Positions 1 through 64,000 of a DNA stretch of 64,000 nt are shown here, one piece after another. A program made the translations under genes and the position numbers. Source of the stretch: Apilactobacillus xinyiensis (GTDB lineage: Bacteria > Bacillota > Bacilli > Lactobacillales > Lactobacillaceae). Position 1 is the first letter of the stretch, and each line of letters begins with the position of its first letter. The stretch is from positions 62,001-126,000 of the forward strand of contig NZ_BPLL01000001.1 of the NCBI RefSeq assembly GCF_019656235.1, written 5' to 3'. The notes beneath the pieces are model-generated. The model was not told the origin of the DNA and ran no database searches. It was given only the letters and a program-made list of their open reading frames with translations.

Positions 1-1
1 A

Positions 2-2269
2 ATATTAAAGTATGGTCTTTCAGGAGCTAGTTTTGCATATTTAATAAATAAAGATAATGAAATTACCATTAGCAAAATATATATTCCTATATTTTCATCG
101 ATTTACGCTCTTAACGGTTGGATAATTGCCAATCAGTTAAATATAATGTGGCTAGATGGGATGATTTTTCTACCTTTAATAGTATTAGGAATAAATAAAA
201 TTATTGAACATAAAAGCTGTAAAACATACATTATTTCACTTTCAATAATGATAATGATTAATTATTATATAGCTTATATGCTATGCATTTTTTCTGCATT
301 GTACTTTGGATATAAGATTATATTGGAGCCTAAAGATATAAATGTAAAAAATAAATTTAAAACAATCAAAAATTTTATAATAAGTTCTATTACAGCTGTA
401 GCTATAGCTGCATGGACATTAATACCTACAATTGCAGAACTAGCAAATAGCAAAGGCAGTCATACCGTAAATGATGTTAAATGGCATTTTGAGTACTTCC
501 CACTAAATATGATTGGCAAATTTTTCAATGGTGCTTTTGATTTTAGTCAAATGCCTAGCGGTACACCTAATGTTTTTGTTGGATGCATTGTTTGCATATT
601 GTTCATATCATATTTTTTCAATAACAAAATAAAGCTAAAAAATCGCATTCTTAATGCCCTGTTAACTTTATTTTTAATTATATCAATGTGCTTTGAACCA
701 TTAGACTTGTTATGGCATGCTATGCAATTTCCTATTTGGTACCCATACAGATTTTCATTCATATTTTGTTTTTGGATGATATATACATCATTAATCAATT
801 GGTCCAATATTTCAAATAAATTTTCAATTAAATTATTTATAAAAACCGCATTAATTATATTAGTAGCATTGATTTATGTCGGATTAAACATTAATAATTT
901 CAAATATTTATCACTTAATAAGTATACTACTTCACTATTACTAGTTGGAATAACATTAATATTATTTGTTAAATTTCAAAAAGATAAAAAAATATTTAAA
1001 TTTTTATTCATACTAATTGCCATTTCAGATATGTCAATAAACGTTTTTAACTCCTTAAATTCAATCTCATATGTATCAAATACAGACTACATTAAATATA
1101 ATAATTATGTAAATGAAAATATAAATGAGTTAAAAAAATATAATTCCGGATTTTATCGTATAGCTAAAACATTTTTTAGAACTAAAGATGACCCCCTTGA
1201 ATTAAATTACTATGGCGGATCAACATTCAATTCTATGCTATCTCCAGAAACACAAGCTTTTGCTAATAATATGGGAATGCCCAATACTTCTGGATCAATA
1301 GAATATTCAAATGGAACCATCGTTAGTGATGAAATTTTAGGATATCGATATGTAATTGATGATCCATATAATAATTTAAATATGGCGCAAAAAATAGGTA
1401 GAAGATATGACATAAATATTTATAATAAAGAATACTCATATAAATTACAAAATCTTTATAATCCGTATGCATTATCTTTAATATTTAGCACTAAAGCAAA
1501 TCATGTCATTGAAAATAATTCAAATAGTAACCCAATTTTATATCAAAATAAAATGTTTAATATGGTCACTGGGAAAAATACAAATATATTCAAAAAACTT
1601 AATTTTCAAGATGTAAAATTCGATAATATACAATCAAATAGTAATATTAGTAATGCTATTTTAAATAAGAAGAATCTTTTAAAACCAGCTAAAATAAGAA
1701 TATATTATACCTTACCCAATAATTCGGTTAACTACCTAAACTTTAGTCAAAATATGAATCAAAAAAATTGTTCAGTTAGTATAAATAATCAAAATGTTGT
1801 TTTGCCTAATTATTTACAAAATAATTTAATTGTAAGTATGCCAAAACAAAAGAATGGATATATAGATATAAACTTAAAAAACTCTAATAATTTATTCTTA
1901 CAAGATTTTAGTATATATAGTATCAACATCAATAATTTTAAACGCAAAGTTCAAAACATCAAAAAATACGAAGCATATGATTTAAATATTAAAAACAATA
2001 TTATTAAAGCTAAAATAAACAATGCAGAAAATAAGAACTTATTTACAACTATTCCATATGATAAAAATTGGAATTTATTCATTGATGGACATAAAACTAA
2101 AATCAAAAAATGGAATAATTATTTTATAGCAGCTACTGTCAATAAAGGACATCATTATGTTGAACTTAAATATATAAACCATAATATTTATATAGGCATT
2201 ATGGTTACGATGGGTAGTTCACTAGCAACATTAATTTACTATTGTATAATAAAAAAGCGATTGAAATAA
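2..2269 (+). CDS. YfhO family polytopic membrane protein, 5'-truncated by window edge
   Basis: The frame is open from the first bases of the window, upstream of the first ATG at 146, so about 755 C-terminal residues are visible and the real start lies outside. The early part reads KYGLSGASFAYLI and IYALNGWIIANQLNIMWLDG, typical of the YfhO family. Many hydrophobic segments alternate with short loops, followed by a long soluble region and a last membrane segment near the C-terminus ending in basic residues. In Bacillus subtilis YfhO acts with CsbB/GtcA in glycosylating lipoteichoic acid; a similar envelope-sugar role is inferred here. The gene converges on greA. Confidence 0.85.
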   Translation: MLKYGLSGASFAYLINKDNEITISKIYIPIFSSIYALNGWIIANQLNIMWLDGMIFLPLIVLGINKIIEHKSCKTYIISLSIMIMINYYIAYMLCIFSALYFGYKIILEPKDINVKNKFKTIKNFIISSITAVAIAAWTLIPTIAELANSKGSHTVNDVKWHFEYFPLNMIGKFFNGAFDFSQMPSGTPNVFVGCIVCILFISYFFNNKIKLKNRILNALLTLFLIISMCFEPLDLLWHAMQFPIWYPYRFSFIFCFWMIYTSLINWSNISNKFSIKLFIKTALIILVALIYVGLNINNFKYLSLNKYTTSLLLVGITLILFVKFQKDKKIFKFLFILIAISDMSINVFNSLNSISYVSNTDYIKYNNYVNENINELKKYNSGFYRIAKTFFRTKDDPLELNYYGGSTFNSMLSPETQAFANNMGMPNTSGSIEYSNGTIVSDEILGYRYVIDDPYNNLNMAQKIGRRYDINIYNKEYSYKLQNLYNPYALSLIFSTKANHVIENNSNSNPILYQNKMFNMVTGKNTNIFKKLNFQDVKFDNIQSNSNISNAILNKKNLLKPAKIRIYYTLPNNSVNYLNFSQNMNQKNCSVSINNQNVVLPNYLQNNLIVSMPKQKNGYIDINLKNSNNLFLQDFSIYSININNFKRKVQNIKKYEAYDLNIKNNIIKAKINNAENKNLFTTIPYDKNWNLFIDGHKTKIKKWNNYFIAATVNKGHHYVELKYINHNIYIGIMVTMGSSLATLIYYCIIKKRLK

Positions 2270-2279
2270 TTTCAATCGC
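2257..2279. terminator. bidirectional terminator between yfhO-like gene and greA
   Basis: A perfect 10-bp stem (gcgattgaaa / tttcaatcgc) with a 3-nt loop made of the yfhO stop codon TAA. It has an A-run on the left and a T-run on the right, so it can serve both convergent genes. Confidence 0.85.
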
Positions 2280-2291
2280 TTTTTTATTTAT

Positions 2292-2768
2292 CTATTTTAT
2301 TTCTATAATTTTAACTTTCATATCACCAGCAGGGATTTCAATAGTTACTTCTTCATTTAGTTTGTGACCTAAAAGACCCTTAGCAATTGGTGAATCATTA
2401 GAAATTTTACCAGACATTGGATCTGCTTCAGCAGCACCAACAATTTGATATTCTTCAGGTTCTTCATCAGGTAATTCCTTAAAAGTAACCTTTTTACCTA
2501 CACTAACTACATCACTTTCAACATTTGCATTATCAACAACTTCTGCATATTGAAGCATATGTTCAATTGTAGCAATTCTACTTTCTAACATACTTTGTTC
2601 ATTTTTAGCAGATTCATATTCAGAATTTTCTGATAAATCACCATAACTTCTAGCGATTTTAATTCTTTCAATTATTTTAGGACGTTGGTTTAAACGTAAG
2701 TCCTCTAGTTCATGCTCTAGCTTAATTTTACCATCCATTGTCATTGGATATGTTTTTTCATCAGCCAT
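2292..2768 (-). CDS. greA: transcription elongation factor GreA
   Basis: GreA binds the secondary channel of RNA polymerase and stimulates cleavage of backtracked RNA. The protein (158 residues) has the N-terminal coiled coil with the [17 protein letters not shown] signature carrying the acidic tip residues, then the FKBP-like C-terminal domain with SPIAKGLLG. An upstream TTG at 2774 is in frame, but ATG at 2768 gives the usual [10 protein letters not shown] start and sits 8 nt after GAGGTG. It lies downstream of udk and mltG on the same strand, as in other Firmicutes. Confidence 0.96.
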
Positions 2769-2793
2769 ATACAAAACACCTCAAATTTTTATA

Positions 2794-3468
2794 TTAAATT
2801 GTTGTATCAATATTATTAGCAATACGATTATTACCATGTTTTAGTAAAATGGATTGAATCTTAGTAGTTAATAAATCAATAGCAACTTGATTTTTTCCAC
2901 CTTCAGGAACGATTATGTCAGCATAACGTTTAGTTGGTTCAATAAATTGATGATACATAGGTCTAACTGTTTCTAAATATTGTTGAATAACAGAATCTAG
3001 AGTTTTACCTCGTTCTTTTGTGTCACGTTGAATTCTTCTTAAAATTCTAATGTCATCATCAGTATCTACGAAAACTTTAATGTCCATTAAATCACGTAAT
3101 CTTTGGTCATCAAGAATCAAAATTCCTTCAACAATAATGACATCCCTAGGTTCTTGAAGAACAGTTTCTTTACTACGATTTAATTTTTTGTAATCGTATA
3201 CTGGTTTTTCAATAGATTCATAGTTAAGTAATTTATTTAAATGATCTAATAATAAATCAGAATCAAAAGCCAATGGATGATCGTAGTTAGTTTCAGCTCT
3301 TTCTTCCATGGTTTTATTTGATTGGTCTTTGTAGTAAGAATCTTGTTGTAAAATCATCAATGAATGACCCAACAATTGATTAAAAATAGCTCTACTAACC
3401 GTAGTTTTCCCACTACCAGAACCACCTGTAACTCCAATAACTACCGGACGCTTATTCTTATTCAACAT
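2794..3468 (-). CDS. udk: uridine kinase
   Basis: Phosphorylates uridine and cytidine to UMP/CMP with GTP or ATP in pyrimidine salvage. The P-loop GGSGSGKT is at residues 15-22. The family motif YDHPLAFD and the [11 protein letters not shown] segment that closes over the substrate are present. Length (224) is slightly above the usual ~210 because of a short basic tail. It is preceded by mltG and followed by greA, a conserved Firmicutes order. Confidence 0.96.
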
Positions 3469-3524
3469 AACTAATTTACCCTCTCTGTAGTAACTTTATC
3501 TTATAATAATAATTTTTTCAATAA

Positions 3525-4616
3525 TTAATTATTTAATTCTTCATAATAGTATACCTTGCCATTACTAGAATTCGCAACATAATATAAGTACATTTTATCT
3601 TGATAGTCTGGATTTATTGTCGCTTTAATAGATGCAATACTTGGATTATTAAAAGGACCGGGTCCAAAACCTGTGTGCTTATATAAATTATAAGGAGATT
3701 TAACTTTTAAATCTTTATTAGTTAATTTTAGATGATTCTTGTTTAAAATATAAAAAATAGAAGTACTAGCTCTTAGAGGCATATTCATTTTAATCTTATT
3801 AAACAACACACCCGCAATTTTACGCTTATCACTATATGAAAAGTCTTCTTTTTCGATTATAGACGCAATTGTTAAAACTTTTCTAACCGTTAGTTTATTC
3901 TCACTTATTTTTTTGTAATAAGGATTTAATTCATAATTAGTTTTAGAAACCATTTGTTCAACAATACTTTTAAGTGAAATGTTATCAGAAGCATTGTAAG
4001 TAGCTGGATATAAGAAACCTTCTAATGGGTATTTTACATCTTTGCTTCTATTAACAGATTTAAGCAATTTAGGATATTTTTTAACTAAATAATCTATAAA
4101 ATTTTTGTCTTTCATAAGATTTATAAAATCTTTAGCAGAGTATTTGCTACCCTTGTCAACTGCTAAAGCAATTTGATCAACAGAAGCCCCTTCACGAACT
4201 AGCACTCGACCATAACTACCTTCTAACGGTTGTGCAGAACCACCTTTTTGCAAACTATCGGCTATTTTTTTTAAACTCATTGACGGAGATAAACGATAAT
4301 ATCCTGCTCCAAACTTAGATAAATTATGTGAGTTTACATAGTAGTCAAAAACCATTCCACTTTTGACAATCCCATTGTCCTGCAAAATAGAACCAATTTT
4401 TTTATCTGAAGCACCCATTGGAATCTTTATTTGTTTAAAAGATTTATCACTAGAATTAAGAGGTTTCAAAGAAGTCTTAAGATAATTATGAAAAACTAAA
4501 AAAATACACAATCCTAAAACGAGTAGAATTCCAACTATTGATAAAAATATTTTTCTACCAATATTGTTGTTCTTTTGGGAATGATTTGAATCAGTATTCA
4601 AAGTAACTTCCTCCAT
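3525..4616 (-). CDS. mltG: endolytic transglycosylase MltG (YceG-like)
   Basis: MltG cleaves nascent glycan strands at the membrane and sets their length. It has a short cytoplasmic N-terminus, one membrane segment at about residues 23-45, then a LysM-like subdomain and the YceG catalytic domain. The catalytic region reads ASIIEKED with the predicted catalytic glutamate at 255. The usual LQxDPT motif that follows is here LRASTS (281-286), so the conserved Asp is not at its usual place. The gene lies between pheT and udk on the same strand. Confidence 0.92.
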   Translation of the reverse strand: MEEVTLNTDSNHSQKNNNIGRKIFLSIVGILLVLGLCIFLVFHNYLKTSLKPLNSSDKSFKQIKIPMGASDKKIGSILQDNGIVKSGMVFDYYVNSHNLSKFGAGYYRLSPSMSLKKIADSLQKGGSAQPLEGSYGRVLVREGASVDQIALAVDKGSKYSAKDFINLMKDKNFIDYLVKKYPKLLKSVNRSKDVKYPLEGFLYPATYNASDNISLKSIVEQMVSKTNYELNPYYKKISENKLTVRKVLTIASIIEKEDFSYSDKRKIAGVLFNKIKMNMPLRASTSIFYILNKNHLKLTNKDLKVKSPYNLYKHTGFGPGPFNNPSIASIKATINPDYQDKMYLYYVANSSNGKVYYYEELNN

Positions 4617-4622
4617 CCAATT

Positions 4623-7037
4623 CTATCTAATTTCTGCATCAAATTCTTTAACTAGATTTCGTTCTACTTTATCGAAAGCTTTATTTACTTCATCATCAGT
4701 TAAAGTATCTTTTTTATTTTGATATGTCAAACTATATGCCATTGATTTTTTACCGTCAGGAACATTCTTACCATTATAAACATCAAATAAATTAACGTCA
4801 GTTAGATAAGCTCCACCACGTTTAACAATAACATTCATAATTTGTTGGTTAGTAACGTTTTCATCTACTAACATAGCAATATCTCTTGAAATGGAAGGAT
4901 ATTTAGAAACTAAGTCATATTGTTGTTCTTGCTTAGGTAAATCAATAAGTGTTTCTAAATTCAAATCAAATACATATGTTTCTTTAATATGAAATTTTTT
5001 AGCAGTTCTTGGATGAACCTGTCCAATAAAACCAACATAATGTCCATGTACTAAAACATCTGCAGTTCTACCCGGATGCATTTCAGGATATCTATCGGTT
5101 GCTACATATTCAATCGATCCATTTAGTTGAAGGCTCTTTAAATAGCTGTCTAAAATACCCTTAACGTCATAAAAATCAACATTTTTAGGAGCATTATTCC
5201 ATCTCTTATTATCTAAAGTACCAGAAATAGCTGCTGCTATATGTTCAACTTCATTAGGACGAACTTGATCTGCGCTATCTTTATAAAAAACTCTACCTTG
5301 TTCATACAATGCAACATCTTTAACGTTACGTGCTTGATTATAAGCTACATCGTCCAACAATCCAGTTACTAAGTTCATTCTTAAAACTGAATGGTCAGTA
5401 CTCATTGGAAAACTTAAATCAGTTTCATAAGTATCTTGCATCAAAAACATGTTAGCTTTTTGAGGAGTTGTTAGTGAATATGAAATGGCATGGGTTAAAC
5501 CTAATGCTTGTAATTCATTTCTACTATTTCTAATTAATTGTTGCTTAGGGCTTAACATTCCAATAGTAGTTTTACCACTTGGTAAAGTACTTGGTAAGTT
5601 ATCGTATCCATAAATACGTGCAACTTCTTCAATTAAATCAGAGTCTATATGAATATCACCTCTACGAGTTGGTACATCTACATCTAATTCATTGCCATTT
5701 GCTTTAACTCCAAAGCCTAATCTTTCAAAAATATCAATAACTTGTTTTAGTTCAAGGTTAGTTCCCAAAACATGGTTAATTCTTTCTAATGAAATATTTA
5801 CATTGGTATTTTTTTCGCGATGATCTACCGCTGTTAAGATATCTTCGCAAACATCCCCATTAGCTAAGTCATTAATCATAAAACTAGCTTCTTCTAGAAC
5901 ATTATCCAAGTTATTAACGTCTACGCCTCTTTCAAATCTTTGAGATGCTTCGGTATGAATAACATGTTTACGGGCCATTTTACGAACTTTTATAGGATCA
6001 AAAACTGCACATTCTAAAACAACATTCTTAGTTTCACTGGTAATAGAAGTGTTTAATCCACCTATAACTCCAGCCATTGCAATAGGTTGTTTGTCATCAG
6101 CAATGACTAAATCTGTATCATTTAAAGATACTTCATCTTCATCTAAAGTTATTATTTTTTCGTCAGATTTAGCATTTCTAACAGTAATGTTATTACCATT
6201 AATTTTATCCAAATCATAAGCATGCATTGGCTGACCCAATTTAATCATAATATAGTTAGTAATATCTACAACATTGTTAATTGGTTTAATTCCAGCATTC
6301 CAAAGTCTAATTTGTAACCATAAAGGACTAGGCTTTACAGTTACATTATTAATAACTCTGTTTTTATAGCTTTTAACTGCATCGATATTAGCAGCATTAG
6401 AAAATTGCTTTTCAGATGATGTATCAGAATAATTGTTTAATTTGTTGTAAGTTAAATCTACAGGTTTATTATAGATAGCCGACAAATCACGTAAAGTACC
6501 ATACATACTCAACATATCACCACGATTAGGGGTTACATCTAAGTCTATTAGTTCATCATTCATACCAATATAATCGTAAACATCATCACCTAATTTGGCA
6601 TCATCTGGTAAAAAGTAAATTCCATCAGCCCATTCTTTAGGAACAACATCTTTTGGAAAACCGATTTCATCCAGTGCACAAAGCATTCCAAATGAAGGCA
6701 CTCCACGCATTTTAGATTTTTTAATTTTTACATTATCAGCGATTCTAGATCCTGGTAATGCAACAATTACTTTTTTATTAACAGCTACATTAGGTGCACC
6801 ACAAACAATTTGTAATGGCTCATCTTCACCAACATCTATTTGGCAAATGTGCAAATGATCTGAGTCTGGATGATCTTCTAATGACAATATTTGACCAACC
6901 ACAATTTTCTTTAAGCCAGCACTGGGTTTAACTACTGAATCTACCTCAACTGAGGAACGTTCAATTTTTTCAGCTAATTCATCAGCTGAAACATCTAAAT
7001 CAATATATTCTTTTAGCCATTTATAAGAAACTTGCAT
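4623..7037 (-). CDS. pheT: phenylalanine--tRNA ligase beta subunit
   Basis: Beta chain of the (alpha-beta)2 synthetase; it carries the editing site and the tRNA-binding parts. Visible in order: an N-terminal EMAP/tRNA-binding domain (VGQILSLEDHPDSDHLHIC, about residue 47 on), the B3/B4 editing domain, B5 (about 400-480), the degenerate class II core, and a C-terminal ferredoxin-like anticodon-binding domain starting near SKYPSISRDIAMLVDE. Length 804 is normal. It follows pheS by 16 nt and shares its T-box leader. Confidence 0.97.
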   Translation of the reverse strand: MQVSYKWLKEYIDLDVSADELAEKIERSSVEVDSVVKPSAGLKKIVVGQILSLEDHPDSDHLHICQIDVGEDEPLQIVCGAPNVAVNKKVIVALPGSRIADNVKIKKSKMRGVPSFGMLCALDEIGFPKDVVPKEWADGIYFLPDDAKLGDDVYDYIGMNDELIDLDVTPNRGDMLSMYGTLRDLSAIYNKPVDLTYNKLNNYSDTSSEKQFSNAANIDAVKSYKNRVINNVTVKPSPLWLQIRLWNAGIKPINNVVDITNYIMIKLGQPMHAYDLDKINGNNITVRNAKSDEKIITLDEDEVSLNDTDLVIADDKQPIAMAGVIGGLNTSITSETKNVVLECAVFDPIKVRKMARKHVIHTEASQRFERGVDVNNLDNVLEEASFMINDLANGDVCEDILTAVDHREKNTNVNISLERINHVLGTNLELKQVIDIFERLGFGVKANGNELDVDVPTRRGDIHIDSDLIEEVARIYGYDNLPSTLPSGKTTIGMLSPKQQLIRNSRNELQALGLTHAISYSLTTPQKANMFLMQDTYETDLSFPMSTDHSVLRMNLVTGLLDDVAYNQARNVKDVALYEQGRVFYKDSADQVRPNEVEHIAAAISGTLDNKRWNNAPKNVDFYDVKGILDSYLKSLQLNGSIEYVATDRYPEMHPGRTADVLVHGHYVGFIGQVHPRTAKKFHIKETYVFDLNLETLIDLPKQEQQYDLVSKYPSISRDIAMLVDENVTNQQIMNVIVKRGGAYLTDVNLFDVYNGKNVPDGKKSMAYSLTYQNKKDTLTDDEVNKAFDKVERNLVKEFDAEIR

Positions 7038-7053
7038 TTAATATCTCTCCTTA

Positions 7054-8094
7054 TTAGTTAAATTGTGATAAGAATCTTACATCATTCAAATAAAAATCAC
7101 GGATATCATCAACACCATATTTAAGCATTGCAAAACGATCAGGTCCTAAACCAAAAGCAAATCCACCGTATTCTTTAGAATCTACTCCAGCCATTTCTAA
7201 AACATTAGGATGAACCATTCCAGCACCTAGTACTTCAATCCAACCGGTATGTTTACATACATCACAACCCTTACCATTACATTTAAAGCAAGTAATATCA
7301 GCTTCTACGGATGGTTCAGTAAATGGGAAATAACTTGGTCTTAATCTAACGTCAAATTTATCACCAAACAATTGATGTGTTAAAAATTCCAAAGTTCCCT
7401 TTAAATCACCCATTGTAATATTTTTATCTATAACAATTCCTTCAACCTGATGGAATTGGTGAGAATGAGTAGGATCATCTGTATCGCGTCGATAAACAAC
7501 TCCTGGAGAAATCATTTTTAATGGTCCTTTAGAAAAATCGTGTTTTTCCAAGGTTCTAGCTTGCATTGGTGAAGTTTGAGTACGCATCAAAATTTCTTTA
7601 GTAATATAAAAAGTATCTTGCATATCACGAGCTGGATGGTCTTTAGGTAAGTTCATCATTTCAAAATTATATTTATCTTCTTCAACTTCAGGGCCACTCA
7701 AAACTTCATATCCCATTCCCATAAACATATCACAAATCTGGTCAATGATAGCTTGTATAACATGTGGATGACCTATTTTAGTTGCAGAGCCTGGTAAAGT
7801 AACATCTATTTTTTCAGCACTCAATTTAGCATTTAAAGCTTCATTTTCTAAAACTTTTTGTTTTTTAGAAAGTGCAGTTTGAATTTCATCCCTTACTTTA
7901 TTAGCATATTGACCAACTAAAGGTTTTTCTTCATTAGGAAGATCCTTAATTCCTCTTAAAACTTTAGTTATTGCACCCTTTTTACCTAACAAATTAACTT
8001 TAATATCGTTAGTGATTTCTTTAAGATCAGTAGAATTATTAATTTTTTCTAGACCTTTTTCAAGGACCGATTGTAGTTCATCTTGTAAAGACAT
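7054..8094 (-). CDS. pheS: phenylalanine--tRNA ligase alpha subunit
   Basis: Catalytic class II subunit that charges tRNA-Phe. An N-terminal coiled coil (about 1-90) is followed by the catalytic core with motif 2 around [19 protein letters not shown] and motif 3 at [29 protein letters not shown] segment carries four cysteines, as in other bacterial PheS. A strong promoter and a T-box lie directly upstream, so expression should respond to uncharged tRNA-Phe. Confidence 0.97.
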
Positions 8095-8109
8095 TTTATT
8101 TCCTCCTTA

Positions 8110-8342
8110 AATTCAACAAAAAAAGCTCCGCCCCAAAAAGGGACGAAGCATCGCGGTACCACCCTAGTTTATACATAGTATTGTATACAACTTAAAGTTC
8201 TGTAACGGTGAACGACCGAAATGTTTTTCGCAAAAGCTCCCAACATTAGCTCGGAAAATGAATTCAGCTATATTGTATCCACTCTCATCTAAATGTGAAT
8301 TTTCTGTAATGAATAGCTTACTAATTTTTCGTCAAAACTCTT
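8110..8342 (-). promoter_or_regulatory. T-box riboswitch leader of pheS-pheT
   Basis: The minus-strand transcript contains the T-box core AGGGTGGTACCGCG (8165 down to 8152). It is followed by a terminator, stem GCTTCGTCCC / GGGGCGGAGC (8149 down to 8125), and a U-run. Stem I precedes it, with a GATGAGAGTGG element. A TTC phenylalanine codon inside GAATTC (8265-8260) is the candidate specifier. Uncharged tRNA-Phe would stabilise the antiterminator and allow synthesis of pheST. This leader fills the gap between pheS and the HxlR gene. Confidence 0.93.
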
Positions 8343-8348
8343 AATTTG

Positions 8349-8377
8349 ATAATAAAATATTTTTAATAAATGGTCAA
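8349..8377 (-). promoter_or_regulatory. promoter of the pheS T-box leader
   Basis: Minus-strand -35 TTGACC (8377-8372), 17-nt spacer, -10 TATTAT (8354-8349). This places the transcript start just before stem I of the T-box. Close to the sigma-A consensus. Confidence 0.75.
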
Positions 8378-8385
8378 GAGTATTC

Positions 8386-8706
8386 TTACTTATGACACCA
8401 TTTATCAGACCAATTATGCACTTCATTCATTATTGGTTTTAAATCTTCACCTTTTTTAGTTAAAGAATACTCAATTAGATTAGAATTATCAAAAGCTTTT
8501 CGTTTAACAATACTTTTACTTTCCAACTCTTTTAAACGCTCTGCTAGCATTCGATCACTGCATTTTTCAACTGCTTGAGACAAAGTTTTGAAACGCTGAG
8601 GACTATTATTTAATAAAGATTCAACAATTAGTCCATTCCATTTTTTACCAAGAATAGAAAAAGTTTGTTCGAACTTTGGACATACTTTACAATCTTCAGA
8701 TGTCAA
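8386..8706 (-). CDS. HxlR family winged-helix regulator
   Basis: A 106-residue HxlR/MarR-like DNA-binding protein. It has the N-terminal CKVCPKF (Cys 6 and 9), ILGKKWNGLIVESLLN helix, RFKTLSQAVEKCSDRMLAERLKELE recognition region and the wing IEYSLTKKGEDL. Related regulators (YodB, HypR) sense thiol-reactive compounds through an N-terminal cysteine, which is possible here. It follows the HD-domain gene by 8 nt and is probably cotranscribed with it. A palindrome at 9280-9293 next to the operon promoter is a candidate autoregulatory operator. Confidence 0.88.
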   Translation of the reverse strand: MTSEDCKVCPKFEQTFSILGKKWNGLIVESLLNNSPQRFKTLSQAVEKCSDRMLAERLKELESKSIVKRKAFDNSNLIEYSLTKKGEDLKPIMNEVHNWSDKWCHK

Positions 8707-8714
8707 TGGATAAA

Positions 8715-9203
8715 CTACCTCCTTAATATCTTTTTCACTAAAGGTTTTTTCATTAAAGATTTACAATATTCACTCACAGCTTCATAATCGTCCACAAAAG
8801 AAACAATATAACTTTCCGCATATTTTGGTCGAGCTAAAGTAAAACCCCACATATGTTTCAAGATAATATCTTTTTCTTTTTCATTTAAACTAGTTATTTT
8901 TTCTGCATTTCTAACAGCTATTCTAGGATGCATAAAAGCATGGGAACCTAAGTTAAATTTAGTTTCACGCCAATCGTAATAAAATAAATCGTGTAATAAT
9001 CCTGCTCTAGCTATAGATTTAACATCAAGATGCAACTTTTCAGCTATCTGATAACTAGCATATGAAACACTTATACAGTGCATCATTCTAGTAGAATTAT
9101 GATGTTGAATATAATTATCCAATTTTTTAAATTGTTCATTAGATAGAATATCATCTACTAATGCTAAATATTTTGTGTCTAACTGCCAATTTTCTTTTTT
9201 CAT
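8715..9203 (-). CDS. HD-domain metal-dependent hydrolase
   Basis: A 162-residue HD-superfamily protein. Likely metal ligands are His42, His71-Asp72 (GLLHDLFYYDW) and Asp138/139 (VSFVDDYEAV), with further histidines at 92 and 117. The family includes phosphohydrolases acting on nucleotides; the substrate cannot be told from sequence. It is transcribed ahead of the HxlR gene, so that regulator may control it. This pair lies between the SpoU methyltransferase and pheST, which are direct neighbours in Bacillus subtilis (ysgA-pheS-pheT), so it looks like a lineage insertion. Confidence 0.85.
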   Translation of the reverse strand: MKKENWQLDTKYLALVDDILSNEQFKKLDNYIQHHNSTRMMHCISVSYASYQIAEKLHLDVKSIARAGLLHDLFYYDWRETKFNLGSHAFMHPRIAVRNAEKITSLNEKEKDIILKHMWGFTLARPKYAESYIVSFVDDYEAVSEYCKSLMKKPLVKKILRR

Positions 9204-9253
9204 AAAAAGAGGTTTCCCTTTCTAAAAATCAAATGTAACATTTTGTGTTTTAT

Positions 9254-9281
9254 ATAATAAACAAAAGAATACAAGATGCAA
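9254..9281 (-). promoter_or_regulatory. putative promoter of the HD/HxlR operon
   Basis: Minus-strand -35 TTGCAT (9281-9276), 16-nt spacer, -10 TATTAT (9259-9254), about 50 bp upstream of the HD gene start. Confidence 0.55.
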
Positions 9282-9293
9282 GTAATATTACTT
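9280..9293. promoter_or_regulatory. palindrome AAGTAATATTACTT, candidate HxlR operator
   Basis: A perfect 14-bp inverted repeat directly upstream of, and touching, the -35 element of the HD/HxlR operon. It overlaps the stop codon of the SpoU methyltransferase gene. HxlR-type proteins bind short dyads of this size. The regulatory role is inference. Confidence 0.4.
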
Positions 9294-10064
9294 ACATAAA
9301 CTAAACATTAATATTCCAGCAGCTACTGCTACATTTAATGATTCGGCGTTCCCTTTAATATGAATATATAAGTTATTGGTGGTTTTAGCCAATAGTGACT
9401 TTTGCATTCCATTACCTTCATTCCCCATTATTAAAGAAAAACAATCACTGGACTTGATACTATTATAATCAACAGCCTGTGGATTTAATTCACTACCATA
9501 AACCGGTATACTTAAATTATTACAAGTATCCACCCAACTATTAAGGTCATACTTAATAATTTTAATATGGAAATTACTACCCTGCATTGATCTTAATACT
9601 TTAGAATTAAATATGTCTGAAGTCCCATCTCCAAAAACAACCCCATTCATGCCAGCAGCATCAGCAGTTCTAATCATAGTACCAATATTTCCTGGATCTT
9701 GTACATTATCCAGTAATAGCCATTTACCATTAATAATTTCATTATCTATGATGCTATTAGTATGCGGTAATTTTACAATGGCAAATGCTCCTTGAGGCGT
9801 CTTAGTAGATCCCAATTTAAGAGCGATTTCTTCTGAAATAATGATTACTTCATATGCCTCAATATTTTGAATCTCATTATGGTGAAGTTTATATTGATTT
9901 TCAGTGAATAAAAGCGTTTCTACAGCTTGATCGTAATTTATCGCTTCTTTAATTAAATGCCAATTTTCTAGAATATAAAGGTTCATCTTATCTCTATATT
10001 TTTTAGTCTTCAACTTAGACCAGTTTTTGATGCGATCGTTTTTAGGTGACACAATCTTTTCCAT
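9288..10064 (-). CDS. TrmH/SpoU family RNA 2'-O-ribose methyltransferase (YsgA-like)
   Basis: SPOUT-fold methyltransferase using S-adenosylmethionine on ribose 2'-OH of tRNA or rRNA. The N-terminal SpoU substrate-binding region is at 1-95. The three SPOUT motifs are DPGNIGTMIRTADAAG (123-138), LIMGNEGNGM (211-220) and the knot-closing SLNVAVAAGI (242-251). Length 258 is typical of the YsgA/RlmB-like group. Its location beside pheST matches Bacillus ysgA. The exact target nucleotide is unknown. Confidence 0.93.
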   Translation of the reverse strand: MEKIVSPKNDRIKNWSKLKTKKYRDKMNLYILENWHLIKEAINYDQAVETLLFTENQYKLHHNEIQNIEAYEVIIISEEIALKLGSTKTPQGAFAIVKLPHTNSIIDNEIINGKWLLLDNVQDPGNIGTMIRTADAAGMNGVVFGDGTSDIFNSKVLRSMQGSNFHIKIIKYDLNSWVDTCNNLSIPVYGSELNPQAVDYNSIKSSDCFSLIMGNEGNGMQKSLLAKTTNNLYIHIKGNAESLNVAVAAGILMFSLCK

Positions 10065-10144
10065 ACCGTGTTTATTCTCCCTATATGAATGATTTCATAT
10101 TCCATATTCTATCACAATTTATTTAATTTTTAGGAGGAAAATAA

Positions 10145-10426
10145 ATGTCTAAAGAATGTATAACAATAATTGCTCAAGGCAAAGTTCAAGGAGTTGGTTT
10201 TAGAGCAGCTATTCAAAACATTGCAAATAGCTTAGGAATAACTGGAAATGTTCAAAATTTAAACGATGGAAGCGTAAAAATAACTGCTCAAGGTAATGAT
10301 AAGAAAATCCAGCAATTATTAAAACTAATAAAAAATAACCCTACGCCTTTTTGCAAGGTAACTAAATTATTAATTAATAGTAATGAAAAAAATCATAATT
10401 ATTCTGATTTTAAAATTAAGATTTAA
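10145..10426 (+). CDS. acyP: acylphosphatase
   Basis: Small (93 residues) enzyme hydrolysing acyl phosphates. The signature GKVQGVGFR with the phosphate-binding arginine is near residue 20, and the catalytic-asparagine motif ITGNVQNLNDGSV is near 35-47. An AGGAGG ribosome-binding site lies 7 nt before the ATG. It is divergent from the SpoU gene, and yidC follows on the same strand. Confidence 0.95.
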   Translation: MSKECITIIAQGKVQGVGFRAAIQNIANSLGITGNVQNLNDGSVKITAQGNDKKIQQLLKLIKNNPTPFCKVTKLLINSNEKNHNYSDFKIKI

Positions 10427-10499
10427 AAGCCAACTAAAAAATGTAGCTTTTTTCTGTTATTATTATAAGGTATATTATTTTAGGAAGGGTTTTATCTTA

Positions 10500-11423
10500 A
10501 TGAAAAAAGTAAAAAAATTATACTCGTTAATTGCTATTGCAATGATAGCAGTAACGCTTTCAGGATGTGTAAGAGTTAATAGTGACGGTACTCCTAAAGA
10601 AGGATTTATTTATAACTATTTAGCATTACCGGCTGAACATATTTTAGATTTTATTGCTAAATTTGTAGGTGGGTACGGATGGGCATTAATTGTATTGACA
10701 GTAATTGTTAGATTAATTTTGTTACCAATTATGGTTAATCAAATGACTAAATCTACAAAAATGCAAGAAAAAATGAATTTAATTCGACCACAAATGAAAG
10801 AAATTCAAAAGCGTCAACAAAACGCTAAAACTCAAGAAGAAAGAATGCAAATCCAACAAGATATGATGGCTTTATATCGCGATAATGACGTTAACATGAT
10901 GGGTGGAATTGGATGCTTACCATTACTTATTCAAACCCCTGTATTTATTGCTTTATATAATGCCATTAGATTTTCTCCGGAAGTATCTCATACCATATTT
11001 ATGGGTATTCGTTTAGGAGATAAAAACATAACCTTGGCAATCCTTTCATTAATTGCATACCTAATTCAAGGTTTCTTAATGACTAAAGGAATGCCAGAAG
11101 AACAAAAGAAGCAAATGAAATTTATGATTTTATTAAATCCTATTGTTATTTTAATTGCAACTTTGCAATCTCCTGCAGGTTTAGGAATATACTTCTTTAT
11201 CGGTGGAATATTCATTTGTATTCAAACTTTAATAATTAATATGTACAGACCTAAAATTAGAAGAGAAATTTTAGAACAAGCTAAAAAAAATCCTCCAAAA
11301 AAAGTGGTAAAAGAAGTTCATGAAAGTGATAAAAACAATGAGAGTCCAGAAATAGAAAAATCTGAAGACAATAAAAATAAAAATCGTCAAAGAAATTCTG
11401 GTAAACAAAATCGTAATGATTAA
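10500..11423 (+). CDS. yidC: membrane protein insertase YidC/OxaA (lipoprotein form)
   Basis: Inserts and folds membrane proteins with or without SecYEG. The start at 10500 (MKKVKKLYS) gives a lipoprotein signal with lipobox LSGC (Cys23); a longer frame from 10383 adds no signal and is rejected. About five membrane segments follow, with the conserved NPIVILIATLQSPAGLGIYFF region near the end and a basic, charged C-terminal tail that would contact ribosomes. Length 307 fits Gram-positive YidC1/2. Preceded by acyP. Confidence 0.95.
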   Translation: MKKVKKLYSLIAIAMIAVTLSGCVRVNSDGTPKEGFIYNYLALPAEHILDFIAKFVGGYGWALIVLTVIVRLILLPIMVNQMTKSTKMQEKMNLIRPQMKEIQKRQQNAKTQEERMQIQQDMMALYRDNDVNMMGGIGCLPLLIQTPVFIALYNAIRFSPEVSHTIFMGIRLGDKNITLAILSLIAYLIQGFLMTKGMPEEQKKQMKFMILLNPIVILIATLQSPAGLGIYFFIGGIFICIQTLIINMYRPKIRREILEQAKKNPPKKVVKEVHESDKNNESPEIEKSEDNKNKNRQRNSGKQNRND

Positions 11424-11435
11424 AATAATAAAAAA

Positions 11436-11459
11436 GCAATCAATAAAATTATTGATTGC
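11436..11459. terminator. bidirectional terminator between yidC and histidine kinase
   Basis: Stem gcaatcaataa / ttattgattgc with flanking A- and T-runs. The kinase stop codon lies inside the right arm, so the hairpin serves both convergent genes. Confidence 0.85.
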
Positions 11460-13026
11460 TTTTTTTGTTTTGAATTCTCTCTTTATCTGCTTGAGACAAT
11501 ATCGGTAATGTAATTCTAAAAATAGATCCATGTCCAACTGAACTTTCAACAGAAAGATGACCATTGTAAGCTTCAATTAACCTTTTAGCAATAGATAGAC
11601 CTAAACCATTACCACCCTGGTTTCGACTACGAGCCTTATCAACTCGATAAAATCGGTTAAATACTTTATTCATATTTTTGGGTGAAATTCCTTCACCAAA
11701 ATCTTGAATAGCGATATCTACGTTCTTAGTACTTCTGGAAATTGAAATGTGTACTTCTTTACGCTTCGTAGAGTATTTAACTGCGTTATCTAAAAGTATT
11801 ATTAATACTTGTTCTAAATGATTTCGATAAATCTGAACAAGGGTTTCTTTTTTTATGTCATTATCTAATGTAAACATAAAATCTGGATGTATCATTTTAA
11901 AGTCATTATATTCTTGAAATACCAAATCTTGTGCATCGGTAATTTTATCATTGTAATTAATTTCAACTTGTTCTGCACGAGATAAATCAAGCATTTCTTG
12001 AACTAAACTTTTCATACGATTAATTTCAGAAACCGAAGCATCAATCGATTCTTTCAAAATTTGTGGATCATCTTTACCCCATCGAGATAACATATTTAAA
12101 TGTCCTTGAATTACAGCAACTGGTGTTCTTAATTCATGTGAAACATCTTCCACAAATTGCTGTTGTTGTTCAATATATCTTTGCATAGTATCTAACATAT
12201 CATTAAACAAAGAAGCTAAATCAGTTAACTCATCATTACTATGCATTTTAGGAACTCTAACTTCATTTTCAGGAGAATCATTTATTCTGTTTATAGTTTT
12301 AGAAATGACGCTGATGGGTCTAAGCATGTATGCAGCTAAAATATAAGATAGTAACGCTGCTACAAACACACCTAACACTAAAATGAATAATAAAATAAAC
12401 GTTAATTTTTTAGTGTAGTAATGATAATCGCCTAATTTATTTATAACTCTAATAGTCCCAATTCTTTTTCCATTTACTTTTGAAAAAACAGGTGTTTCAC
12501 CTATCAATGAATTATCATTATTAAATTTATCCATAAATATATGTTCTCTATTTACATTACTAATCTTAGAATAGTTTTGAGGAACATAGCTAGAATAAAA
12601 AACAGGATTATTATCTTTGTCAAATACACTTATTATATTATTGTTTTTTGCCAAACTAGCAAAAACTGAATTTGAATAGGCACTTGAAACATTGCTGTCA
12701 TTAGATTTTTCTTTAAGTTTATTATTTTCACTATTTTTAGCAGTTAAAACATCGTCTACCTTATATCCAACCAAAGGACGACTAAAATCCCCTAATTTAT
12801 CTGAAATAGTACCCATCGTTTCGCTAATGTGCACTCTTTCTTGATGTATCAAGACATCTGAAAAACGATTATAAACTAAAAATGAAAAAATTGACAGCAT
12901 TACAAAAACAATCAAAGAAGTCCCTGCAGACCATTTCCATTTTAATGATAGTCTTCTTTTATTGTGAAACATTTTAGAATTATCTATGCTACTTTCACTA
13001 AGGTTTTTAGTGTTTAATGAGTTCAT
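11449..13026 (-). CDS. sensor histidine kinase (HAMP, HisKA, HATPase)
   Basis: A 525-residue membrane kinase. It has TM1 about 34-54, an extracytoplasmic sensor loop to about 205, TM2 about 208-235, then HAMP. The dimerisation helix has the phospho-accepting His near 297 (VEDVSHELRTP), and the ATP-binding domain has N-, G1- and G2-boxes (DNAVKYS, DFGEGI, GNGLGLSIAKR). Its start overlaps the regulator stop by 4 nt (ATGA), so the two are translationally coupled. It resembles ArlS/LisK-type kinases, but the signal is unknown. Confidence 0.94.
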   Translation of the reverse strand: MNSLNTKNLSESSIDNSKMFHNKRRLSLKWKWSAGTSLIVFVMLSIFSFLVYNRFSDVLIHQERVHISETMGTISDKLGDFSRPLVGYKVDDVLTAKNSENNKLKEKSNDSNVSSAYSNSVFASLAKNNNIISVFDKDNNPVFYSSYVPQNYSKISNVNREHIFMDKFNNDNSLIGETPVFSKVNGKRIGTIRVINKLGDYHYYTKKLTFILLFILVLGVFVAALLSYILAAYMLRPISVISKTINRINDSPENEVRVPKMHSNDELTDLASLFNDMLDTMQRYIEQQQQFVEDVSHELRTPVAVIQGHLNMLSRWGKDDPQILKESIDASVSEINRMKSLVQEMLDLSRAEQVEINYNDKITDAQDLVFQEYNDFKMIHPDFMFTLDNDIKKETLVQIYRNHLEQVLIILLDNAVKYSTKRKEVHISISRSTKNVDIAIQDFGEGISPKNMNKVFNRFYRVDKARSRNQGGNGLGLSIAKRLIEAYNGHLSVESSVGHGSIFRITLPILSQADKERIQNKKSNQ

Positions 13027-13709
13027 GAACGCATCACGTACCCTGTACCACGAACAGTTTGAATATAACTCTTTTGATCTGGACGATCAATTTTATTTCT
13101 TAAATATCTAACGTAAACATCAACAACGTTGGTTTCAGCTTCTGAGTTATATCCCCATACTTTAGTTAATAAGACATCGCGACCTAATACAACGTTTACG
13201 TTTTCCATAAGTGTTAACAAAAGTTCGTATTCGCGTTTAGTTAAGTTAATAATATCGTCACCACGTCTAACAATACGACTTTCTTTTTCAACCGTAATAT
13301 CCTTAAAATGGACTACTTTTTGGCTTTCTTTTTTCTCGTCGCCTTCTATCTCAATACGACGTAATAAGGCTCTAACTCTTGCTAATAATTCTTCGATAGC
13401 AAATGGTTTAACAATGTAGTCATCAGCACCATGATCAAAACCAGAAACTCTATCAATTACAGAATCTCTAGCAGTCATCATTATAATTGGAGTTGACTTC
13501 TTTTCTCTAAGTCTTCTAGCAACTTCCATTCCATTTAATTTAGGTAACATTAAATCTAGTAAAATAACATCATAATCATTTTCTATGGCTTCATCTAAAC
13601 CATCGCGTCCATCAAGGCTAACGGTAACTTCATAACCTTCATGTTCTAATTCAAGTTCAACAAAACGCGCTAAACTCTTTTCATCTTCAATAATTAAAAT
13701 ACGACTCAT
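13023..13709 (-). CDS. OmpR/PhoB-family response regulator
   Basis: Receiver domain with acidic pocket IIEDE, phospho-accepting Asp52 (VILLDLMLP) and conserved Lys near 101 (VKPF). The C-terminal winged helix runs from about 135 with TKREYELLLTLM and the ending VRGTGYVMRS. Length 228 is standard. First gene of the two-component pair. The closest well-known relatives by pattern are ArlR/LisR-type regulators of envelope and stress genes; the regulon is not inferable here. Confidence 0.95.
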   Translation of the reverse strand: MSRILIIEDEKSLARFVELELEHEGYEVTVSLDGRDGLDEAIENDYDVILLDLMLPKLNGMEVARRLREKKSTPIIMMTARDSVIDRVSGFDHGADDYIVKPFAIEELLARVRALLRRIEIEGDEKKESQKVVHFKDITVEKESRIVRRGDDIINLTKREYELLLTLMENVNVVLGRDVLLTKVWGYNSEAETNVVDVYVRYLRNKIDRPDQKSYIQTVRGTGYVMRS

Positions 13710-13820
13710 TAGGTAAATACACCTCTATATATTATTCTTTTTTCAAATCAACAAATCATTTTACATTTTAGCATAATAATGCCATTAATAGTAGTTATCT
13801 CAGTTACATATTAAATTTTT

Positions 13821-13838
13821 TTGTGAATATTTTCACTT
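13821..13838. promoter_or_regulatory. candidate Rex operator upstream of alcohol dehydrogenase
   Basis: TTGTGAATATTTTCACTT matches the Rex pattern TTGTGA-N6-TCACAA in the first half fully and the second half in four of six bases. It abuts and overlaps by 2 nt the -35 element of the adh promoter, so bound Rex would block RNA polymerase. Rex senses NADH/NAD+ and commonly controls fermentative dehydrogenases in Firmicutes. Assignment to Rex is inference. Confidence 0.6.
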
Positions 13839-13865
13839 GATTTTACTTATAACATCTAATATAAT
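13837..13865 (+). promoter_or_regulatory. promoter of alcohol dehydrogenase gene
   Basis: -35 TTGATT (13837-13842), 17-nt spacer, -10 TATAAT (13860-13865), 32 bp before the start codon. Confidence 0.8.
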
Positions 13866-13897
13866 GAAATTATAAATTAAAGAAAGAAGTTGTTAGT

Positions 13898-14914
13898 ATG
13901 AAAGCTGCTGTAGTAAGAGATAACTCAGATGGTTATGTAGATATTAAAGATGTTGATTTAAGACCTTTAAAATATGGTGAAGCTCTTGTCGATGTAGAAT
14001 ATTGTGGACTTTGTCACACAGATTTACATGTTGCATCTGGAGACTTTGGAAAAGTTCCTGGCAGAATTATTGGACACGAAGGTGTAGGTCGTGTATCAAA
14101 AGTTGCTGAAGGAGTATCTAACTTAAAAGTTGGCGATCGAGTTTCTATCGCTTGGTTCTTTAAGGGTTGTGGACATTGTGAATATTGTTTAACTGGTCGT
14201 GAAACTTTATGTAGAAATGTTCAAAATGCTGGTTTTACAGTAGATGGTGCTATGGCCGAACAAGTAATTGTTGATGCAAATTACGCTGTTAAAGTACCCG
14301 AAAACTTAGATCCAATTGAAGCAACATCATTAACTTGTGCTGGAGTTACAACATACAAAGCTCTTAAAGTAGGAGATGCTCGCCCAGGACAATGGATTGA
14401 AATCGTTGGTGCTGGTGGATTGGGTAATATTGCCGTACAATTGGCTCACAACGTTTTTGGAGCTCATGTAGTTGCTGTAGATGGAAACGAACAAAAACTA
14501 GAAGCAGCTAAAAAGAATGGTGCAGAATTATTAATTGACCGTCATGATTCAGACGTTGCTGAACAAATCCAAGAAAAAGTTGGTGGAGTTCACAGTTCAA
14601 TCGTTACTGCTGTTAATAAAGATGCTTTCACTACATCTGTTAATGCACTTCGTCCAGATGGAAAACTAGTTGCTGTTGCTCTACCTAAGGGTGATATGGC
14701 ATTAAATATCGATAAAACTGTTCTTGATGGTATTCAAGTAGCAGGTTCATTGGTTGGTACTAGACAAGATTTAGCTGAAACATTCCAATTTGGTGCTGAA
14801 GGTAAAGTTAAACCAATCGTTAGAACTTGTAAATTAGATGAAATCAACGATGTTATTGATGAAATGAAACAAAACAAGATTGTTGGTCGTGTAGTAGTAG
14901 ATTTCACTAAATAA
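13898..14914 (+). CDS. zinc-dependent alcohol dehydrogenase (AdhP-like)
   Basis: Medium-chain dehydrogenase interconverting alcohols and aldehydes with NAD(H). Catalytic zinc ligands are Cys39 (CGLCHTD), His60-Glu61 (GHEGVGRV) and a Cys near 149. The structural zinc site is Cys91, 94, 97 and 105 (CGHCEYC...LC). The nucleotide-binding glycine motif GAGGLGN follows at about 172. Length 338 matches AdhP/AdhA. It is a single-gene unit with its own promoter, Rex-like site and strong terminator; in a heterofermenter it would help recycle NADH. Confidence 0.93.
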
Positions 14915-14925
14915 TCATTAGAAAT

Positions 14926-14990
14926 TAAAAGCTAAATAAAAAAGGTTCAGAACCCATGGTGTTCTGAACCTTTTTTATTTAGCTTTTAAA
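14926..14990. terminator. very long bidirectional terminator between adh and rpmF
   Basis: A perfect 29-bp inverted repeat (14926-14954 / 14962-14990) with 7-nt loop ccatggt. The inner GGTTCAGAAC / GTTCTGAACC is flanked by A6/T6 runs. The rpmF stop codon lies inside the right arm. Confidence 0.9.
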
Positions 14991-15170
14991 TTAGTTATTA
15001 ACTTTAATAACTTGTTTACCATTGTAGAAGCCACAGTTTGGGCAAACTACGTGTGATTTACGTAACTCACCACAGTTTGGGCAAGCACTTAAACCTGGAT
15101 TAGCTAATTTGATATGACCACGACGCATATTCTTTTTAGCTTTTGAAGTCTTTCTTGCTGGTACAGCCAA
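14976..15170 (-). CDS. rpmF: 50S ribosomal protein L32
   Basis: A 64-residue protein read from TTG at 15170: it begins [12 protein letters not shown], continues [13 protein letters not shown] and holds the two zinc-binding pairs CPNCG (30-34) and CPNCG (43-47). No other start is in frame before an upstream stop, and a GGGGG ribosome-binding site lies about 7 nt upstream. The C-terminus (VIKVITNLKAK) runs into the shared terminator hairpin. It follows yceD, the usual yceD-rpmF pairing. Confidence 0.93.
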
Positions 15171-15238
15171 TATAAAAACCCCCTTTTATAAAAAATATCC
15201 ACTAGTGAAAAATTTTATAGCCTTACCAAAGAAAATCA

Positions 15239-15775
15239 CTATTTAAAATAATCTTTCAATTTAGCAAGACGTGGATCAACAGTTTTATCTTCTGCCTTAG
15301 GATTGTTGTATTCTTGTTCAGAAATAACTTTCCAAAAACTTCCTTCAGGCATTTCTTTACCCTCTTCTTCTTGAGGAGAGAGAATATGCATTGGGATTTG
15401 TAAGATAATATTATCAGCAACTGATTTATCAAAATCAATTTTTTGATTTTCAATTAAAAATGCTACATCGCCTAATTCTTCATACTTTTTAAGATTGTAT
15501 TCATCTTTAACATATACCTCGTTAATATTAAAATCTAAATCAACATTAACCGGGTCTAATGAACGTGAAGACGGAACAACCATCTTACCGGTAACTTTAG
15601 CATTAACAATCACATTACCGCTATCATAAAAAACATGTGCACTAACTGTTACTGGATCTACTGATAAAATATACTTAGGATATCTATCCAATAAATCTTT
15701 TTCCAAGTCAAGCTTTTCAGTAACTGAAAGCGGAGCATCTTGATAACTAGATAATTCATTTAATGACCATTTCAT
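15239..15775 (-). CDS. yceD: YceD/DUF177 family protein (23S rRNA accumulation protein)
   Basis: The start at 15775 (MKWSLNELSSY) is chosen because AGGGGG lies 7 nt upstream; a longer frame from 15832 lacks a site. The 178-residue protein has the DUF177 pattern: an N-terminal region, central VNAKVTGKMVVPSSRSLDPV, and a C-terminal DPRLAKLKDYF that typically ends this family just before L32. The usual Cys pair of some homologues is absent. Bacterial and plant YceD are linked to 23S rRNA processing; cotranscription with rpmF supports this. Confidence 0.9.
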   Translation of the reverse strand: MKWSLNELSSYQDAPLSVTEKLDLEKDLLDRYPKYILSVDPVTVSAHVFYDSGNVIVNAKVTGKMVVPSSRSLDPVNVDLDFNINEVYVKDEYNLKKYEELGDVAFLIENQKIDFDKSVADNIILQIPMHILSPQEEEGKEMPEGSFWKVISEQEYNNPKAEDKTVDPRLAKLKDYFK

Positions 15776-15854
15776 GTGTAGTCCCCCTAATGCAACGATG
15801 TTTATTATACATATTACAAATATGCTTGTCAAGGTGTTTACCTTGATAGCAAAA

Positions 15855-16976
15855 TCACTTATAAATCAACGGAAATCGATATAAATCTTCATTTTCATTA
15901 GTAATTATGCCTGTCATAAATCCTGCTCGATATTCATATCTAAGTTCATTATTCAGGTTGCTTTTGTTTACTCTAGATATTATAGGAATATCGATAGATT
16001 TCTTAACTTGCTTTAAATATGATTTTCCTAAATTATTAAATCCTAATACCCTAATATATTCAAATATTGCATCATTTTGATAATTCAATAGGATGTAACA
16101 ACATAATCTTTTTAACCTAGCATAAGTGTATCGCTTTGATTTTATTTTAGAAATAAATTCTTCAAAACTATTAGAAGCATTAATTTCTTTTTTTAATTTA
16201 AATTCTAAACCTTCATTCATCTGATATATTTGGCTTAATTCGTTTGTGGAAGACATTGATATCATGTACTTTAAGTATGGGAAAAATGAATCCCACGTAA
16301 TTATTTCATCAAAATGAATGTTGTAATTCGGTAAAAATTTACTAAAATCATTATCATGCTTAAGTATGGCTGAACGAATTGCCGAAGCACTAGAAATGTC
16401 AGCTTTATAATTTAAATCACTATCGTGGTGATTGGCTCCCAAGCGTTTTACTGGATACAATTTCATTGGACATTCTAAAGCAGAATTAGAAATTGCATAA
16501 TTCATCCCTAACACATCATTAGGACTAGAAATTCTTTTTCCCGTCTTAGAATACACATAGTCCCTAATAGACGCAGAATAAGGTGTGTTTGCATCTAAAT
16601 AAGATTTAATATCTTGCTTAATTTTTTTAAAATGACTTAATTCATTAAAGTTTATTTGATTATTTTCACATCCAAAACTTAAATAAGAACATTTTAAATT
16701 ACCCAAAATATTAACCGAATATTTAGCAAATAAGTCCGCCGGTTGAACTGCACACTGAAATGGCAATTCTATTACTAAATCAGCACCGTTGCGTATTGCT
16801 ATATCAGTGCGTGTCCACTTATCAACTAATGCTGGTTCTCCTCTTTGAACCCAATTACCGCTCATAATCACTACAACTAAATCAGCACCAGTTAAACGTT
16901 TAGCTTCTTTTAGTTGGTATAAATGTCCATTATGAAATGGATTGTATTCAGATATTATTCCCACAGCTTTGAGCAT
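15855..16976 (-). CDS. tmcAL: tRNA(Met) cytidine acetate ligase (YlbM)
   Basis: ATP-dependent enzyme that acetylates the wobble cytidine of elongator tRNA-Met using acetate. The N-terminal nucleotidyltransferase motif GIISEYNPFHNGHLYQL carries the HxGH signature, followed by VIMSGNWVQRGEPALVDKW. Length 373 is normal for the family. It abuts the upstream methyltransferase gene with no gap, in the yqeK-rsfS-yqeM-ylbM order seen in lactobacilli. Confidence 0.93.
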   Translation of the reverse strand: MLKAVGIISEYNPFHNGHLYQLKEAKRLTGADLVVVIMSGNWVQRGEPALVDKWTRTDIAIRNGADLVIELPFQCAVQPADLFAKYSVNILGNLKCSYLSFGCENNQINFNELSHFKKIKQDIKSYLDANTPYSASIRDYVYSKTGKRISSPNDVLGMNYAISNSALECPMKLYPVKRLGANHHDSDLNYKADISSASAIRSAILKHDNDFSKFLPNYNIHFDEIITWDSFFPYLKYMISMSSTNELSQIYQMNEGLEFKLKKEINASNSFEEFISKIKSKRYTYARLKRLCCYILLNYQNDAIFEYIRVLGFNNLGKSYLKQVKKSIDIPIISRVNKSNLNNELRYEYRAGFMTGIITNENEDLYRFPLIYK

Positions 16977-17717
16977 CTATGACATCACCTTATCACAAAC
17001 AAAAAACCAACGGTCAGTCTTATTATCTGGAGTTTTTTTACCAAAATCAGCTGACACTTTAATATTTTTGAAACCTACTTTTTTTAGTAGGTCTAAATAA
17101 ACTTTTAGATCATAAGTTCTTTCATAATGAATTTCATTAAAAGAATCATAGGCTTCTATTTCTTCATTGTAAAAGAAAAAAGCTAAGTCATGTTCAACTG
17201 AATGTGGAGCATCACCAATGTAACTTGACCACATAAAAGCTCTTGATTCGTCATGATAGTTATACATGTATCCTGGATAATAAACATCTGTTTTATAAGG
17301 TGTAATTACGTCAAACAAGTATTTACCACCATTATTTAAATGCTTAAAGACATTAGTAAAAGCTGTTTCAATTTCTGATTCTGATTTTAAATAACATAAA
17401 GAATCATCAAAACAAGTAGCTACATCGTAATTATCAATAGTTGATAAATCCAACATATTACCCTCGATTAATGGTAAAGACAAGTTCATATCATTAGCGT
17501 GCTTACTAGCAATTGAAAGCATGTCATTTGATAAATCTAAGCCTGTAACATTATATCCCTGACTAATCAATAAACAATCTAATCTTCCATTTCCACAAGC
17601 AATATTAATAATGTTAGACGAAGTATCAACGTTATCTTTCACAAATTGTAGCCAATGATTATACATATTAGAATCAAAGAGCTCATCATAAAGCTGTGCA
17701 AAACTAGTGTAAATCAT
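16977..17717 (-). CDS. yqeM: class I SAM-dependent methyltransferase (YqeM-like)
   Basis: A Rossmann-fold methyltransferase of 246 residues. The SAM-binding motif IINIACGNGRLDCLL is near residue 36-50 and the acidic motif VTGLDLSNDML near 54-64. Position directly downstream of rsfS matches Bacillus yqeM. The substrate is not known. Stop and start codons abut those of both neighbours, so tight cotranslation is likely. Confidence 0.88.
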   Translation of the reverse strand: MIYTSFAQLYDELFDSNMYNHWLQFVKDNVDTSSNIINIACGNGRLDCLLISQGYNVTGLDLSNDMLSIASKHANDMNLSLPLIEGNMLDLSTIDNYDVATCFDDSLCYLKSESEIETAFTNVFKHLNNGGKYLFDVITPYKTDVYYPGYMYNYHDESRAFMWSSYIGDAPHSVEHDLAFFFYNEEIEAYDSFNEIHYERTYDLKVYLDLLKKVGFKNIKVSADFGKKTPDNKTDRWFFVCDKVMS

Positions 17718-18074
17718 CTATTCTTCTATCCAATCACTTAAATCTACTGAATCGGCATCTGACCATAATTTTTCCAAGTTATAAAAGCTTCTTTCATCAC
17801 TTTGAAATACATGTACAATTACTTCTCCTAAATCAATTAAAATCCATTTAGCAGTACTTTTACCTTCAACTTGTTTAATGTAAATATCTTTTTCTTCTAC
17901 AGCATCAACAATTTCATCAGCAATAGATTTAACTTGACGATTAGATGTAGCATCCATTATTACAAAATAATCAGCCATTAAGCTAACTTCTTTAACATCT
18001 AAAGCAACAATATCATGTGCTCTTTTTTTATCAGCAGCTAATACTACTTCTTTTAAAATATCTTTACTATTCAA
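17718..18074 (-). CDS. rsfS: ribosomal silencing factor RsfS
   Basis: Binds L14 of the large subunit and blocks subunit joining when nutrients are scarce. The 118-residue protein has the Iojap-family pattern: VVLAADKKRAHDIVALDV, ADYFVIMDATSNRQVKSIADEI, and GEVIVHVFQSDERSFYNLEKLW. It lies between yqeK and yqeM on the same strand. Confidence 0.96.
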   Translation of the reverse strand: MNSKDILKEVVLAADKKRAHDIVALDVKEVSLMADYFVIMDATSNRQVKSIADEIVDAVEEKDIYIKQVEGKSTAKWILIDLGEVIVHVFQSDERSFYNLEKLWSDADSVDLSDWIEE

Positions 18075-18090
18075 TTTAATTTCTCCTTTA

Positions 18091-18699
18091 TTATTTTAAA
18101 TTAGAATTTACTACCCATTGATTGTAAGTGTCAATTGTTTTAGGATATACGTTTTTGTTATTTAAAATTAGGTATTCTAAAGTATGCTTAGTCTGATAAG
18201 CTACACCTAACTCCAAATTTTTATAAGTAATTTCTCTAGCTTCATCAACACCAGGAAAATCTCTGCCCATTTCTATATAGTCAGCCATATAAACAATTTG
18301 TTCTAATTTAGACATGTATTTAGCGCCTACTGTATGGTGTTTTACAGCATTCAATACATCAACATTTTGAATACCTAACTCATGTTGAACAAATAAAAAT
18401 CCAACTTCTCCATGCCATATAGCATTGCCATAATTAAGTAAGTTACTGTCTAAATGGTATTTATGAATAGCGTTAATAAAATCATCATCTGGTCTTTGCT
18501 TAGCATAATCATGAACTAACCCACCTATACTAGCTAACTCAACGTCAACATCATTAAGTTTAGCTAGCTTAATTGCCATTTGTTCCACTCTTAAAACATG
18601 TTCAAATCTAGATTTTGTTAAAGCATTTTTTAAACGAATTACTAATTCTTCACGACTAAATGGAACAATATTTTGTGTGTAAACTATTGTATTATCGAT
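18091..18699 (-). CDS. yqeK: YqeK HD-domain hydrolase with non-canonical start
   Basis: YqeK hydrolyses diadenosine tetraphosphate symmetrically in Firmicutes. The HD signature GGLVHDYAKQR is clear. The first in-frame GTG (18588) would drop the conserved block FSREELVIRLKNAL...RFEHVLRVE, which carries the first metal-binding histidine. That block continues in frame to a TAA at 18717-18715 without any ATG, GTG or TTG. AAGGAG (18715-18710) overlaps the end of nadD; the in-frame ATC at 18699 is 10 nt from it, ATT at 18708 only 1 nt. ATC start is my inference; it gives 202 residues, near family length. Confidence 0.75.
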   Translation of the reverse strand: MDNTIVYTQNIVPFSREELVIRLKNALTKSRFEHVLRVEQMAIKLAKLNDVDVELASIGGLVHDYAKQRPDDDFINAIHKYHLDSNLLNYGNAIWHGEVGFLFVQHELGIQNVDVLNAVKHHTVGAKYMSKLEQIVYMADYIEMGRDFPGVDEAREITYKNLELGVAYQTKHTLEYLILNNKNVYPKTIDTYNQWVVNSNLK

Positions 18700-19282
18700 A
18701 AATTGAATGCTCCTTTATATAACAATTAACTTTATCTGGAATTAAATATCTAACCGACTCATTACAACTAATTTTATTTCTAATCATAGTTGATGAAATA
18801 TCTATATCAGGTAAATCTACCCAAATAACTGGATAATCACTTTCAGGAATATAGTTTTTTCGTTTAACTCCTACAAAGTGTACTAGTTGAAATAATTCAT
18901 CAATTCGATGCCACTTAGGCAGATAATCTACCATATCTCCACCAATAATGAAATAATAATCATTATTAGGATTTTGATTGCACAAGTTAAGCATCGTATC
19001 ATAGGTATAACTAGTACCCTTTCTATTTACCTCAGACAATTCCAATGCTAATTTATCATTATCCTGAATTGCTAATTTAATCATATCAACTCTTAAATTA
19101 GCATCTATAGCATATTTTTTATCTACATGTGGTGGAATATAATCCGGCATTAAATAAACCTGATCTAAATTTAAACTATCACAAACTTGATCAGCTATAA
19201 ATAAGTGTTCATTGTGAATGGGATTAAATGTGCCACCAAATATACCAATTTTGTGTTTTACTTTATTATTTAAAGAAATCAA
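18692..19282 (-). CDS. nadD: nicotinate-nucleotide adenylyltransferase
   Basis: Adenylates nicotinate mononucleotide in NAD synthesis. It has GIFGGTFNPIHNEHLFIAD at the N-terminus, the PPHV loop, and the IDISSTMIRNKI motif with the ISSTxxR signature. The T/HxGH motif reads HNEH, with Glu in place of the usual Gly. Length 196 is normal. It lies between yhbY and yqeK, and its 3' end carries the ribosome-binding site of yqeK. Confidence 0.93.
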   Translation of the reverse strand: MISLNNKVKHKIGIFGGTFNPIHNEHLFIADQVCDSLNLDQVYLMPDYIPPHVDKKYAIDANLRVDMIKLAIQDNDKLALELSEVNRKGTSYTYDTMLNLCNQNPNNDYYFIIGGDMVDYLPKWHRIDELFQLVHFVGVKRKNYIPESDYPVIWVDLPDIDISSTMIRNKISCNESVRYLIPDKVNCYIKEHSIYR

Positions 19283-19291
19283 AATATCACC

Positions 19292-19603
19292 TTAAATATT
19301 TTTTACTTCTACAGAAACAGTTTGGTTGTCTTCATCATTAGAAGGTAAAAATAATAATAAAGTTTTACCTATTACTTGAACAACGTTAATATCACTTTTT
19401 GATTCCAAAAAGTTTTTTACATCATCAGTATCTACATCAGCATTTTGTTGAATATTAATTTTAATTAACTCTCTTTTTTGCAAAGCATCTAAAATTTGTT
19501 CTAACCAAATATCAGTTAATCCATTCTTACCAATTGATGATATAGGTTTCATACGATTAGCTTGTGATCTTAAATATCTCTTTTGTTTTCCTCTAAGTTT
19601 CAT
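19292..19603 (-). CDS. yhbY: YhbY-type RNA-binding protein (CRM domain)
   Basis: A 103-residue protein whose first ~95 residues form a CRM domain, with LRGKQKRYLRSQANRMKPISSIGKNGLT and the GxxG-like IGKNG loop. YhbY associates with pre-50S particles. It lies between yqeH and nadD as in Bacillus, where aroE may intervene. Confidence 0.93.
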   Translation of the reverse strand: MKLRGKQKRYLRSQANRMKPISSIGKNGLTDIWLEQILDALQKRELIKINIQQNADVDTDDVKNFLESKSDINVVQVIGKTLLLFLPSNDEDNQTVSVEVKNI

Positions 19604-19622
19604 AAGTTCTCCTTAATTTGTT

Positions 19623-20759
19623 TTAAATCATTGATTTTCTAATTAAAACTGATACTCCTTTTGGAGCCCAACCTGCTATTACTACGTCTTCTGGCACGGT
19701 AATCCATCCAAGGCCTTCAATTACCAAATCACTTTTCTCAGTTGTTTTAAATTCATACCTAACTAATTTAGGGAAATCATCGATATATGAAGCGTCAGGT
19801 GGTGTAAGTAATTCTCCAAAATGCTTTTCATAAAAATTATCCGCATTAGCTAGCTTAGTACGATGAATTAATAAATTGTTTTCTACGTACACTGTGAAAC
19901 CATGTTTTGCATTTCCTTGAACATAGTCAAATCTACCTACTCCACCAAAAAATAAAGTTTGTTCAGGATTCAACTGGTAAACTTTAGGCTTAATTTGCTT
20001 TTGTGGTTCAACAATTTTTAAATCTTTTCCCTTTAAATAGTGTGCCATTTGTTCTTTATGAATTATTCCAGGAGTATCAACTATTTTACTACCATCATCT
20101 AAGTTTATATTAATTTGATCTAGCGTTGTACCTGGAAATTTTGAAGTAGTAATTAACTCTTGAATTCCAGTATTTTGTCGAATAATTTGATTAATTAGTG
20201 TAGATTTACCTACATTGGTTACTCCTACAACGTAAACATCCTTACCCTGACGATAATCATCGATTTTTGATAATAATCCATCTACTGAGCGATTAGTTTT
20301 AGCAGAAACTAAAGCAACATCTATTGGACGAATCCCTTGCTCATTAGCACGTTGTCTCAACCAATCTTTTAGTTTTCTACGTTTAAGTGATTGTGGAAGT
20401 AAGTCTTCTTTATTACCAACTAACAAGACTTCATTATCACCCACAAAACGATGCAATCCTGGAATAACACTACCGTTAAAGTCAAAAATGTCTACAACAT
20501 AAACAATTAGAGATTCAGAATCTCTAATTTTATTTAATAATTTCAAGAAATCATCATCAGTTAAACTCACTGGTGCAATTTCATTATAATGTCTTAATCT
20601 AAAACATCTTTGACAATAAATATCATTATCTAACTCTTGTGCTTTCTTTAAAGCTGAATTAGGTGTATAACCTAATTCATTTGGATTTTGGGTTTGAATA
20701 AAAGCACCGCAACCAATACATTGTAAGCTATCTTCTGCTTGATTATTATCGCTCATCAA
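19623..20759 (-). CDS. yqeH: ribosome biogenesis GTPase YqeH
   Basis: Circularly permuted GTPase needed for 30S assembly. The N-terminal zinc finger CIGCG...CQRC (about 14-52) is followed by G-motifs in permuted order: GNKEDLL (G4), SAKT (G5), GVTNVGKST (G1) and DTPG (G3). A C-terminal domain of unknown RNA contact follows. Its start overlaps the end of yqeG by 14 nt. Confidence 0.96.
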   Translation of the reverse strand: MMSDNNQAEDSLQCIGCGAFIQTQNPNELGYTPNSALKKAQELDNDIYCQRCFRLRHYNEIAPVSLTDDDFLKLLNKIRDSESLIVYVVDIFDFNGSVIPGLHRFVGDNEVLLVGNKEDLLPQSLKRRKLKDWLRQRANEQGIRPIDVALVSAKTNRSVDGLLSKIDDYRQGKDVYVVGVTNVGKSTLINQIIRQNTGIQELITTSKFPGTTLDQININLDDGSKIVDTPGIIHKEQMAHYLKGKDLKIVEPQKQIKPKVYQLNPEQTLFFGGVGRFDYVQGNAKHGFTVYVENNLLIHRTKLANADNFYEKHFGELLTPPDASYIDDFPKLVRYEFKTTEKSDLVIEGLGWITVPEDVVIAGWAPKGVSVLIRKSMI

Positions 20760-21279
20760 TATCCTCCTGCCATGTTAAATTATTGTATTTTTTTAATAAT
20801 TTTGTCCATATTTTCTTTTCAATATAACGATTTAATTTTGTATTCCAAGCATCACTAGGTAATACTGGCTTTACAAGTACGCTTCTTACTTTTGCATTGT
20901 TAGAAGCAACTACATCAGTCAAAAGCTGATCACCAACCATTATAACTTGTTTATTATCTAAATTATACTTTTTTAAAGCTTTTATAATTCCAGAAGGTAA
21001 TGGTTTATATGCCCTAGATATATAATCTATATTAAAGTGTTGCACAGCCTTACTTACTCTTTTATGGCTATTATTAGAAATAACAACTAACTGAATACCA
21101 TGTTTATATAATGCATTAATCCAATTTTTTAACTGTGTAGTACCATAAGTATTATTCCAAGGAATTAAAGTGTTATCTAAATCAGTAAACACCGCTTTAA
21201 TGCCCATTTGATTTAACTTTGATGGTGATATTTGATATATTGTTGGAATCATCCAAGTTGGTTTAAATTTAGATAACAT
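20746..21279 (-). CDS. yqeG: YqeG family HAD phosphatase
   Basis: HAD subfamily IIIA phosphatase with nucleophile motif DLDNTLIPW near residue 33, motif II VVISNNS and motif III GDQLLTDVVASN. Length 177 is typical. First gene of the yqeG-yqeH-yhbY-nadD-yqeK-rsfS-yqeM-tmcAL operon. Physiological substrate unknown. Confidence 0.94.
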   Translation of the reverse strand: MLSKFKPTWMIPTIYQISPSKLNQMGIKAVFTDLDNTLIPWNNTYGTTQLKNWINALYKHGIQLVVISNNSHKRVSKAVQHFNIDYISRAYKPLPSGIIKALKKYNLDNKQVIMVGDQLLTDVVASNNAKVRSVLVKPVLPSDAWNTKLNRYIEKKIWTKLLKKYNNLTWQEDIDER

Positions 21280-21349
21280 CTTAAAAATCTCCTTATTATA
21301 AAATATTATGTATAACCGAAAAAATATTCGGCATATATATTAATAAAAA

Positions 21350-21383
21350 AACTCCCACCTACTTAAACTAAGTGGTGAAAGTT
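21350..21383 (-). terminator. terminator of the infC-rpmI-rplT operon
   Basis: Minus-strand stem aactttcacc...ggtgggagtt with a small internal bulge and G-U pairs, followed by a U-run (A-run at 21344-21350 on the plus strand). It lies 8 nt after the rplT stop codon. Confidence 0.8.
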
Positions 21384-21390
21384 TAAAAAA

Positions 21391-21747
21391 TTATTTTACA
21401 GCTTTCTTAGCTGCATCAGCTAATGAAGCAAATGCTTTTTCATCGTTAACTGCTAAATCAGCTAACATTTTACGGTTAACTTCAATGTTAGCAAGTTTTA
21501 AACCGTGCATTAATTTACTGTAGCTCAAACCATTCATACGTGCAGCGGCGTTGATACGAGCAATCCATAATCTTCTGAAGTTGCTCTTGTTTGCACGACG
21601 GTCACGGAAAGCATATTCGCGTGATTTCATTACTTGGTCTTTAGCAGTTTTGAAAAGACTGTGTTTACCTTCACGGTAACCTTTAGCTTGTTTTAAAACA
21701 CGTTTACGACGTGCGTGAGTGACTGTTCCACCTTTTACTCGTGGCAT
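21391..21747 (-). CDS. rplT: 50S ribosomal protein L20
   Basis: Primary 23S rRNA-binding protein needed for early large-subunit assembly. The basic N-terminal tail is [22 protein letters not shown] and the globular part has [25 protein letters not shown]. Length 118 is exact for the family. In Firmicutes L20 also represses its own operon by binding the leader upstream of infC. Confidence 0.98.
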
Positions 21748-21775
21748 ATTAAATTCCTCCCGATATTAAAAAATA

Positions 21776-21970
21776 TTATTTGTGTAATAAATGTGTGTAT
21801 TTTTTAGTCATAGTAGCACCAGTCATGCTTGTACCACGTAATTGACGACGTTGTTTCTTGGTTTTACCATGAAAACGGTGACTAGTAAAAGCGTTTGCGC
21901 TCTTTAAACCACCTTTAGCAGTTTTTTTGAAACGTTTTGCTATAGCACGGTTTGTTTTAATCTTAGGCAT
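21776..21970 (-). CDS. rpmI: 50S ribosomal protein L35
   Basis: A 64-residue basic protein with [22 protein letters not shown] and [16 protein letters not shown]. Middle gene of infC-rpmI-rplT. Confidence 0.97.
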
Positions 21971-22003
21971 TAGAAAATATCCTCCCTTTTTATAGTAAAA
22001 AAA

Positions 22004-22531
22004 TTATTTTTTATCGCTTGAATTAGGTGCGAGCATTAAGAACATACTTCTACCGTCCATTTTTGCTCGTTGGGTAACATTAGCAACATCTGATGTAGAA
22101 TCTGCCATTCTGTTTAGAACATCACGACCAATTTCTTTATGTGTGATGGCACGTCCTTTGAAACGGATAGATACTCTAACTTTTTCACCTTTGCTCAAGA
22201 ACTTTTTAGCATTCTTAAGCTTAGTATTAAAATCATTTGTATCAATTGTAGGGCTAAGTCTTATTTCCTTAACACTAACAACCTTTTGTTTCTTTCTAGA
22301 CATACGAGCCTTCTTTTGTTGTTCAAAACGGTATTTCCCATAATCTAATATCTTAGCTACGGGTGGTTTTGCCTTAGGAGCAACTACAACAAGATCTAAA
22401 CTTGCATCTTCAGCCATCTTTAAAGCCTCAGCCGTTGATTTAACTCCTAATTGATCACCGTTTGCACCGATTAAACGAACTTCTCTAGCTCTAATTCCAT
22501 CATTGACCATCATATCGTTTGCTATGGCAAT
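22004..22531 (-). CDS. infC: translation initiation factor IF-3 (ATT start)
   Basis: IF-3 keeps subunits apart and checks start-codon choice. The first ATG (22513) begins [16 protein letters not shown], but homologues carry about six more residues (MTIAKD-like). Here the frame upstream reads ATT GCC ATA GCA AAC GAT back to a TGA, so ATT at 22531 is the best start (175 residues). GGAGG lies only 3 nt before ATT and 9 nt before ATA at 22525, so the exact codon is uncertain. Non-AUG infC starts are known in E. coli and bacilli and permit autoregulation. Confidence 0.88.
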
Positions 22532-22540
22532 TCACCTCCA

Positions 22541-22680
22541 AGTAATTAAAAGCAGAAAAAGAGCGGATACATAGATATATACCCGCTCTCATAACTCAAA
22601 AAATGAGTTTTCCATCCGAAATTTAGCCTAGCAATTATAATCACTGAGGCGAGAAGCGGGATGCTTCTGCTTTTATGTTA
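22541..22680 (-). promoter_or_regulatory. infC-rpmI-rplT leader with attenuator (L20-leader type)
   Basis: The untranslated leader starts about 22680. Its 5' end AAAAGCAGAA can pair with TTCTGCTTTT near the 3' end. A local hairpin AGAAGC/GCTTCT competes, and a hairpin at 22588-22561 (GAGCGG...CCGCTC) followed by UUUUU looks like an intrinsic terminator before infC. This arrangement fits L20-dependent termination known from Bacillus subtilis infC. Exact secondary structure was not computed. Confidence 0.75.
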
Positions 22681-22685
22681 GTTTA

Positions 22686-22714
22686 ATAATAACAATTTAA
22701 GCATAAATTGTCAA
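22686..22714 (-). promoter_or_regulatory. promoter of the infC operon
   Basis: Minus-strand -35 TTGACA (22714-22709), 17-nt spacer, -10 TATTAT (22691-22686). It lies just downstream of the thrS stop codon, so infC is transcribed independently of thrS. Confidence 0.85.
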
Positions 22715-22717
22715 TAA

Positions 22718-24664
22718 CTATTTGTTTTTTCTTGAATAGTTACTAATATCTTCTTGAATAGCCTTAATAAAATCATCAATGGATAGTTCTGAACTATTGT
22801 CTTCACCATAGCGACGAACAGATACTTTATTTGATGACAATTCATCATCACCAACAACTAACGTGTATGGAACTTTGTTAGTTTGAGCATCTCTAATTAA
22901 ATAACCCATTTTTTCATTACGACTATCAACACTAGATCTAATACCTAAAGCAGTTAATTTTTCATTAACTTTTTTAGCGTAATCACCATGTTTATCCATA
23001 CTTACTGGAATAATTTTAACTTGATGTGGAGCTAACCATGTTGGGAAAGCACCTTTATAAACTTCGATTAAGTAAGCCACAAATCTTTCCATTGTAGAAA
23101 CTAAACCACGATGAACCATAACTGGTCTATGTTCTTTACCATCTTCACCAACATAATGAAGGTCAAATCTTTCTGGTAACATAAAGTCTAATTGAATAGT
23201 AGATAATGTTTCTTCATTACCCATTGCAGTATATGTTTGAACATCTAGTTTTGGACCATAGAAAGCTGCTTCACCTTCTGCTTCTACATAATCTAAACCT
23301 AATTCATCCATCGCACCTTTTAACATTGATTGAGATTTATTCCACATTTCATCATCATCAAAATACTTTTCAGTATTCTTAGGATCACGATAACTTAATC
23401 TGAAATGATAATTTTCAATGTCAAAGTCTTTGTAAACTTCAACCATAAGATGAAGAATACGTTTAAATTCTTCCTTAATTTGTTCAATTGCTAAGAAAGT
23501 ATGTCCATCATTTAAAGTCATTTCACGAACTCTTTGTAAACCAGACAATGCACCAGATTTTTCATATCTGTGCATCATACCTAATTCAGCAATACGCATA
23601 GGAAGTTCACGATATGAACGAATGTGATGTTTAAAGATTTGGATATGGCTAGGACAGTTCATTGGACGAAGTTCTAGTTGTTCACCATCACCCATGTCCA
23701 TTGGAGGGAACATATCTTCACGATAATGAGCCCAGTGACCAGATGTTTTATAAGCATCAAGGTTCATTAAAACTGGAGTAATTACGTGTTGGTAACCATT
23801 AGCTAATTCCTTGTCAACAATATATCTTTCAATAACTCTTCTAACAGTAGCACCGTTTGGCATCCAGTATGCTAAACCTGCTCCAACTTTAGGATCGACA
23901 AAGAATAAGTCTAATTTATTTCCAATTACTCGATGATCTCTTTCTTTGGCTTCTTGACGACGTTTTAAATCATCTTCTAAATCTGCTTTTTTATAAAAAG
24001 CAGTTGCAAAAATTCTTTGAAGCATTGGATTAGAAGACTTACCTTCCCAATAAGCACCTGCAACTGATAATAATTTAAATTCTTTAACTAGTTTAGCAGA
24101 TGGAAGTACAACGCCTTCACCTAGACTTAAGTAGTCACCAATTTGATAAAAAACTACTTTATCGTTTTCAACAAATTTGTTAACTAATTTTGCTTGATAT
24201 GGATCTCCATCTACTTGTTTTAAGGCATCTTCTTTACTTAAAACTTTACGTTCAATGGAAACGTTGTCCTTAACCATTTTACGCATTTTATCTTCTAGAG
24301 GTTTAAGTTCGTCAGCACTAACTTGCGTATCTTTTTTATCAGTATCAACAAAGAATCCATCTTCATCAGAAGCACTTTCACCAAACTCAATTCCAACAAA
24401 TTGATCAGCTAAAGCTGCTTTCAACAATTGTGAAGCAGTTTGTCTTAAAACTTGTAAACCTTCATCAGAATCTTTTGTAATGATTTCAATTTTACCACCA
24501 TTAGGTAAAACTTCATTGATACCATACATTTTATCATTTACTTTTCCGGCTACAGCTTTTTTAGCTAAACTAACAGCTATGCTTTTAGCAACATCTTCAA
24601 CTGTTAAACCTTGATCAAATTCTTTTACACTACCATCTGGAAATTCAAAAGAAATTTTAGACAT
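22718..24664 (-). CDS. thrS: threonine--tRNA ligase
   Basis: Class II synthetase charging tRNA-Thr. Domains in order: TGS (1-62), the editing domain (about 65-230), catalytic core with motif 2 [28 protein letters not shown] and zinc ligands Cys/His ([12 protein letters not shown]...VMVHRG), and the C-terminal anticodon-binding domain. The editing domain's usual HxxxH (as in HVLAHA) is not evident: the region reads [15 protein letters not shown]. Length 648 is normal. Controlled by a T-box. Confidence 0.97.
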
Positions 24665-24689
24665 ATAAATTACCTCCTAAATAAAATAA

Positions 24690-24915
24690 AAAAGCCCTAG
24701 CACTATAAAATAGTACTAGGGACGTTATTAACGTGGTTCCACCCATATTTACTTACAATAGTTAAAAATATGTAAGCCTCATATTAAGCCAAAAACGGCA
24801 TATATATTAAATATACTCAAGAAGTGGTAGCTTAAAGTTAACAATTAAGAAAACTTGCAGTTATTGTTTTCTCTCCCTGAAATGATAAACATTAAGTTTT
24901 GTCTTCCTTGGTTAA
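24690..24915 (-). promoter_or_regulatory. T-box riboswitch leader of thrS
   Basis: The minus-strand transcript holds the T-box core GGGTGGAACCACG (24744-24732). A terminator stem CCCTAGTACTA / TAGTGCTAGGG (24721-24695) and U-run follow. Stem I begins with a GGGAGAG element near 24876; an ACC triplet at 24828-24826 is the candidate Thr specifier. This fills the space between dnaI and thrS. Confidence 0.93.
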
Positions 24916-24916
24916 T

Positions 24917-24945
24917 ATTATCATCATTCTACAATAAAATGTCAA
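24917..24945 (-). promoter_or_regulatory. promoter of the thrS T-box leader
   Basis: Minus-strand -35 TTGACA (24945-24940), 17-nt spacer, -10 GATAAT (24922-24917). Confidence 0.8.
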
Positions 24946-24962
24946 GGATGAAATCTAAATAA

Positions 24963-25895
24963 TTATTGAGGTCTTCTATTAGAACCTGTCATCAAGTATT
25001 CTTTAGATAAAAAACGAATTCTTTGCATAATTCTTTTAGCTTTTAATGGTTCATCATCACCACGATTATTAACGCTCAAGTGTTCCGTTTCTAATTTATC
25101 CATTGAAAAATTAGAACTAAAAAAAGTAGGTAAGTGATTCTGCATACGCCATTCTAAAATTACTCCTAAAATATCATCTCTAACCCAAGAAGACATAGAG
25201 TCAGCCCCAATATCATCCAGCATTAAAATGGAAGCCCTTTTTATTGCATCTATTTTATCTGCAACATTATTATTACCAATCGAATTCTTCATTTCAACAG
25301 CAAAACTAGGAAAATGCAACATTGTTACATCTACTCCATTTTCAGCTAACTTATTAGCTATAGCACCTAAAAGATAGGTTTTACCAATTCCAAAGCTGCC
25401 ATAGATATATAAGCCAGGAAGCCACTTATCCGTTTTATGATAATTTTTAATAAAATTAAGTGCTTGTTCTAAAACATTCATTCTTGAAGAAGATTCATCC
25501 ATGTCAAAGTCATGTAGACTAGCATTATTTACATCTTTAGGCATCATAAGCGTTTTTATTCTTTTTTGTAATGCATGCTGCTTTCTAGCTTTAATGGTGG
25601 CTTCGGTGGGACAATAAGATATGTCTATCAGATGATTATTAATTTTTAATTCTGGTTCGTATCCCGGAATAGTACTTGCTTGACCGCTATTTATTTTGTT
25701 TTTTTCAGATACAAACTCATATAATTTTGATAAAGATTTAATAATTGCATCTTTGTCTAGACTATCATTATTTTTTTCTAAAAAATTTTTAACGTCATCA
25801 TTATTTAAAACCTTATGAATAAGTTCTCGATAGCGGTCAGATCCACCATTTAATTCACTCATCATTTGCTTCATACTCTGGCTAACACTTTCCAA
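24963..25895 (-). CDS. dnaI: primosomal protein DnaI (helicase loader)
   Basis: AAA+ ATPase that loads the replicative helicase with DnaB and DnaD. The N-terminal helicase-binding domain has a CPTEATIKAR segment with a single Cys. Walker A GSFGIGKT is near residue 165-172 and Walker B SILMLDDIGAD near 226. Length 310 is typical. It is preceded by dnaB by 19 nt. Confidence 0.95.
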   Translation of the reverse strand: MESVSQSMKQMMSELNGGSDRYRELIHKVLNNDDVKNFLEKNNDSLDKDAIIKSLSKLYEFVSEKNKINSGQASTIPGYEPELKINNHLIDISYCPTEATIKARKQHALQKRIKTLMMPKDVNNASLHDFDMDESSSRMNVLEQALNFIKNYHKTDKWLPGLYIYGSFGIGKTYLLGAIANKLAENGVDVTMLHFPSFAVEMKNSIGNNNVADKIDAIKRASILMLDDIGADSMSSWVRDDILGVILEWRMQNHLPTFFSSNFSMDKLETEHLSVNNRGDDEPLKAKRIMQRIRFLSKEYLMTGSNRRPQ

Positions 25896-25914
25896 AAAAA
25901 CACCACCTAACCAA

Positions 25915-27282
25915 TTATTGATTATTGTCTAATTCTTCTAACTCTAATTCTAATTGACGTTTTTTATCCTTATCAATAGGCTTACTATCTTTATGTGGAT
26001 TGTAATCGTCTCTTGCCCAGTCCGGTAAAGATTCTTTAATTTGTTTTCTATTATTATTTTTATTAAAACTTTTTTTATTAAATTTATTTTTTAGACTATC
26101 TTTACGATTACGAATATATTTAATAGCTTCAGCAGCATTACTAATATCATGTTTAGCCCAATCGTTAGCAATTGTGTCAACTAAACTTTTGTTTAAGCTG
26201 GCATGATCTTGATCCACTAAAATATGATAGGTAATCATATTAATGACTTCTTTAGGTAAAACCATTCGATGAACTAAATCACGTAAAGTTTTTTCTTCAT
26301 TGGCAGAAATATATCCTTTATTAGCACCTTTCAACTTAATCAAAAAATCGATTGGCGAATAAAATGATGCCGACTTAACCAAGCTTTGTTCGGCCGCATT
26401 AAGTTTAATATCGTCACTCTTAGTAACTGTTTGAAAAGCATTGGCATTAGAATTATTGGCTCTTTCAAATTGTCTAGAAACCAAAAGTTTAAATTTATTA
26501 ACATCCAAAATATTCGTGCTAATGTTTGTAGCTTTTTCAATCAATCTTGAAATACTAATTTCATCTATACCATACAATAAATGCTCAGATAAAATTAAAT
26601 CATGACTTTTTTTAACACTATCTAAGTTAACATAGGATTGACCCAATATATCCAATAACAAGTTAAAGTCAAAATCCTTAACATCCCTAACAACTTGTTG
26701 TTTAGTATCGTTTTGATTAGAAAAATTAGCCCTTATTTTTTTAGTAACATTGGGAGTATTAGATAAGTCATTTTTTTTGACAACAAATACATCTAAAAAA
26801 TTCTTAGAAATGTCTTTCATATTGTCATCATCATAAACTTTTTTGATTAGTTTAGTTCCTAAAGCATAGTATTGCTTTTCGCCAATAATTTGTAAAAGCG
26901 TTACACTTAATAAATCATCCTTAAAAAAGGCTCTTGCATTAAGTGGCGGAAATAATTTGTATACATATATTTTATTTAAGGATTCAGTTTCTTGAATATA
27001 AGTTTTTAATAAACCTGAACCTTCTAACTTAACTCTAGCATCGTAAAGCTGGGATAGATCAATGTTTAAAAGTGATAAAAGTTCAAAATTATTTTTGATT
27101 TGAAATTTATCATTATCAAACTCCATTCTCCATAAAATATTAAATAATGCATACGCAACGGGACCAATAATTGGCTGATATAACAAATCTAATGTTTTAC
27201 GTTGCAAATCAGAAATGTATTCTGTAGCTGTAACAATAAACCCTGAATTAGGGTTTATATTTCTTAGTTCACTATCAACCAT
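25915..27282 (-). CDS. dnaB: replication initiation protein DnaB (DnaB/DnaD domains)
   Basis: Firmicutes primosome protein that attaches the origin to the membrane and helps load helicase; not the helicase itself. The N-terminal DnaB domain runs about 1-200. A DnaB/DnaD C-terminal (DDBH2) region follows near 310-390 with LRDLVHRMVLPKEVINMITYHIL. A basic tail and a final RQLELELEELDNNQ complete it. Start and nrdR stop share one base (TAATG), indicating translational coupling. Confidence 0.94.
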   Translation of the reverse strand: MVDSELRNINPNSGFIVTATEYISDLQRKTLDLLYQPIIGPVAYALFNILWRMEFDNDKFQIKNNFELLSLLNIDLSQLYDARVKLEGSGLLKTYIQETESLNKIYVYKLFPPLNARAFFKDDLLSVTLLQIIGEKQYYALGTKLIKKVYDDDNMKDISKNFLDVFVVKKNDLSNTPNVTKKIRANFSNQNDTKQQVVRDVKDFDFNLLLDILGQSYVNLDSVKKSHDLILSEHLLYGIDEISISRLIEKATNISTNILDVNKFKLLVSRQFERANNSNANAFQTVTKSDDIKLNAAEQSLVKSASFYSPIDFLIKLKGANKGYISANEEKTLRDLVHRMVLPKEVINMITYHILVDQDHASLNKSLVDTIANDWAKHDISNAAEAIKYIRNRKDSLKNKFNKKSFNKNNNRKQIKESLPDWARDDYNPHKDSKPIDKDKKRQLELELEELDNNQ

Positions 27283-27764
27283 TATTTATCACGTTTCTTC
27301 TTATCTTTTTCTAGAACACCCTTTAGTTCATTATAAAAAACTGTCATATCTTTAAATTGTCGGTACACACTAGCAAATCTAATATAAGAAATTTCATCAA
27401 TATCAGCTAATTCATTCATTACATATCTACCAATTAATTGACTAGAAACTTCGTTATCACCGGCGGAGCGTATTTTATTCTCTACATGATCAACAATTTT
27501 AGTCATTTCAATCATAGGAACCGGACGTTTTTCAGCTGATCTAATAATTCCCTTAAGAATTTTCTCGCGATTAAATTCTTCACGATTACCATTACTTTTT
27601 ATAACTAAAAGTGGTGTTTCCTCAATTCTTTCAAAAGTAGTATATCGATAACCACAATTTTCACATTCTCTTCTTCTTCTAATTACTCTACCATTTTCAG
27701 TTGGCCTACTATCAATAACCTTAGAAGATTTTTTATGACAATGAGGACATTGCATTCGTTTCAC
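27282..27764 (-). CDS. nrdR: transcriptional repressor NrdR
   Basis: Represses ribonucleotide reductase genes in response to ATP/dATP. The N-terminal zinc ribbon is MQCPHCH...RECENCGYRYTTFE and the ATP-cone domain spans about 49-140. Length 160 is typical. The gene lies between coaE and dnaB in the order found in Bacillus (polA-mutM-coaE-nrdR-dnaB-dnaI). Confidence 0.97.
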   Translation of the reverse strand: MKRMQCPHCHKKSSKVIDSRPTENGRVIRRRRECENCGYRYTTFERIEETPLLVIKSNGNREEFNREKILKGIIRSAEKRPVPMIEMTKIVDHVENKIRSAGDNEVSSQLIGRYVMNELADIDEISYIRFASVYRQFKDMTVFYNELKGVLEKDKKKRDK

Positions 27765-27775
27765 CTCAACACATT

Positions 27776-28369
27776 TTATAATTTATTTAATATAAGCATT
27801 AACTTAGACCTAGTTTGTAAAACCGAACCATCACTATTGATAACAAAATCAGATAAAGTTTCTTTATAATCTAAAGGCCACTGCTTTTTCATAATTTCAA
27901 CTGCATTACTTATGGATATTTGGTTACGTTCAGTTAATCTAGATAATTGATTTTCTGGAGAACAAGCAACTGTGATTATTTTGTCGCAATAAATCTGATA
28001 ACCATTTTCAAATAATGTCGGTGCATCTAAAAATATTAACTGTGCATCGTTATTGCTAAAATCATTAATACGTTTTTGAACTTCTGTTCTAATAAACGGA
28101 TCTATAATTCTGGTTAAAGTTTTTAAGTATGCAGAATTATTAAAAACTGTCTTAGCCAATTTTTTACGATTTAATTCACCATTAGGTAATAAATAATCTT
28201 TTCCAAAATAATCCATGATACTTTTTAAACCGTCACTATTTTTTGATTGCACCATGTGAGTAATTTTATCGGCATCAATAATTTCGTAGCCTAATTCTAA
28301 CAAATACTTAGAAATAGTAGATTTCCCAGTAGCAATCCCACCAGTAATTCCTATAATCATTTTAGACAT
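27776..28369 (-). CDS. coaE: dephospho-CoA kinase
   Basis: Last step of coenzyme A synthesis. P-loop GITGGIATGKST near residues 7-18, DADKITHMV motif near 33, and LIFLDAPTLFENG in the CoA domain. Length 197 is normal. The stop of mutM shares one base with its start (TAATG). Confidence 0.96.
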   Translation of the reverse strand: MSKMIIGITGGIATGKSTISKYLLELGYEIIDADKITHMVQSKNSDGLKSIMDYFGKDYLLPNGELNRKKLAKTVFNNSAYLKTLTRIIDPFIRTEVQKRINDFSNNDAQLIFLDAPTLFENGYQIYCDKIITVACSPENQLSRLTERNQISISNAVEIMKKQWPLDYKETLSDFVINSDGSVLQTRSKLMLILNKL

Positions 28370-29202
28370 TATTTAGTTACCCTTAATTGACATTTAGGAC
28401 AAAAATGAGTTCCACGTTGAGCAACAGTAATTTTCTCAATTTTAGTACCACATCTAAAACAAGGTTGTCCTTTTCTACCATAAACTTTAAGACTATCTTG
28501 AAATTGTCCCGCTTCTCCATAAGCATTAGAATAAGAGTGTACCGTAGTTCCATGGCCCTTAATAGCATCACTAATCTCTTTGATTATGTTCATTCTTAAT
28601 GCTTTTATTTCATCATCAGTAACTAAAGAAGTCATGGTTTCAGGATGTATTTTACTCATCCACAACACTTCATCAACATAAATATTACCCAAGCCTGCTA
28701 AATGACTTTGATTTAACAAAAATGGTTTAATTTTACCTCTGGACTTATTCATTATAGTTTTTAAATATTCAAATGTAAGATCATTTTCGGTAGGCTCAGG
28801 TCCTAAAGTCCCTAGACCGGATAATGTATGTTCCTCACCATTATGAATAAGATACATACGACCAAACTTTCGACTATCATTATATCTTAATTCTCTGCCA
28901 TCTGATAAATGAAATATAACATGTGTATGCTTACCAGGAGTAGTACCATCTGATTCTACATCATACTTACCTTCCATTCTAAGATGTGAAACTAATGTAA
29001 TATCACCATTAAACCTAAATAATAAATATTTTCCTCTACGATCAATTTTTATTATTTTGCGCTTAGATAAGCATTTTTTAAATTTTTCTGGTGATACATT
29101 TATCATCTTAGGATAAATAATATCTACACTACTTACCTCGCTATTTTCTACTAAACTAGTTAAACCTCTTCTTACTGTTTCAACTTCTGGTAATTCTGGC
29201 AT
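28369..29202 (-). CDS. mutM: formamidopyrimidine-DNA glycosylase (Fpg)
   Basis: Removes 8-oxoguanine and formamidopyrimidines and cuts the abasic site. Mature N-terminus PELPEVETVRRGL provides the catalytic Pro and Glu. HTHVIFHLSDGRELRYNDSRKFG marks the middle, and a C-terminal zinc finger CFRCGTKIEK...FCPKCQ completes it. Length 277 is typical. It lies 20 nt after polA. Confidence 0.97.
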   Translation of the reverse strand: MPELPEVETVRRGLTSLVENSEVSSVDIIYPKMINVSPEKFKKCLSKRKIIKIDRRGKYLLFRFNGDITLVSHLRMEGKYDVESDGTTPGKHTHVIFHLSDGRELRYNDSRKFGRMYLIHNGEEHTLSGLGTLGPEPTENDLTFEYLKTIMNKSRGKIKPFLLNQSHLAGLGNIYVDEVLWMSKIHPETMTSLVTDDEIKALRMNIIKEISDAIKGHGTTVHSYSNAYGEAGQFQDSLKVYGRKGQPCFRCGTKIEKITVAQRGTHFCPKCQLRVTK

Positions 29203-29222
29203 TTAAAAAACCTCGATTCTTT

Positions 29223-31871
29223 TTACTTAAGATCATACCAATTGTTTCCATAATGACTTTTAACCTTCAATGGAACATTTAGTTCCACTGCCGAATCCAT
29301 AATAGAAGGTACTAATTTTTCCAATTTAGATATTTCCTCAACTGGAGCTTCAAATATAAGTTCATCATGAACTTGTAAAAGCATTTGTGCTTGCATGTTT
29401 TTAGTAGCTTTAGCCATATTTATCATTGCAATTTTAATAATATCGGCTGCGCTACCTTGAATAGGACTATTAATTGCAGTACGTTCAGCAAATGAACGTT
29501 GATGAAAGTTTTTAGAATTAATTTCTGGTATATATCTTCTTCGATGTGCAATCGTTTCAACATAACCGTTCTTCTTAGCATCTTCAACGGCATCATCCAT
29601 ATATTTTTTAACACCTGGATATTCAGCAAAATACTTATCAATGAAAGATTTAGCCTGGGCCCTAGATATACCTGTATTTTTAGCTAACCCAAAATCTGAT
29701 ATTCCATAAACAATCCCAAAATTAACCGCTTTGGCTTGTCTTCTAATATTAGGCGTTACCTCATCATTTGAGCTCAGTCCAAAAATTCTGCGTGCAGTAG
29801 AAGCATGGATATCATCATTATTCATAAATTCTTCTCGCATGTTCTTATCACCCGTTATAGATGCTAAAACTCTCAATTCAATTTGTGAATAATCAGATGA
29901 AAAAATTTTCCAACCCTCTTTATGTGGTACAAATGCTTTTCTTATTAATCGTCCTTCATTCGTACGAACTGGAATGTTTTGCAAATTAGGGTCTACTGAT
30001 GATAATCTACCAGTTTGCGTTAAAGTTTGTAAATATCTAGTGTGAACTTTGTTATCACCAGAATTAACGACTTTTAAAATACCATCTACGTACGTAGATA
30101 ATATTTTTGATAATTGACGATAATTTAAAATTTCCTGAACAATTGGGTATTCAGAAGCAAGTTGTTCTAACACATCTACTGCTGTGGAATATCCAGTCTT
30201 AGTTTTTTTAATCACTGGTAATCCCATCTTTTCAAACAAAACTACTCCAAGCTGTTTAGGTGAACCAATATTAAATTTTTCGTTAGCCATGTTGTATATA
30301 GATTGTTCAATTTCAGAAATACGCTCTTTTAGTTTACTACCCATATTTGATAAATATTCACTATTTACTGTAATCCCGTTAATTTCCATATCTGCTAAAA
30401 CAAAAGTAACTGGAAGTTCAATCTTTTGATATAACGTTTTTTGGTTGTGTTGTTGCAATTTTTCAAAAAGTGGATTTTTAAGCTCATCAACTGCTTTAGC
30501 TTTTCTAACCAAATGTGATAAAAATACATTATCATCTTCAGGGATTGAGCGTTTGGCCCCTTTACCATAAACATCTTCATCAGAATTAATATCGTAATAA
30601 TCATGCAAATTAGCTATTTTACCCAAATCATTACTATTATCATTAGTATCTAAAAGATAAGAAGCTATTAACATATCGAAATTAACGTGATTTAATTTAA
30701 TTCCTAAACGATTAAGGCCCACATATGTTCTTTTAGCATCAAAAACGTTTTTAAGAATTTCGTCACTCTCTAAAATGTTGCTAATTAGATCGCTTTTCAA
30801 GAGTGTAGTATCACGACTAGCAAACCATTGATTACCTCTTCCAATTACAAATCCAACAATTGGTGCATTATGATAGTTATCTCCATCCATTTCTAAATAA
30901 AATGAGCATTCATTAAAGTTTATTTTTTCTAAATCTATTAAATTATCGGCGTTTAAAGTTACATAATCAACCGGCAACAACTTTCTTTCATCCTTTGAAC
31001 TCATACTACTTAAAAATTTTCTAAAATTCATTTTCTTATAAAAGGCAATTAAATTATCAATTTGATCACCCAAATAAGGTATGTCGTTAACACTAATTTC
31101 TAGCGGAGCATCACGTTTAATCGTAGCTAGTTTTTTCCCTAATATGGCATTATGTTTTCCATCGATTAAATGTTCTTTCAGCTTTTTACCACTAATATCA
31201 TCGATATTATCATATAAATTTTCTATGTTTCCATATTGATTAATTAATTTTAAAGCTGTCTTGGGTCCTACTTTTTCTACTCCTGGATAATTATCAGAAT
31301 TATCTCCCTGCAAAGCTTTTACATCAATTATTTGTGAAGGAGTTATATTCATGTTCTTTTTTACATATTTGGCATCGTAATGAACTATATTAGAAGTACC
31401 CGTTTTAGAAATGCTAACTGTAACTAAGTCGGAACATAGTTGTGTTAAATCTCGATCTCCCGTTACAATAGTAGTTTCATAACCCTTATTTTCTGCCTGC
31501 TTTGATAAAGTACCAATAATATCATCAGCTTCATAGTTTTTTAGTTCGTAACTTTTAATTCCCCTAGCTGAAAGTAGTTCCTTAACTCCATCAAACTGTT
31601 CTATTAATTCATCAGGTGTTTTGTTTCTTCCACCCTTATAATCAGAATAAAGTTCGGTCCTAAATGTAATCTTACCAAAGTCAAAAGCTGCTAAAGCCAT
31701 ATCAGGTTGTACTTTATCCAACATCGTTTGAAGCATGTTGTTAAAACCATAAATTGCATTAGTATGTAAGCCATCACTATTAGTAAAACGGTCAATTGAA
31801 CGGTAAAGAGCATAAAAAGCCTTATATAAAATACTATTACCATCAATTAAAAGTAATTTTTTATTTGCCAT
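29223..31871 (-). CDS. polA: DNA polymerase I
   Basis: Gap-filling and primer-removing polymerase. The start at 31871 (MANKKLLLIDGNSIL) follows GAGGGAG by 6 nt; an upstream TTG at 31886 is rejected. The N-terminal 5'-3' exonuclease domain (about 1-290) has DGNSILYKAFYA and VTGDRDLTQL. The middle 3'-5' exonuclease domain lacks the usual DxE: motif I reads FYLEMDGDNYHN, so proofreading is probably absent, as in Bacillus Pol I. The polymerase domain has DYSQIELRVLA, the KAVNFGIVYGIS finger helix and QVHDELIFE. Confidence 0.97.
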   Translation of the reverse strand: MANKKLLLIDGNSILYKAFYALYRSIDRFTNSDGLHTNAIYGFNNMLQTMLDKVQPDMALAAFDFGKITFRTELYSDYKGGRNKTPDELIEQFDGVKELLSARGIKSYELKNYEADDIIGTLSKQAENKGYETTIVTGDRDLTQLCSDLVTVSISKTGTSNIVHYDAKYVKKNMNITPSQIIDVKALQGDNSDNYPGVEKVGPKTALKLINQYGNIENLYDNIDDISGKKLKEHLIDGKHNAILGKKLATIKRDAPLEISVNDIPYLGDQIDNLIAFYKKMNFRKFLSSMSSKDERKLLPVDYVTLNADNLIDLEKINFNECSFYLEMDGDNYHNAPIVGFVIGRGNQWFASRDTTLLKSDLISNILESDEILKNVFDAKRTYVGLNRLGIKLNHVNFDMLIASYLLDTNDNSNDLGKIANLHDYYDINSDEDVYGKGAKRSIPEDDNVFLSHLVRKAKAVDELKNPLFEKLQQHNQKTLYQKIELPVTFVLADMEINGITVNSEYLSNMGSKLKERISEIEQSIYNMANEKFNIGSPKQLGVVLFEKMGLPVIKKTKTGYSTAVDVLEQLASEYPIVQEILNYRQLSKILSTYVDGILKVVNSGDNKVHTRYLQTLTQTGRLSSVDPNLQNIPVRTNEGRLIRKAFVPHKEGWKIFSSDYSQIELRVLASITGDKNMREEFMNNDDIHASTARRIFGLSSNDEVTPNIRRQAKAVNFGIVYGISDFGLAKNTGISRAQAKSFIDKYFAEYPGVKKYMDDAVEDAKKNGYVETIAHRRRYIPEINSKNFHQRSFAERTAINSPIQGSAADIIKIAMINMAKATKNMQAQMLLQVHDELIFEAPVEEISKLEKLVPSIMDSAVELNVPLKVKSHYGNNWYDLK

Positions 31872-31932
31872 AAATATCTCCCTCAAAGCTTATTAATTAT
31901 AATAATTTTAACATTTTTATCTATGTAATAAA

Positions 31933-31958
31933 AAAATGGTGTCATTAAACACCATTTT
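31933..31958 (-). terminator. terminator downstream of BI-1-like gene
   Basis: 10-bp stem aaaatggtgt / acaccatttt, loop cattaa, then a U-run in the minus-strand transcript. It separates the BI-1-like gene from polA. Confidence 0.85.
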
Positions 31959-31962
31959 TAGA

Positions 31963-32661
31963 TTAGTCTCTATTGTCTCCTAATCCAAACAACTGTAAAA
32001 GTTGTAAGAATAAGTTAACAAAGTCCAAGTATAATATTAAAGCTCCATTGATAGCTAGACCACTATCAGAAACTTGTCCATTATATTGATTATATAAATT
32101 TTTCATTTTTTGCGCATCATATGCTGTTAAAACTGTAAAAATTCCAACAAGCACTATTGATAATACAATTTCAAATAAACTAACTTTTAGAAAAATATTA
32201 ATGATACTAACTATAACCACAGCAATTAAAGCTGAATAGGCTTGTGTTCCTAACTTATCTAGATTTTTTTTGGTAACCACACCAATAAAAGCCATGATAA
32301 TGAAGTCAGCTGCAGCTGTAACGAAGGCTGAAAAAATTGTAGCCCCCGTGTAGGTTAAAACTATTCCTGAAAATATAACTCCCGTTAGCGATGCAAATAT
32401 CATTAATTGAACAAACCCAACTAATGGATTTTTCAAAGAAGTTGATTGAATTGTCATTGAAAGGACAAACCAAACTATGAAAGCTAATATCGTTTGGATA
32501 CCACTCAAAGTAACGTGATAAACACTACCTGTTATATAAGCAACTAATCCTGAAACTAAAACAGAAAGTGCCATCCAACCGTACATTTTGGTAAGAAATT
32601 TATTTAAACCAAAAGCATTATTAAATATTTTTCTATCGGTTGATGAATCATAATTGTTCAT
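31963..32661 (-). CDS. Bax inhibitor-1/YccA family membrane protein
   Basis: A protein of 232 residues with about seven hydrophobic segments from residue 25 on and the family ending YLDFVNLFLQLLQLFG. The start at 32661 (MNNYDSSTDRK) lies 7 nt after GGAGG; a longer frame to 32733 is not supported. Bacterial members (BsYetJ, YccA) are membrane proteins with pH-dependent Ca2+ leak or FtsH-modulating roles. Function here is not established. It sits between murC and polA. Confidence 0.92.
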   Translation of the reverse strand: MNNYDSSTDRKIFNNAFGLNKFLTKMYGWMALSVLVSGLVAYITGSVYHVTLSGIQTILAFIVWFVLSMTIQSTSLKNPLVGFVQLMIFASLTGVIFSGIVLTYTGATIFSAFVTAAADFIIMAFIGVVTKKNLDKLGTQAYSALIAVVIVSIINIFLKVSLFEIVLSIVLVGIFTVLTAYDAQKMKNLYNQYNGQVSDSGLAINGALILYLDFVNLFLQLLQLFGLGDNRD

Positions 32662-32733
32662 GCATGTTCCTCCTTGATTTACACTAATCTTATTAAGAAA
32701 CATTTTATCAAAACAATAATAAAAGGCAAGCAA

Positions 32734-34065
32734 TTAATTCAACTTATTGCTTAAATGACTCAATAAATCTTCATAAATTTTTTCATATTTTTGAATATCA
32801 CCAGCACCCATAAAAATAACAACTGCATCATGATAATCTAGCAGTGGTGACATGTTTTCAGCTTCAATTAATCCACCATCTTTAACAATTTTGGCTTCTA
32901 AATCAGCACTAGATACTTTACCGGATTTTTCACGTGGAGAACCGTATATTTTAGTAATATAAACTTTATCAGCTTTATTTAAACTCTTAGCAAAATCATC
33001 TAAATAAGCAATTGTTCTACTAAATGTATGTGGTTGAAAAACAGCAATGATTTCTTTGTTAGGATATTCTTGTCTAGCTGCATCTAGAGTAGCATCGATT
33101 TCAGATGGATGATGAGCATAGTCGTCAATAATAGTCATATCAGCAACTTTTCTTTGAGCAAAACGACGTTTAACTCCTCTGAAAGTTTCTAGTTCGTGTC
33201 TAATTTCATCTAAGTTATCGTGTTCAAAATATGCTACTGCTATAACAGCTAAGGAATTTAATATATTATGTTCACCATACATGTGGATACTAAATTTACC
33301 TAAATCTTTGCCTCTATAAAGCACGTTAAATTCAGATCCAGTTGTACTTTTTTTAACATTAACAGCTCTAAAATCATCGTCTTCATTTACACCATAATAG
33401 TATATAGGAACATTAGCTTTTATTTTGCGTAAGTTTTCATCATCTCCCCATGCAAAAATACCTTTTTTAGTTTGATTAGCAAAAGTTTGAAAGGCATCTC
33501 TAACATCATCAATCCCTGTATAATAGTCAGGATGATCAAAATCAATATTAGTCATAATTGCATAATCAGGTTTGGTTGCAAGAAAATGACGACGATATTC
33601 ATCGGCTTCATAAGCAAAGAATCTTGCATCAGGAACTCCCTTACCACTTCCATCACCAATCAAGTAATCAGTTGGAGCAATTCCAGATAATACATGAGCT
33701 AATAGTCCTGTAGTACTAGTTTTCCCATGCGCACCACAAACTCCAATACTAGTATGTCCTTCAATCATTTTACCTAAAAATTCATGATAACGATAAACTT
33801 TAAGTCCCATATCATGGGCTTTTTTAATTTCTGGATGATCATCTTTAAAAGCATTTCCAGCAATTACAATTAATCCATCATGAATATTTTTTTCATCAAA
33901 TGGATAAATATCAATGTTAGCTTGTTCTAATCCACGTTGAGTAAAAGTATATTTTTCTATGTCTGATCCTTGAACCTTACATCCACGATCATTAAGAATC
34001 AAAGCCATTGCAGCCATTCCTGTACCTTTTATACCAACAAAATGGTAAACGTCATTTTTATTCAT
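32734..34065 (-). CDS. murC: UDP-N-acetylmuramate--L-alanine ligase
   Basis: Adds the first amino acid of the peptidoglycan stem peptide. An N-terminal Rossmann motif [11 protein letters not shown] is followed by the ATP-binding [11 protein letters not shown] near residue 111. The Mur-ligase [10 protein letters not shown] segment and FQPHTFSRT follow. Length 443 is typical. It follows sftA by 23 nt, the Bacillus order ytpP-ytpR-sftA-murC. Confidence 0.97.
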
Positions 34066-34088
34066 TATTTACATTTCCTTTCGGTAAA

Positions 34089-36461
34089 CTAAACATTTAA
34101 TTTTTTATAATCTTCCTCACTAAGATATACATCGCGAGGCTTAGAACCATGTTGACCTGAAACATAATTATGTGTTTCTAAATCATCAATTAAGGTTGCA
34201 GCTCTATTATATCCGATTGAGAACACACGTTGTAGTTTTGAAGTTGAAATAGTATCTTCATGTGAAATATATTTCAAAACTTCTGGCATTAATTCATCTT
34301 GTTGTTCTACTTGGCTAACCTTTTTTAATAAAGACTTAGGCTGAAACGCATAGTTAGGTTCACCTTGGGACTTAACCTCTTCAGTAATTTTTTCAATTTC
34401 TTTACTAGTAATAAAGGTTCCTTGAAGACGCATAGATTGACTAGAACCATTACCTAAGTAAAGCATGTCACCTTTACCTAATAACCTTTCAGCACCAGCA
34501 GTATCAATGATTGTACGTGAATCAACTTGACTTGAAACCATAAAAGCAACTCTAGTAGGAATATTATTTTTAATAGTTCCTGTAATAACATCAACACTTG
34601 GACGTTGAGTCGCAACAATTAAATGAATTCCAGCAGCACGAGCTTTTTGAGTAATTCTTACAATATAATCTTGAACTTCGGCCGATGCTACCATCATCAA
34701 GTCTGCCAACTCATCAATAACAATTAAAATATAAGGCATTTTTAATCCATATTGCTTATGTTCTTCAGCCATTTTATTGAATTGTTCGATATTTCTAGCT
34801 CCAGATGCTGCTAGCTTTTCGTATCTTTGATCCATTTCTTTTACAGCCCAATTTAGAGCAGCAGATGCTTGCTTAGCATCAGAAATAACTGGTGATATCA
34901 AGTGTGGAATGTCATTGTATGGAGCCATTTCTACTGCCTTAGGATCAATTAAAATCATTTTTAATTCAGCTGGAGTAGCTTTATATAATAACGAAACTAA
35001 TAAACTGTTTAAGAATACACTTTTTCCAGATCCAGTAGCACCAGCTATTAACCCATGTGGCATTTTTCTTAAATCAGTTACTTGAGGATTACCAGTTAAA
35101 TCAACTCCTAAAGCTACCGTCAATGGATTTTTATTATTACGGAACGTATCAGATGATAATACTTCAGACAGCATTACTGGTCTCGGCTTAGGATTAGGAA
35201 TTTCAATTCCCACAGTTGTTTTACCTGGAATTGGAGCTTCGATTCTAATATCTTTAGCAGCCAAAGCCAATTTCAAGTCATCAGTTAGATTAGTAATTTT
35301 ATTAACCTTAACTCCTAACTTAAGTTTAACTTGAAATTGAGTAACTGTAGGCCCATTATCCCAATCTACAACATTTGCTTTGACATGAAATGCTTGTAAC
35401 GTTTCATCTAAAATTTCAGCCTGATTTTCAATCCAATCGTCTAACCCTTCATCATCGGCAGTTTTAGGTTCATTTAAAATATTTAAAGATGGAAATTGAT
35501 AATTTTGTGAGTTAGATTCCTGTACTGGTTTATCTTTAAATAATGTTAAATCTTTTTGTGCATTATTTTCTTCACCTAAAATTGAATTTAATGAATGACC
35601 AAGTCCACCATGTCGATTAGTTTTAGAATCGTTATCATTGTCTACATGCTTAATTTCATTGGAAATATTATCATTTTTTAAATCTTTTTTATTAGTATCA
35701 TTCAAAATCTCATTTGATACTTCATTAATTTGTTCAACACTCTCAGTACCATCAGTAAGATTTTGATCATCATTATTAACTTCTGAAGGAGTATCTACAA
35801 CTACTTTATCACTTGTAGTTTCATGTTCATCAATTTTTTTGTTAATAGTATTGAAAACTTGATTTTCATCTGACGTAGTTGTTTTAGAAGCATCCAAGTC
35901 ACTATTTTTTTCGTCTAAATCATTTCTTGTACCATCAAACTGATTATCTATTATTTCTTTTGAATTATTTGATAATACTTTAGCTTTATCTGAGGATTCT
36001 ATAAAATCATCTTTAGTATCGTCTAGGCCATCAACATCTTGAACATTTTCAATTGTAATTTCAGGAGCTTTTTTAATCATATGTTCTGAATCAAGCGAAA
36101 CATTATCATTAATTAAAATAAAAGTGTCCTGAGATTTTGTTAACTGATTTTTTAATTTTATATATTCATCTGAAATTGGTCTTTGATAATAACTAACTTG
36201 CTTTTCTTTTTGTTCATATATTTTTGTTGGTTGAAAAGCTGCTACACGTTTAGAAATTGGATTATTTTTATCTACTGAAACCTCATTGTCAACTAACTTG
36301 CTTGTTGGTTGACTTCGATTTAACGGTTTGCTATTTGTATTTTCATTATTATTTTTATTTACTTGTTCAGCAATACTTTTCACTCTAGCTTTTTTAGAAA
36401 AGTTTTTATTATGGTTAATAGGATATTTTCTAAAAAAAGCTGGTCCGTCATAATGATTCAT
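34089..36461 (-). CDS. sftA: SftA-type DNA translocase (FtsK/SpoIIIE family, no membrane domain)
   Basis: Pumps DNA away from the closing septum. There are no transmembrane segments; the first ~310 residues are a low-complexity acidic and asparagine-rich region. Then come FtsK alpha/beta domains with Walker A AGATGSGKSVFLNSLL and Walker B YILIVIDELADLMM, and a C-terminal winged-helix gamma domain. The soluble N-terminus and the position between ytpR and murC identify SftA rather than membrane-bound SpoIIIE/FtsK. Length 790. Confidence 0.92.
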   Translation of the reverse strand: MNHYDGPAFFRKYPINHNKNFSKKARVKSIAEQVNKNNNENTNSKPLNRSQPTSKLVDNEVSVDKNNPISKRVAAFQPTKIYEQKEKQVSYYQRPISDEYIKLKNQLTKSQDTFILINDNVSLDSEHMIKKAPEITIENVQDVDGLDDTKDDFIESSDKAKVLSNNSKEIIDNQFDGTRNDLDEKNSDLDASKTTTSDENQVFNTINKKIDEHETTSDKVVVDTPSEVNNDDQNLTDGTESVEQINEVSNEILNDTNKKDLKNDNISNEIKHVDNDNDSKTNRHGGLGHSLNSILGEENNAQKDLTLFKDKPVQESNSQNYQFPSLNILNEPKTADDEGLDDWIENQAEILDETLQAFHVKANVVDWDNGPTVTQFQVKLKLGVKVNKITNLTDDLKLALAAKDIRIEAPIPGKTTVGIEIPNPKPRPVMLSEVLSSDTFRNNKNPLTVALGVDLTGNPQVTDLRKMPHGLIAGATGSGKSVFLNSLLVSLLYKATPAELKMILIDPKAVEMAPYNDIPHLISPVISDAKQASAALNWAVKEMDQRYEKLAASGARNIEQFNKMAEEHKQYGLKMPYILIVIDELADLMMVASAEVQDYIVRITQKARAAGIHLIVATQRPSVDVITGTIKNNIPTRVAFMVSSQVDSRTIIDTAGAERLLGKGDMLYLGNGSSQSMRLQGTFITSKEIEKITEEVKSQGEPNYAFQPKSLLKKVSQVEQQDELMPEVLKYISHEDTISTSKLQRVFSIGYNRAATLIDDLETHNYVSGQHGSKPRDVYLSEEDYKKLNV

Positions 36462-36498
36462 GTAAAAATCATCCTCAACTTATTAAAATTTTATGTAC

Positions 36499-36519
36499 AG
36501 AAAAGCATTTTGCTTTTCT
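36499..36519. other. intercistronic hairpin between ytpR and sftA
   Basis: 8-bp stem agaaaagc / gcttttct, 5-nt loop. On the minus-strand transcript it is not followed by a U-run, so it is not a standard terminator there; it may affect RNA stability between the two genes. Confidence 0.5.
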
Positions 36520-36530
36520 AAAATTAAAGA

Positions 36531-37169
36531 CTATTCAAATAGGTCACTAGCTTTACTGGCATCAAAAGCATCGCCTACTTTATAAGAATCAGGTAATATC
36601 AATGCACCTGGTTTTTGAGGTGCATTAGGAATTTTAAGTTCTCGACCAGAACAAATCATCCCATTACTTGCTTCGCCTTTTAATTCACCAGGCCATATAA
36701 TTAAACCACTAGGCATCATAGCTCCAACTTTAGCAACTACTACTTTTATATCTTCTTGCATGTTAGGTGAGCTACTAACAATTTGTAAAACTTCGTCATT
36801 ATTAACTACTGTTTCAGTTATTTTCAAATGATCAGATTTTGGATGTGGTTTAACTGATTTAACATAACCTACTACAAATTTAGGATCATCATCTGCTGAA
36901 ATTTCAGCTTTCAAATCATTATCAGTCAAAACTTTATTTAGCGTATCTATATCTTGTTGACTTAACTTAATTTGACCATTAAGTTCGGCTATATGTGGTA
37001 AAAATTTACTAACGTTTAAGAAATTGAAACCAAGTGTTTTGTTAGTTTCACTATCAAATATTTTTACAACATCATTTTTTTCTATTTCGGCTTGATTTTC
37101 AACATCTTCACCTAAAATAACAACTAGTATGTCACCCATTTGGCTTGGATTATAACTAGCAATTAGCAT
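36531..37169 (-). CDS. ytpR: YtpR family tRNA-binding domain protein
   Basis: A 212-residue protein with an N-terminal DUF4479 region (1-90). A C-terminal EMAP/PheT-like tRNA-binding OB fold follows: FVVGYVKSVKPHPKSDHLKI, VVAKVGAMMPSGLII and SNGMICSGREL. It resembles the tRNA-binding part of PheT but has no catalytic domain. The physiological role is unknown. It follows the thioredoxin-like gene by 21 nt. Confidence 0.93.
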   Translation of the reverse strand: MLIASYNPSQMGDILVVILGEDVENQAEIEKNDVVKIFDSETNKTLGFNFLNVSKFLPHIAELNGQIKLSQQDIDTLNKVLTDNDLKAEISADDDPKFVVGYVKSVKPHPKSDHLKITETVVNNDEVLQIVSSSPNMQEDIKVVVAKVGAMMPSGLIIWPGELKGEASNGMICSGRELKIPNAPQKPGALILPDSYKVGDAFDASKASDLFE

Positions 37170-37190
37170 TGGAAATCATCTCCTAATATT

Positions 37191-37523
37191 TTATTTATTT
37201 AAATTATTTAAGAATTCTTCGACCTGTTCTTTAGTTTTACGGTCTTTATTAACTAAACGACCTATTTCTTTACCATCTTTAAAAGCAATAAAACTAGGAA
37301 TACCAAAAACATCTAATTCAGCAGTTAAGTCAATATTTTCATCTCTATCAACTGCTAAAAAGTTATATTCTGAATATTCTTTTTCTATTTCCGGTAATAC
37401 CGGTTTAATAAATGAGCAATCTGGGCACCAATCTGCTGAAAAGAATAGTACATATTGACCATTACTAATTTTATTGTTTAATTCATCTAAATTCATCTTG
37501 TTTAGTTTTTCCATATTTATCAC
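37191..37523 (-). CDS. ytpP: thioredoxin-like protein YtpP
   Basis: Thioredoxin fold of about 110 residues with active-site motif WCPDC in FFSADWCPDCSFIKPVLPEIE, and the cis-proline loop FGIPSFIAFKDGKEIGR. The non-standard CPDC motif (CGPC in main thioredoxin) suggests a special redox partner, not identifiable here. First gene of the ytpP-ytpR-sftA-murC series. Confidence 0.9.
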   Translation of the reverse strand: MINMEKLNKMNLDELNNKISNGQYVLFFSADWCPDCSFIKPVLPEIEKEYSEYNFLAVDRDENIDLTAELDVFGIPSFIAFKDGKEIGRLVNKDRKTKEQVEEFLNNLNK

Positions 37524-37612
37524 TCAATTCTATATTAGTATATACCAACCATTGATAGTTGGCTAAAAGTCATACGTAATTATATAATAAACTTAAATTA
37601 TATTCAGAGGTG

Positions 37613-37903
37613 ATGTTTATCAACTTAAAAAAATTAACATTGACTACTATGGGAATAACAATTTTAGTAACAAGTAGTTGTATCATTAAACAAAAATATC
37701 TATTTAATAAACGTTCGAAAATGGAAACTTTATTAATCGAACAAGTAAAAAAGCAATTATCATTATCGAATATCTATGGTTCATGGATCTACTTCGATAA
37801 ATCCACTAAAATTTTTAATGGACAAATTTTTATAAATACGTCAAAATCATACACTTTCAAAGGTAACGCCAGTGGTAATTTAATTTCAATTAAAGAAGAC
37901 TAA
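37613..37903 (+). CDS. small membrane-anchored protein of unknown function
   Basis: A 96-residue product with one N-terminal hydrophobic segment (about 6-26, LTLTTMGITILVTSSCII), a basic stretch, then a small extracytoplasmic part ending GNASGNLISIKED. I do not recognise the family; comparable small proteins sit near trmB in some lactobacilli. AGAGGTGA lies only 2 nt before the ATG at 37613, an unusually short spacing; the in-frame ATC at 37619 or a later ATG at 37649 could be used. It converges on trmB through a shared terminator. Confidence 0.7.
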   Translation: MFINLKKLTLTTMGITILVTSSCIIKQKYLFNKRSKMETLLIEQVKKQLSLSNIYGSWIYFDKSTKIFNGQIFINTSKSYTFKGNASGNLISIKED

Positions 37904-37916
37904 ATTTAGTCTTCTT
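37893..37916. terminator. bidirectional terminator between small membrane protein and trmB
   Basis: Self-complementary gaagactaaatttagtcttc flanked by A- and T-runs. Both stop codons lie in or beside the hairpin. Confidence 0.75.
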
Positions 37917-38559
37917 TTTTATTATTAAATCTCACAATTGCTTTATAAATAGGACCTTTTTTACTAAATTTATTTTCGTATTCAGTCTCAACGTTATCCT
38001 CATTTTCTGGACTATTGTGTAAGTCTAAAGATACATAATCAAAGTGCATCCCATAATTATTAAAGGTAACTAAAGAATATTCAAAAAGTCCTCTATTATC
38101 AGTCTTAAAAACTAATGGAGCATCTTTTTTAAGTACTTCTGCATAACTATCCAAGAATTTAGGTGATGTTAGTCTACGTTTAGCATGTCGCTTTTTAGGC
38201 CATGGATCAGAAAAGTTCAGATAAATAGTTGAAATTTCATGATGATTAAAGAAAGTATTTACCCCTGCGCCATCAGTATGAACTAAAATAACATTATCTA
38301 ACTTTTTACTAACAAGTTTTTTCAACGCTAATGCAATAACTGATTTTTGAATTTCCACACCTATAAAGTTTATGTTAGGAAATTTTTTAGCCATTTCAAT
38401 TATAAATTTACCCTTACCCATACCAATTTCAATATGAATGGGTTGATCTTTAGAAAACTTTTGTGACCATTTGCCTATCCACTTTTCTGGATCTTCAACT
38501 ATATATTCAGGGTGATCTTTAATAAAGTCATCAGCCCAAGGTTTATTTCTTACTCGCAA
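37906..38559 (-). CDS. trmB: tRNA (guanine-N7-)-methyltransferase
   Basis: Methylates G46 of tRNA. The SAM motif IHIEIGMGKGKFI is near residue 41, with NFIGVEIQKSVIALAL and the substrate motif LNFSDPWPKKRHAKRRLT near 130. Length 217 is typical. Confidence 0.96.
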   Translation of the reverse strand: MRVRNKPWADDFIKDHPEYIVEDPEKWIGKWSQKFSKDQPIHIEIGMGKGKFIIEMAKKFPNINFIGVEIQKSVIALALKKLVSKKLDNVILVHTDGAGVNTFFNHHEISTIYLNFSDPWPKKRHAKRRLTSPKFLDSYAEVLKKDAPLVFKTDNRGLFEYSLVTFNNYGMHFDYVSLDLHNSPENEDNVETEYENKFSKKGPIYKAIVRFNNKKED

Positions 38560-38592
38560 ATTGTTGCCTCCTTATATAAAAATCCAATAAAA

Positions 38593-38620
38593 ATAGCCAA
38601 AACGCAATCGTTTTGACTAT
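38593..38620 (-). terminator. terminator downstream of ecsB
   Basis: Minus-strand stem atagtcaaaacg / cgttttggctat with one mismatch, 4-nt loop, followed by a U-rich run. It separates ecsAB from trmB. Confidence 0.7.
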
Positions 38621-38706
38621 CAAAATTACTTGAATATCAAAATAAATAACTATTGCTATTCTACTTTGATAAATGCGGTAACGTCAAGCCTTAAAAGGCT
38701 TTATGA

Positions 38707-39918
38707 TTAAGATTTTTTAATTCTTCTAGGCATATATATATATATCATAAATACTGATAGCAAAATGTTTAGAATCAGTGATGATAAACTGTAAAATAAT
38801 GATTTAGTTCCAAACAAACTAGCAACAAAAAATACTACAACAACCATCGTTGACATTAGTTTAATAACTTTTTGAAATCCAATTAGTTTCTTATTTTGAT
38901 CAATAGGATATATATGGATAAAAGCATTACTATCAAAATGACTATAAAATGGGATAAGTTGAAAAATAATTAAATATAGAAATAATAATCCTAAGCCTAT
39001 ATTTAATATATTATTATCTATAAATGCTAACAATACTGCCCCTATTATAACTAGTCTTATATATAATCCACTAAATTCATTATTCCTCAATAGTCCTCTT
39101 ATATATAAATATGGAAAAGTATTACCAGATGAATTTTTAAAAATGTTCATCATTGGTGATAAGTATCTTCTATGCTTAACTGAAATTGTAAGTTGTGGAA
39201 CGTCAGTAAACATGTTAAAGAACTTATAAACATTCAACATTCGACTATTTTCAACATCAATTATTTTGGACCAATTTAATGAATTATGCTTGTTAATAAT
39301 GGTTAAGTAAGCTAATAAGATGTTATAAATTAAGATTATAGCCAATGCAAAGTAAGAATTTATAAATACTAATAGACTTAAAGTTAACAAAGAAATTAGC
39401 ATTCGATTAATTAGTTTACTAGATAGATAGTTTTTGGTTACATGATAACTGTTTAGAAAATCATGACTCATCATGCTTAACTTTATAAGCACCAGCATTA
39501 ATATATATATTATTATACCCAATATATCATAACTATTTCTGGATATATTAATTAAAGGAATTAAAATAATCCCAAAGGCAATTTGTACTGGAACCGCCAT
39601 CATTAAACTATATCTATATGCAGCTTTTAAGTAGTTATAAAAATCGCTTTCTTTAGGTAACAAAAAAACATAATCTGGTTTTTTTACTAATGTGGCAAAA
39701 TGACTTATTTGGACAGATAACAACATCAGTATCAATACTAATGGCTTTAACCACCACATTTCATAATTAAGGTGACGCAAAGCTCTTGAATATTCAAAAG
39801 CTAAGCCACCAATGAAAAACATTAAAGCAATTACAAAAAAATCATTTAAAACATATCTCAAATAGCTTGCAATTTCTGTAACATGGGCAGACAATCGTTT
39901 TGAAAATAATTTCTTCAT
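38707..39918 (-). CDS. ecsB: ABC transporter permease EcsB
   Basis: A 403-residue membrane protein with about eight hydrophobic segments, paired with EcsA. In Bacillus the Ecs exporter affects secretion and regulated intramembrane proteolysis; the cargo is debated. Start codon overlaps the ecsA stop by 4 nt. The last codons contain a seven-unit AT repeat (38732-38745) encoding the IYIYM region. Confidence 0.92.
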   Translation of the reverse strand: MKKLFSKRLSAHVTEIASYLRYVLNDFFVIALMFFIGGLAFEYSRALRHLNYEMWWLKPLVLILMLLSVQISHFATLVKKPDYVFLLPKESDFYNYLKAAYRYSLMMAVPVQIAFGIILIPLINISRNSYDILGIIIYILMLVLIKLSMMSHDFLNSYHVTKNYLSSKLINRMLISLLTLSLLVFINSYFALAIILIYNILLAYLTIINKHNSLNWSKIIDVENSRMLNVYKFFNMFTDVPQLTISVKHRRYLSPMMNIFKNSSGNTFPYLYIRGLLRNNEFSGLYIRLVIIGAVLLAFIDNNILNIGLGLLFLYLIIFQLIPFYSHFDSNAFIHIYPIDQNKKLIGFQKVIKLMSTMVVVVFFVASLFGTKSLFYSLSSLILNILLSVFMIYIYMPRRIKKS

Positions 39919-40652
39919 GAATTGGATTCTTCCTTAGCTAAGGATAAGTAAATATCGTTCAATGAACTATCATCATTACCATATTTTGCTCTTAAAGTTT
40001 TAAAATCGCCTTCAGTTCTAATTTGCCCATTATGAATTAAAACAAAGCGATCACAAAACTTTTCAGCAGTATCCAATACATGTGTAGACATTAAAATACT
40101 ACTTCCGTTTTGTTTCTGCTTGTTAATTAAATCTAATAAATCATTAACAGCTAGCGGATCCAGACCTAAAAACGGTTCATCAATAATAAATAACTTAGCA
40201 TTTGTAATAAAGGCACAAACAATCATAACCTTTTGCTTCATACCTTTAGAAAAATTAGAAGGAAACCAATCTAATTTATTATCTAATCTAAATCGTTTCA
40301 GTAAATCGTTAGCTTTATTCCATGTTTCATGAGCATCTAAATTGTATGCCATCATTGTCATTTCAATATGTTCTTTTAAAGTTAATTCCTCATATAAAAT
40401 TGGAGCTTCCGGAATATATGCTATTTGTTGTTTGTATTTTTCGATATCATCCTTAGATGATACTCCATTAATATTAATATCGCCTGAAAAGGGATGCAAT
40501 AAGCCAATAATATGATTAATAGTCGTTGACTTACCAGCTCCATTCAGACCTATTAGTCCAACCAATTCTCCATCTTTGATATCAAATGAAACTTTTTTTA
40601 GAACTGGAACTTGTGAATATCCACCAACTAGATTGGATACTTTTAAAGACAT
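39915..40652 (-). CDS. ecsA: ABC transporter ATP-binding protein EcsA
   Basis: The start at 40652 (MSLKVSNLVGGY) is set by GGAG 8 nt upstream; an upstream frame to 40700 is not supported. The 245-residue ATPase has Walker A GLNGAGKST, a Q-loop near IPEAP, the signature region FSKGMKQKVMIV (variant of LSGGQ) and Walker B LFIIDEPFLGLDP. It is divergent from hit, as in Bacillus and lactobacilli. Confidence 0.94.
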   Translation of the reverse strand: MSLKVSNLVGGYSQVPVLKKVSFDIKDGELVGLIGLNGAGKSTTINHIIGLLHPFSGDININGVSSKDDIEKYKQQIAYIPEAPILYEELTLKEHIEMTMMAYNLDAHETWNKANDLLKRFRLDNKLDWFPSNFSKGMKQKVMIVCAFITNAKLFIIDEPFLGLDPLAVNDLLDLINKQKQNGSSILMSTHVLDTAEKFCDRFVLIHNGQIRTEGDFKTLRAKYGNDDSSLNDIYLSLAKEESNS

Positions 40653-40677
40653 TAAACTCACTCCTTTTATAAATATC

Positions 40678-40686
40678 ATTATAGCA
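40678..40686 (-). promoter_or_regulatory. extended -10 promoter element of ecsAB
   Basis: Minus strand reads TGCTATAAT (40686-40678), an extended -10, 26 bp upstream of the ecsA start. No good -35 is seen. Confidence 0.5.
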
Positions 40687-40796
40687 TAGCGATAGATCAT
40701 AAATTGAAATCAAACATAGGCCAAACTTAAATAGCTTTTAACATTAGTGTATAATCAAAATTACAAAATTAATCACTGCTTGAAAGAAGGAATATT

Positions 40797-41228
40797 ATGG
40801 ATAATAATTGTATTTTTTGTAAAATTATAAACGGAGACATTCCCAGTTATACTGTGTACGAAGATGATGTGGTTAAAGCATTTTTAGATATTTCACAAGC
40901 CACACCTGGTCATACTCTCGTTATACCTAAAAAGCATGTACAAAACATTTATGAATATGATGATAAATTGGCTGAGCAAGTATTTTCTAGAATTCCTAAG
41001 ATTGCTAGAGCAATCAAAGCTTCTAGTCCAGATATTAAAGGGATGAATATTGTTAATAATAATGGCGAAGTGGCCTATCAATCAGTCTTTCACTCTCATT
41101 TCCATTTAATACCTAGATATAGTGAAAAAGATGGTTTTGAAATGAGTTTTCAAGACAACGGTAAAAACTATGACGAAGAAACTTTGGTTAAGATTAAGAA
41201 TGAAATTTCTAAACATATGGGGGCATAA
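40797..41228 (+). CDS. hit: HIT family nucleotide hydrolase
   Basis: Histidine-triad protein of 143 residues, with N-terminal CIFCKIINGDIPSYTVYED and catalytic HSHFHLIPRY (HxHxH). Members hydrolyse AMP-linked compounds such as adenosine phosphoramidates. TATAAT at 40750-40755 is a likely -10. Divergent from ecsA; followed by a yhaH-like gene 2 nt downstream. Confidence 0.95.
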   Translation: MDNNCIFCKIINGDIPSYTVYEDDVVKAFLDISQATPGHTLVIPKKHVQNIYEYDDKLAEQVFSRIPKIARAIKASSPDIKGMNIVNNNGEVAYQSVFHSHFHLIPRYSEKDGFEMSFQDNGKNYDEETLVKIKNEISKHMGA

Positions 41229-41230
41229 GT

Positions 41231-41551
41231 TTGAATAGTTTTTTTAAATTTTCTGGAATTTCTCTGGCAGCCTTAGGTGCATATTTATTTTTAAAAAAAG
41301 AAAGTCCTAAAGAATTCATCTATCGAAGTAAAAATACGCTGGATGAAACTATTACAGATATTTCAAATTGGAATGATAAAAAACAGCAATTGAATGATAG
41401 TGTCAAAAATTTAAACAAAGAGATTTTAAAATCTAAAAATACTTTAAATTTAGTTAATAAGGACATTGAAAGATTTGAATTTAAAATTAAACCTCATATC
41501 CAAAAAATAAATGAAAAAGTAAATGAATTAAACCATAAATTCTCTCATTAA
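41231..41551 (+). CDS. YhaH/YtxH-like small membrane-anchored coiled-coil protein
   Basis: The start is TTG at 41231, with GGGGG 7 nt upstream. The 106-residue product has an N-terminal hydrophobic segment (about 4-22) followed by a long charged helix with heptad-like spacing. Position between hit and prsA equals that of yhaH in Bacillus. Function unknown. Confidence 0.75.
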   Translation: MNSFFKFSGISLAALGAYLFLKKESPKEFIYRSKNTLDETITDISNWNDKKQQLNDSVKNLNKEILKSKNTLNLVNKDIERFEFKIKPHIQKINEKVNELNHKFSH

Positions 41552-41607
41552 AGATTTTTTTAAATTACTATAAGAAAATATAATGTTATGTTATATTAGA
41601 AGTAATA

Positions 41608-41626
41608 CGTTGGTGCTTAACCAACG
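41608..41626 (+). other. 5'-UTR hairpin upstream of prsA
   Basis: Perfect 7-bp stem cgttggt / accaacg with loop gctta, 38 bp before the prsA start and not followed by a T-run. It could stabilise the mRNA; no function is established. Confidence 0.45.
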
Positions 41627-41664
41627 ACAAAATGTAATTATTTTAAGAATGGATGTGTAGATTT

Positions 41665-42546
41665 ATGAATAAAAAATGGGCAGTAGGAATTGCCGGTGTT
41701 TTATTAAGTTGTACATTAGCTGCTTGTGGTAGCAAAACTGTTGCAACTACTAACGGTGGTAAAATTACTGAAAGTGAATACTACAGCAGTATGAAGGATA
41801 CTTCAAACGGTAAAGCTGTTTTACAACAAATGATTTTAAACAAAGTATTGAACAAAGAATACGGTGATAAAGTATCTAAATCAGATATTAACGCTCAAGT
41901 AAATACTTATAAAAAGACATATGGTAAACAATTTGACGCTATGTTACAACAACAAGGTTTAACATTAGCTTCATTAAAAGACCAAATCAAGTCAAATCTT
42001 TTGATTAAGGAAGCTGTAAAAGCTAACACCAAAGTTTCTGACAAAGATTTACAAAATCAATTTAAATCTTTCCAACCAAAAGTTACTGTTAATGAAATTT
42101 TAGTATCAAGCAAGAGCGATGCTGAAAAAGTAATTAGCCAACTTAAAGATGGTAAGAAATTCTCTGACTTAGCTAAGAAATACTCTAAAGACTCATCTAA
42201 CAAAAACAATGGTGGTCGTTTAGATGCATTTGATAATACTAACACTACTTTAGACAGTAACTTTAAAGAAGCTGCCTTCAAACTATCAAATGGTGAATAC
42301 ACCAAGACACCTGTTAAGACCCAATATGGTTACCAAATTATCCAAATGGTTAACCATCCTAAGAAAGGTTCTTACAAAGATCACGTTAATGAACTTAAAG
42401 ACCAAATTGTTGATAGCAAGTTAAATGATAGTACAACTCTTCGTTCTGTAGTATCTAAGGTACTTAAGAATGGTGGAGTAGAAATTAAAGATAAAGACTT
42501 ACAAAACATTCTAAGTTCATATCTAACTAGCGATTCTAAAAAATAA
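41665..42546 (+). CDS. prsA: foldase lipoprotein PrsA (parvulin peptidyl-prolyl isomerase)
   Basis: Membrane lipoprotein that folds secreted proteins outside the cell. Lipobox LAAC in [21 protein letters not shown] gives the lipidated Cys. The parvulin domain lies at about 130-225: [30 protein letters not shown] and [18 protein letters not shown] at 41653 is also in frame, but the 41665 start gives the standard signal peptide. Length 293. Downstream of hit and yhaH-like, as in Bacillus. Confidence 0.94.
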
Positions 42547-42550
42547 TTAA

Positions 42551-42600
42551 GTAAATTAAAAAGGCATTCTCTATTAGTAGAGAGTGTCTTTTTAATTTAC
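42551..42600. terminator. long bidirectional terminator between prsA and yhaN
   Basis: A 22-bp stem (42551-42572 / 42579-42600) with two G-U pairs and a 6-nt loop attagt. The yhaN stop codon lies in the right arm. Confidence 0.85.
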
Positions 42601-45140
42601 TTAATTTCAATGATAGATTGACTATCAAAATAGTCTTTAACTGAACTGTCAGCCGTCAAGTATATAACTTGTACATCCTTGCTAACCTCATTAATTAGTT
42701 TCATTGCTTGATTATACCGATTATTATCATACTCATAAAAACCATCGTCAATTAAAATAGGCAAACTATACTTTTGACTAAAGCCAACTGCCATAGAAAG
42801 TAAAATTGCAAAATATAATTGTTGCATAGTTCCCCTCGACAATTCACCTACATCAAATTTAATTTTATCAAAACGAGTTAATTTTAGTTTACTCTTATAG
42901 TAAGTAATGTTTATATAGTTGGCATTAGTCAATATTGAAAAATACTCTTGAGCTCTCGATTTAATGTTAGGAATTAAATCAGCCGTTGCTAAATCTAACA
43001 TTTTATCTATCCATTGATTTGATAATTCCAATGATAACCAATTTTTAGTTAGATGAATAATTTCTGATTCTAAATTAGCTTTTTGTTGAACTAGTTCTAA
43101 ATAAGTTCCATCTGCTTTTAATAAAGAAATTTGTGATTGTAACTCTGTTTTTTGTTTAGTTAAATTCAAAATATTTTTTTGTAAACTATTTAATTTTGCA
43201 TTAACATCACTATATTCATTATTCAGAGTCGTTAAACTATCATATTTATTGATTGAACAATATACTTCTTCAGAAATCTGCTGATTAATTTGAGATAAGT
43301 CATTCATCTCTTGTTTAATTTTTAATTGACGAGCATATTCTTCATTGAATTCATTGCGATTCTTAATATTACGATTCTTAAAAAATGCATTTAAAGTATG
43401 CTTAATTTCTGTAATTTTAGAAGTTAATTGCTTCTGTTTGGAAACTAAAGCATTATTTTGATTAGCATTATTTTGGTAAAGATAGATTTCGTGTTCGTTT
43501 TTATTAATATATGATTTTACTTTTAGTAATTTATCAGAATAGCTGTCTTCTGAATCAGTAACATGAGTAATTTTGTTAAAATTATCAAAATACGTATTTA
43601 ACGTTTTCAATAATGTATCAACCTCAATTTTCAAATGATTATAATTCGTTAATATTTTGTTATAGTTTTTTAGGTTGGGTTGTAGCATAATCCAATCATT
43701 TGGGTTATCACTTTCATAGTTAAACTGCTTTTTGTAAAATTCAAGTTTAATATTAATATCATTAAGTTGTTGAGATAACTCCTGTTCCGCTTGCAAACTT
43801 CGATTGTGATTATCGTAAAGCATTTTAAAACCTGAAACAACTAATAAAACGCTCCCAATCGCAGAAATTAATAAATTTGTAAATAATCCAGCTGCCATCA
43901 TTAGTATGGCACAAATCAATAACAGTGAATATAAATAATTATTTTTTAAAGTAAATACAGACTTAGGATCTTTTTTTGAAGTTTGAGTTAATAAATCACT
44001 TTTGCTTTTTAATAGAGATTTTATTTCTGAAATTTGAACATCATTTAATGGCTTAGAATTCAAATTTTGTGAATAATATTTTTTATAAATTGCAATTTGT
44101 TTTTTTAAAGAATTTAAGTTATGAATATTTGAATTATATTCAATGATATTTTTTTCAATCAAATCTAATCGTGACTTAAATTTTTCAATATCGGCATAAG
44201 CTTTGTTAAACTCGTTATTTTGTTTTGTAAGTTTAACATTATCATTTACATTTAATTGATCTTCTAAATTTTTTATCTTGTCATTTAAATTATTCAATTG
44301 ATTATAGATATTATCTAAGACAATCTTATCTTCTTCATCAAATCCAGATGGTAAATTAATCTTTTTTAAATCATTATATTTTTTTAGCTTTTGACATAAA
44401 TTCCAATTATTTTTAAAATTTTGTAATTGATTAAGGTTAGTACTTATAGACTTAAATTCATCATTTGCCCTATTATATTCTAGTTTTACATGATTTAAAC
44501 TATTTTCTAAATTAGTATAATCATTTTGCTTTAATTTAGCTTGATTTATTCTATCCAAAAGTGATTCATATTCTTTTAATTTTTTATTTAATAATGGTTT
44601 CCTACCAGTTTTTGCATATATTTTTTTATTACGTTTTACTAAATCATCTTTTAATTGAATAAATTTTTCACTACCAGCAAACCCTACTTTTTGAATAATA
44701 TAGGCTAATTGCTCATCACTAACTTTAGAAAAAGCTTTTGTATCAAAATTTCCAAAATAAAAAATATTGTCAAAAGCATCACGATTGATTGGACCTAATA
44801 TATTTTTTAAGTAATCATTAGATACTTTATCACCAGAATCATTTTTTATTATTGATAGTTCTCCACCGTGAGCACCAGCTATTCTTTTCAATATAAATAA
44901 CTGACCATCAATATCAACTAATAATTCGCCTCCATATGATTTAGTATTTTTAGGAATATACTGTTCATATGTATTATGACCATCTTTAAATCCAAATAAT
45001 ATACCCTTTATAAAGCTAACTAAAGTCGTCTTACCAGATTCATTATTTCCAAAAATAACGTTTAACTTATCGCTTTTTAAAATAATATCGTCATCTTGCC
45101 ATTTACCATATCCAAATATTTTTAACTGCTTAATTAGCAT
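42597..45140 (-). CDS. yhaN: YhaN-like AAA ATPase (SbcC/Rad50-type)
   Basis: A protein of 847 residues with N-terminal Walker A GNNESGKTTLVSF near 31-43, long coiled coils, and a central hydrophobic pair (about 395-440, YSLLLICAILMMAAGLFTNL). A C-terminal part has the signature-like LSRGTMQQLYFAILLSMA and Walker B PILIDDGFYEYD. It is the partner of the nuclease YhaO, with which it abuts. The YhaNO pair resembles SbcCD, but the membrane hairpin is distinctive. The biological role is poorly known. Confidence 0.9.
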   Translation of the reverse strand: MLIKQLKIFGYGKWQDDDIILKSDKLNVIFGNNESGKTTLVSFIKGILFGFKDGHNTYEQYIPKNTKSYGGELLVDIDGQLFILKRIAGAHGGELSIIKNDSGDKVSNDYLKNILGPINRDAFDNIFYFGNFDTKAFSKVSDEQLAYIIQKVGFAGSEKFIQLKDDLVKRNKKIYAKTGRKPLLNKKLKEYESLLDRINQAKLKQNDYTNLENSLNHVKLEYNRANDEFKSISTNLNQLQNFKNNWNLCQKLKKYNDLKKINLPSGFDEEDKIVLDNIYNQLNNLNDKIKNLEDQLNVNDNVKLTKQNNEFNKAYADIEKFKSRLDLIEKNIIEYNSNIHNLNSLKKQIAIYKKYYSQNLNSKPLNDVQISEIKSLLKSKSDLLTQTSKKDPKSVFTLKNNYLYSLLLICAILMMAAGLFTNLLISAIGSVLLVVSGFKMLYDNHNRSLQAEQELSQQLNDINIKLEFYKKQFNYESDNPNDWIMLQPNLKNYNKILTNYNHLKIEVDTLLKTLNTYFDNFNKITHVTDSEDSYSDKLLKVKSYINKNEHEIYLYQNNANQNNALVSKQKQLTSKITEIKHTLNAFFKNRNIKNRNEFNEEYARQLKIKQEMNDLSQINQQISEEVYCSINKYDSLTTLNNEYSDVNAKLNSLQKNILNLTKQKTELQSQISLLKADGTYLELVQQKANLESEIIHLTKNWLSLELSNQWIDKMLDLATADLIPNIKSRAQEYFSILTNANYINITYYKSKLKLTRFDKIKFDVGELSRGTMQQLYFAILLSMAVGFSQKYSLPILIDDGFYEYDNNRYNQAMKLINEVSKDVQVIYLTADSSVKDYFDSQSIIEIK

Positions 45141-46310
45141 CTATTCATCCCCCTTCATTTCATCACCCATCAAAATATTTTTAGAAAGTTGATTTAATTC
45201 TAAAATATTATCATGTTTAGAAAAATATTCTTTAATAAATGAATATTTAAATAGTGAACTAGCGCTATCAGAAATATTATCTGTATTAAAAACTTTATCT
45301 TGGGTTAATTTCCAATATTTATCACCAATTAAGTTAAAGTTATTTTTAACACTTCTAAAATTAATGTTATAAACCCAAGCGTTTAAATCTTGATATTTAT
45401 CTTTTAAATTATCTTGTAACATTTCTAATAAATCATCATTACTTAATTGTGGTAATTTTTGAAAATAAATGTCTAATTTCAATAAATTCATTTTCTTAAA
45501 GCCTTGCTTAATAATAGCATTAAGAATTACCTGTATTAACTGCATTTCAGACATATTGTCTAATTGCAGTTCAAGATTAGACCAATTTATTTTAGAAGTT
45601 GCGTTAAATTGAACTTTATTAGTATCAGTATCTATGATTAAATATCCCTTATCACCGGATTCATTTTGATGTCTACCTTGAGTATTTCCAGAATACCAAA
45701 TTGGTGGATTAGCATTTAATTGTTGTCTTTTATGAATGTGTCCTAGGGCCCAATAATCATAATTCTTTGATAATAATTGATTGACGCTAAAATTAGCATA
45801 ATGAGATTCAGTAGCATCGTCTCCATGAAACATACCAATCTGGTAATCTACATTACTTTTAATTGGATAATCATTTATTTTGATAGCATCTATCCATTTA
45901 TCAGTATAGCTAAAACCACACATTCCAACAGATTTATTTTTAATTTGAACTATTTTATTAGTAACCTTATCGGGAAAAACATATACATTTTTGGGATATA
46001 TTCCTAACTCATTGCTATGATAATCATGATTCCCATAACTCATAAAAACGGGTATATGAAACTCATTTAACTTTTCAAATTGTTCCTGCAAAAATAGTTT
46101 AGCTTTAGGTGATGGGTTATCGCTATCAAATAGATCTCCAACAATTAACAAAAAATCAACTTTTTTATTAATTGCATCTTTAACCACACTAGCAAAAGAA
46201 TCGAATGTTGAATTCAAAATGTCTTTGTTTAATTGATTAGGTATATCATTACCTAACATTCCTTTAAAAGGACTTTCAAGATGTAAATCCGCAACATGCA
46301 TAAATTTCAT
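45141..46310 (-). CDS. yhaO: YhaO-like metallophosphoesterase (SbcD-like nuclease)
   Basis: Calcineurin-type phosphoesterase of 389 residues with metal-site motifs MHVADLHLES (DxH), LLIVGDLFDS (GDxxD), YGNHDYH (GNHD) and ALGHIHKRQ (GHxH). A C-terminal capping region follows. It precedes yhaN with no gap; a hairpin ends 16 nt upstream of its ribosome-binding region. Inferred to be a DNA-end nuclease working with YhaN. Confidence 0.91.
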   Translation of the reverse strand: MKFMHVADLHLESPFKGMLGNDIPNQLNKDILNSTFDSFASVVKDAINKKVDFLLIVGDLFDSDNPSPKAKLFLQEQFEKLNEFHIPVFMSYGNHDYHSNELGIYPKNVYVFPDKVTNKIVQIKNKSVGMCGFSYTDKWIDAIKINDYPIKSNVDYQIGMFHGDDATESHYANFSVNQLLSKNYDYWALGHIHKRQQLNANPPIWYSGNTQGRHQNESGDKGYLIIDTDTNKVQFNATSKINWSNLELQLDNMSEMQLIQVILNAIIKQGFKKMNLLKLDIYFQKLPQLSNDDLLEMLQDNLKDKYQDLNAWVYNINFRSVKNNFNLIGDKYWKLTQDKVFNTDNISDSASSLFKYSFIKEYFSKHDNILELNQLSKNILMGDEMKGDE

Positions 46311-46325
46311 AAATTTCTCCTTAAA

Positions 46326-46359
46326 AAAAGTCGTATCATTTAATTATGATACGACTTTT
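46326..46359 (-). terminator. terminator between PBP gene and yhaO
   Basis: Perfect 14-bp stem aaaagtcgtatcat / atgatacgactttt, loop ttaatt, U-run on the minus-strand transcript. Only 16 nt separate it from the yhaO start, so it may also act as an attenuator of yhaON. Confidence 0.85.
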
Positions 46360-46380
46360 AAATTACAATAGTCAAAAGCT

Positions 46381-48483
46381 CTATTTTTCAATCATTTTTT
46401 TAGCATCTTCAATCCAATTTTCAGTATTTTGTTTTATATTGTTAAAACCATCTTTAATGCTAGAACCAAACTTAGAAACACCATTTTTTATGTTTTCCCA
46501 AGTATCAGATCCGCTAGAAGTTTTATTTTTTTCTTGAACCATAGAAGATGCATCTTTAACGTCAAAACTACTGTTTTTAGTGGTTGGAATAATTTGTTGC
46601 ATTTCTTGTTTAAACAACGGACCAACTCCTGTTCCACTTAAATTTTCTAAGTGATGAGTTGCATTAGTATTATCAAAACCTTCCCAAGTAGCCACCACTA
46701 CATCTGGAGTATAACCTATTATCCATTTATCTCTAGTAGCATTACTATCACCAGCATAATCAGCTTCGGTACTTCCAGTTTTACCAGCTACTTGATATCC
46801 ATCTGGCTTAGCATCTACTCCAGTTCCCTCATTAAACACGTTAAGCATCATACTAGTCATTTCGTCAGCTACTTTGCTGCTCATAACTTTAGTAGGATTA
46901 CCATTATCTGTGTTATCAACCACTGTATTACCAGATGCATCTACTATTTTTCTAATGTAGTTAGGTTTAGTCATGGTTCCGCCATTAGCAAAAGCAGTGT
47001 ATGCGCCTGCCATTTCTTGTGGAGAAACTCCCTTAGAGGTACCTCCTAGCGCTAAAGCTAAATTGTTATCGCTTTTACCAATTGGCAAACCAAATTTCTT
47101 AACTGATTCATAACCCTCATCCGTTCCAATTTTATTCAAAAGCCAAACCGCTGGTGCATTCATACTATCGGCTAAAGCCTTATACATTGGAATCGTTCCT
47201 GTATACTGATCATTATAGTTTTTAGGTGTATAGTGATTAGATCCATATGATTTTTTCTTGTTTACTAGACTAGAATCATAAGAATATCCATTTTCCAATG
47301 CTGGAGCATAAACAGCGATTGGTTTTAAAGTTGAACCAGGTTGTCGTTTAATTTGATAGGCACGATTATAGCCTCTAAAAATATGACTTCCACGACCACC
47401 TACAACAGCCATAACGCCTCCATTTTTAGGATTAACAGCGACTGAAGCTGCTTGAACTTTAGTACCGTCAGCAGCATTATTAGGAAACATACTAGGATTA
47501 TTAAATGAATTTTGCATAGCTGTTTGCTGTTGTTGATTTAAATTAGTGTATATTTTGTATCCTTTATTCATAATATCAGATTCAGATATATGGTATTTAT
47601 TAACAGCCTCATCAATGACTGCATCAAAATAATATGGGTACTTATATTTATCCTTATATGAATAGTTATCTTTCAAATTAATCGGTAAAGTTTTTAAATA
47701 ATTAGCCTTGCTTTGAGATAGCTTATTATTTTCCACCATTAATTGTAATACCACATTTCGTCTAGCCTTAGCTAAATCAGGATGGTCGATAGGATTAAAT
47801 CTCCCTGGATTAGTTAACATTCCGGCAATAACTGCCGAGTCTTGAATTGAAAGATTTTTAGCTGGCATCCCAAAATATCTTTGTGACGCATCTTCCACTC
47901 CATAAACCCCATTACCAAAATATGCTGTATTCATATACATAGACAATATTGCATTCTTAGAGTAAACATTTTCCACTTGAATGGATATGAAAAGCTCCTT
48001 AAGTTTTCGACTGTAAGTCTGTTCTTGGGTTAAATATGCATTTTTAACTAGTTGTTGAGTTAAAGTACTACCACCACCACTAATGTAATCACGATGCATC
48101 AATTTGTTTTTAACAACTAATAACATCGCTCTACCAATTCCTTTAATTGAAAAGCCATGTTCATGATAAAAATTACGATCTTCAGTAGATAAAATAGCAT
48201 TTGGAATGTTGGGGGATATTCGCTTAAAGCCTACATAAGTCCCCTTTTGTGAATAAATACTACCTGCCTTATCATCATTAGAATCATATATTCTCGTTGT
48301 TTTTTCCAATGAAGAATGTAAAGTTCCAACGTCAATAGTTTTAGCTACATAAGTGCAATAAGAGCTAATAATAAATATTGCAGTAAGTACAAATATAATT
48401 AAAAATTTAGTTATAAAATATCTTCGCCAAAATGATTTAACTTTAGATAAAAAATAACTAAAATTATTATTTTCTTCCATCAA
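46381..48483 (-). CDS. class A penicillin-binding protein (PBP1A/2A family)
   Basis: Bifunctional transglycosylase/transpeptidase of 700 residues. It has a cytoplasmic N-terminus and one membrane segment (about 23-45). The GT51 motifs EDRNFYEHHGFS (catalytic Glu) and GGGSTLTQQLVKN come next. Transpeptidase motifs follow: SxxK in RQPGSTLKP, SMN, and KTG in VAGKTGSTEADY. A Ser/Asn/Lys-rich C-terminal tail ends it. Closest by pattern to PBP2a of streptococci and PbpF of Bacillus; exact orthology unsettled. Confidence 0.94.
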   Translation of the reverse strand: MMEENNNFSYFLSKVKSFWRRYFITKFLIIFVLTAIFIISSYCTYVAKTIDVGTLHSSLEKTTRIYDSNDDKAGSIYSQKGTYVGFKRISPNIPNAILSTEDRNFYHEHGFSIKGIGRAMLLVVKNKLMHRDYISGGGSTLTQQLVKNAYLTQEQTYSRKLKELFISIQVENVYSKNAILSMYMNTAYFGNGVYGVEDASQRYFGMPAKNLSIQDSAVIAGMLTNPGRFNPIDHPDLAKARRNVVLQLMVENNKLSQSKANYLKTLPINLKDNYSYKDKYKYPYYFDAVIDEAVNKYHISESDIMNKGYKIYTNLNQQQQTAMQNSFNNPSMFPNNAADGTKVQAASVAVNPKNGGVMAVVGGRGSHIFRGYNRAYQIKRQPGSTLKPIAVYAPALENGYSYDSSLVNKKKSYGSNHYTPKNYNDQYTGTIPMYKALADSMNAPAVWLLNKIGTDEGYESVKKFGLPIGKSDNNLALALGGTSKGVSPQEMAGAYTAFANGGTMTKPNYIRKIVDASGNTVVDNTDNGNPTKVMSSKVADEMTSMMLNVFNEGTGVDAKPDGYQVAGKTGSTEADYAGDSNATRDKWIIGYTPDVVVATWEGFDNTNATHHLENLSGTGVGPLFKQEMQQIIPTTKNSSFDVKDASSMVQEKNKTSSGSDTWENIKNGVSKFGSSIKDGFNNIKQNTENWIEDAKKMIEK

Positions 48484-48565
48484 TATTGTTCTCCTTTTAT
48501 AAGGGAATTTTACTTTTAAACAATGACTATTTTACAACAAATTAATATAATTATTCATAATAAAA

Positions 48566-48597
48566 AAGTACATTTAACAAAAATGTTAAATGTACTT
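48566..48597 (-). terminator. terminator of argS
   Basis: Perfect 14-bp stem aagtacatttaaca / tgttaaatgtactt with a 4-nt loop and U-run on the minus strand, directly after the argS stop. Confidence 0.88.
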
Positions 48598-48603
48598 AGT
48601 TCA

Positions 48604-50298
48604 TTACATTGCGTCTGGAGCTTTAACACCAAGCAATCTTAATGATTCTTTCAACACAATAGAAACAGATTTAACCAATGCTAATCGAGCATTTAATTCG
48701 CTGTCATCAGCTAGAATTTTAGAATGAGCATAGTACTTGTTGAATGATTTAGCTAAACGTAATGAATATTTAGCTACAACTGATGGTTCTAATTCTTTAC
48801 ATGCCATTTTAATAATATTTGGAAAATCATTTAGTAACTTACTAGTGTCCCATGATTCTACATCATTAAGTTTGTATGATTCATCACCACTGAAATCTGT
48901 TTTACCAGCTTTTCTCAAAATACTTTCTGCACGAGCATGAGAGTATTGCACGTAAGGACCAGTTTCACCTTCAAAACGTAATTGATCTTCTAAAACAAAA
49001 TCAATATTATTGATTTTTTCATTCTTCAAATCACCAAAGACGATTGCACCAACTCCAACCTCATTAGCAACTTCTTCTTTATTTGGTAAACTTGGATTCT
49101 TTTCTTCAATTTGTTTTTTAGCAATCTCAATTGAATCATTTAGAACTTCATCCAATAGAATAATTCTTCCAGAACGAGTTGATAGTTTTTTACCGTTTAC
49201 TGTAATCAAACCAAATGGAACATGGTATAAATGTTCAGCTGAAGGAACTCCCATTTCTTTAAGTACTGCTTTCAATTGCTTAAAGTAATAAGTTTGTTCT
49301 GAACCTACAACATATAAGTTCATAGCTGGATTATAAGTACGATCACGATATAAGGCAGTAGCTATATCACGAGTAATGTATAGTGAAGCTCCGTCACTCT
49401 TAAGGATAAGTGCTGGGTTTAAGTCATATTTATCCAAGTCAACAATTGTTGCACCTTGTGATTTACTTAAAAGTCCCTTGCCATTCAAAATATCGATAAC
49501 TTCTTGCATTTTATCATTGTAAAATGCCTCACCATTGTAAGTATCAAATTTAACCCCTAATTTATCATAAATTTTATCGAAGGCTTCAATAGATACTTCA
49601 CGGAACCATTTCCATAACTTAATTGCTTCTTCATTTCCGTTTTCTAGTTTTTTGAACCAGTCACGAGCAATGTCATCTAATTCTGGATTTTCTTTGTCTA
49701 ATTTATGGAATTTTACATAGTACTTAACTAAATAGTTAATAGGGTCTTTTTTAACATCTTCTTCGTTACCCCATTTTAAATAAGCAGTAATCAATTTACC
49801 AAATTGAGTACCCCAATCACCTAAATGGTTATCCTTGATTGGATGGTAACCATTTTTAGTTAAAATATTAGCAATTGAGTTTCCAATAACAGTAGATCTT
49901 AAGTGTCCCATTGAAATTGGTTTAGCAATGTTAGGTGATGACATATCGATAGTTACATTGCCAGCTTTACCATCGTTATTAGCACCATAATTGCTACCAT
50001 CTGTTAATACTGATTTAATAACATTATTACTAAATAAGCTCTTATCTAAGAAAAAGTTTACATATGGACCTACTGCAACCACTTTTTCAAAACTATCTTT
50101 TTCAATTTTATCAACAATATCCAAAGCAATTTGTTGTGGTGCTTTACGCAACACCTTAGCTAAAGCAAATGCTGGGAAAGCTAAGTCTCCCATTTCAGAT
50201 GTTTTAGGTCTTTCAATTTTACTATAAATATCTTCAACTGATATTTCGTTGTCAATGGCTTTGTTTACAGCTTGTGAAACTTGTTGTTTATAATCCAT
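48604..50298 (-). CDS. argS: arginine--tRNA ligase
   Basis: Class I synthetase of 564 residues. It has an N-terminal Add-1 tRNA-binding domain (1-~100), HIGH-like SPNIAKPISMGHLRST near 125, and a degenerate KMSKS region (KKLSTRSGRIILLDE), as is usual for ArgRS. The C-terminal DALR anticodon-binding domain closes it. Expression is controlled by a T-box leader. Confidence 0.97.
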   Translation of the reverse strand: MDYKQQVSQAVNKAIDNEISVEDIYSKIERPKTSEMGDLAFPAFALAKVLRKAPQQIALDIVDKIEKDSFEKVVAVGPYVNFFLDKSLFSNNVIKSVLTDGSNYGANNDGKAGNVTIDMSSPNIAKPISMGHLRSTVIGNSIANILTKNGYHPIKDNHLGDWGTQFGKLITAYLKWGNEEDVKKDPINYLVKYYVKFHKLDKENPELDDIARDWFKKLENGNEEAIKLWKWFREVSIEAFDKIYDKLGVKFDTYNGEAFYNDKMQEVIDILNGKGLLSKSQGATIVDLDKYDLNPALILKSDGASLYITRDIATALYRDRTYNPAMNLYVVGSEQTYYFKQLKAVLKEMGVPSAEHLYHVPFGLITVNGKKLSTRSGRIILLDEVLNDSIEIAKKQIEEKNPSLPNKEEVANEVGVGAIVFGDLKNEKINNIDFVLEDQLRFEGETGPYVQYSHARAESILRKAGKTDFSGDESYKLNDVESWDTSKLLNDFPNIIKMACKELEPSVVAKYSLRLAKSFNKYYAHSKILADDSELNARLALVKSVSIVLKESLRLLGVKAPDAM

Positions 50299-50319
50299 AA
50301 TAATTTTTACCTCCTAAAA

Positions 50320-50520
50320 TATAAAAAGTCTCTTACAATTATTAAATTGTAAGAGACGAGTTTTCCCGCGGTACCACTCTAATTGATATAAATCCACTTT
50401 ATAATTTATTTAAATGTGTTCTAAAAAGTGCGATTCGAAATACCAAATTACCCAGCTCTCATCATCCTAGGCTCGCTATCAAATTTAAGTATATCTACTA
50501 TTCTTTTATAATTGAACAAA
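50320..50520 (-). promoter_or_regulatory. T-box riboswitch leader of argS
   Basis: The minus-strand transcript has the T-box core AGAGTGGTACCGCG (50380-50367). A terminator stem gtctcttacaatt / aattgtaagagac (50357-50328) and U-run follow. Stem I includes a GATGAGAGCTGGG element; CGC at 50432-50430 is a possible Arg specifier but CGA nearby cannot be excluded. Confidence 0.9.
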
Positions 50521-50521
50521 A

Positions 50522-50546
50522 AGAAAATTAAATAATTAAATTTTCT
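50522..50546 (-). terminator. terminator-like hairpin after tRNA-Gly
   Basis: Stem agaaaatt / aattttct extended by three more pairs after one mismatch, then UUUUU on the minus strand, directly after the tRNA 3' end and before the argS leader. Confidence 0.6.
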
Positions 50547-50548
50547 AA

Positions 50549-50619
50549 AGCGGGTAACGGGAATCGGACCCGCGACTTAAGCTTGGGAAGCTTATATTTT
50601 ACCACTAAACTATACCCGC
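50549..50619 (-). tRNA. tRNA-Gly, anticodon CCC
   Basis: A 71-nt cloverleaf: acceptor GCGGGTA / TACCCGC with discriminator T, D-arm GTTT-AGTGGTA-AAAT, anticodon stem TAAGC / GCTTA with loop TTCCCAA, so positions 34-36 are CCC, reading GGG. The T-arm is GCGGG-TCCGATT-CCCGT, so position 55 is C where nearly all elongator tRNAs have U (pseudouridine). No CCA is encoded. All stems pair, with G-U at some closing pairs. Confidence 0.92.
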
Positions 50620-50660
50620 ATATGATATGATTATAACATAATCAACATATGCATGTATAA

Positions 50661-50873
50661 TTATTTTTTAGTAATTTTTGCATTCTTCTTGCTTACAATC
50701 GCTCTTTTGTTATATTCATTAACAACTATTGAATCTTCTTTATCATTATCAGTTATAAATACCATTACAGAATTTTCATATATTTTTTCAATCGTTCCAA
50801 AGAAATCATGTTTTAAATAACCAAATTTTGGTGCAGATACATAATCACCAATTTTTAGTTCTTTTTCAGCCAT
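50661..50873 (-). CDS. DUF2187 family protein (KOW-like)
   Basis: A 70-residue protein starting MAEKELKIGDYVSAPKFG, with a small beta-barrel pattern and a basic tail (KKNAKITKK). The start at 50873 is 8 nt after GAGG; GTG and ATG codons at 50882 and 50876 are also in frame. DUF2187/YkvS proteins are small and of unknown function; the fold resembles nucleic-acid-binding KOW domains. Confidence 0.85.
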   Translation of the reverse strand: MAEKELKIGDYVSAPKFGYLKHDFFGTIEKIYENSVMVFITDNDKEDSIVVNEYNKRAIVSKKNAKITKK

Positions 50874-50909
50874 CATTATCACCTCAATTAATAGAATTAA
50901 CGTGATATG

Positions 50910-50938
50910 ATATTACCAAATAAAAACCGCCATATCAA
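50910..50938 (-). promoter_or_regulatory. putative promoter of DUF2187 gene and tRNA-Gly
   Basis: Minus-strand -35 TTGATA (50938-50933), 17-nt spacer, -10 TAATAT (50915-50910), 37 bp before the DUF2187 start. Confidence 0.55.
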
Positions 50939-50966
50939 GACTTAAAACAATTAAAAATTCAATGAT

Positions 50967-51899
50967 TTATTTGTTCAAAACTTCTTCATATTTATTTTTA
51001 ATATAGTCAGCTGAACTTTGTAATTTATCTAATTCTTCTTTAGAAAGTTCTAATTTTAATTGCTTAACAATTCCATTGCGTCCAACAATTGCTGGATATG
51101 ATAAATAAACGCCATATTCTTCTCGATAGTTAGATACCGGAAGTACAGTCATAGCATTATTTAATACCACATTCATTAATCTAACTGCTGCGGTTGCTAC
51201 ACCATAACTAGTATATTTTTTACCGCTAAACACTGTAAATCCACCGTCACGTGCATCTTTATCTAATTGATCTAAATCTAAATTATATTCATCTACTAAA
51301 TCATAAATAGAATGTCCTAAAACATCTACAGTAGACCAAGCAGTAAACTGAGAATTACCATGTTCACCTAGGTTGTAACCATTAACTGATCTAGAATCAA
51401 CACCTACTTTTTTAGCAACTGCACGTTTCATCCTAGCAGAGTCTAATAATGTTCCAGTTCCCATAACGTGTTCTTTAGGTAATCCAGTAAATTTTTGATA
51501 TAGGGATGTAATAACATCAACTGGATTAGTAATGGCTATTAAAATCCCATCAAAACCTGATTCTTTTATTTTGTTAGCAACGTCTACAACATTTCTTTGA
51601 TTAAATGGTAATTCAGCAAAACGATTTCCTTTAGCTTCGGGTGTATCCAAAATACCAATATTTCCTAAAGCTGAAATAATTACATCTGCATCTTTCAATT
51701 CACTATAATCATTAACAATAATGTTAGTATGATACTCCAAATTAGGCATAGCTTCTTCAAAATCAATCGCATCTGCATTTACCTTTTTTTCATTAATATC
51801 AATTAAAACTAAGTCATCTACAAAACCATTAGCCACAATATAATGAGCTACTGTAGAACCTACATGTCCATCACCAATAATACCAACTTTTCTAGACAT
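50967..51899 (-). CDS. L-2-hydroxyisocaproate dehydrogenase-like enzyme (LDH/MDH family)
   Basis: NAD-dependent 2-hydroxyacid dehydrogenase of 310 residues. The start at 51899 (MSRKVGIIGDGHVGS) follows GGAG by 8 nt; the frame extended to 52001 runs over the upstream terminator and is rejected. Motifs are GxGxxG variant GDGHVGS, the acidic residue of VLIDINEKK, TNPVDVIT, and catalytic GEHGNS with His near 198. The KVNADAIDFEEAMPNLEYH stretch and GTGTLLDSARM resemble HicDH of Weissella/Lactobacillus more than lactate dehydrogenase. It would reduce branched 2-keto acids or pyruvate. Confidence 0.88.
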   Translation of the reverse strand: MSRKVGIIGDGHVGSTVAHYIVANGFVDDLVLIDINEKKVNADAIDFEEAMPNLEYHTNIIVNDYSELKDADVIISALGNIGILDTPEAKGNRFAELPFNQRNVVDVANKIKESGFDGILIAITNPVDVITSLYQKFTGLPKEHVMGTGTLLDSARMKRAVAKKVGVDSRSVNGYNLGEHGNSQFTAWSTVDVLGHSIYDLVDEYNLDLDQLDKDARDGGFTVFSGKKYTSYGVATAAVRLMNVVLNNAMTVLPVSNYREEYGVYLSYPAIVGRNGIVKQLKLELSKEELDKLQSSADYIKNKYEEVLNK

Positions 51900-51960
51900 A
51901 AAAACAACTCCTTTTTTAAGAATTTTATCATTATTTTCTAATTTAATAAAGAAAAAATAA

Positions 51961-51983
51961 AAAAAGAGCTTATAGCTCTTTTT
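51961..51983 (-). terminator. terminator at the 3' end of racD
   Basis: Stem aaaaagagct / agctcttttt with 3-nt loop and U-run on the minus strand. The racD stop codon lies inside it, separating the cell-wall operon from the dehydrogenase gene. Confidence 0.8.
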
Positions 51984-52680
51984 TGTTTTTTGCCATTTCA
52001 ATTGTTCTATCTACCAAAACAGACTGAGCATCAACAACATTAAATTTATGGTCTGATGCACGTTCTTGAGCGACTGACAATTCAGTACATCCAAGAATAA
52101 CCACATCACTTTTTAGATCATTAATCATTTCATCGAGAATATGATGATAAAGTTTAGTATTAACTTGATTTTTCTCTTTAACCCATTTATAAATTAATTC
52201 CATTGTTTCTGCTTGAATGTGTTCGGTTGGACTAATTAAATTATATCCCATTGAATTAATCTCATGATCATAGATATGGTCATGAATAGTTCCTTGCGTA
52301 GCAATTAATCCAACATTTTTACATTTAGGGAATGTATTCTTGATAGACTTAACTGCTTCCTTAGGCATGTGTAAAATTGGCGCATTTGCTACAGATTGTA
52401 ATTCATCGTAAAAATAATGTGCTGTATTACATGGTAATGTATAAAAATCTGGTTTTAATAAATTTTGTTGTTTTATATCTTCAACCAAATCAGTTAATGG
52501 ATTTGGTTTACTGTGATCTAGAATATAATCAGTTCGATCAGGAATCGTAGCATGATTAACTAAAATGTAATTTAAATATTCTTGATCGTAGTGTGCATCA
52601 GTACGCTCATTTAAAAGATGAATGTAGCTCTCTGTAGCTTCGGTTCCCATTCCACCGATAATTGAGAAAAAGTTTCTCAT
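51970..52680 (-). CDS. racD: aspartate racemase
   Basis: PLP-independent Asp/Glu racemase of 236 residues. N-terminal IGGMGTEAT is followed by the two catalytic cysteines: Cys84 (LPCNTAHY) and Cys198 (ILGCTELS). It lies 6 nt after a D-aspartate-ligase-like gene, so it probably supplies D-Asp for the peptidoglycan cross-bridge, as RacD/Racfm does in Lactococcus and Enterococcus faecium. Substrate choice is inferred from context. Confidence 0.92.
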   Translation of the reverse strand: MRNFFSIIGGMGTEATESYIHLLNERTDAHYDQEYLNYILVNHATIPDRTDYILDHSKPNPLTDLVEDIKQQNLLKPDFYTLPCNTAHYFYDELQSVANAPILHMPKEAVKSIKNTFPKCKNVGLIATQGTIHDHIYDHEINSMGYNLISPTEHIQAETMELIYKWVKEKNQVNTKLYHHILDEMINDLKSDVVILGCTELSVAQERASDHKFNVVDAQSVLVDRTIEMAKNKKEL

Positions 52681-52686
52681 AAAAAA

Positions 52687-53940
52687 TCATTCCTTATTAA
52701 TTGAAAAGTAACGATCAAAATTCTTCTTATAAATATGTTTCATCCATGTAATTAGTAACCAGCGTTTAAAATTACGGTCTTTACTATACCAGAAAGTTGT
52801 TCCAAATTTACCTTCATTGATTAATTTATTTGCTAAATCTTTTTCAGCATTTTCTTTAGCATATTTTCTAAATACGTTTTTACCAACACCAAGCCATAAA
52901 CTATAGTTATTAACGTCTTTATTACCATAAACTGTATCTTGGTTCTTCAAACTATCATAAACATAGTCTTGAACAACCCAATCAGCTAAATTATATCCAG
53001 CTAATGTAACAAAGAAACTACTACGACCTTGTCTCAAGTTTATTTCAAATAACTTGTAAGATCCATCACGAGAATCATATTTCATATCAAAATTAGCATA
53101 CCCTGTGAATTGAATGTCTTCCAAGAACTTTTGAATCATGTCATAAATTGCTTGATTGTATTCTGGAATAATAGCTACATAGTTACCAATAGACGAAGGT
53201 GAAGGATCTTCTAAAAGCGGATGTCCTAGGCACATCATTTTTACCTTGTGATTTTTGTCAACATAAGCATTCAACACACGCATGTTACTATCATCGCCAG
53301 GAATAAAATCTTGAAGAATTAAATCTGAAGTGTAGCCATTTTCATAAACTTTGGCAACGATATCATTAAATTCTTCTTCCGATTTAATTACAAAAGCCTT
53401 TTTTCTACCTTCAAAATGAATGTCTAACCATTCAACACTATTAGTTGGCTTTAATGCTACTGGATAACCAAAGGGTTGATCAATCTTATCATTATTTTCA
53501 AAATCATTTTTAGTAATAATTTTGGTCTTAGGATAAGGTAAAGAATGTTTGTCACACATATGATAAAAGTTTTCTTTACTATTAAGTTGCTTAATTAAAT
53601 CAAAGCCAACGTATGGACATACAAAGACGTCACTTAACTCATCTTTATGTTTAGAAATAAGTTCAGCATATCCATCACCACAACCAATAAGAATAACTGG
53701 TTCTTTATGACTTGCGTAAACCTTTTTTAATTCACGCATTTCTTCAATCCATTTAGGGTCTTCACTAAATCCTGGGATAGTTGTCAAATCAACTATTTTT
53801 GTATATCTAGTAGGCGCTAGATGAACTTCTGCATAAGCTTTTACTGGTTTATGATATTTTTCATATAATGATCTAGCCATTCCATAGACATTAAAATCAC
53901 TACCTAATAAGATTGGCGTAAATTCTTTTAAATCATTCAT
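52687..53940 (-). CDS. asl: ATP-grasp ligase, probable D-aspartate ligase
   Basis: A 417-residue ATP-grasp carboxylate-amine ligase. It has an N-terminal pre-ATP-grasp domain (PILLGSDFNVYGMARSL), the ATP-binding core (GYPVALKPTNSVEW; LILQDFIPGDDSNMRV) and metal-site LFEINLRQGRSSFF. Length and architecture match Aslfm/AslA, which join D-Asp to the lysine side chain of the peptidoglycan precursor. Location between murE and an aspartate racemase strongly supports this. ATP-grasp ligases share folds, so another amino acid is not excluded. Confidence 0.85.
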   Translation of the reverse strand: MNDLKEFTPILLGSDFNVYGMARSLYEKYHKPVKAYAEVHLAPTRYTKIVDLTTIPGFSEDPKWIEEMRELKKVYASHKEPVILIGCGDGYAELISKHKDELSDVFVCPYVGFDLIKQLNSKENFYHMCDKHSLPYPKTKIITKNDFENNDKIDQPFGYPVALKPTNSVEWLDIHFEGRKKAFVIKSEEEFNDIVAKVYENGYTSDLILQDFIPGDDSNMRVLNAYVDKNHKVKMMCLGHPLLEDPSPSSIGNYVAIIPEYNQAIYDMIQKFLEDIQFTGYANFDMKYDSRDGSYKLFEINLRQGRSSFFVTLAGYNLADWVVQDYVYDSLKNQDTVYGNKDVNNYSLWLGVGKNVFRKYAKENAEKDLANKLINEGKFGTTFWYSKDRNFKRWLLITWMKHIYKKNFDRYFSINKE

Positions 53941-53942
53941 TT

Positions 53943-55475
53943 TTATAATCCCTTCAAAATATTATTAACAACTACTGAATCAGTTTCATAAGGTGTGTCT
54001 ACACCATTAATTTTTTGATATGGATCACGACCCTTACCAGCAACTACAATAATTGAATGTTTATCACCACATAAGATTGCCTGTTTAATTGCTTTTTTAC
54101 GATCTAATTCAAAATGAACATTAACTTTTTGATGATCAATATAAGAATCAATCTCTTTAGCAATGTCTAGCGGGTTTTCAAATCCTGGATCATCTGTAGT
54201 TAAAAATGCTTCATCAGCATTTTCTGTAAGTGCTTTACCAAATCCTTCACGGCGATCAACACCCTTATCACCAGTACTTCCTACTACTACAATCACTTTT
54301 CCTTTTGGACTATTGCTCTTTAAAAATCCTAAAAGTGCATGCATACTGGCATAATTATGTGCATAATCAACATAGATAGTTCCATGATTTTCACTTGGAT
54401 AGGATTCCATTCTGCCTGGTATTACTAGAGACGAAAGTCCTTTTTGCGCATCAGAAACTTGTGATCCAGCAATAGCTGAAGCTATAATAGCCGAAGCTGC
54501 ATTGGATTCATTATAATCACCCACTACTGACAATTGATAATCATCAGCGATAGATAATTTTTTGCATTTATCAGATATGCTCTTAACCTTAATAATATTA
54601 GAGTTTAAATTATCAGTAACGCCTTCAAATTCACAATCAATAGGTAAATTCATCGAATTACTAATACCCTTTCGACTGTATAAATAAATATCATCAGGTT
54701 GAGATGTAGTTTTAGCAGCATAATAAACATCTTTTAGATAATCTGTTTCAGCATTTATTATACAAACTTTAGAGTTAACTAGTAACTGTTCTTTACAGTG
54801 TAAATAATCCGCAAATGTTGGATGTTCATTAGGACCAATGTGATCAGGTGAAATATTTAAAAATATTCCCACGTCAAATTTCAAACCAAACACACGATTT
54901 TTCTTATACGCTTGAGAAGATACTTCCATCACCAAATGTGTCATTCCATTATCGATTGCTTTACGCATATTTTTAAATATATCAATAGATTCTGGAGTTG
55001 TTAGATGTGATTTAAAGCAATCTTTGGGTTTATTACCCAAAACTGTATCGATAGTAGAAAACAGAGCTACTTTATCATTGGTCGTATTTTGTAAAATACT
55101 GCGAGCGAAATAAGACGAAGTAGTTTTACCCTTAGTTCCGGTATAGGCAATAATAAATAATTCATTTTGTGGATAATCATAAAAAGCAGCCCCAATTAAT
55201 GACATTGCCTTTTGAATATCTTTTACTTGAATCGCTAATAAACCATTACCAGCTTCATAACGATGTTCAGAAACATATGCTATTGCCCCTAAGTCTTTGG
55301 CATTTTTTAAATATGCTTCCTTAAAATTACCTTTACAAAAGAAAAGTGTTTTTTCAGTTACTTGTCTAGAATCATAAGTAACATTTTCAAATGTTAATGC
55401 TTTATCAGAATCCACACTAATCAATAAATCATGCTCTTCTAAAATAGTTAATATTTCTGTAAGTCTTAATGACAA
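53943..55475 (-). CDS. murE: UDP-N-acetylmuramoyl-tripeptide synthetase MurE, L-lysine type
   Basis: Adds the third residue of the stem peptide. The N-terminal domain has the YDSRQV motif, the ATP-binding AYTGTKGKTTSSYFARS is near residue 107, and DYAHNYASM and the C-terminal domain follow. The specificity loop reads TTDDPGFENPLDI rather than the DNPR of meso-diaminopimelate enzymes, so lysine is expected. Length 510. It is 12 nt after asnB and 2 nt before the D-Asp ligase gene. Confidence 0.94.
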   Translation of the reverse strand: MSLRLTEILTILEEHDLLISVDSDKALTFENVTYDSRQVTEKTLFFCKGNFKEAYLKNAKDLGAIAYVSEHRYEAGNGLLAIQVKDIQKAMSLIGAAFYDYPQNELFIIAYTGTKGKTTSSYFARSILQNTTNDKVALFSTIDTVLGNKPKDCFKSHLTTPESIDIFKNMRKAIDNGMTHLVMEVSSQAYKKNRVFGLKFDVGIFLNISPDHIGPNEHPTFADYLHCKEQLLVNSKVCIINAETDYLKDVYYAAKTTSQPDDIYLYSRKGISNSMNLPIDCEFEGVTDNLNSNIIKVKSISDKCKKLSIADDYQLSVVGDYNESNAASAIIASAIAGSQVSDAQKGLSSLVIPGRMESYPSENHGTIYVDYAHNYASMHALLGFLKSNSPKGKVIVVVGSTGDKGVDRREGFGKALTENADEAFLTTDDPGFENPLDIAKEIDSYIDHQKVNVHFELDRKKAIKQAILCGDKHSIIVVAGKGRDPYQKINGVDTPYETDSVVVNNILKGL

Positions 55476-55487
55476 TTTAAAAACTCC

Positions 55488-57377
55488 CTATAAAGCTTGA
55501 GTAAGGTGTACTTCATCAATTGTTTTAGCACTAGTATTTTCTGGGAAGTAAACTTCATACCATAAAATAAATGTATAAATAGTGAAAATCTTTTGCATGT
55601 TAGATTTACCTTCACCATGTTCTTTTAATAAGCGCATAAGTTCATCAACGTTGAAGAATTTTTCAGCTACATCAGAATTAAAAGCTCTAACTAATTTTTT
55701 GTGGTACTTAGGTTCATTCATCCAACTAGCAATTGGTGAAGGGAAGCCCATTTTTTCTTTCATTGCAACTTTATCTGGTAATGCGGATTCAGCTGCTTTT
55801 CTTAATGAAATTTTAGTTCCTTCTTTATTAATACGAGTCTTAATTGGCATGGTTGACGCAAACTTAGCTATTTCACGATCAACCAATGGAGTTCTAACTT
55901 CCAATGAGTTAGCCATACTCATACGGTCAGCTTTTTGTAAAATATCAAATGGCAACCAAGTATTAATGTCAAAATATTGCATTTGAGTCATTTCATCCTT
56001 GCCTTTAACTTCATCAAAAATATGTTTGGAATAATCACCTGAATCAACATTAATTGATGGATTTTTCAATACACGATTACGATCATCATAATTAAATACA
56101 TAGTTAACACGGTAATAACGTTCACTTAATGGTTGTGCACCTCGAATTAAGAAACGACGACCATGGAATCTAGGCATTTTTTCAGCTACACTAGCTAAAG
56201 CTTTTCTAGCAAAGCGTGGTACAAATTTTTGATATCTTTCAAATGGAATTGCTTCTAAATAAGTATTATATCCACCAAAGAATTCATCAGCACCTTCACC
56301 AGACAACGCTACTTTTACATTTTTTCTAGTACCTTGAGCTAAATAGAATAATTGTACAGCTGATGGATTAGATAATGGTTCATCCATGTAATACATCATA
56401 GTTGGTAAGAAATTAAAGTAGTCATCACCAGTAATTTTAATTGGTGTATTTTTTTGACCAATTTGTTGAGCAAAATCAGTTGACCAAGCCAATTCACTAT
56501 ATTTAGAATTATCAAATCCTAATGAAAATGATTGAATAGGTTTTAACTTAGAAGCTTCATTTAAAACATAACTTGAGTCAACACCACTAGATAAGAAACT
56601 ACCAACTTCTACATCAGCAATCATATGTGCTTTAACTGAATCTTTAACTAAAGCTTCAATTTTTTTAGCATTACCTTCAATGGTTTCATTTTCATCAATG
56701 TGATCATAGTTAAATTTAAAGTATGGTTTCATTTCAGTCGTTTTAGCATCAATATCGTGAATGAAATAATTACCTGGCATCACTTTAAATACATTTTTAA
56801 ACATAGTTTCCTTGGAAGGAATAAATTCAAAACTTAAATGGATTGGTAGTAATTTTTCATTTAATTCCTTCTTGAACGCTGGATTTTCTAAGAATGATTT
56901 AATTTCAGAACCATACATAAAACTTTCACCATCGTCATAGTAATACAATGGTTTAATTCCAAAATGATCACGAGCTCCAAATAATTGATTTTTGTTACTG
57001 TCATAAATTACAAAGGCAAACATCCCACGTAATTTTTGAAGTAAATCCTTACCCCATGCTTCATAACCACGAATTAAAACTTCAGAATCAACATCTGTAG
57101 TAAATTCATAACCCATACTTTGTAGTTCTGATCTAATTTCTTTATAGTTATAAATTTCACCATTAAATGTTAAAACTTTTTTGTTATCAGAACTATATAG
57201 CGGTTGAGCACCATGAGCTAAATCAATAATAGAAAGTCTTCTAAAAGCCATAGATACTTTATCGTTTTGGAAATATTTTTCATCATCTGGGCCACGATGT
57301 TTAATTCGATTAGCCATTTTTTCTATTGTTTTATTAGGAACGTCTTTTTGATTAACATATCCACAAAATCCACACAT
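55488..57377 (-). CDS. asnB: glutamine-dependent asparagine synthetase / amidotransferase (AsnB/AsnH)
   Basis: A protein of 629 residues. The class II glutaminase domain begins with Cys2 (MCGFCGYV) and contains FNGEIYNYKE and GSEIKSF. The synthetase domain has the PP-loop FLSSGVDSSY near 265-275 and SGEGADEFFGGY. First gene of the asnB-murE-asl-racD operon. Relatives in lactic acid bacteria amidate peptidoglycan residues (AsnH on D-Asp in Lactococcus, AsnB1 on mDAP in L. plantarum), so amidation of the D-Asp bridge is a plausible role besides asparagine synthesis. Confidence 0.92.
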   Translation of the reverse strand: MCGFCGYVNQKDVPNKTIEKMANRIKHRGPDDEKYFQNDKVSMAFRRLSIIDLAHGAQPLYSSDNKKVLTFNGEIYNYKEIRSELQSMGYEFTTDVDSEVLIRGYEAWGKDLLQKLRGMFAFVIYDSNKNQLFGARDHFGIKPLYYYDDGESFMYGSEIKSFLENPAFKKELNEKLLPIHLSFEFIPSKETMFKNVFKVMPGNYFIHDIDAKTTEMKPYFKFNYDHIDENETIEGNAKKIEALVKDSVKAHMIADVEVGSFLSSGVDSSYVLNEASKLKPIQSFSLGFDNSKYSELAWSTDFAQQIGQKNTPIKITGDDYFNFLPTMMYYMDEPLSNPSAVQLFYLAQGTRKNVKVALSGEGADEFFGGYNTYLEAIPFERYQKFVPRFARKALASVAEKMPRFHGRRFLIRGAQPLSERYYRVNYVFNYDDRNRVLKNPSINVDSGDYSKHIFDEVKGKDEMTQMQYFDINTWLPFDILQKADRMSMANSLEVRTPLVDREIAKFASTMPIKTRINKEGTKISLRKAAESALPDKVAMKEKMGFPSPIASWMNEPKYHKKLVRAFNSDVAEKFFNVDELMRLLKEHGEGKSNMQKIFTIYTFILWYEVYFPENTSAKTIDEVHLTQAL

Positions 57378-57470
57378 AATATTTTCTCCTCTTAAGATAT
57401 ATCAAAGTTATTTTTATTGTTAATTGCTTTTTATTTTATTAATACTGCTCACATTGTAACAAAGTTGATA

Positions 57471-57476
57471 TTATAG
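57471..57476 (-). promoter_or_regulatory. possible -10 element of the asnB operon
   Basis: Minus strand TATAAT, 94 nt upstream of asnB. No good -35 is seen; the intervening leader shows no clear riboswitch. The rest of 57378-57551 holds no gene. Confidence 0.35.
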
Positions 57477-57551
57477 TACCATTCATCACCTTAGACATGC
57501 CTACTTTATTCGTGCAAAATATTACAATTAGATGTAGAATTAATTTGCTAA

Positions 57552-57635
57552 GCCCCAATGGCGGAACTGGCAGACGCGCAACGTTCAGGTCGTTGTTTGA
57601 TTTTTCAAGTACAGGTTCGAATCCTGCTTGGGGCA
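57552..57635 (+). tRNA. tRNA-Leu, anticodon CAG
   Basis: An 84-nt class II tRNA: acceptor GCCCCAA / TTGGGGC with discriminator A, anticodon stem CAACG / CGTTG with loop TTCAGGT (CAG, reading CUG), a variable arm with stem TTGA/TCAA, and T-loop TTCGAAT. The outer T-stem pair is A-C. No CCA is encoded. Confidence 0.94.
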
Positions 57636-57680
57636 TATTATTTATTATATACCAAAATATACATTTTTAAGCATAAAAAA

Positions 57681-57710
57681 GAGTGATTTACTTATGATAG
57701 TAAATCACTC
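57681..57710. terminator. bidirectional terminator between tRNA-Leu and uvrA-like gene
   Basis: 12-bp stem gagtgatttact / agtaaatcactc, loop tatgat, with A-run on the left and T-run on the right. Confidence 0.85.
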
Positions 57711-57719
57711 TTTTTTTAT

Positions 57720-59972
57720 CTAATCACTATATTGTTTTAAATACCTTCCAGTAATCGATTGCTCATCAAACCTAGAATTTTTAGGAACTCCTTGGTATAA
57801 AATATGACCACCATTACTACCTGCTTCAGGTCCAACGTCAATCATCCAATCTGCTTTACTAATTATTTCCAAATTATGCTCAACAATAATTAACGTATTT
57901 CCGGCATGAACTAAGTTAGTAAATAATTTTTCAATGGTTTTAACATCTTGCATATGCAATCCAGCCGTTGGTTCATCAAGAATATAAACCGTTCCCTCTT
58001 TATCTAATTGATTAGCTAATTTAAGTCGTTGAACTTCTCCACCAGACAATGTATCTAATGATTGTCCTAATGAAAGATAACCTAAACCAACCTTTATCAT
58101 ATTAGAGAGTTTATTATGAATTTCATCTATACCATCAAAAAAGTTGTATGCATCAGTAATGGACATATCTAAGACTTCACTAATATTTTTTCCATTATAA
58201 GAATAACTAAGTGCTTCGTCATTATATCTTTTGCCATTACATTTTTCACAAACTTGAATTACTGGATCCATAAACGCCATATTAGTAATATTAACTCCTT
58301 TACCCTTACACATTGGGCATTTACCTTTACCATTATAACTAAACAATGATCGAGATACTTTTCCATTAGCATTACTAAATAACTTACGAATAGAATCCAA
58401 AATATTCAAGTATGTTGCTGAAGTTGCCCTAATATTAACACCTACTGCATCTTGTGATAGATCGATGTATTTTTCTTCTAAATGTTCTTTAATTGCACTA
58501 ACTAGTGAACTCTTTCCCGAACCAGCTACTCCTGAAATAACTGTTTCTGCATGCATTGGAATATCTACATTTACTGAGTGTAAGTTATGTGTTTTTACAT
58601 TTTTTAAACTTAAATATTTATCAATTTTATGTGTATCGTTAAAAGTTAATTTCTTACTTAACATATTACCGGTTATCGTATCAGAGTGAAGTAAATCATT
58701 ATATGTGCCAGAAAAAGTAACTTGTCCACCATTTTTTCCAGCGCCAGGACCTATTTCAAATACATAATCTGCCACCGGAATCAGTTCTGGATTATGTTCA
58801 ACAATTACGACCGTGTTACCACTATCTCGCAACTTTAAAAGCGCCTTTTTGATTAACTCAATATCTTGAGGATGTAATCCAACACTAGGTTCATCTAAAA
58901 TATAAAGCATATCCACTAATGAACTATTCATAAATTTAGCAATTTTTATTCTCTGTACTTCACCACCAGATAGTGAATCCGTACTACGATCAAGCGTTAA
59001 ATAATTTAATCCTAAGTCAATCAATGCCTGTAGCTTATCTTTCAGTTCACGAATAACTTCAGTAGCTAATGAAGTACGCACCCTACCTAAGAAATCTAGC
59101 ACTTGTGTTAAGTTCATTTGTAAAACATCTGCTATGCTACAGTTATTAATTTTGCATTTCAAAATATCATTATTTAATTTTTTACCATGACATTTAGGGC
59201 AAACTTTTCTAGTAACTGTATCAGCAATTGCTTTTTTATGATGCTGACCTTCTCGACTTTCCAAAATGGAACGCTTAATTCTAGGAATTAAGCCTTCATA
59301 AAGGATTGAATTTTTCCATTGTTTAGGAGCACCCTTTAATTTTTGTTGTGGTGCATACAACAACATATTTAATTCATCTTCTGAATAATCTCTTAGCGGT
59401 TTATCATTGTCAAATAATCCCGTATAGGCATATCTTTTCCATCGCCAAGTATCAGGCCCAAAACTAACAAAAGTTATTGCTCCTTCGTTAAGTGATTTAT
59501 TATAATCTAAAATTTTGTCTGGATTAATTTCATCTACATAACCTAATCCTTGACATTTATCACACATTCCCTGTGGTAAATTAAAAGAAAATGCATCCGA
59601 ATAACCAACCCAAGGATTTCCAACTCTAGAAAATAATAGTCGTAATAGTGAATAGATTCCAGTGTAAGTAGATAAAGTTGATCTAGGATTTTTGCCAACC
59701 TTTTTTTGTTGAATAACAATGGCCACTGGTAAGTTATCAATTTTTCCTACATGTGGGGCACCATACTTAGGTAAATATTGTTGGGTAAAACTAGGAAAAG
59801 TTTCATTCAACTCACGTCTAGAGTTAGCCGCTAACGTATCAAAGACCAATGAAGACTTTCCCGACCCAGATAAGCCAGTAAAAACAGTTATTAAATGTTT
59901 AGGTATTTTTAAACTTACATTTTGTAAATTATTTTGATGTGCATCGTTTATATGAATAAAATCATTCGTCAT
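57720..59972 (-). CDS. UvrA-like ABC-type ATPase (short UvrA paralogue)
   Basis: A 750-residue UvrA homologue, about 200 residues shorter than housekeeping UvrA. It has two ATP cassettes with Walker A GLSGSGKSSLV (about 33-43) and GVAGSGKSSLV, and signatures LSGGEVQRIKIAKFM and LSGGEVQRLKLANQL. It keeps zinc modules CDKCQGLGYV, CPKCHGKK and CPMCKGKG...CEKCNGKR. Short UvrA paralogues (UvrA2, DrrC) are linked to resistance to DNA-binding drugs or auxiliary repair. A true uvrA is expected elsewhere. Stands alone, divergent from the next small gene. Confidence 0.92.
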   Translation of the reverse strand: MTNDFIHINDAHQNNLQNVSLKIPKHLITVFTGLSGSGKSSLVFDTLAANSRRELNETFPSFTQQYLPKYGAPHVGKIDNLPVAIVIQQKKVGKNPRSTLSTYTGIYSLLRLLFSRVGNPWVGYSDAFSFNLPQGMCDKCQGLGYVDEINPDKILDYNKSLNEGAITFVSFGPDTWRWKRYAYTGLFDNDKPLRDYSEDELNMLLYAPQQKLKGAPKQWKNSILYEGLIPRIKRSILESREGQHHKKAIADTVTRKVCPKCHGKKLNNDILKCKINNCSIADVLQMNLTQVLDFLGRVRTSLATEVIRELKDKLQALIDLGLNYLTLDRSTDSLSGGEVQRIKIAKFMNSSLVDMLYILDEPSVGLHPQDIELIKKALLKLRDSGNTVVIVEHNPELIPVADYVFEIGPGAGKNGGQVTFSGTYNDLLHSDTITGNMLSKKLTFNDTHKIDKYLSLKNVKTHNLHSVNVDIPMHAETVISGVAGSGKSSLVSAIKEHLEEKYIDLSQDAVGVNIRATSATYLNILDSIRKLFSNANGKVSRSLFSYNGKGKCPMCKGKGVNITNMAFMDPVIQVCEKCNGKRYNDEALSYSYNGKNISEVLDMSITDAYNFFDGIDEIHNKLSNMIKVGLGYLSLGQSLDTLSGGEVQRLKLANQLDKEGTVYILDEPTAGLHMQDVKTIEKLFTNLVHAGNTLIIVEHNLEIISKADWMIDVGPEAGSNGGHILYQGVPKNSRFDEQSITGRYLKQYSD

Positions 59973-60100
59973 AAATTAAACTCCTTATTATTCAATAATT
60001 AATTTTCATTATAAAATTAATAAATCAAAAATGCATTCAAATGAATTTTTATTATTTTGATATATAATTAAGATAGATTATTAATAAGGAGTTGTAAGTA

Positions 60101-60415
60101 ATGAATGAAAAAATGTTAGATATTGCAATCTATGTTTATAACAATTACACAGGTAGTGATTTGAAATATGCTACCAGTATTTTGTCAAAAGATTACGAAG
60201 AAAGTTTAAAAACTTTAGACAAAGCATATAATGATGAAGTCAAAGATTTTAAGAACCGACTCCTAGAACCTGCCAGCTCTCAATCTGAAACCGTATCAAT
60301 TAACTATAGTGCTGCTTTTGAAGAAGCAGCTTTAAATAAAGTAAAAGAAATGCAATTACAAAAGCATGCCAGACGTGCGACAATCGCCAAAGATTTATTA
60401 AATCAAATGAAGTAA
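60101..60415 (+). CDS. small soluble protein of unknown function
   Basis: A 104-residue protein with no signal peptide or membrane segment; mostly charged helices, with a middle stretch ASSQSETVSINYSA and a basic C-terminal third. AAGGAG lies 9 nt before ATG and TATAAT at 60063-60068 may be its -10. It has its own terminator. I do not recognise the family. It is divergent from the UvrA-like gene and convergent with purD. Confidence 0.75.
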   Translation: MNEKMLDIAIYVYNNYTGSDLKYATSILSKDYEESLKTLDKAYNDEVKDFKNRLLEPASSQSETVSINYSAAFEEAALNKVKEMQLQKHARRATIAKDLLNQMK

Positions 60416-60420
60416 TAAAA

Positions 60421-60450
60421 GAAGCGTGAACATCTAATTGTTCACGCTTC
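60421..60450. terminator. bidirectional terminator between small protein gene and purD
   Basis: Perfect 11-bp stem gaagcgtgaac / gttcacgcttc, 8-nt loop, A-run on the left and T-run on the right. It also ends the purine operon on the minus strand. Confidence 0.88.
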
Positions 60451-60456
60451 TTTTAT

Positions 60457-61728
60457 TTATTTTTTGTTCAAATAATTAATACCCTTTTGACCTATGTCAT
60501 TGCGATAAACGTAATTTTCATTAATATTATTTTCCAAATATGAGTTTACTTTCTGCTGTGCAGTTGATAGTGAGGACGATTTAACCGTTAACATCATTAT
60601 TCTACCGCCGGAGCTTATAAAATCTTTATTATCATCGTCATAGCTAACTCCCGCGTAACTAACTAATAAATCAGAATTATTAATAATTTTCGGTAACTTT
60701 TGACTATCAATCGGTTTTAATGGATAACCTTTAGAAGCCACTACTGCACCTAAATAATAATCTTTAGTTTGCCATTTTACATCAACTGGTTCATTATTTA
60801 ATAGTTTTAAAATCACTTCACCTAAATCAGACTGCATCTGTGGAAACACCACCTGTGTCTCAGGATCTCCCATCCTTACATTAAATTCAATAACTTTAGT
60901 TCCTGATTTAGTCATAATTAATCCGGCATATAAAAATCCTGTGAATTTTTTGTTATCCTTATTCATCTGATTTAAAACTGGCTTGATAACATCTTCAATT
61001 GCTTGATTTTTTAAGTCTTGACTAACCTGAGGAACTGGACTATAAGCACCCATACCTCCAGTATTAGGTCCTTCATCATTATTCAACAATCTCTTGTGGT
61101 CTTGTGAAACTGGCATAGTAATAAAATCATTCCCATTAGCCATTACAAACAACGAAAATTCTTCACCATCTAAGTAGTCTTCAACTAGGATAGCTGACTG
61201 ATTTTTGCTACTTAACAGGGATTTGGCAGCTTCATCAGCTTGAATTTGAGTCTTAGCAACTACTACGCCTTTGCCACCTGCTAGACCATTAGCCTTGATA
61301 ACAATCGGCAAACTCTTTGAATTTATATAGTGGATTGCTTTACGAGTATCTGTAAATTCTTGATATCTTGCCGTCGGTACTCCAGCTTTTTTCATGATGT
61401 TTTTAGCAAAAGATTTAGAACTTTCCAACTTGGCAGCAGCTTTAGAGGGACCAAATATTTTTAGATTACGAGCTGCAAAATAGTCCACTATTCCTAAAGA
61501 TAATGGCTTTTCAGGTCCCACCACTGTACATACTACTTTATTTTTTATAACAAATTCAGCTAACTTAACAAAGTCAATTTCACCTATGTTAATAGTTTCA
61601 ACATTTTTTAACTTATTCATCATTGGATTACCCGGTGCTACAAAAACATGTCGATCATTGGTTTTAGCTAAAGTTTCAGCCATTACATATTCTCTTCCAC
61701 CAGATCCTATAACTAACCAATTACTCAT
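60457..61728 (-). CDS. purD: phosphoribosylamine--glycine ligase
   Basis: Second step of purine synthesis. N-terminal VIGSGGREYVMAETL, ATP-grasp domain with VIKANGLAGGKGVVVAK near 140, and metal site NVRMGDPETQVVFPQM. In the usual GGREH the His is Tyr here (GGREY). Length 423. Last gene of the purine operon in this window, followed by a terminator. Confidence 0.96.
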   Translation of the reverse strand: MSNWLVIGSGGREYVMAETLAKTNDRHVFVAPGNPMMNKLKNVETINIGEIDFVKLAEFVIKNKVVCTVVGPEKPLSLGIVDYFAARNLKIFGPSKAAAKLESSKSFAKNIMKKAGVPTARYQEFTDTRKAIHYINSKSLPIVIKANGLAGGKGVVVAKTQIQADEAAKSLLSSKNQSAILVEDYLDGEEFSLFVMANGNDFITMPVSQDHKRLLNNDEGPNTGGMGAYSPVPQVSQDLKNQAIEDVIKPVLNQMNKDNKKFTGFLYAGLIMTKSGTKVIEFNVRMGDPETQVVFPQMQSDLGEVILKLLNNEPVDVKWQTKDYYLGAVVASKGYPLKPIDSQKLPKIINNSDLLVSYAGVSYDDDNKDFISSGGRIMMLTVKSSSLSTAQQKVNSYLENNINENYVYRNDIGQKGINYLNKK

Positions 61729-61748
61729 TATTTGGATTCTCCTAAATA

Positions 61749-63278
61749 TTAATGTTTAAAATGACGTTTTTTAGAAAAGACCATTGCAATACCATATTTA
61801 TCAGCCATTTCAATTGAATCTTTATCTTTGATGCTGCCACCTGGTTCAACAATAGCTTTGATATTATGTTTAGCTGCATATTCAACGCAGTCATCCATAG
61901 GGAAGAATGCATCCGAAGCCATAATGGCTTTTTCATATCCAGGTTTATTTTCTGCTTTTTCGATTGCAATCTTGGTAGAATCAATACGATTCATTTGTCC
62001 AGCACCGATTCCTAAAGTTTGATCAGCAGTAGTTATTACAACAGCATTACTCTTAACATGTTTGACAACCGTTTGACCAAATTCTAAAGCTTTTAATTGT
62101 TCATCAGATGGTTGTGTCTTAGTTACTACTTCAAAATCACTTACTGTTTCATGTGCTAAATCGGGTTCTTGAATTAAAGTTCCACCTAATACGGAAACTT
62201 CATCTTTATGTGCTGAATCAATTTTATCGAAGTCTAAAGTAATTAAACGAATATTTTTCTTTTTAGCTAAAACATCATAGGCTTCATCAGTAAATGATGG
62301 TGCAATTACAATTTCAAGGAAAATTGCGTGCATTTTTTCAGCAGTTTTTAAATCAACTTCTCGATTTAAAACAATGATTCCACCGAAAATAGAAATAGAA
62401 TCAGCGTTGTAGGCCTTATTCCAAGCATCAAATAAATTATCAGCTAAACCAATTCCACATGGATTCATATGTTTTAAAGCTACTACCGCTGGCTGATTAA
62501 ATTCTGCTACTACTCTCAAAGCAGCATCAGCATCACGAATATTATTATATGATAATTTTTTACCATGAAGTTGATGTGAATTAGCTAAAGAATATTTTTC
62601 TGGAATAGAGTCACGGTAATAAGCCGCTTTTTGATGACTATTTTCACCATATCGCATATCTTGAACTTTTTCATAAGTTAAAGTAAGTTTTTCCGGAAAT
62701 TCTTCTTTAGTCATATATTTAGCAATTAATGCATCATAAGCCGCAGTATCTCTAAAAACCTTGGCAGCTAAGTGACGTTTGAACTCTTCATCAACACTAT
62801 TATCTGATAATCTCTGAATCACAGCATCATAGTCTCCAGGTTCAGTAATTACAATCACATCTTTATAATTCTTTGCTGCTGCTCTTAACATTGATGGTCC
62901 ACCAATATCAATATTTTCAATAGCTTCTTCGTCTGTAACATCAGGTTTTTGGATAGTTTGCTTAAATGGATATAAATTAACACAAACCAAATCAATTGGA
63001 TTAATTTCATTTTCCTCCAACTGTTGCATATGTAACTTGTTATCACGCTTAGCCAAAATACCAGCATGAATTCTAGGATGCAAAGTCTTAACACGGCCAT
63101 CTAGCATTTCTTTAAAATTGGTAATATTTTCAACAGCTTCAGCTTCAACTTGATTTTCTTGTAATTTTTTAAGAGTTCCACCGGTTGAAATAATACTGAA
63201 TCCTTGTTCAATCAAACTTTTTGCAAATTCTACAATTCCACTTTTATCAGAAACACTAAGTAAGGCTAATTTTTTCAA
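61749..63278 (-). CDS. purH: bifunctional AICAR transformylase / IMP cyclohydrolase
   Basis: Last two steps to IMP. The N-terminal cyclohydrolase domain (1-~195) has [32 protein letters not shown] and [16 protein letters not shown]. The transformylase domain has [13 protein letters not shown] and the catalytic KHMNPCGIG, then [15 protein letters not shown]. Length 509 is normal. One nucleotide separates it from purN. Confidence 0.97.
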
Positions 63279-63279
63279 C

Positions 63280-63882
63280 TTAAATCTCTCCTCTATTTAT
63301 TAAATCAAGAATGGTTTTAGGATATAAAACATGTTCAACTTTATGAATTCTATTTTCTAAATCTTCAACCTTATCATCTGCTAATCTCGGTACTGATTGT
63401 TGAGCAATAATTTTACCTGTATCAATACCAGCATCCACAAAATGTACCGTTACTCCGGTTGTTTCAACACCAGCATTGTAAGCATCTTCAATCCCATGTC
63501 TACCTGGAAATTTAGGCAGTAAGGCCGGATGTAAGTTTAAAATTTTCTTAGGATAAGCATCTAACAAAACTGGGCTAACAATACGCATATATCCTGCTAG
63601 TACTATAAAATCAATTTTTGTAGAAAGTAATTTATCTAAAATAAACTTTTCTGCAGATGCTTTACTATCAAAATCTCTGAAATTAACACATAGTACTGGA
63701 ATTCCATGATTTTTAGCTCTTTGAACTACGTTAGCATTGCTATGATCACAAACTAATAGTGAAACCTTTATTGGCAACTCTGCATTTACAATTGCTTCAA
63801 AATTGGTTCCATTACCAGAAGCAAAAATTGCTACTTTTTTCAATCTATTATTTCTAAGAGATTGCGACTGAGACATTATCAT
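63280..63882 (-). CDS. purN: phosphoribosylglycinamide formyltransferase
   Basis: Transfers formyl from formyl-THF to GAR. Motifs [33 protein letters not shown] (catalytic Asn-His) and [18 protein letters not shown] are present. The ATG at 63882 is chosen because GAGGTGG lies 9 nt upstream. It gives a 14-residue extension before the usual LKKVAIF start and a 29-nt overlap with purM; TTG at 63840 is the alternative. Confidence 0.94.
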
Positions 63883-64000
63883 GTTGGTCTACCACCTCGC
63901 CAATTTCTAATCCTTTATCAACTAAATACTTTTTAACAACGTTTAGATTTTGAGGATTTACAGCTAGTATCATCCCAATTCCCATATTAAATACAGAATG
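63854..64000 (-). CDS. purM: phosphoribosylformylglycinamidine cyclo-ligase, C-terminal fragment
   Basis: The last 48 codons of a minus-strand frame that runs off the window, reading HSVFNMGIGMILAV and later GLEIGEVV, the typical PurM C-terminus (FNMGIGM). It overlaps purN by 29 nt, as expected for the purM-purN-purH-purD order. Confidence 0.9.
   Translation of the reverse strand, partial: HSVFNMGIGMILAVNPQNLNVVKKYLVDKGLEIGEVVDQHDNVSVAIS

Follow-up and report, generated by a model that had tools for sequence, protein, structure and literature searches.

The yqeK gene of the window (the whole 64,000-nt stretch of DNA analysed here) is likely translated from an AUC codon. The proposed start is an ATC at 18697-18699 on the minus strand, opening a coding sequence of 202 residues plus stop (18091-18699, minus strand). 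It is preceded, at a distance of 10 nt, by an AAGGAG Shine-Dalgarno (SD) motif (18710-18715, minus strand), which lies within the end of the upstream nadD gene (18692-19282, minus strand, TTG start), where it serves as Lys-Glu codons. The final 8 nt of nadD (ATCGATAA) overlap yqeK. On the minus strand nadD ends with ATA AAG GAG CAT TCA ATT TAT CGA TAA (stop at 18694-18692), and the yqeK frame reads AGG AGC ATT CAA TTT ATC GAT AAT ACA ATA GTT after its own upstream stop. The coordinates of the original prediction were all verified, namely a TAA at 18717-18715, the AAGGAG at 18715-18710, an ATT at 18708-18706, the ATC at 18699-18697 and the first in-frame GTG at 18588-18586. The 42 codons between that TAA and the GTG contained no ATG, GTG or TTG. 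By itself, a start-less open run of this length is unremarkable in AT-rich DNA. The missing start is noteworthy because the stretch encodes the family N-terminus and the equivalent of a metal-binding histidine, because the ATC aligns gap-free to the ATG of 14 of the 16 Apilactobacillus genomes compared, and because the separately sequenced Apilactobacillus ozensis DSM 23829 carries the identical ATC.

The yqeK frame comprises 207 codons and its product scored 158.3 bits against TIGR00488 (symmetrical Ap4A hydrolase, cut-off of 70.15), with an HD domain recognized by Pfam. The nadD product scored 294.4 bits against NF000841 (cut-off of 197). The label "Ap4A hydrolase" used in the original prediction was correct but incomplete. 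Ap4A is reported to be hydrolysed by YqeK (PMC11857287), and the YqeK domain is reported to cleave NaAD-type dinucleotides as well; in mycoplasmas, where YqeK is fused to NadD, these include wrong products of NadD (PMC9426524). Alignment to the Streptococcus pyogenes enzyme (8jja) matched the metal ligands His29, His58-Asp59, His91, His117 and Asp135 (S. pyogenes numbering) as H, HD, H, H and D, respectively. The residue aligned by phmmer to His29 is the histidine of RFEHV, encoded by the CAT at 18598-18600 (minus strand) upstream of the GTG, and this first ligand is retained only when translation starts upstream of that codon. His29 of S. pyogenes YqeK is described as a Mg ligand, its alanine mutant being inactive (PMC11857287). 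The claim that the family N-terminus and an HD-domain histidine lie ahead of the first GTG was confirmed.

Between the window and A. ozensis, dN/dS was 0.049 over the whole yqeK ORF (dS of about 1.3) and 0.23 for codons 9-42, which precede the GTG, with the N-terminus evolving faster than the core (pN of 0.118 vs. 0.049). The N-terminal block holds a conserved Tyr and Pro, common to the genus, to Lentilactobacillus and to a second ATC-bearing lineage, genome G048 (see below), and sits upstream of both the first in-frame TTG of A. ozensis and the GTG of the window. Judged from the sequence, the stretch ahead of the GTG must be translated, because it contains the His29 equivalent, its codons 9-42 are under purifying selection and its N-terminal block is conserved. 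Synonymous constraint at the N-terminus gave no support, since fewer synonymous changes were seen there but the ratio was equally low in 28% of 89 genes.

These observations bear on the possibility that an internal standard codon (GTG 18588 in the window, TTG in A. ozensis, ATG in G048) serves as the start and yields a shortened YqeK. The three codons are the earliest standard ones of their respective frames, and in A. ozensis and G048 an internal start would be possible, the TTG and ATG lying 13 and 24 codons past the ATC. However, the three occupy differing places (37 codons past the ATC in the window) and lack a clear SD, codons 9-42 are under purifying selection and the Tyr/Pro block is conserved upstream of them. 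The GTG at 18586-18588 (minus strand) is moreover without an upstream SD, and its use would remove the metal-binding histidine. We have thus rejected it as a start and consider internal initiation unlikely. The same data were confronted with the view that the yqeK of this clade is a pseudogene in decay, having lost its start codon neutrally. Loss of the start codon would be a typical first lesion, and the genomes are small. Yet the ORF is full length in the window, A. ozensis and G048 and passes the family cut-off, and a dN/dS of 0.049 at a dS of about 1.3 since the shared ATC is in line with that of the neighbouring genes. Decay of this kind is very improbable.

The AUC start is best appreciated in the genus comparison. 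The window comes from a near-complete assembly of 1.45 Mb, whose nearest named relative is A. ozensis DSM 23829 (87% in YqeK, with 70-76% for the other Apilactobacillus). At the nadD-yqeK junction, the AAGGAG motif and the 10-nt spacing were identical in 16/16 Apilactobacillus genomes, being followed by ATG in 14 and by ATC in the window and A. ozensis. This alignment across related genomes, the check that the original prediction had suggested, showed that the ATC falls at the ancestral ATG position. The 8-nt overlap with nadD is common to the ATG-starting relatives, reading for instance ATGAATGA there and ATCGATAA in the window. A sequencing error as the cause of the ATC was ruled out, since the same codon is present in the independent A. 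ozensis DSM 23829 assembly. Among named relatives, a standard start was found at the conserved place in 79 of 80, with A. ozensis as the sole exception. The 79 comprised 54 ATG, 17 GTG and 7 TTG identified by script together with an SD, plus one locus (L071) in which the motif was missed and an ATG was recognized by eye.

Since the ATC and the SD double as nadD codons (Tyr-Arg and Lys-Glu, respectively), the fact that they are conserved does not by itself testify to their use by yqeK; NadD coding may account for part of the conservation. On the other side, Lys-Glu was encoded by AAG GAG in 6 of its 150 occurrences in the ORFs surveyed, and this rarity favours a maintained SD. We have also weighed other near-cognate codons as the start, namely the ATT at 18708 and, counting codons from stop to stop, the ATA at codon 10 and the ATT at codon 16, all of which are in frame and ahead of the conserved block. 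The first lies 1 nt from the SD, and ATC, ATA or ATG occurs at that place in relatives. In A. ozensis the ATA corresponds to TTA and the codon-16 ATT, which is without an SD, to ATC. The ATC alone recurs in the window, A. ozensis and G048 at the place of the ancestral ATG, so that a start at any of these other codons is quite unlikely. The preference for AUC 18699 over AUU 18708 was borne out by this position of the ATC and by its retention in A. ozensis and in an independent lineage.

That lineage came from a survey of 80 further genomes of the family, with species partly overlapping the named set, in which 79 had a standard start and the exception was locus L151 of genome G048. The survey flagged eight rows, of which L151 alone was real; inspection revealed an ATG in the other seven, immediately behind the stop in five of them, the last two being L224 and L222 (the latter flagged since the motif ended the scan early). 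In G048, the sole genome of its genus in the survey, the yqeK start reads AAGGAGCACCAGCTTT-ATC-ACTAAG and nadD ends with TAT CAC TAA. Its ATC occupies the same codon position, with AAGGAG and 10 nt ahead of it, as in the window and A. ozensis. When an ATH pattern was searched for at the junction, 397 Lactobacillaceae genomes gave 11 matches, of which three were nadD-yqeK junctions (the window, A. ozensis and G048). The remaining eight fell in unrelated frames and were at chance level, the reversed control pattern giving nine.

The junction sequences also speak to the idea that a NadD-YqeK fusion arises from a +1 frameshift ahead of the stop codon of nadD, in the manner of the mycoplasma fusion. 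Fusions of the two proteins are known in mycoplasmas (PMC9426524), the yqeK frame is +1 relative to that of nadD, and both proteins are hit by the fusion model NF005519, with scores under its cut-off. Against this, neither TAT CGA TAA (window) nor TAT CAC TAA (G048) showed slippery +1 re-pairing by eye, and ATG-starting relatives have the same 8-nt overlap with separate genes. We regard such frameshifting as extremely improbable.

In a tree of NadD, YqeK and RsfS from 45 taxa, Apilactobacillus was monophyletic with a support of 100. In this tree G048 grouped with Philodulcilactobacillus (93) and then with Lactobacillus sp. Sy-1 (95), both of which start yqeK with ATG, and the position of the A. 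ozensis pair inside Apilactobacillus had a support of 51. A single group formed by G048, the window and A. ozensis was rejected (AU p=0.0005, with 5000 replicates, a number that is few by the program's own warning). Because this grouping was rejected, the ATC probably arose twice, with G048 lying outside Apilactobacillus. Two gains would also be the more parsimonious history, since a single gain would have to be followed by several reversions to ATG. As to its identity, the tree and the published relatives (PMC10284405) suggest that G048 may be an Acetilactobacillus or a Nicoliella.

We have then considered near-cognate starts in other genes. Across 148 kb surrounding the window, yqeK alone had no standard start close to the aligned position, both in the comparison with A. 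ozensis (1 of 107 genes) and in that with G003 (1 of 69). The infC gene of the window, coding for IF-3, probably starts at the ATA at 22523-22525 (minus strand), a known kind of near-cognate start; GGAGG lies nine nt upstream and the ATA is present in 16/16 genus genomes. An in-frame ATT is found two codons upstream of this ATA, merely 3 nt from the SD. The window's genome (G000) also carries, on contig 32 (13022-14032; L311:1479-1497), a ytxK-like gene with a methyltransferase-like product (Pfam YtxK_like). In this genome and in A. ozensis its frame reads AAG GAG CTG AGT CTG CTG GCT, SYMDAF is not preceded by any standard start, and several relatives have GTG CTG or ATA CTG at that place. The ytxK-like gene of the window's genome probably starts at CTG.

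Two more genes without a standard start were found in 140 kb of G048, the NAD(P)H-hydrate dehydratase gene (nnrD) and the ytxK-like gene. In the start comparisons, four rows (D_43 among them) resembled antisense or spurious ORFs and were set aside. The nnrD gene (L269:12556-13410; Pfam Carb_kinase) shows GGAG, 8 nt and ATC, and G003 has ATG there. This ATC was absent from the 16 other genomes with a readable start; the motif was not matched in the nnrD of G000 (L295) or in the ytxK genes of L312 and L313, which were left out. With yqeK and nnrD, G048 presents two apparent ATC starts on NAD-related genes. The IF-3 of G048, like that of G050, shares 68% identity with the window's, and those of G046, G080 and G189 share 80-85%. 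With its divergent IF-3, G048 may be more permissive of near-cognate starts. The occurrence of such starts in more than one gene of the group weakens the idea that yqeK is singled out.

Regarding how the AUC would be used, ribosomes finishing nadD would stop at the UAA at 18694-18692, be held by the AAGGAG at 18715-18710, and start again at the overlapping AUC by means of the usual initiator tRNA, whose CAU anticodon would mismatch at the third position. Part of the yqeK initiation may be direct. We infer that YqeK output would be lower than from the ancestral AUG and that NadD would thus be made in excess of YqeK. The overlapping stop and start, with the SD inside the upstream nadD, have the geometry of a coupled pair, and the location of SD and start within nadD makes coupling plausible. 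Judging from this anatomy, nadD-yqeK coupling likely supplies the ribosomes. The geometry is likewise present in relatives and, since the 8-nt overlap also occurs in those starting with ATG, coupling would not be specific to the ATC species.

The initiator tRNA looks ordinary, with two CAU tRNAs carrying the GGG/CCC stem in a survey of 49 places (47 gave a gene with ARAGORN, one gave no gene and one was cut by a contig end). Consequently, the AUC would be read by CAU with a third-base mismatch. An altered initiator tRNA was rejected; the only tRNA-Ile(GAU) found is without the GGG/CCC initiator stem. An altered IF-3 was likewise discarded as the cause. Eight of its columns were unique to the window and A. 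ozensis relative to the 14 other genus genomes, but several of these residues match other genera, and thus no clear cause emerged in IF-3. RNA structure masking the yqeK start received no support either, the folds being no better than those of shuffled sequences (z of 0.94 in the window, 1.11 in A. ozensis and -1.48 in G048).

Published work offers precedents for such a start. In Staphylococcus aureus, near-cognate starts are reported to give about 10% of the AUG yield in poor medium, and the ccpN start up to 30% in rich medium (PMC13009471). The GTC start of sigR is reported to be repressed by IF3 (PMC5472188). In Escherichia coli reinitiation, non-AUG codons are described as usable with matching initiator tRNA mutants, an SD being of help and a higher IF3 level inhibiting the process (PMC2268962). 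Counting against easy use of AUC, IF3 excluded this codon with weak third-base pairs in one in vitro system (PMC10158994). By analogy with the reinitiation precedents, the 8-nt overlap and its SD would offer a setting in which AUC could work and IF-3 could matter. The throttle put forward in the original prediction, that is, an IF-3-sensitive AUC with a physiological role, is possible in view of precedents in other genes.

Why the ATC persists may be seen in two ways. With less YqeK relative to NadD, NaAD might be spared or Ap4A might rise. It fits equally well that AUG was lost almost neutrally, the loss being tolerated as little YqeK is needed, because a JCVI-Syn3 strain with an inactivated YqeK site is reported to have grown without a defect (PMC9426524). 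We tentatively advance a broader picture, which as a whole we find rather doubtful. It would have AUG changed to AUC at least twice, independently, in flower- and bee-associated lactobacilli, heritably setting the NadD:YqeK ratio. Reinitiation at the overlap would tolerate the AUC and keep YqeK low, at a still useful level, and IF-3-sensitive, in a group that has more near-cognate starts (CTG or ATA in the ytxK-like gene, ATC in nnrD of G048).

To our knowledge, few bacterial genes besides infC have been documented with an AUC start. Our literature searches, judged mostly by titles and the openings of abstracts, yielded no earlier report of an ATC-started yqeK. As far as these searches went, the kind of start is known (infC, pcnB, sigR, ccpN, pncA), and the codon, the gene and the probable double origin are unreported. 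The gene concerned encodes an Ap4A/dinucleotide hydrolase with a signalling and NAD-quality role, whose production the ATC should keep low. Annotation restricted to ATG, GTG and TTG would strip the active-site histidine from the predicted YqeK. The gene can be compared among relatives with an ATG start, the two ATC species and a further ATC lineage of probably separate origin, and nature in this way supplies an experiment to ask whether the choice of start codon is less strict where ribosomes terminate and reinitiate.

Among known near-cognate starts, those of ccpN (AUA, in S. aureus and Bacillus subtilis) and cvfC1 (AUU, in S. aureus) come close to yqeK, as conserved near-cognate starts with a strong SD in a Firmicute, and reduced yield is reported for both (PMC13009471). 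They differ in having extended SDs and mapped starts, whereas the AUC of yqeK lies in an overlapping upstream gene and was deduced from sequence. E. coli pcnB (AUU, cited in PMC13009471) is likewise a chromosomal gene kept low by an inefficient start, although codon, gene and context all differ from those of yqeK. Borrelia burgdorferi pncA (AUU) also encodes an enzyme of NAD metabolism, and its database version is described as being without a needed N-terminus owing to the near-cognate start (PMC13398362); its start was proved by biochemistry and structure, whereas that of yqeK comes from comparison of genomes. Streptomyces sigR (GTC) is, like yqeK, a gene with a rare start that annotation misses, and is described as IF3-repressed (PMC5472188), but sigR occupies the upstream position in its coupled pair, and yqeK the downstream one. 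With Streptomyces infC, yqeK would share the ATC start itself (PMC5472188).
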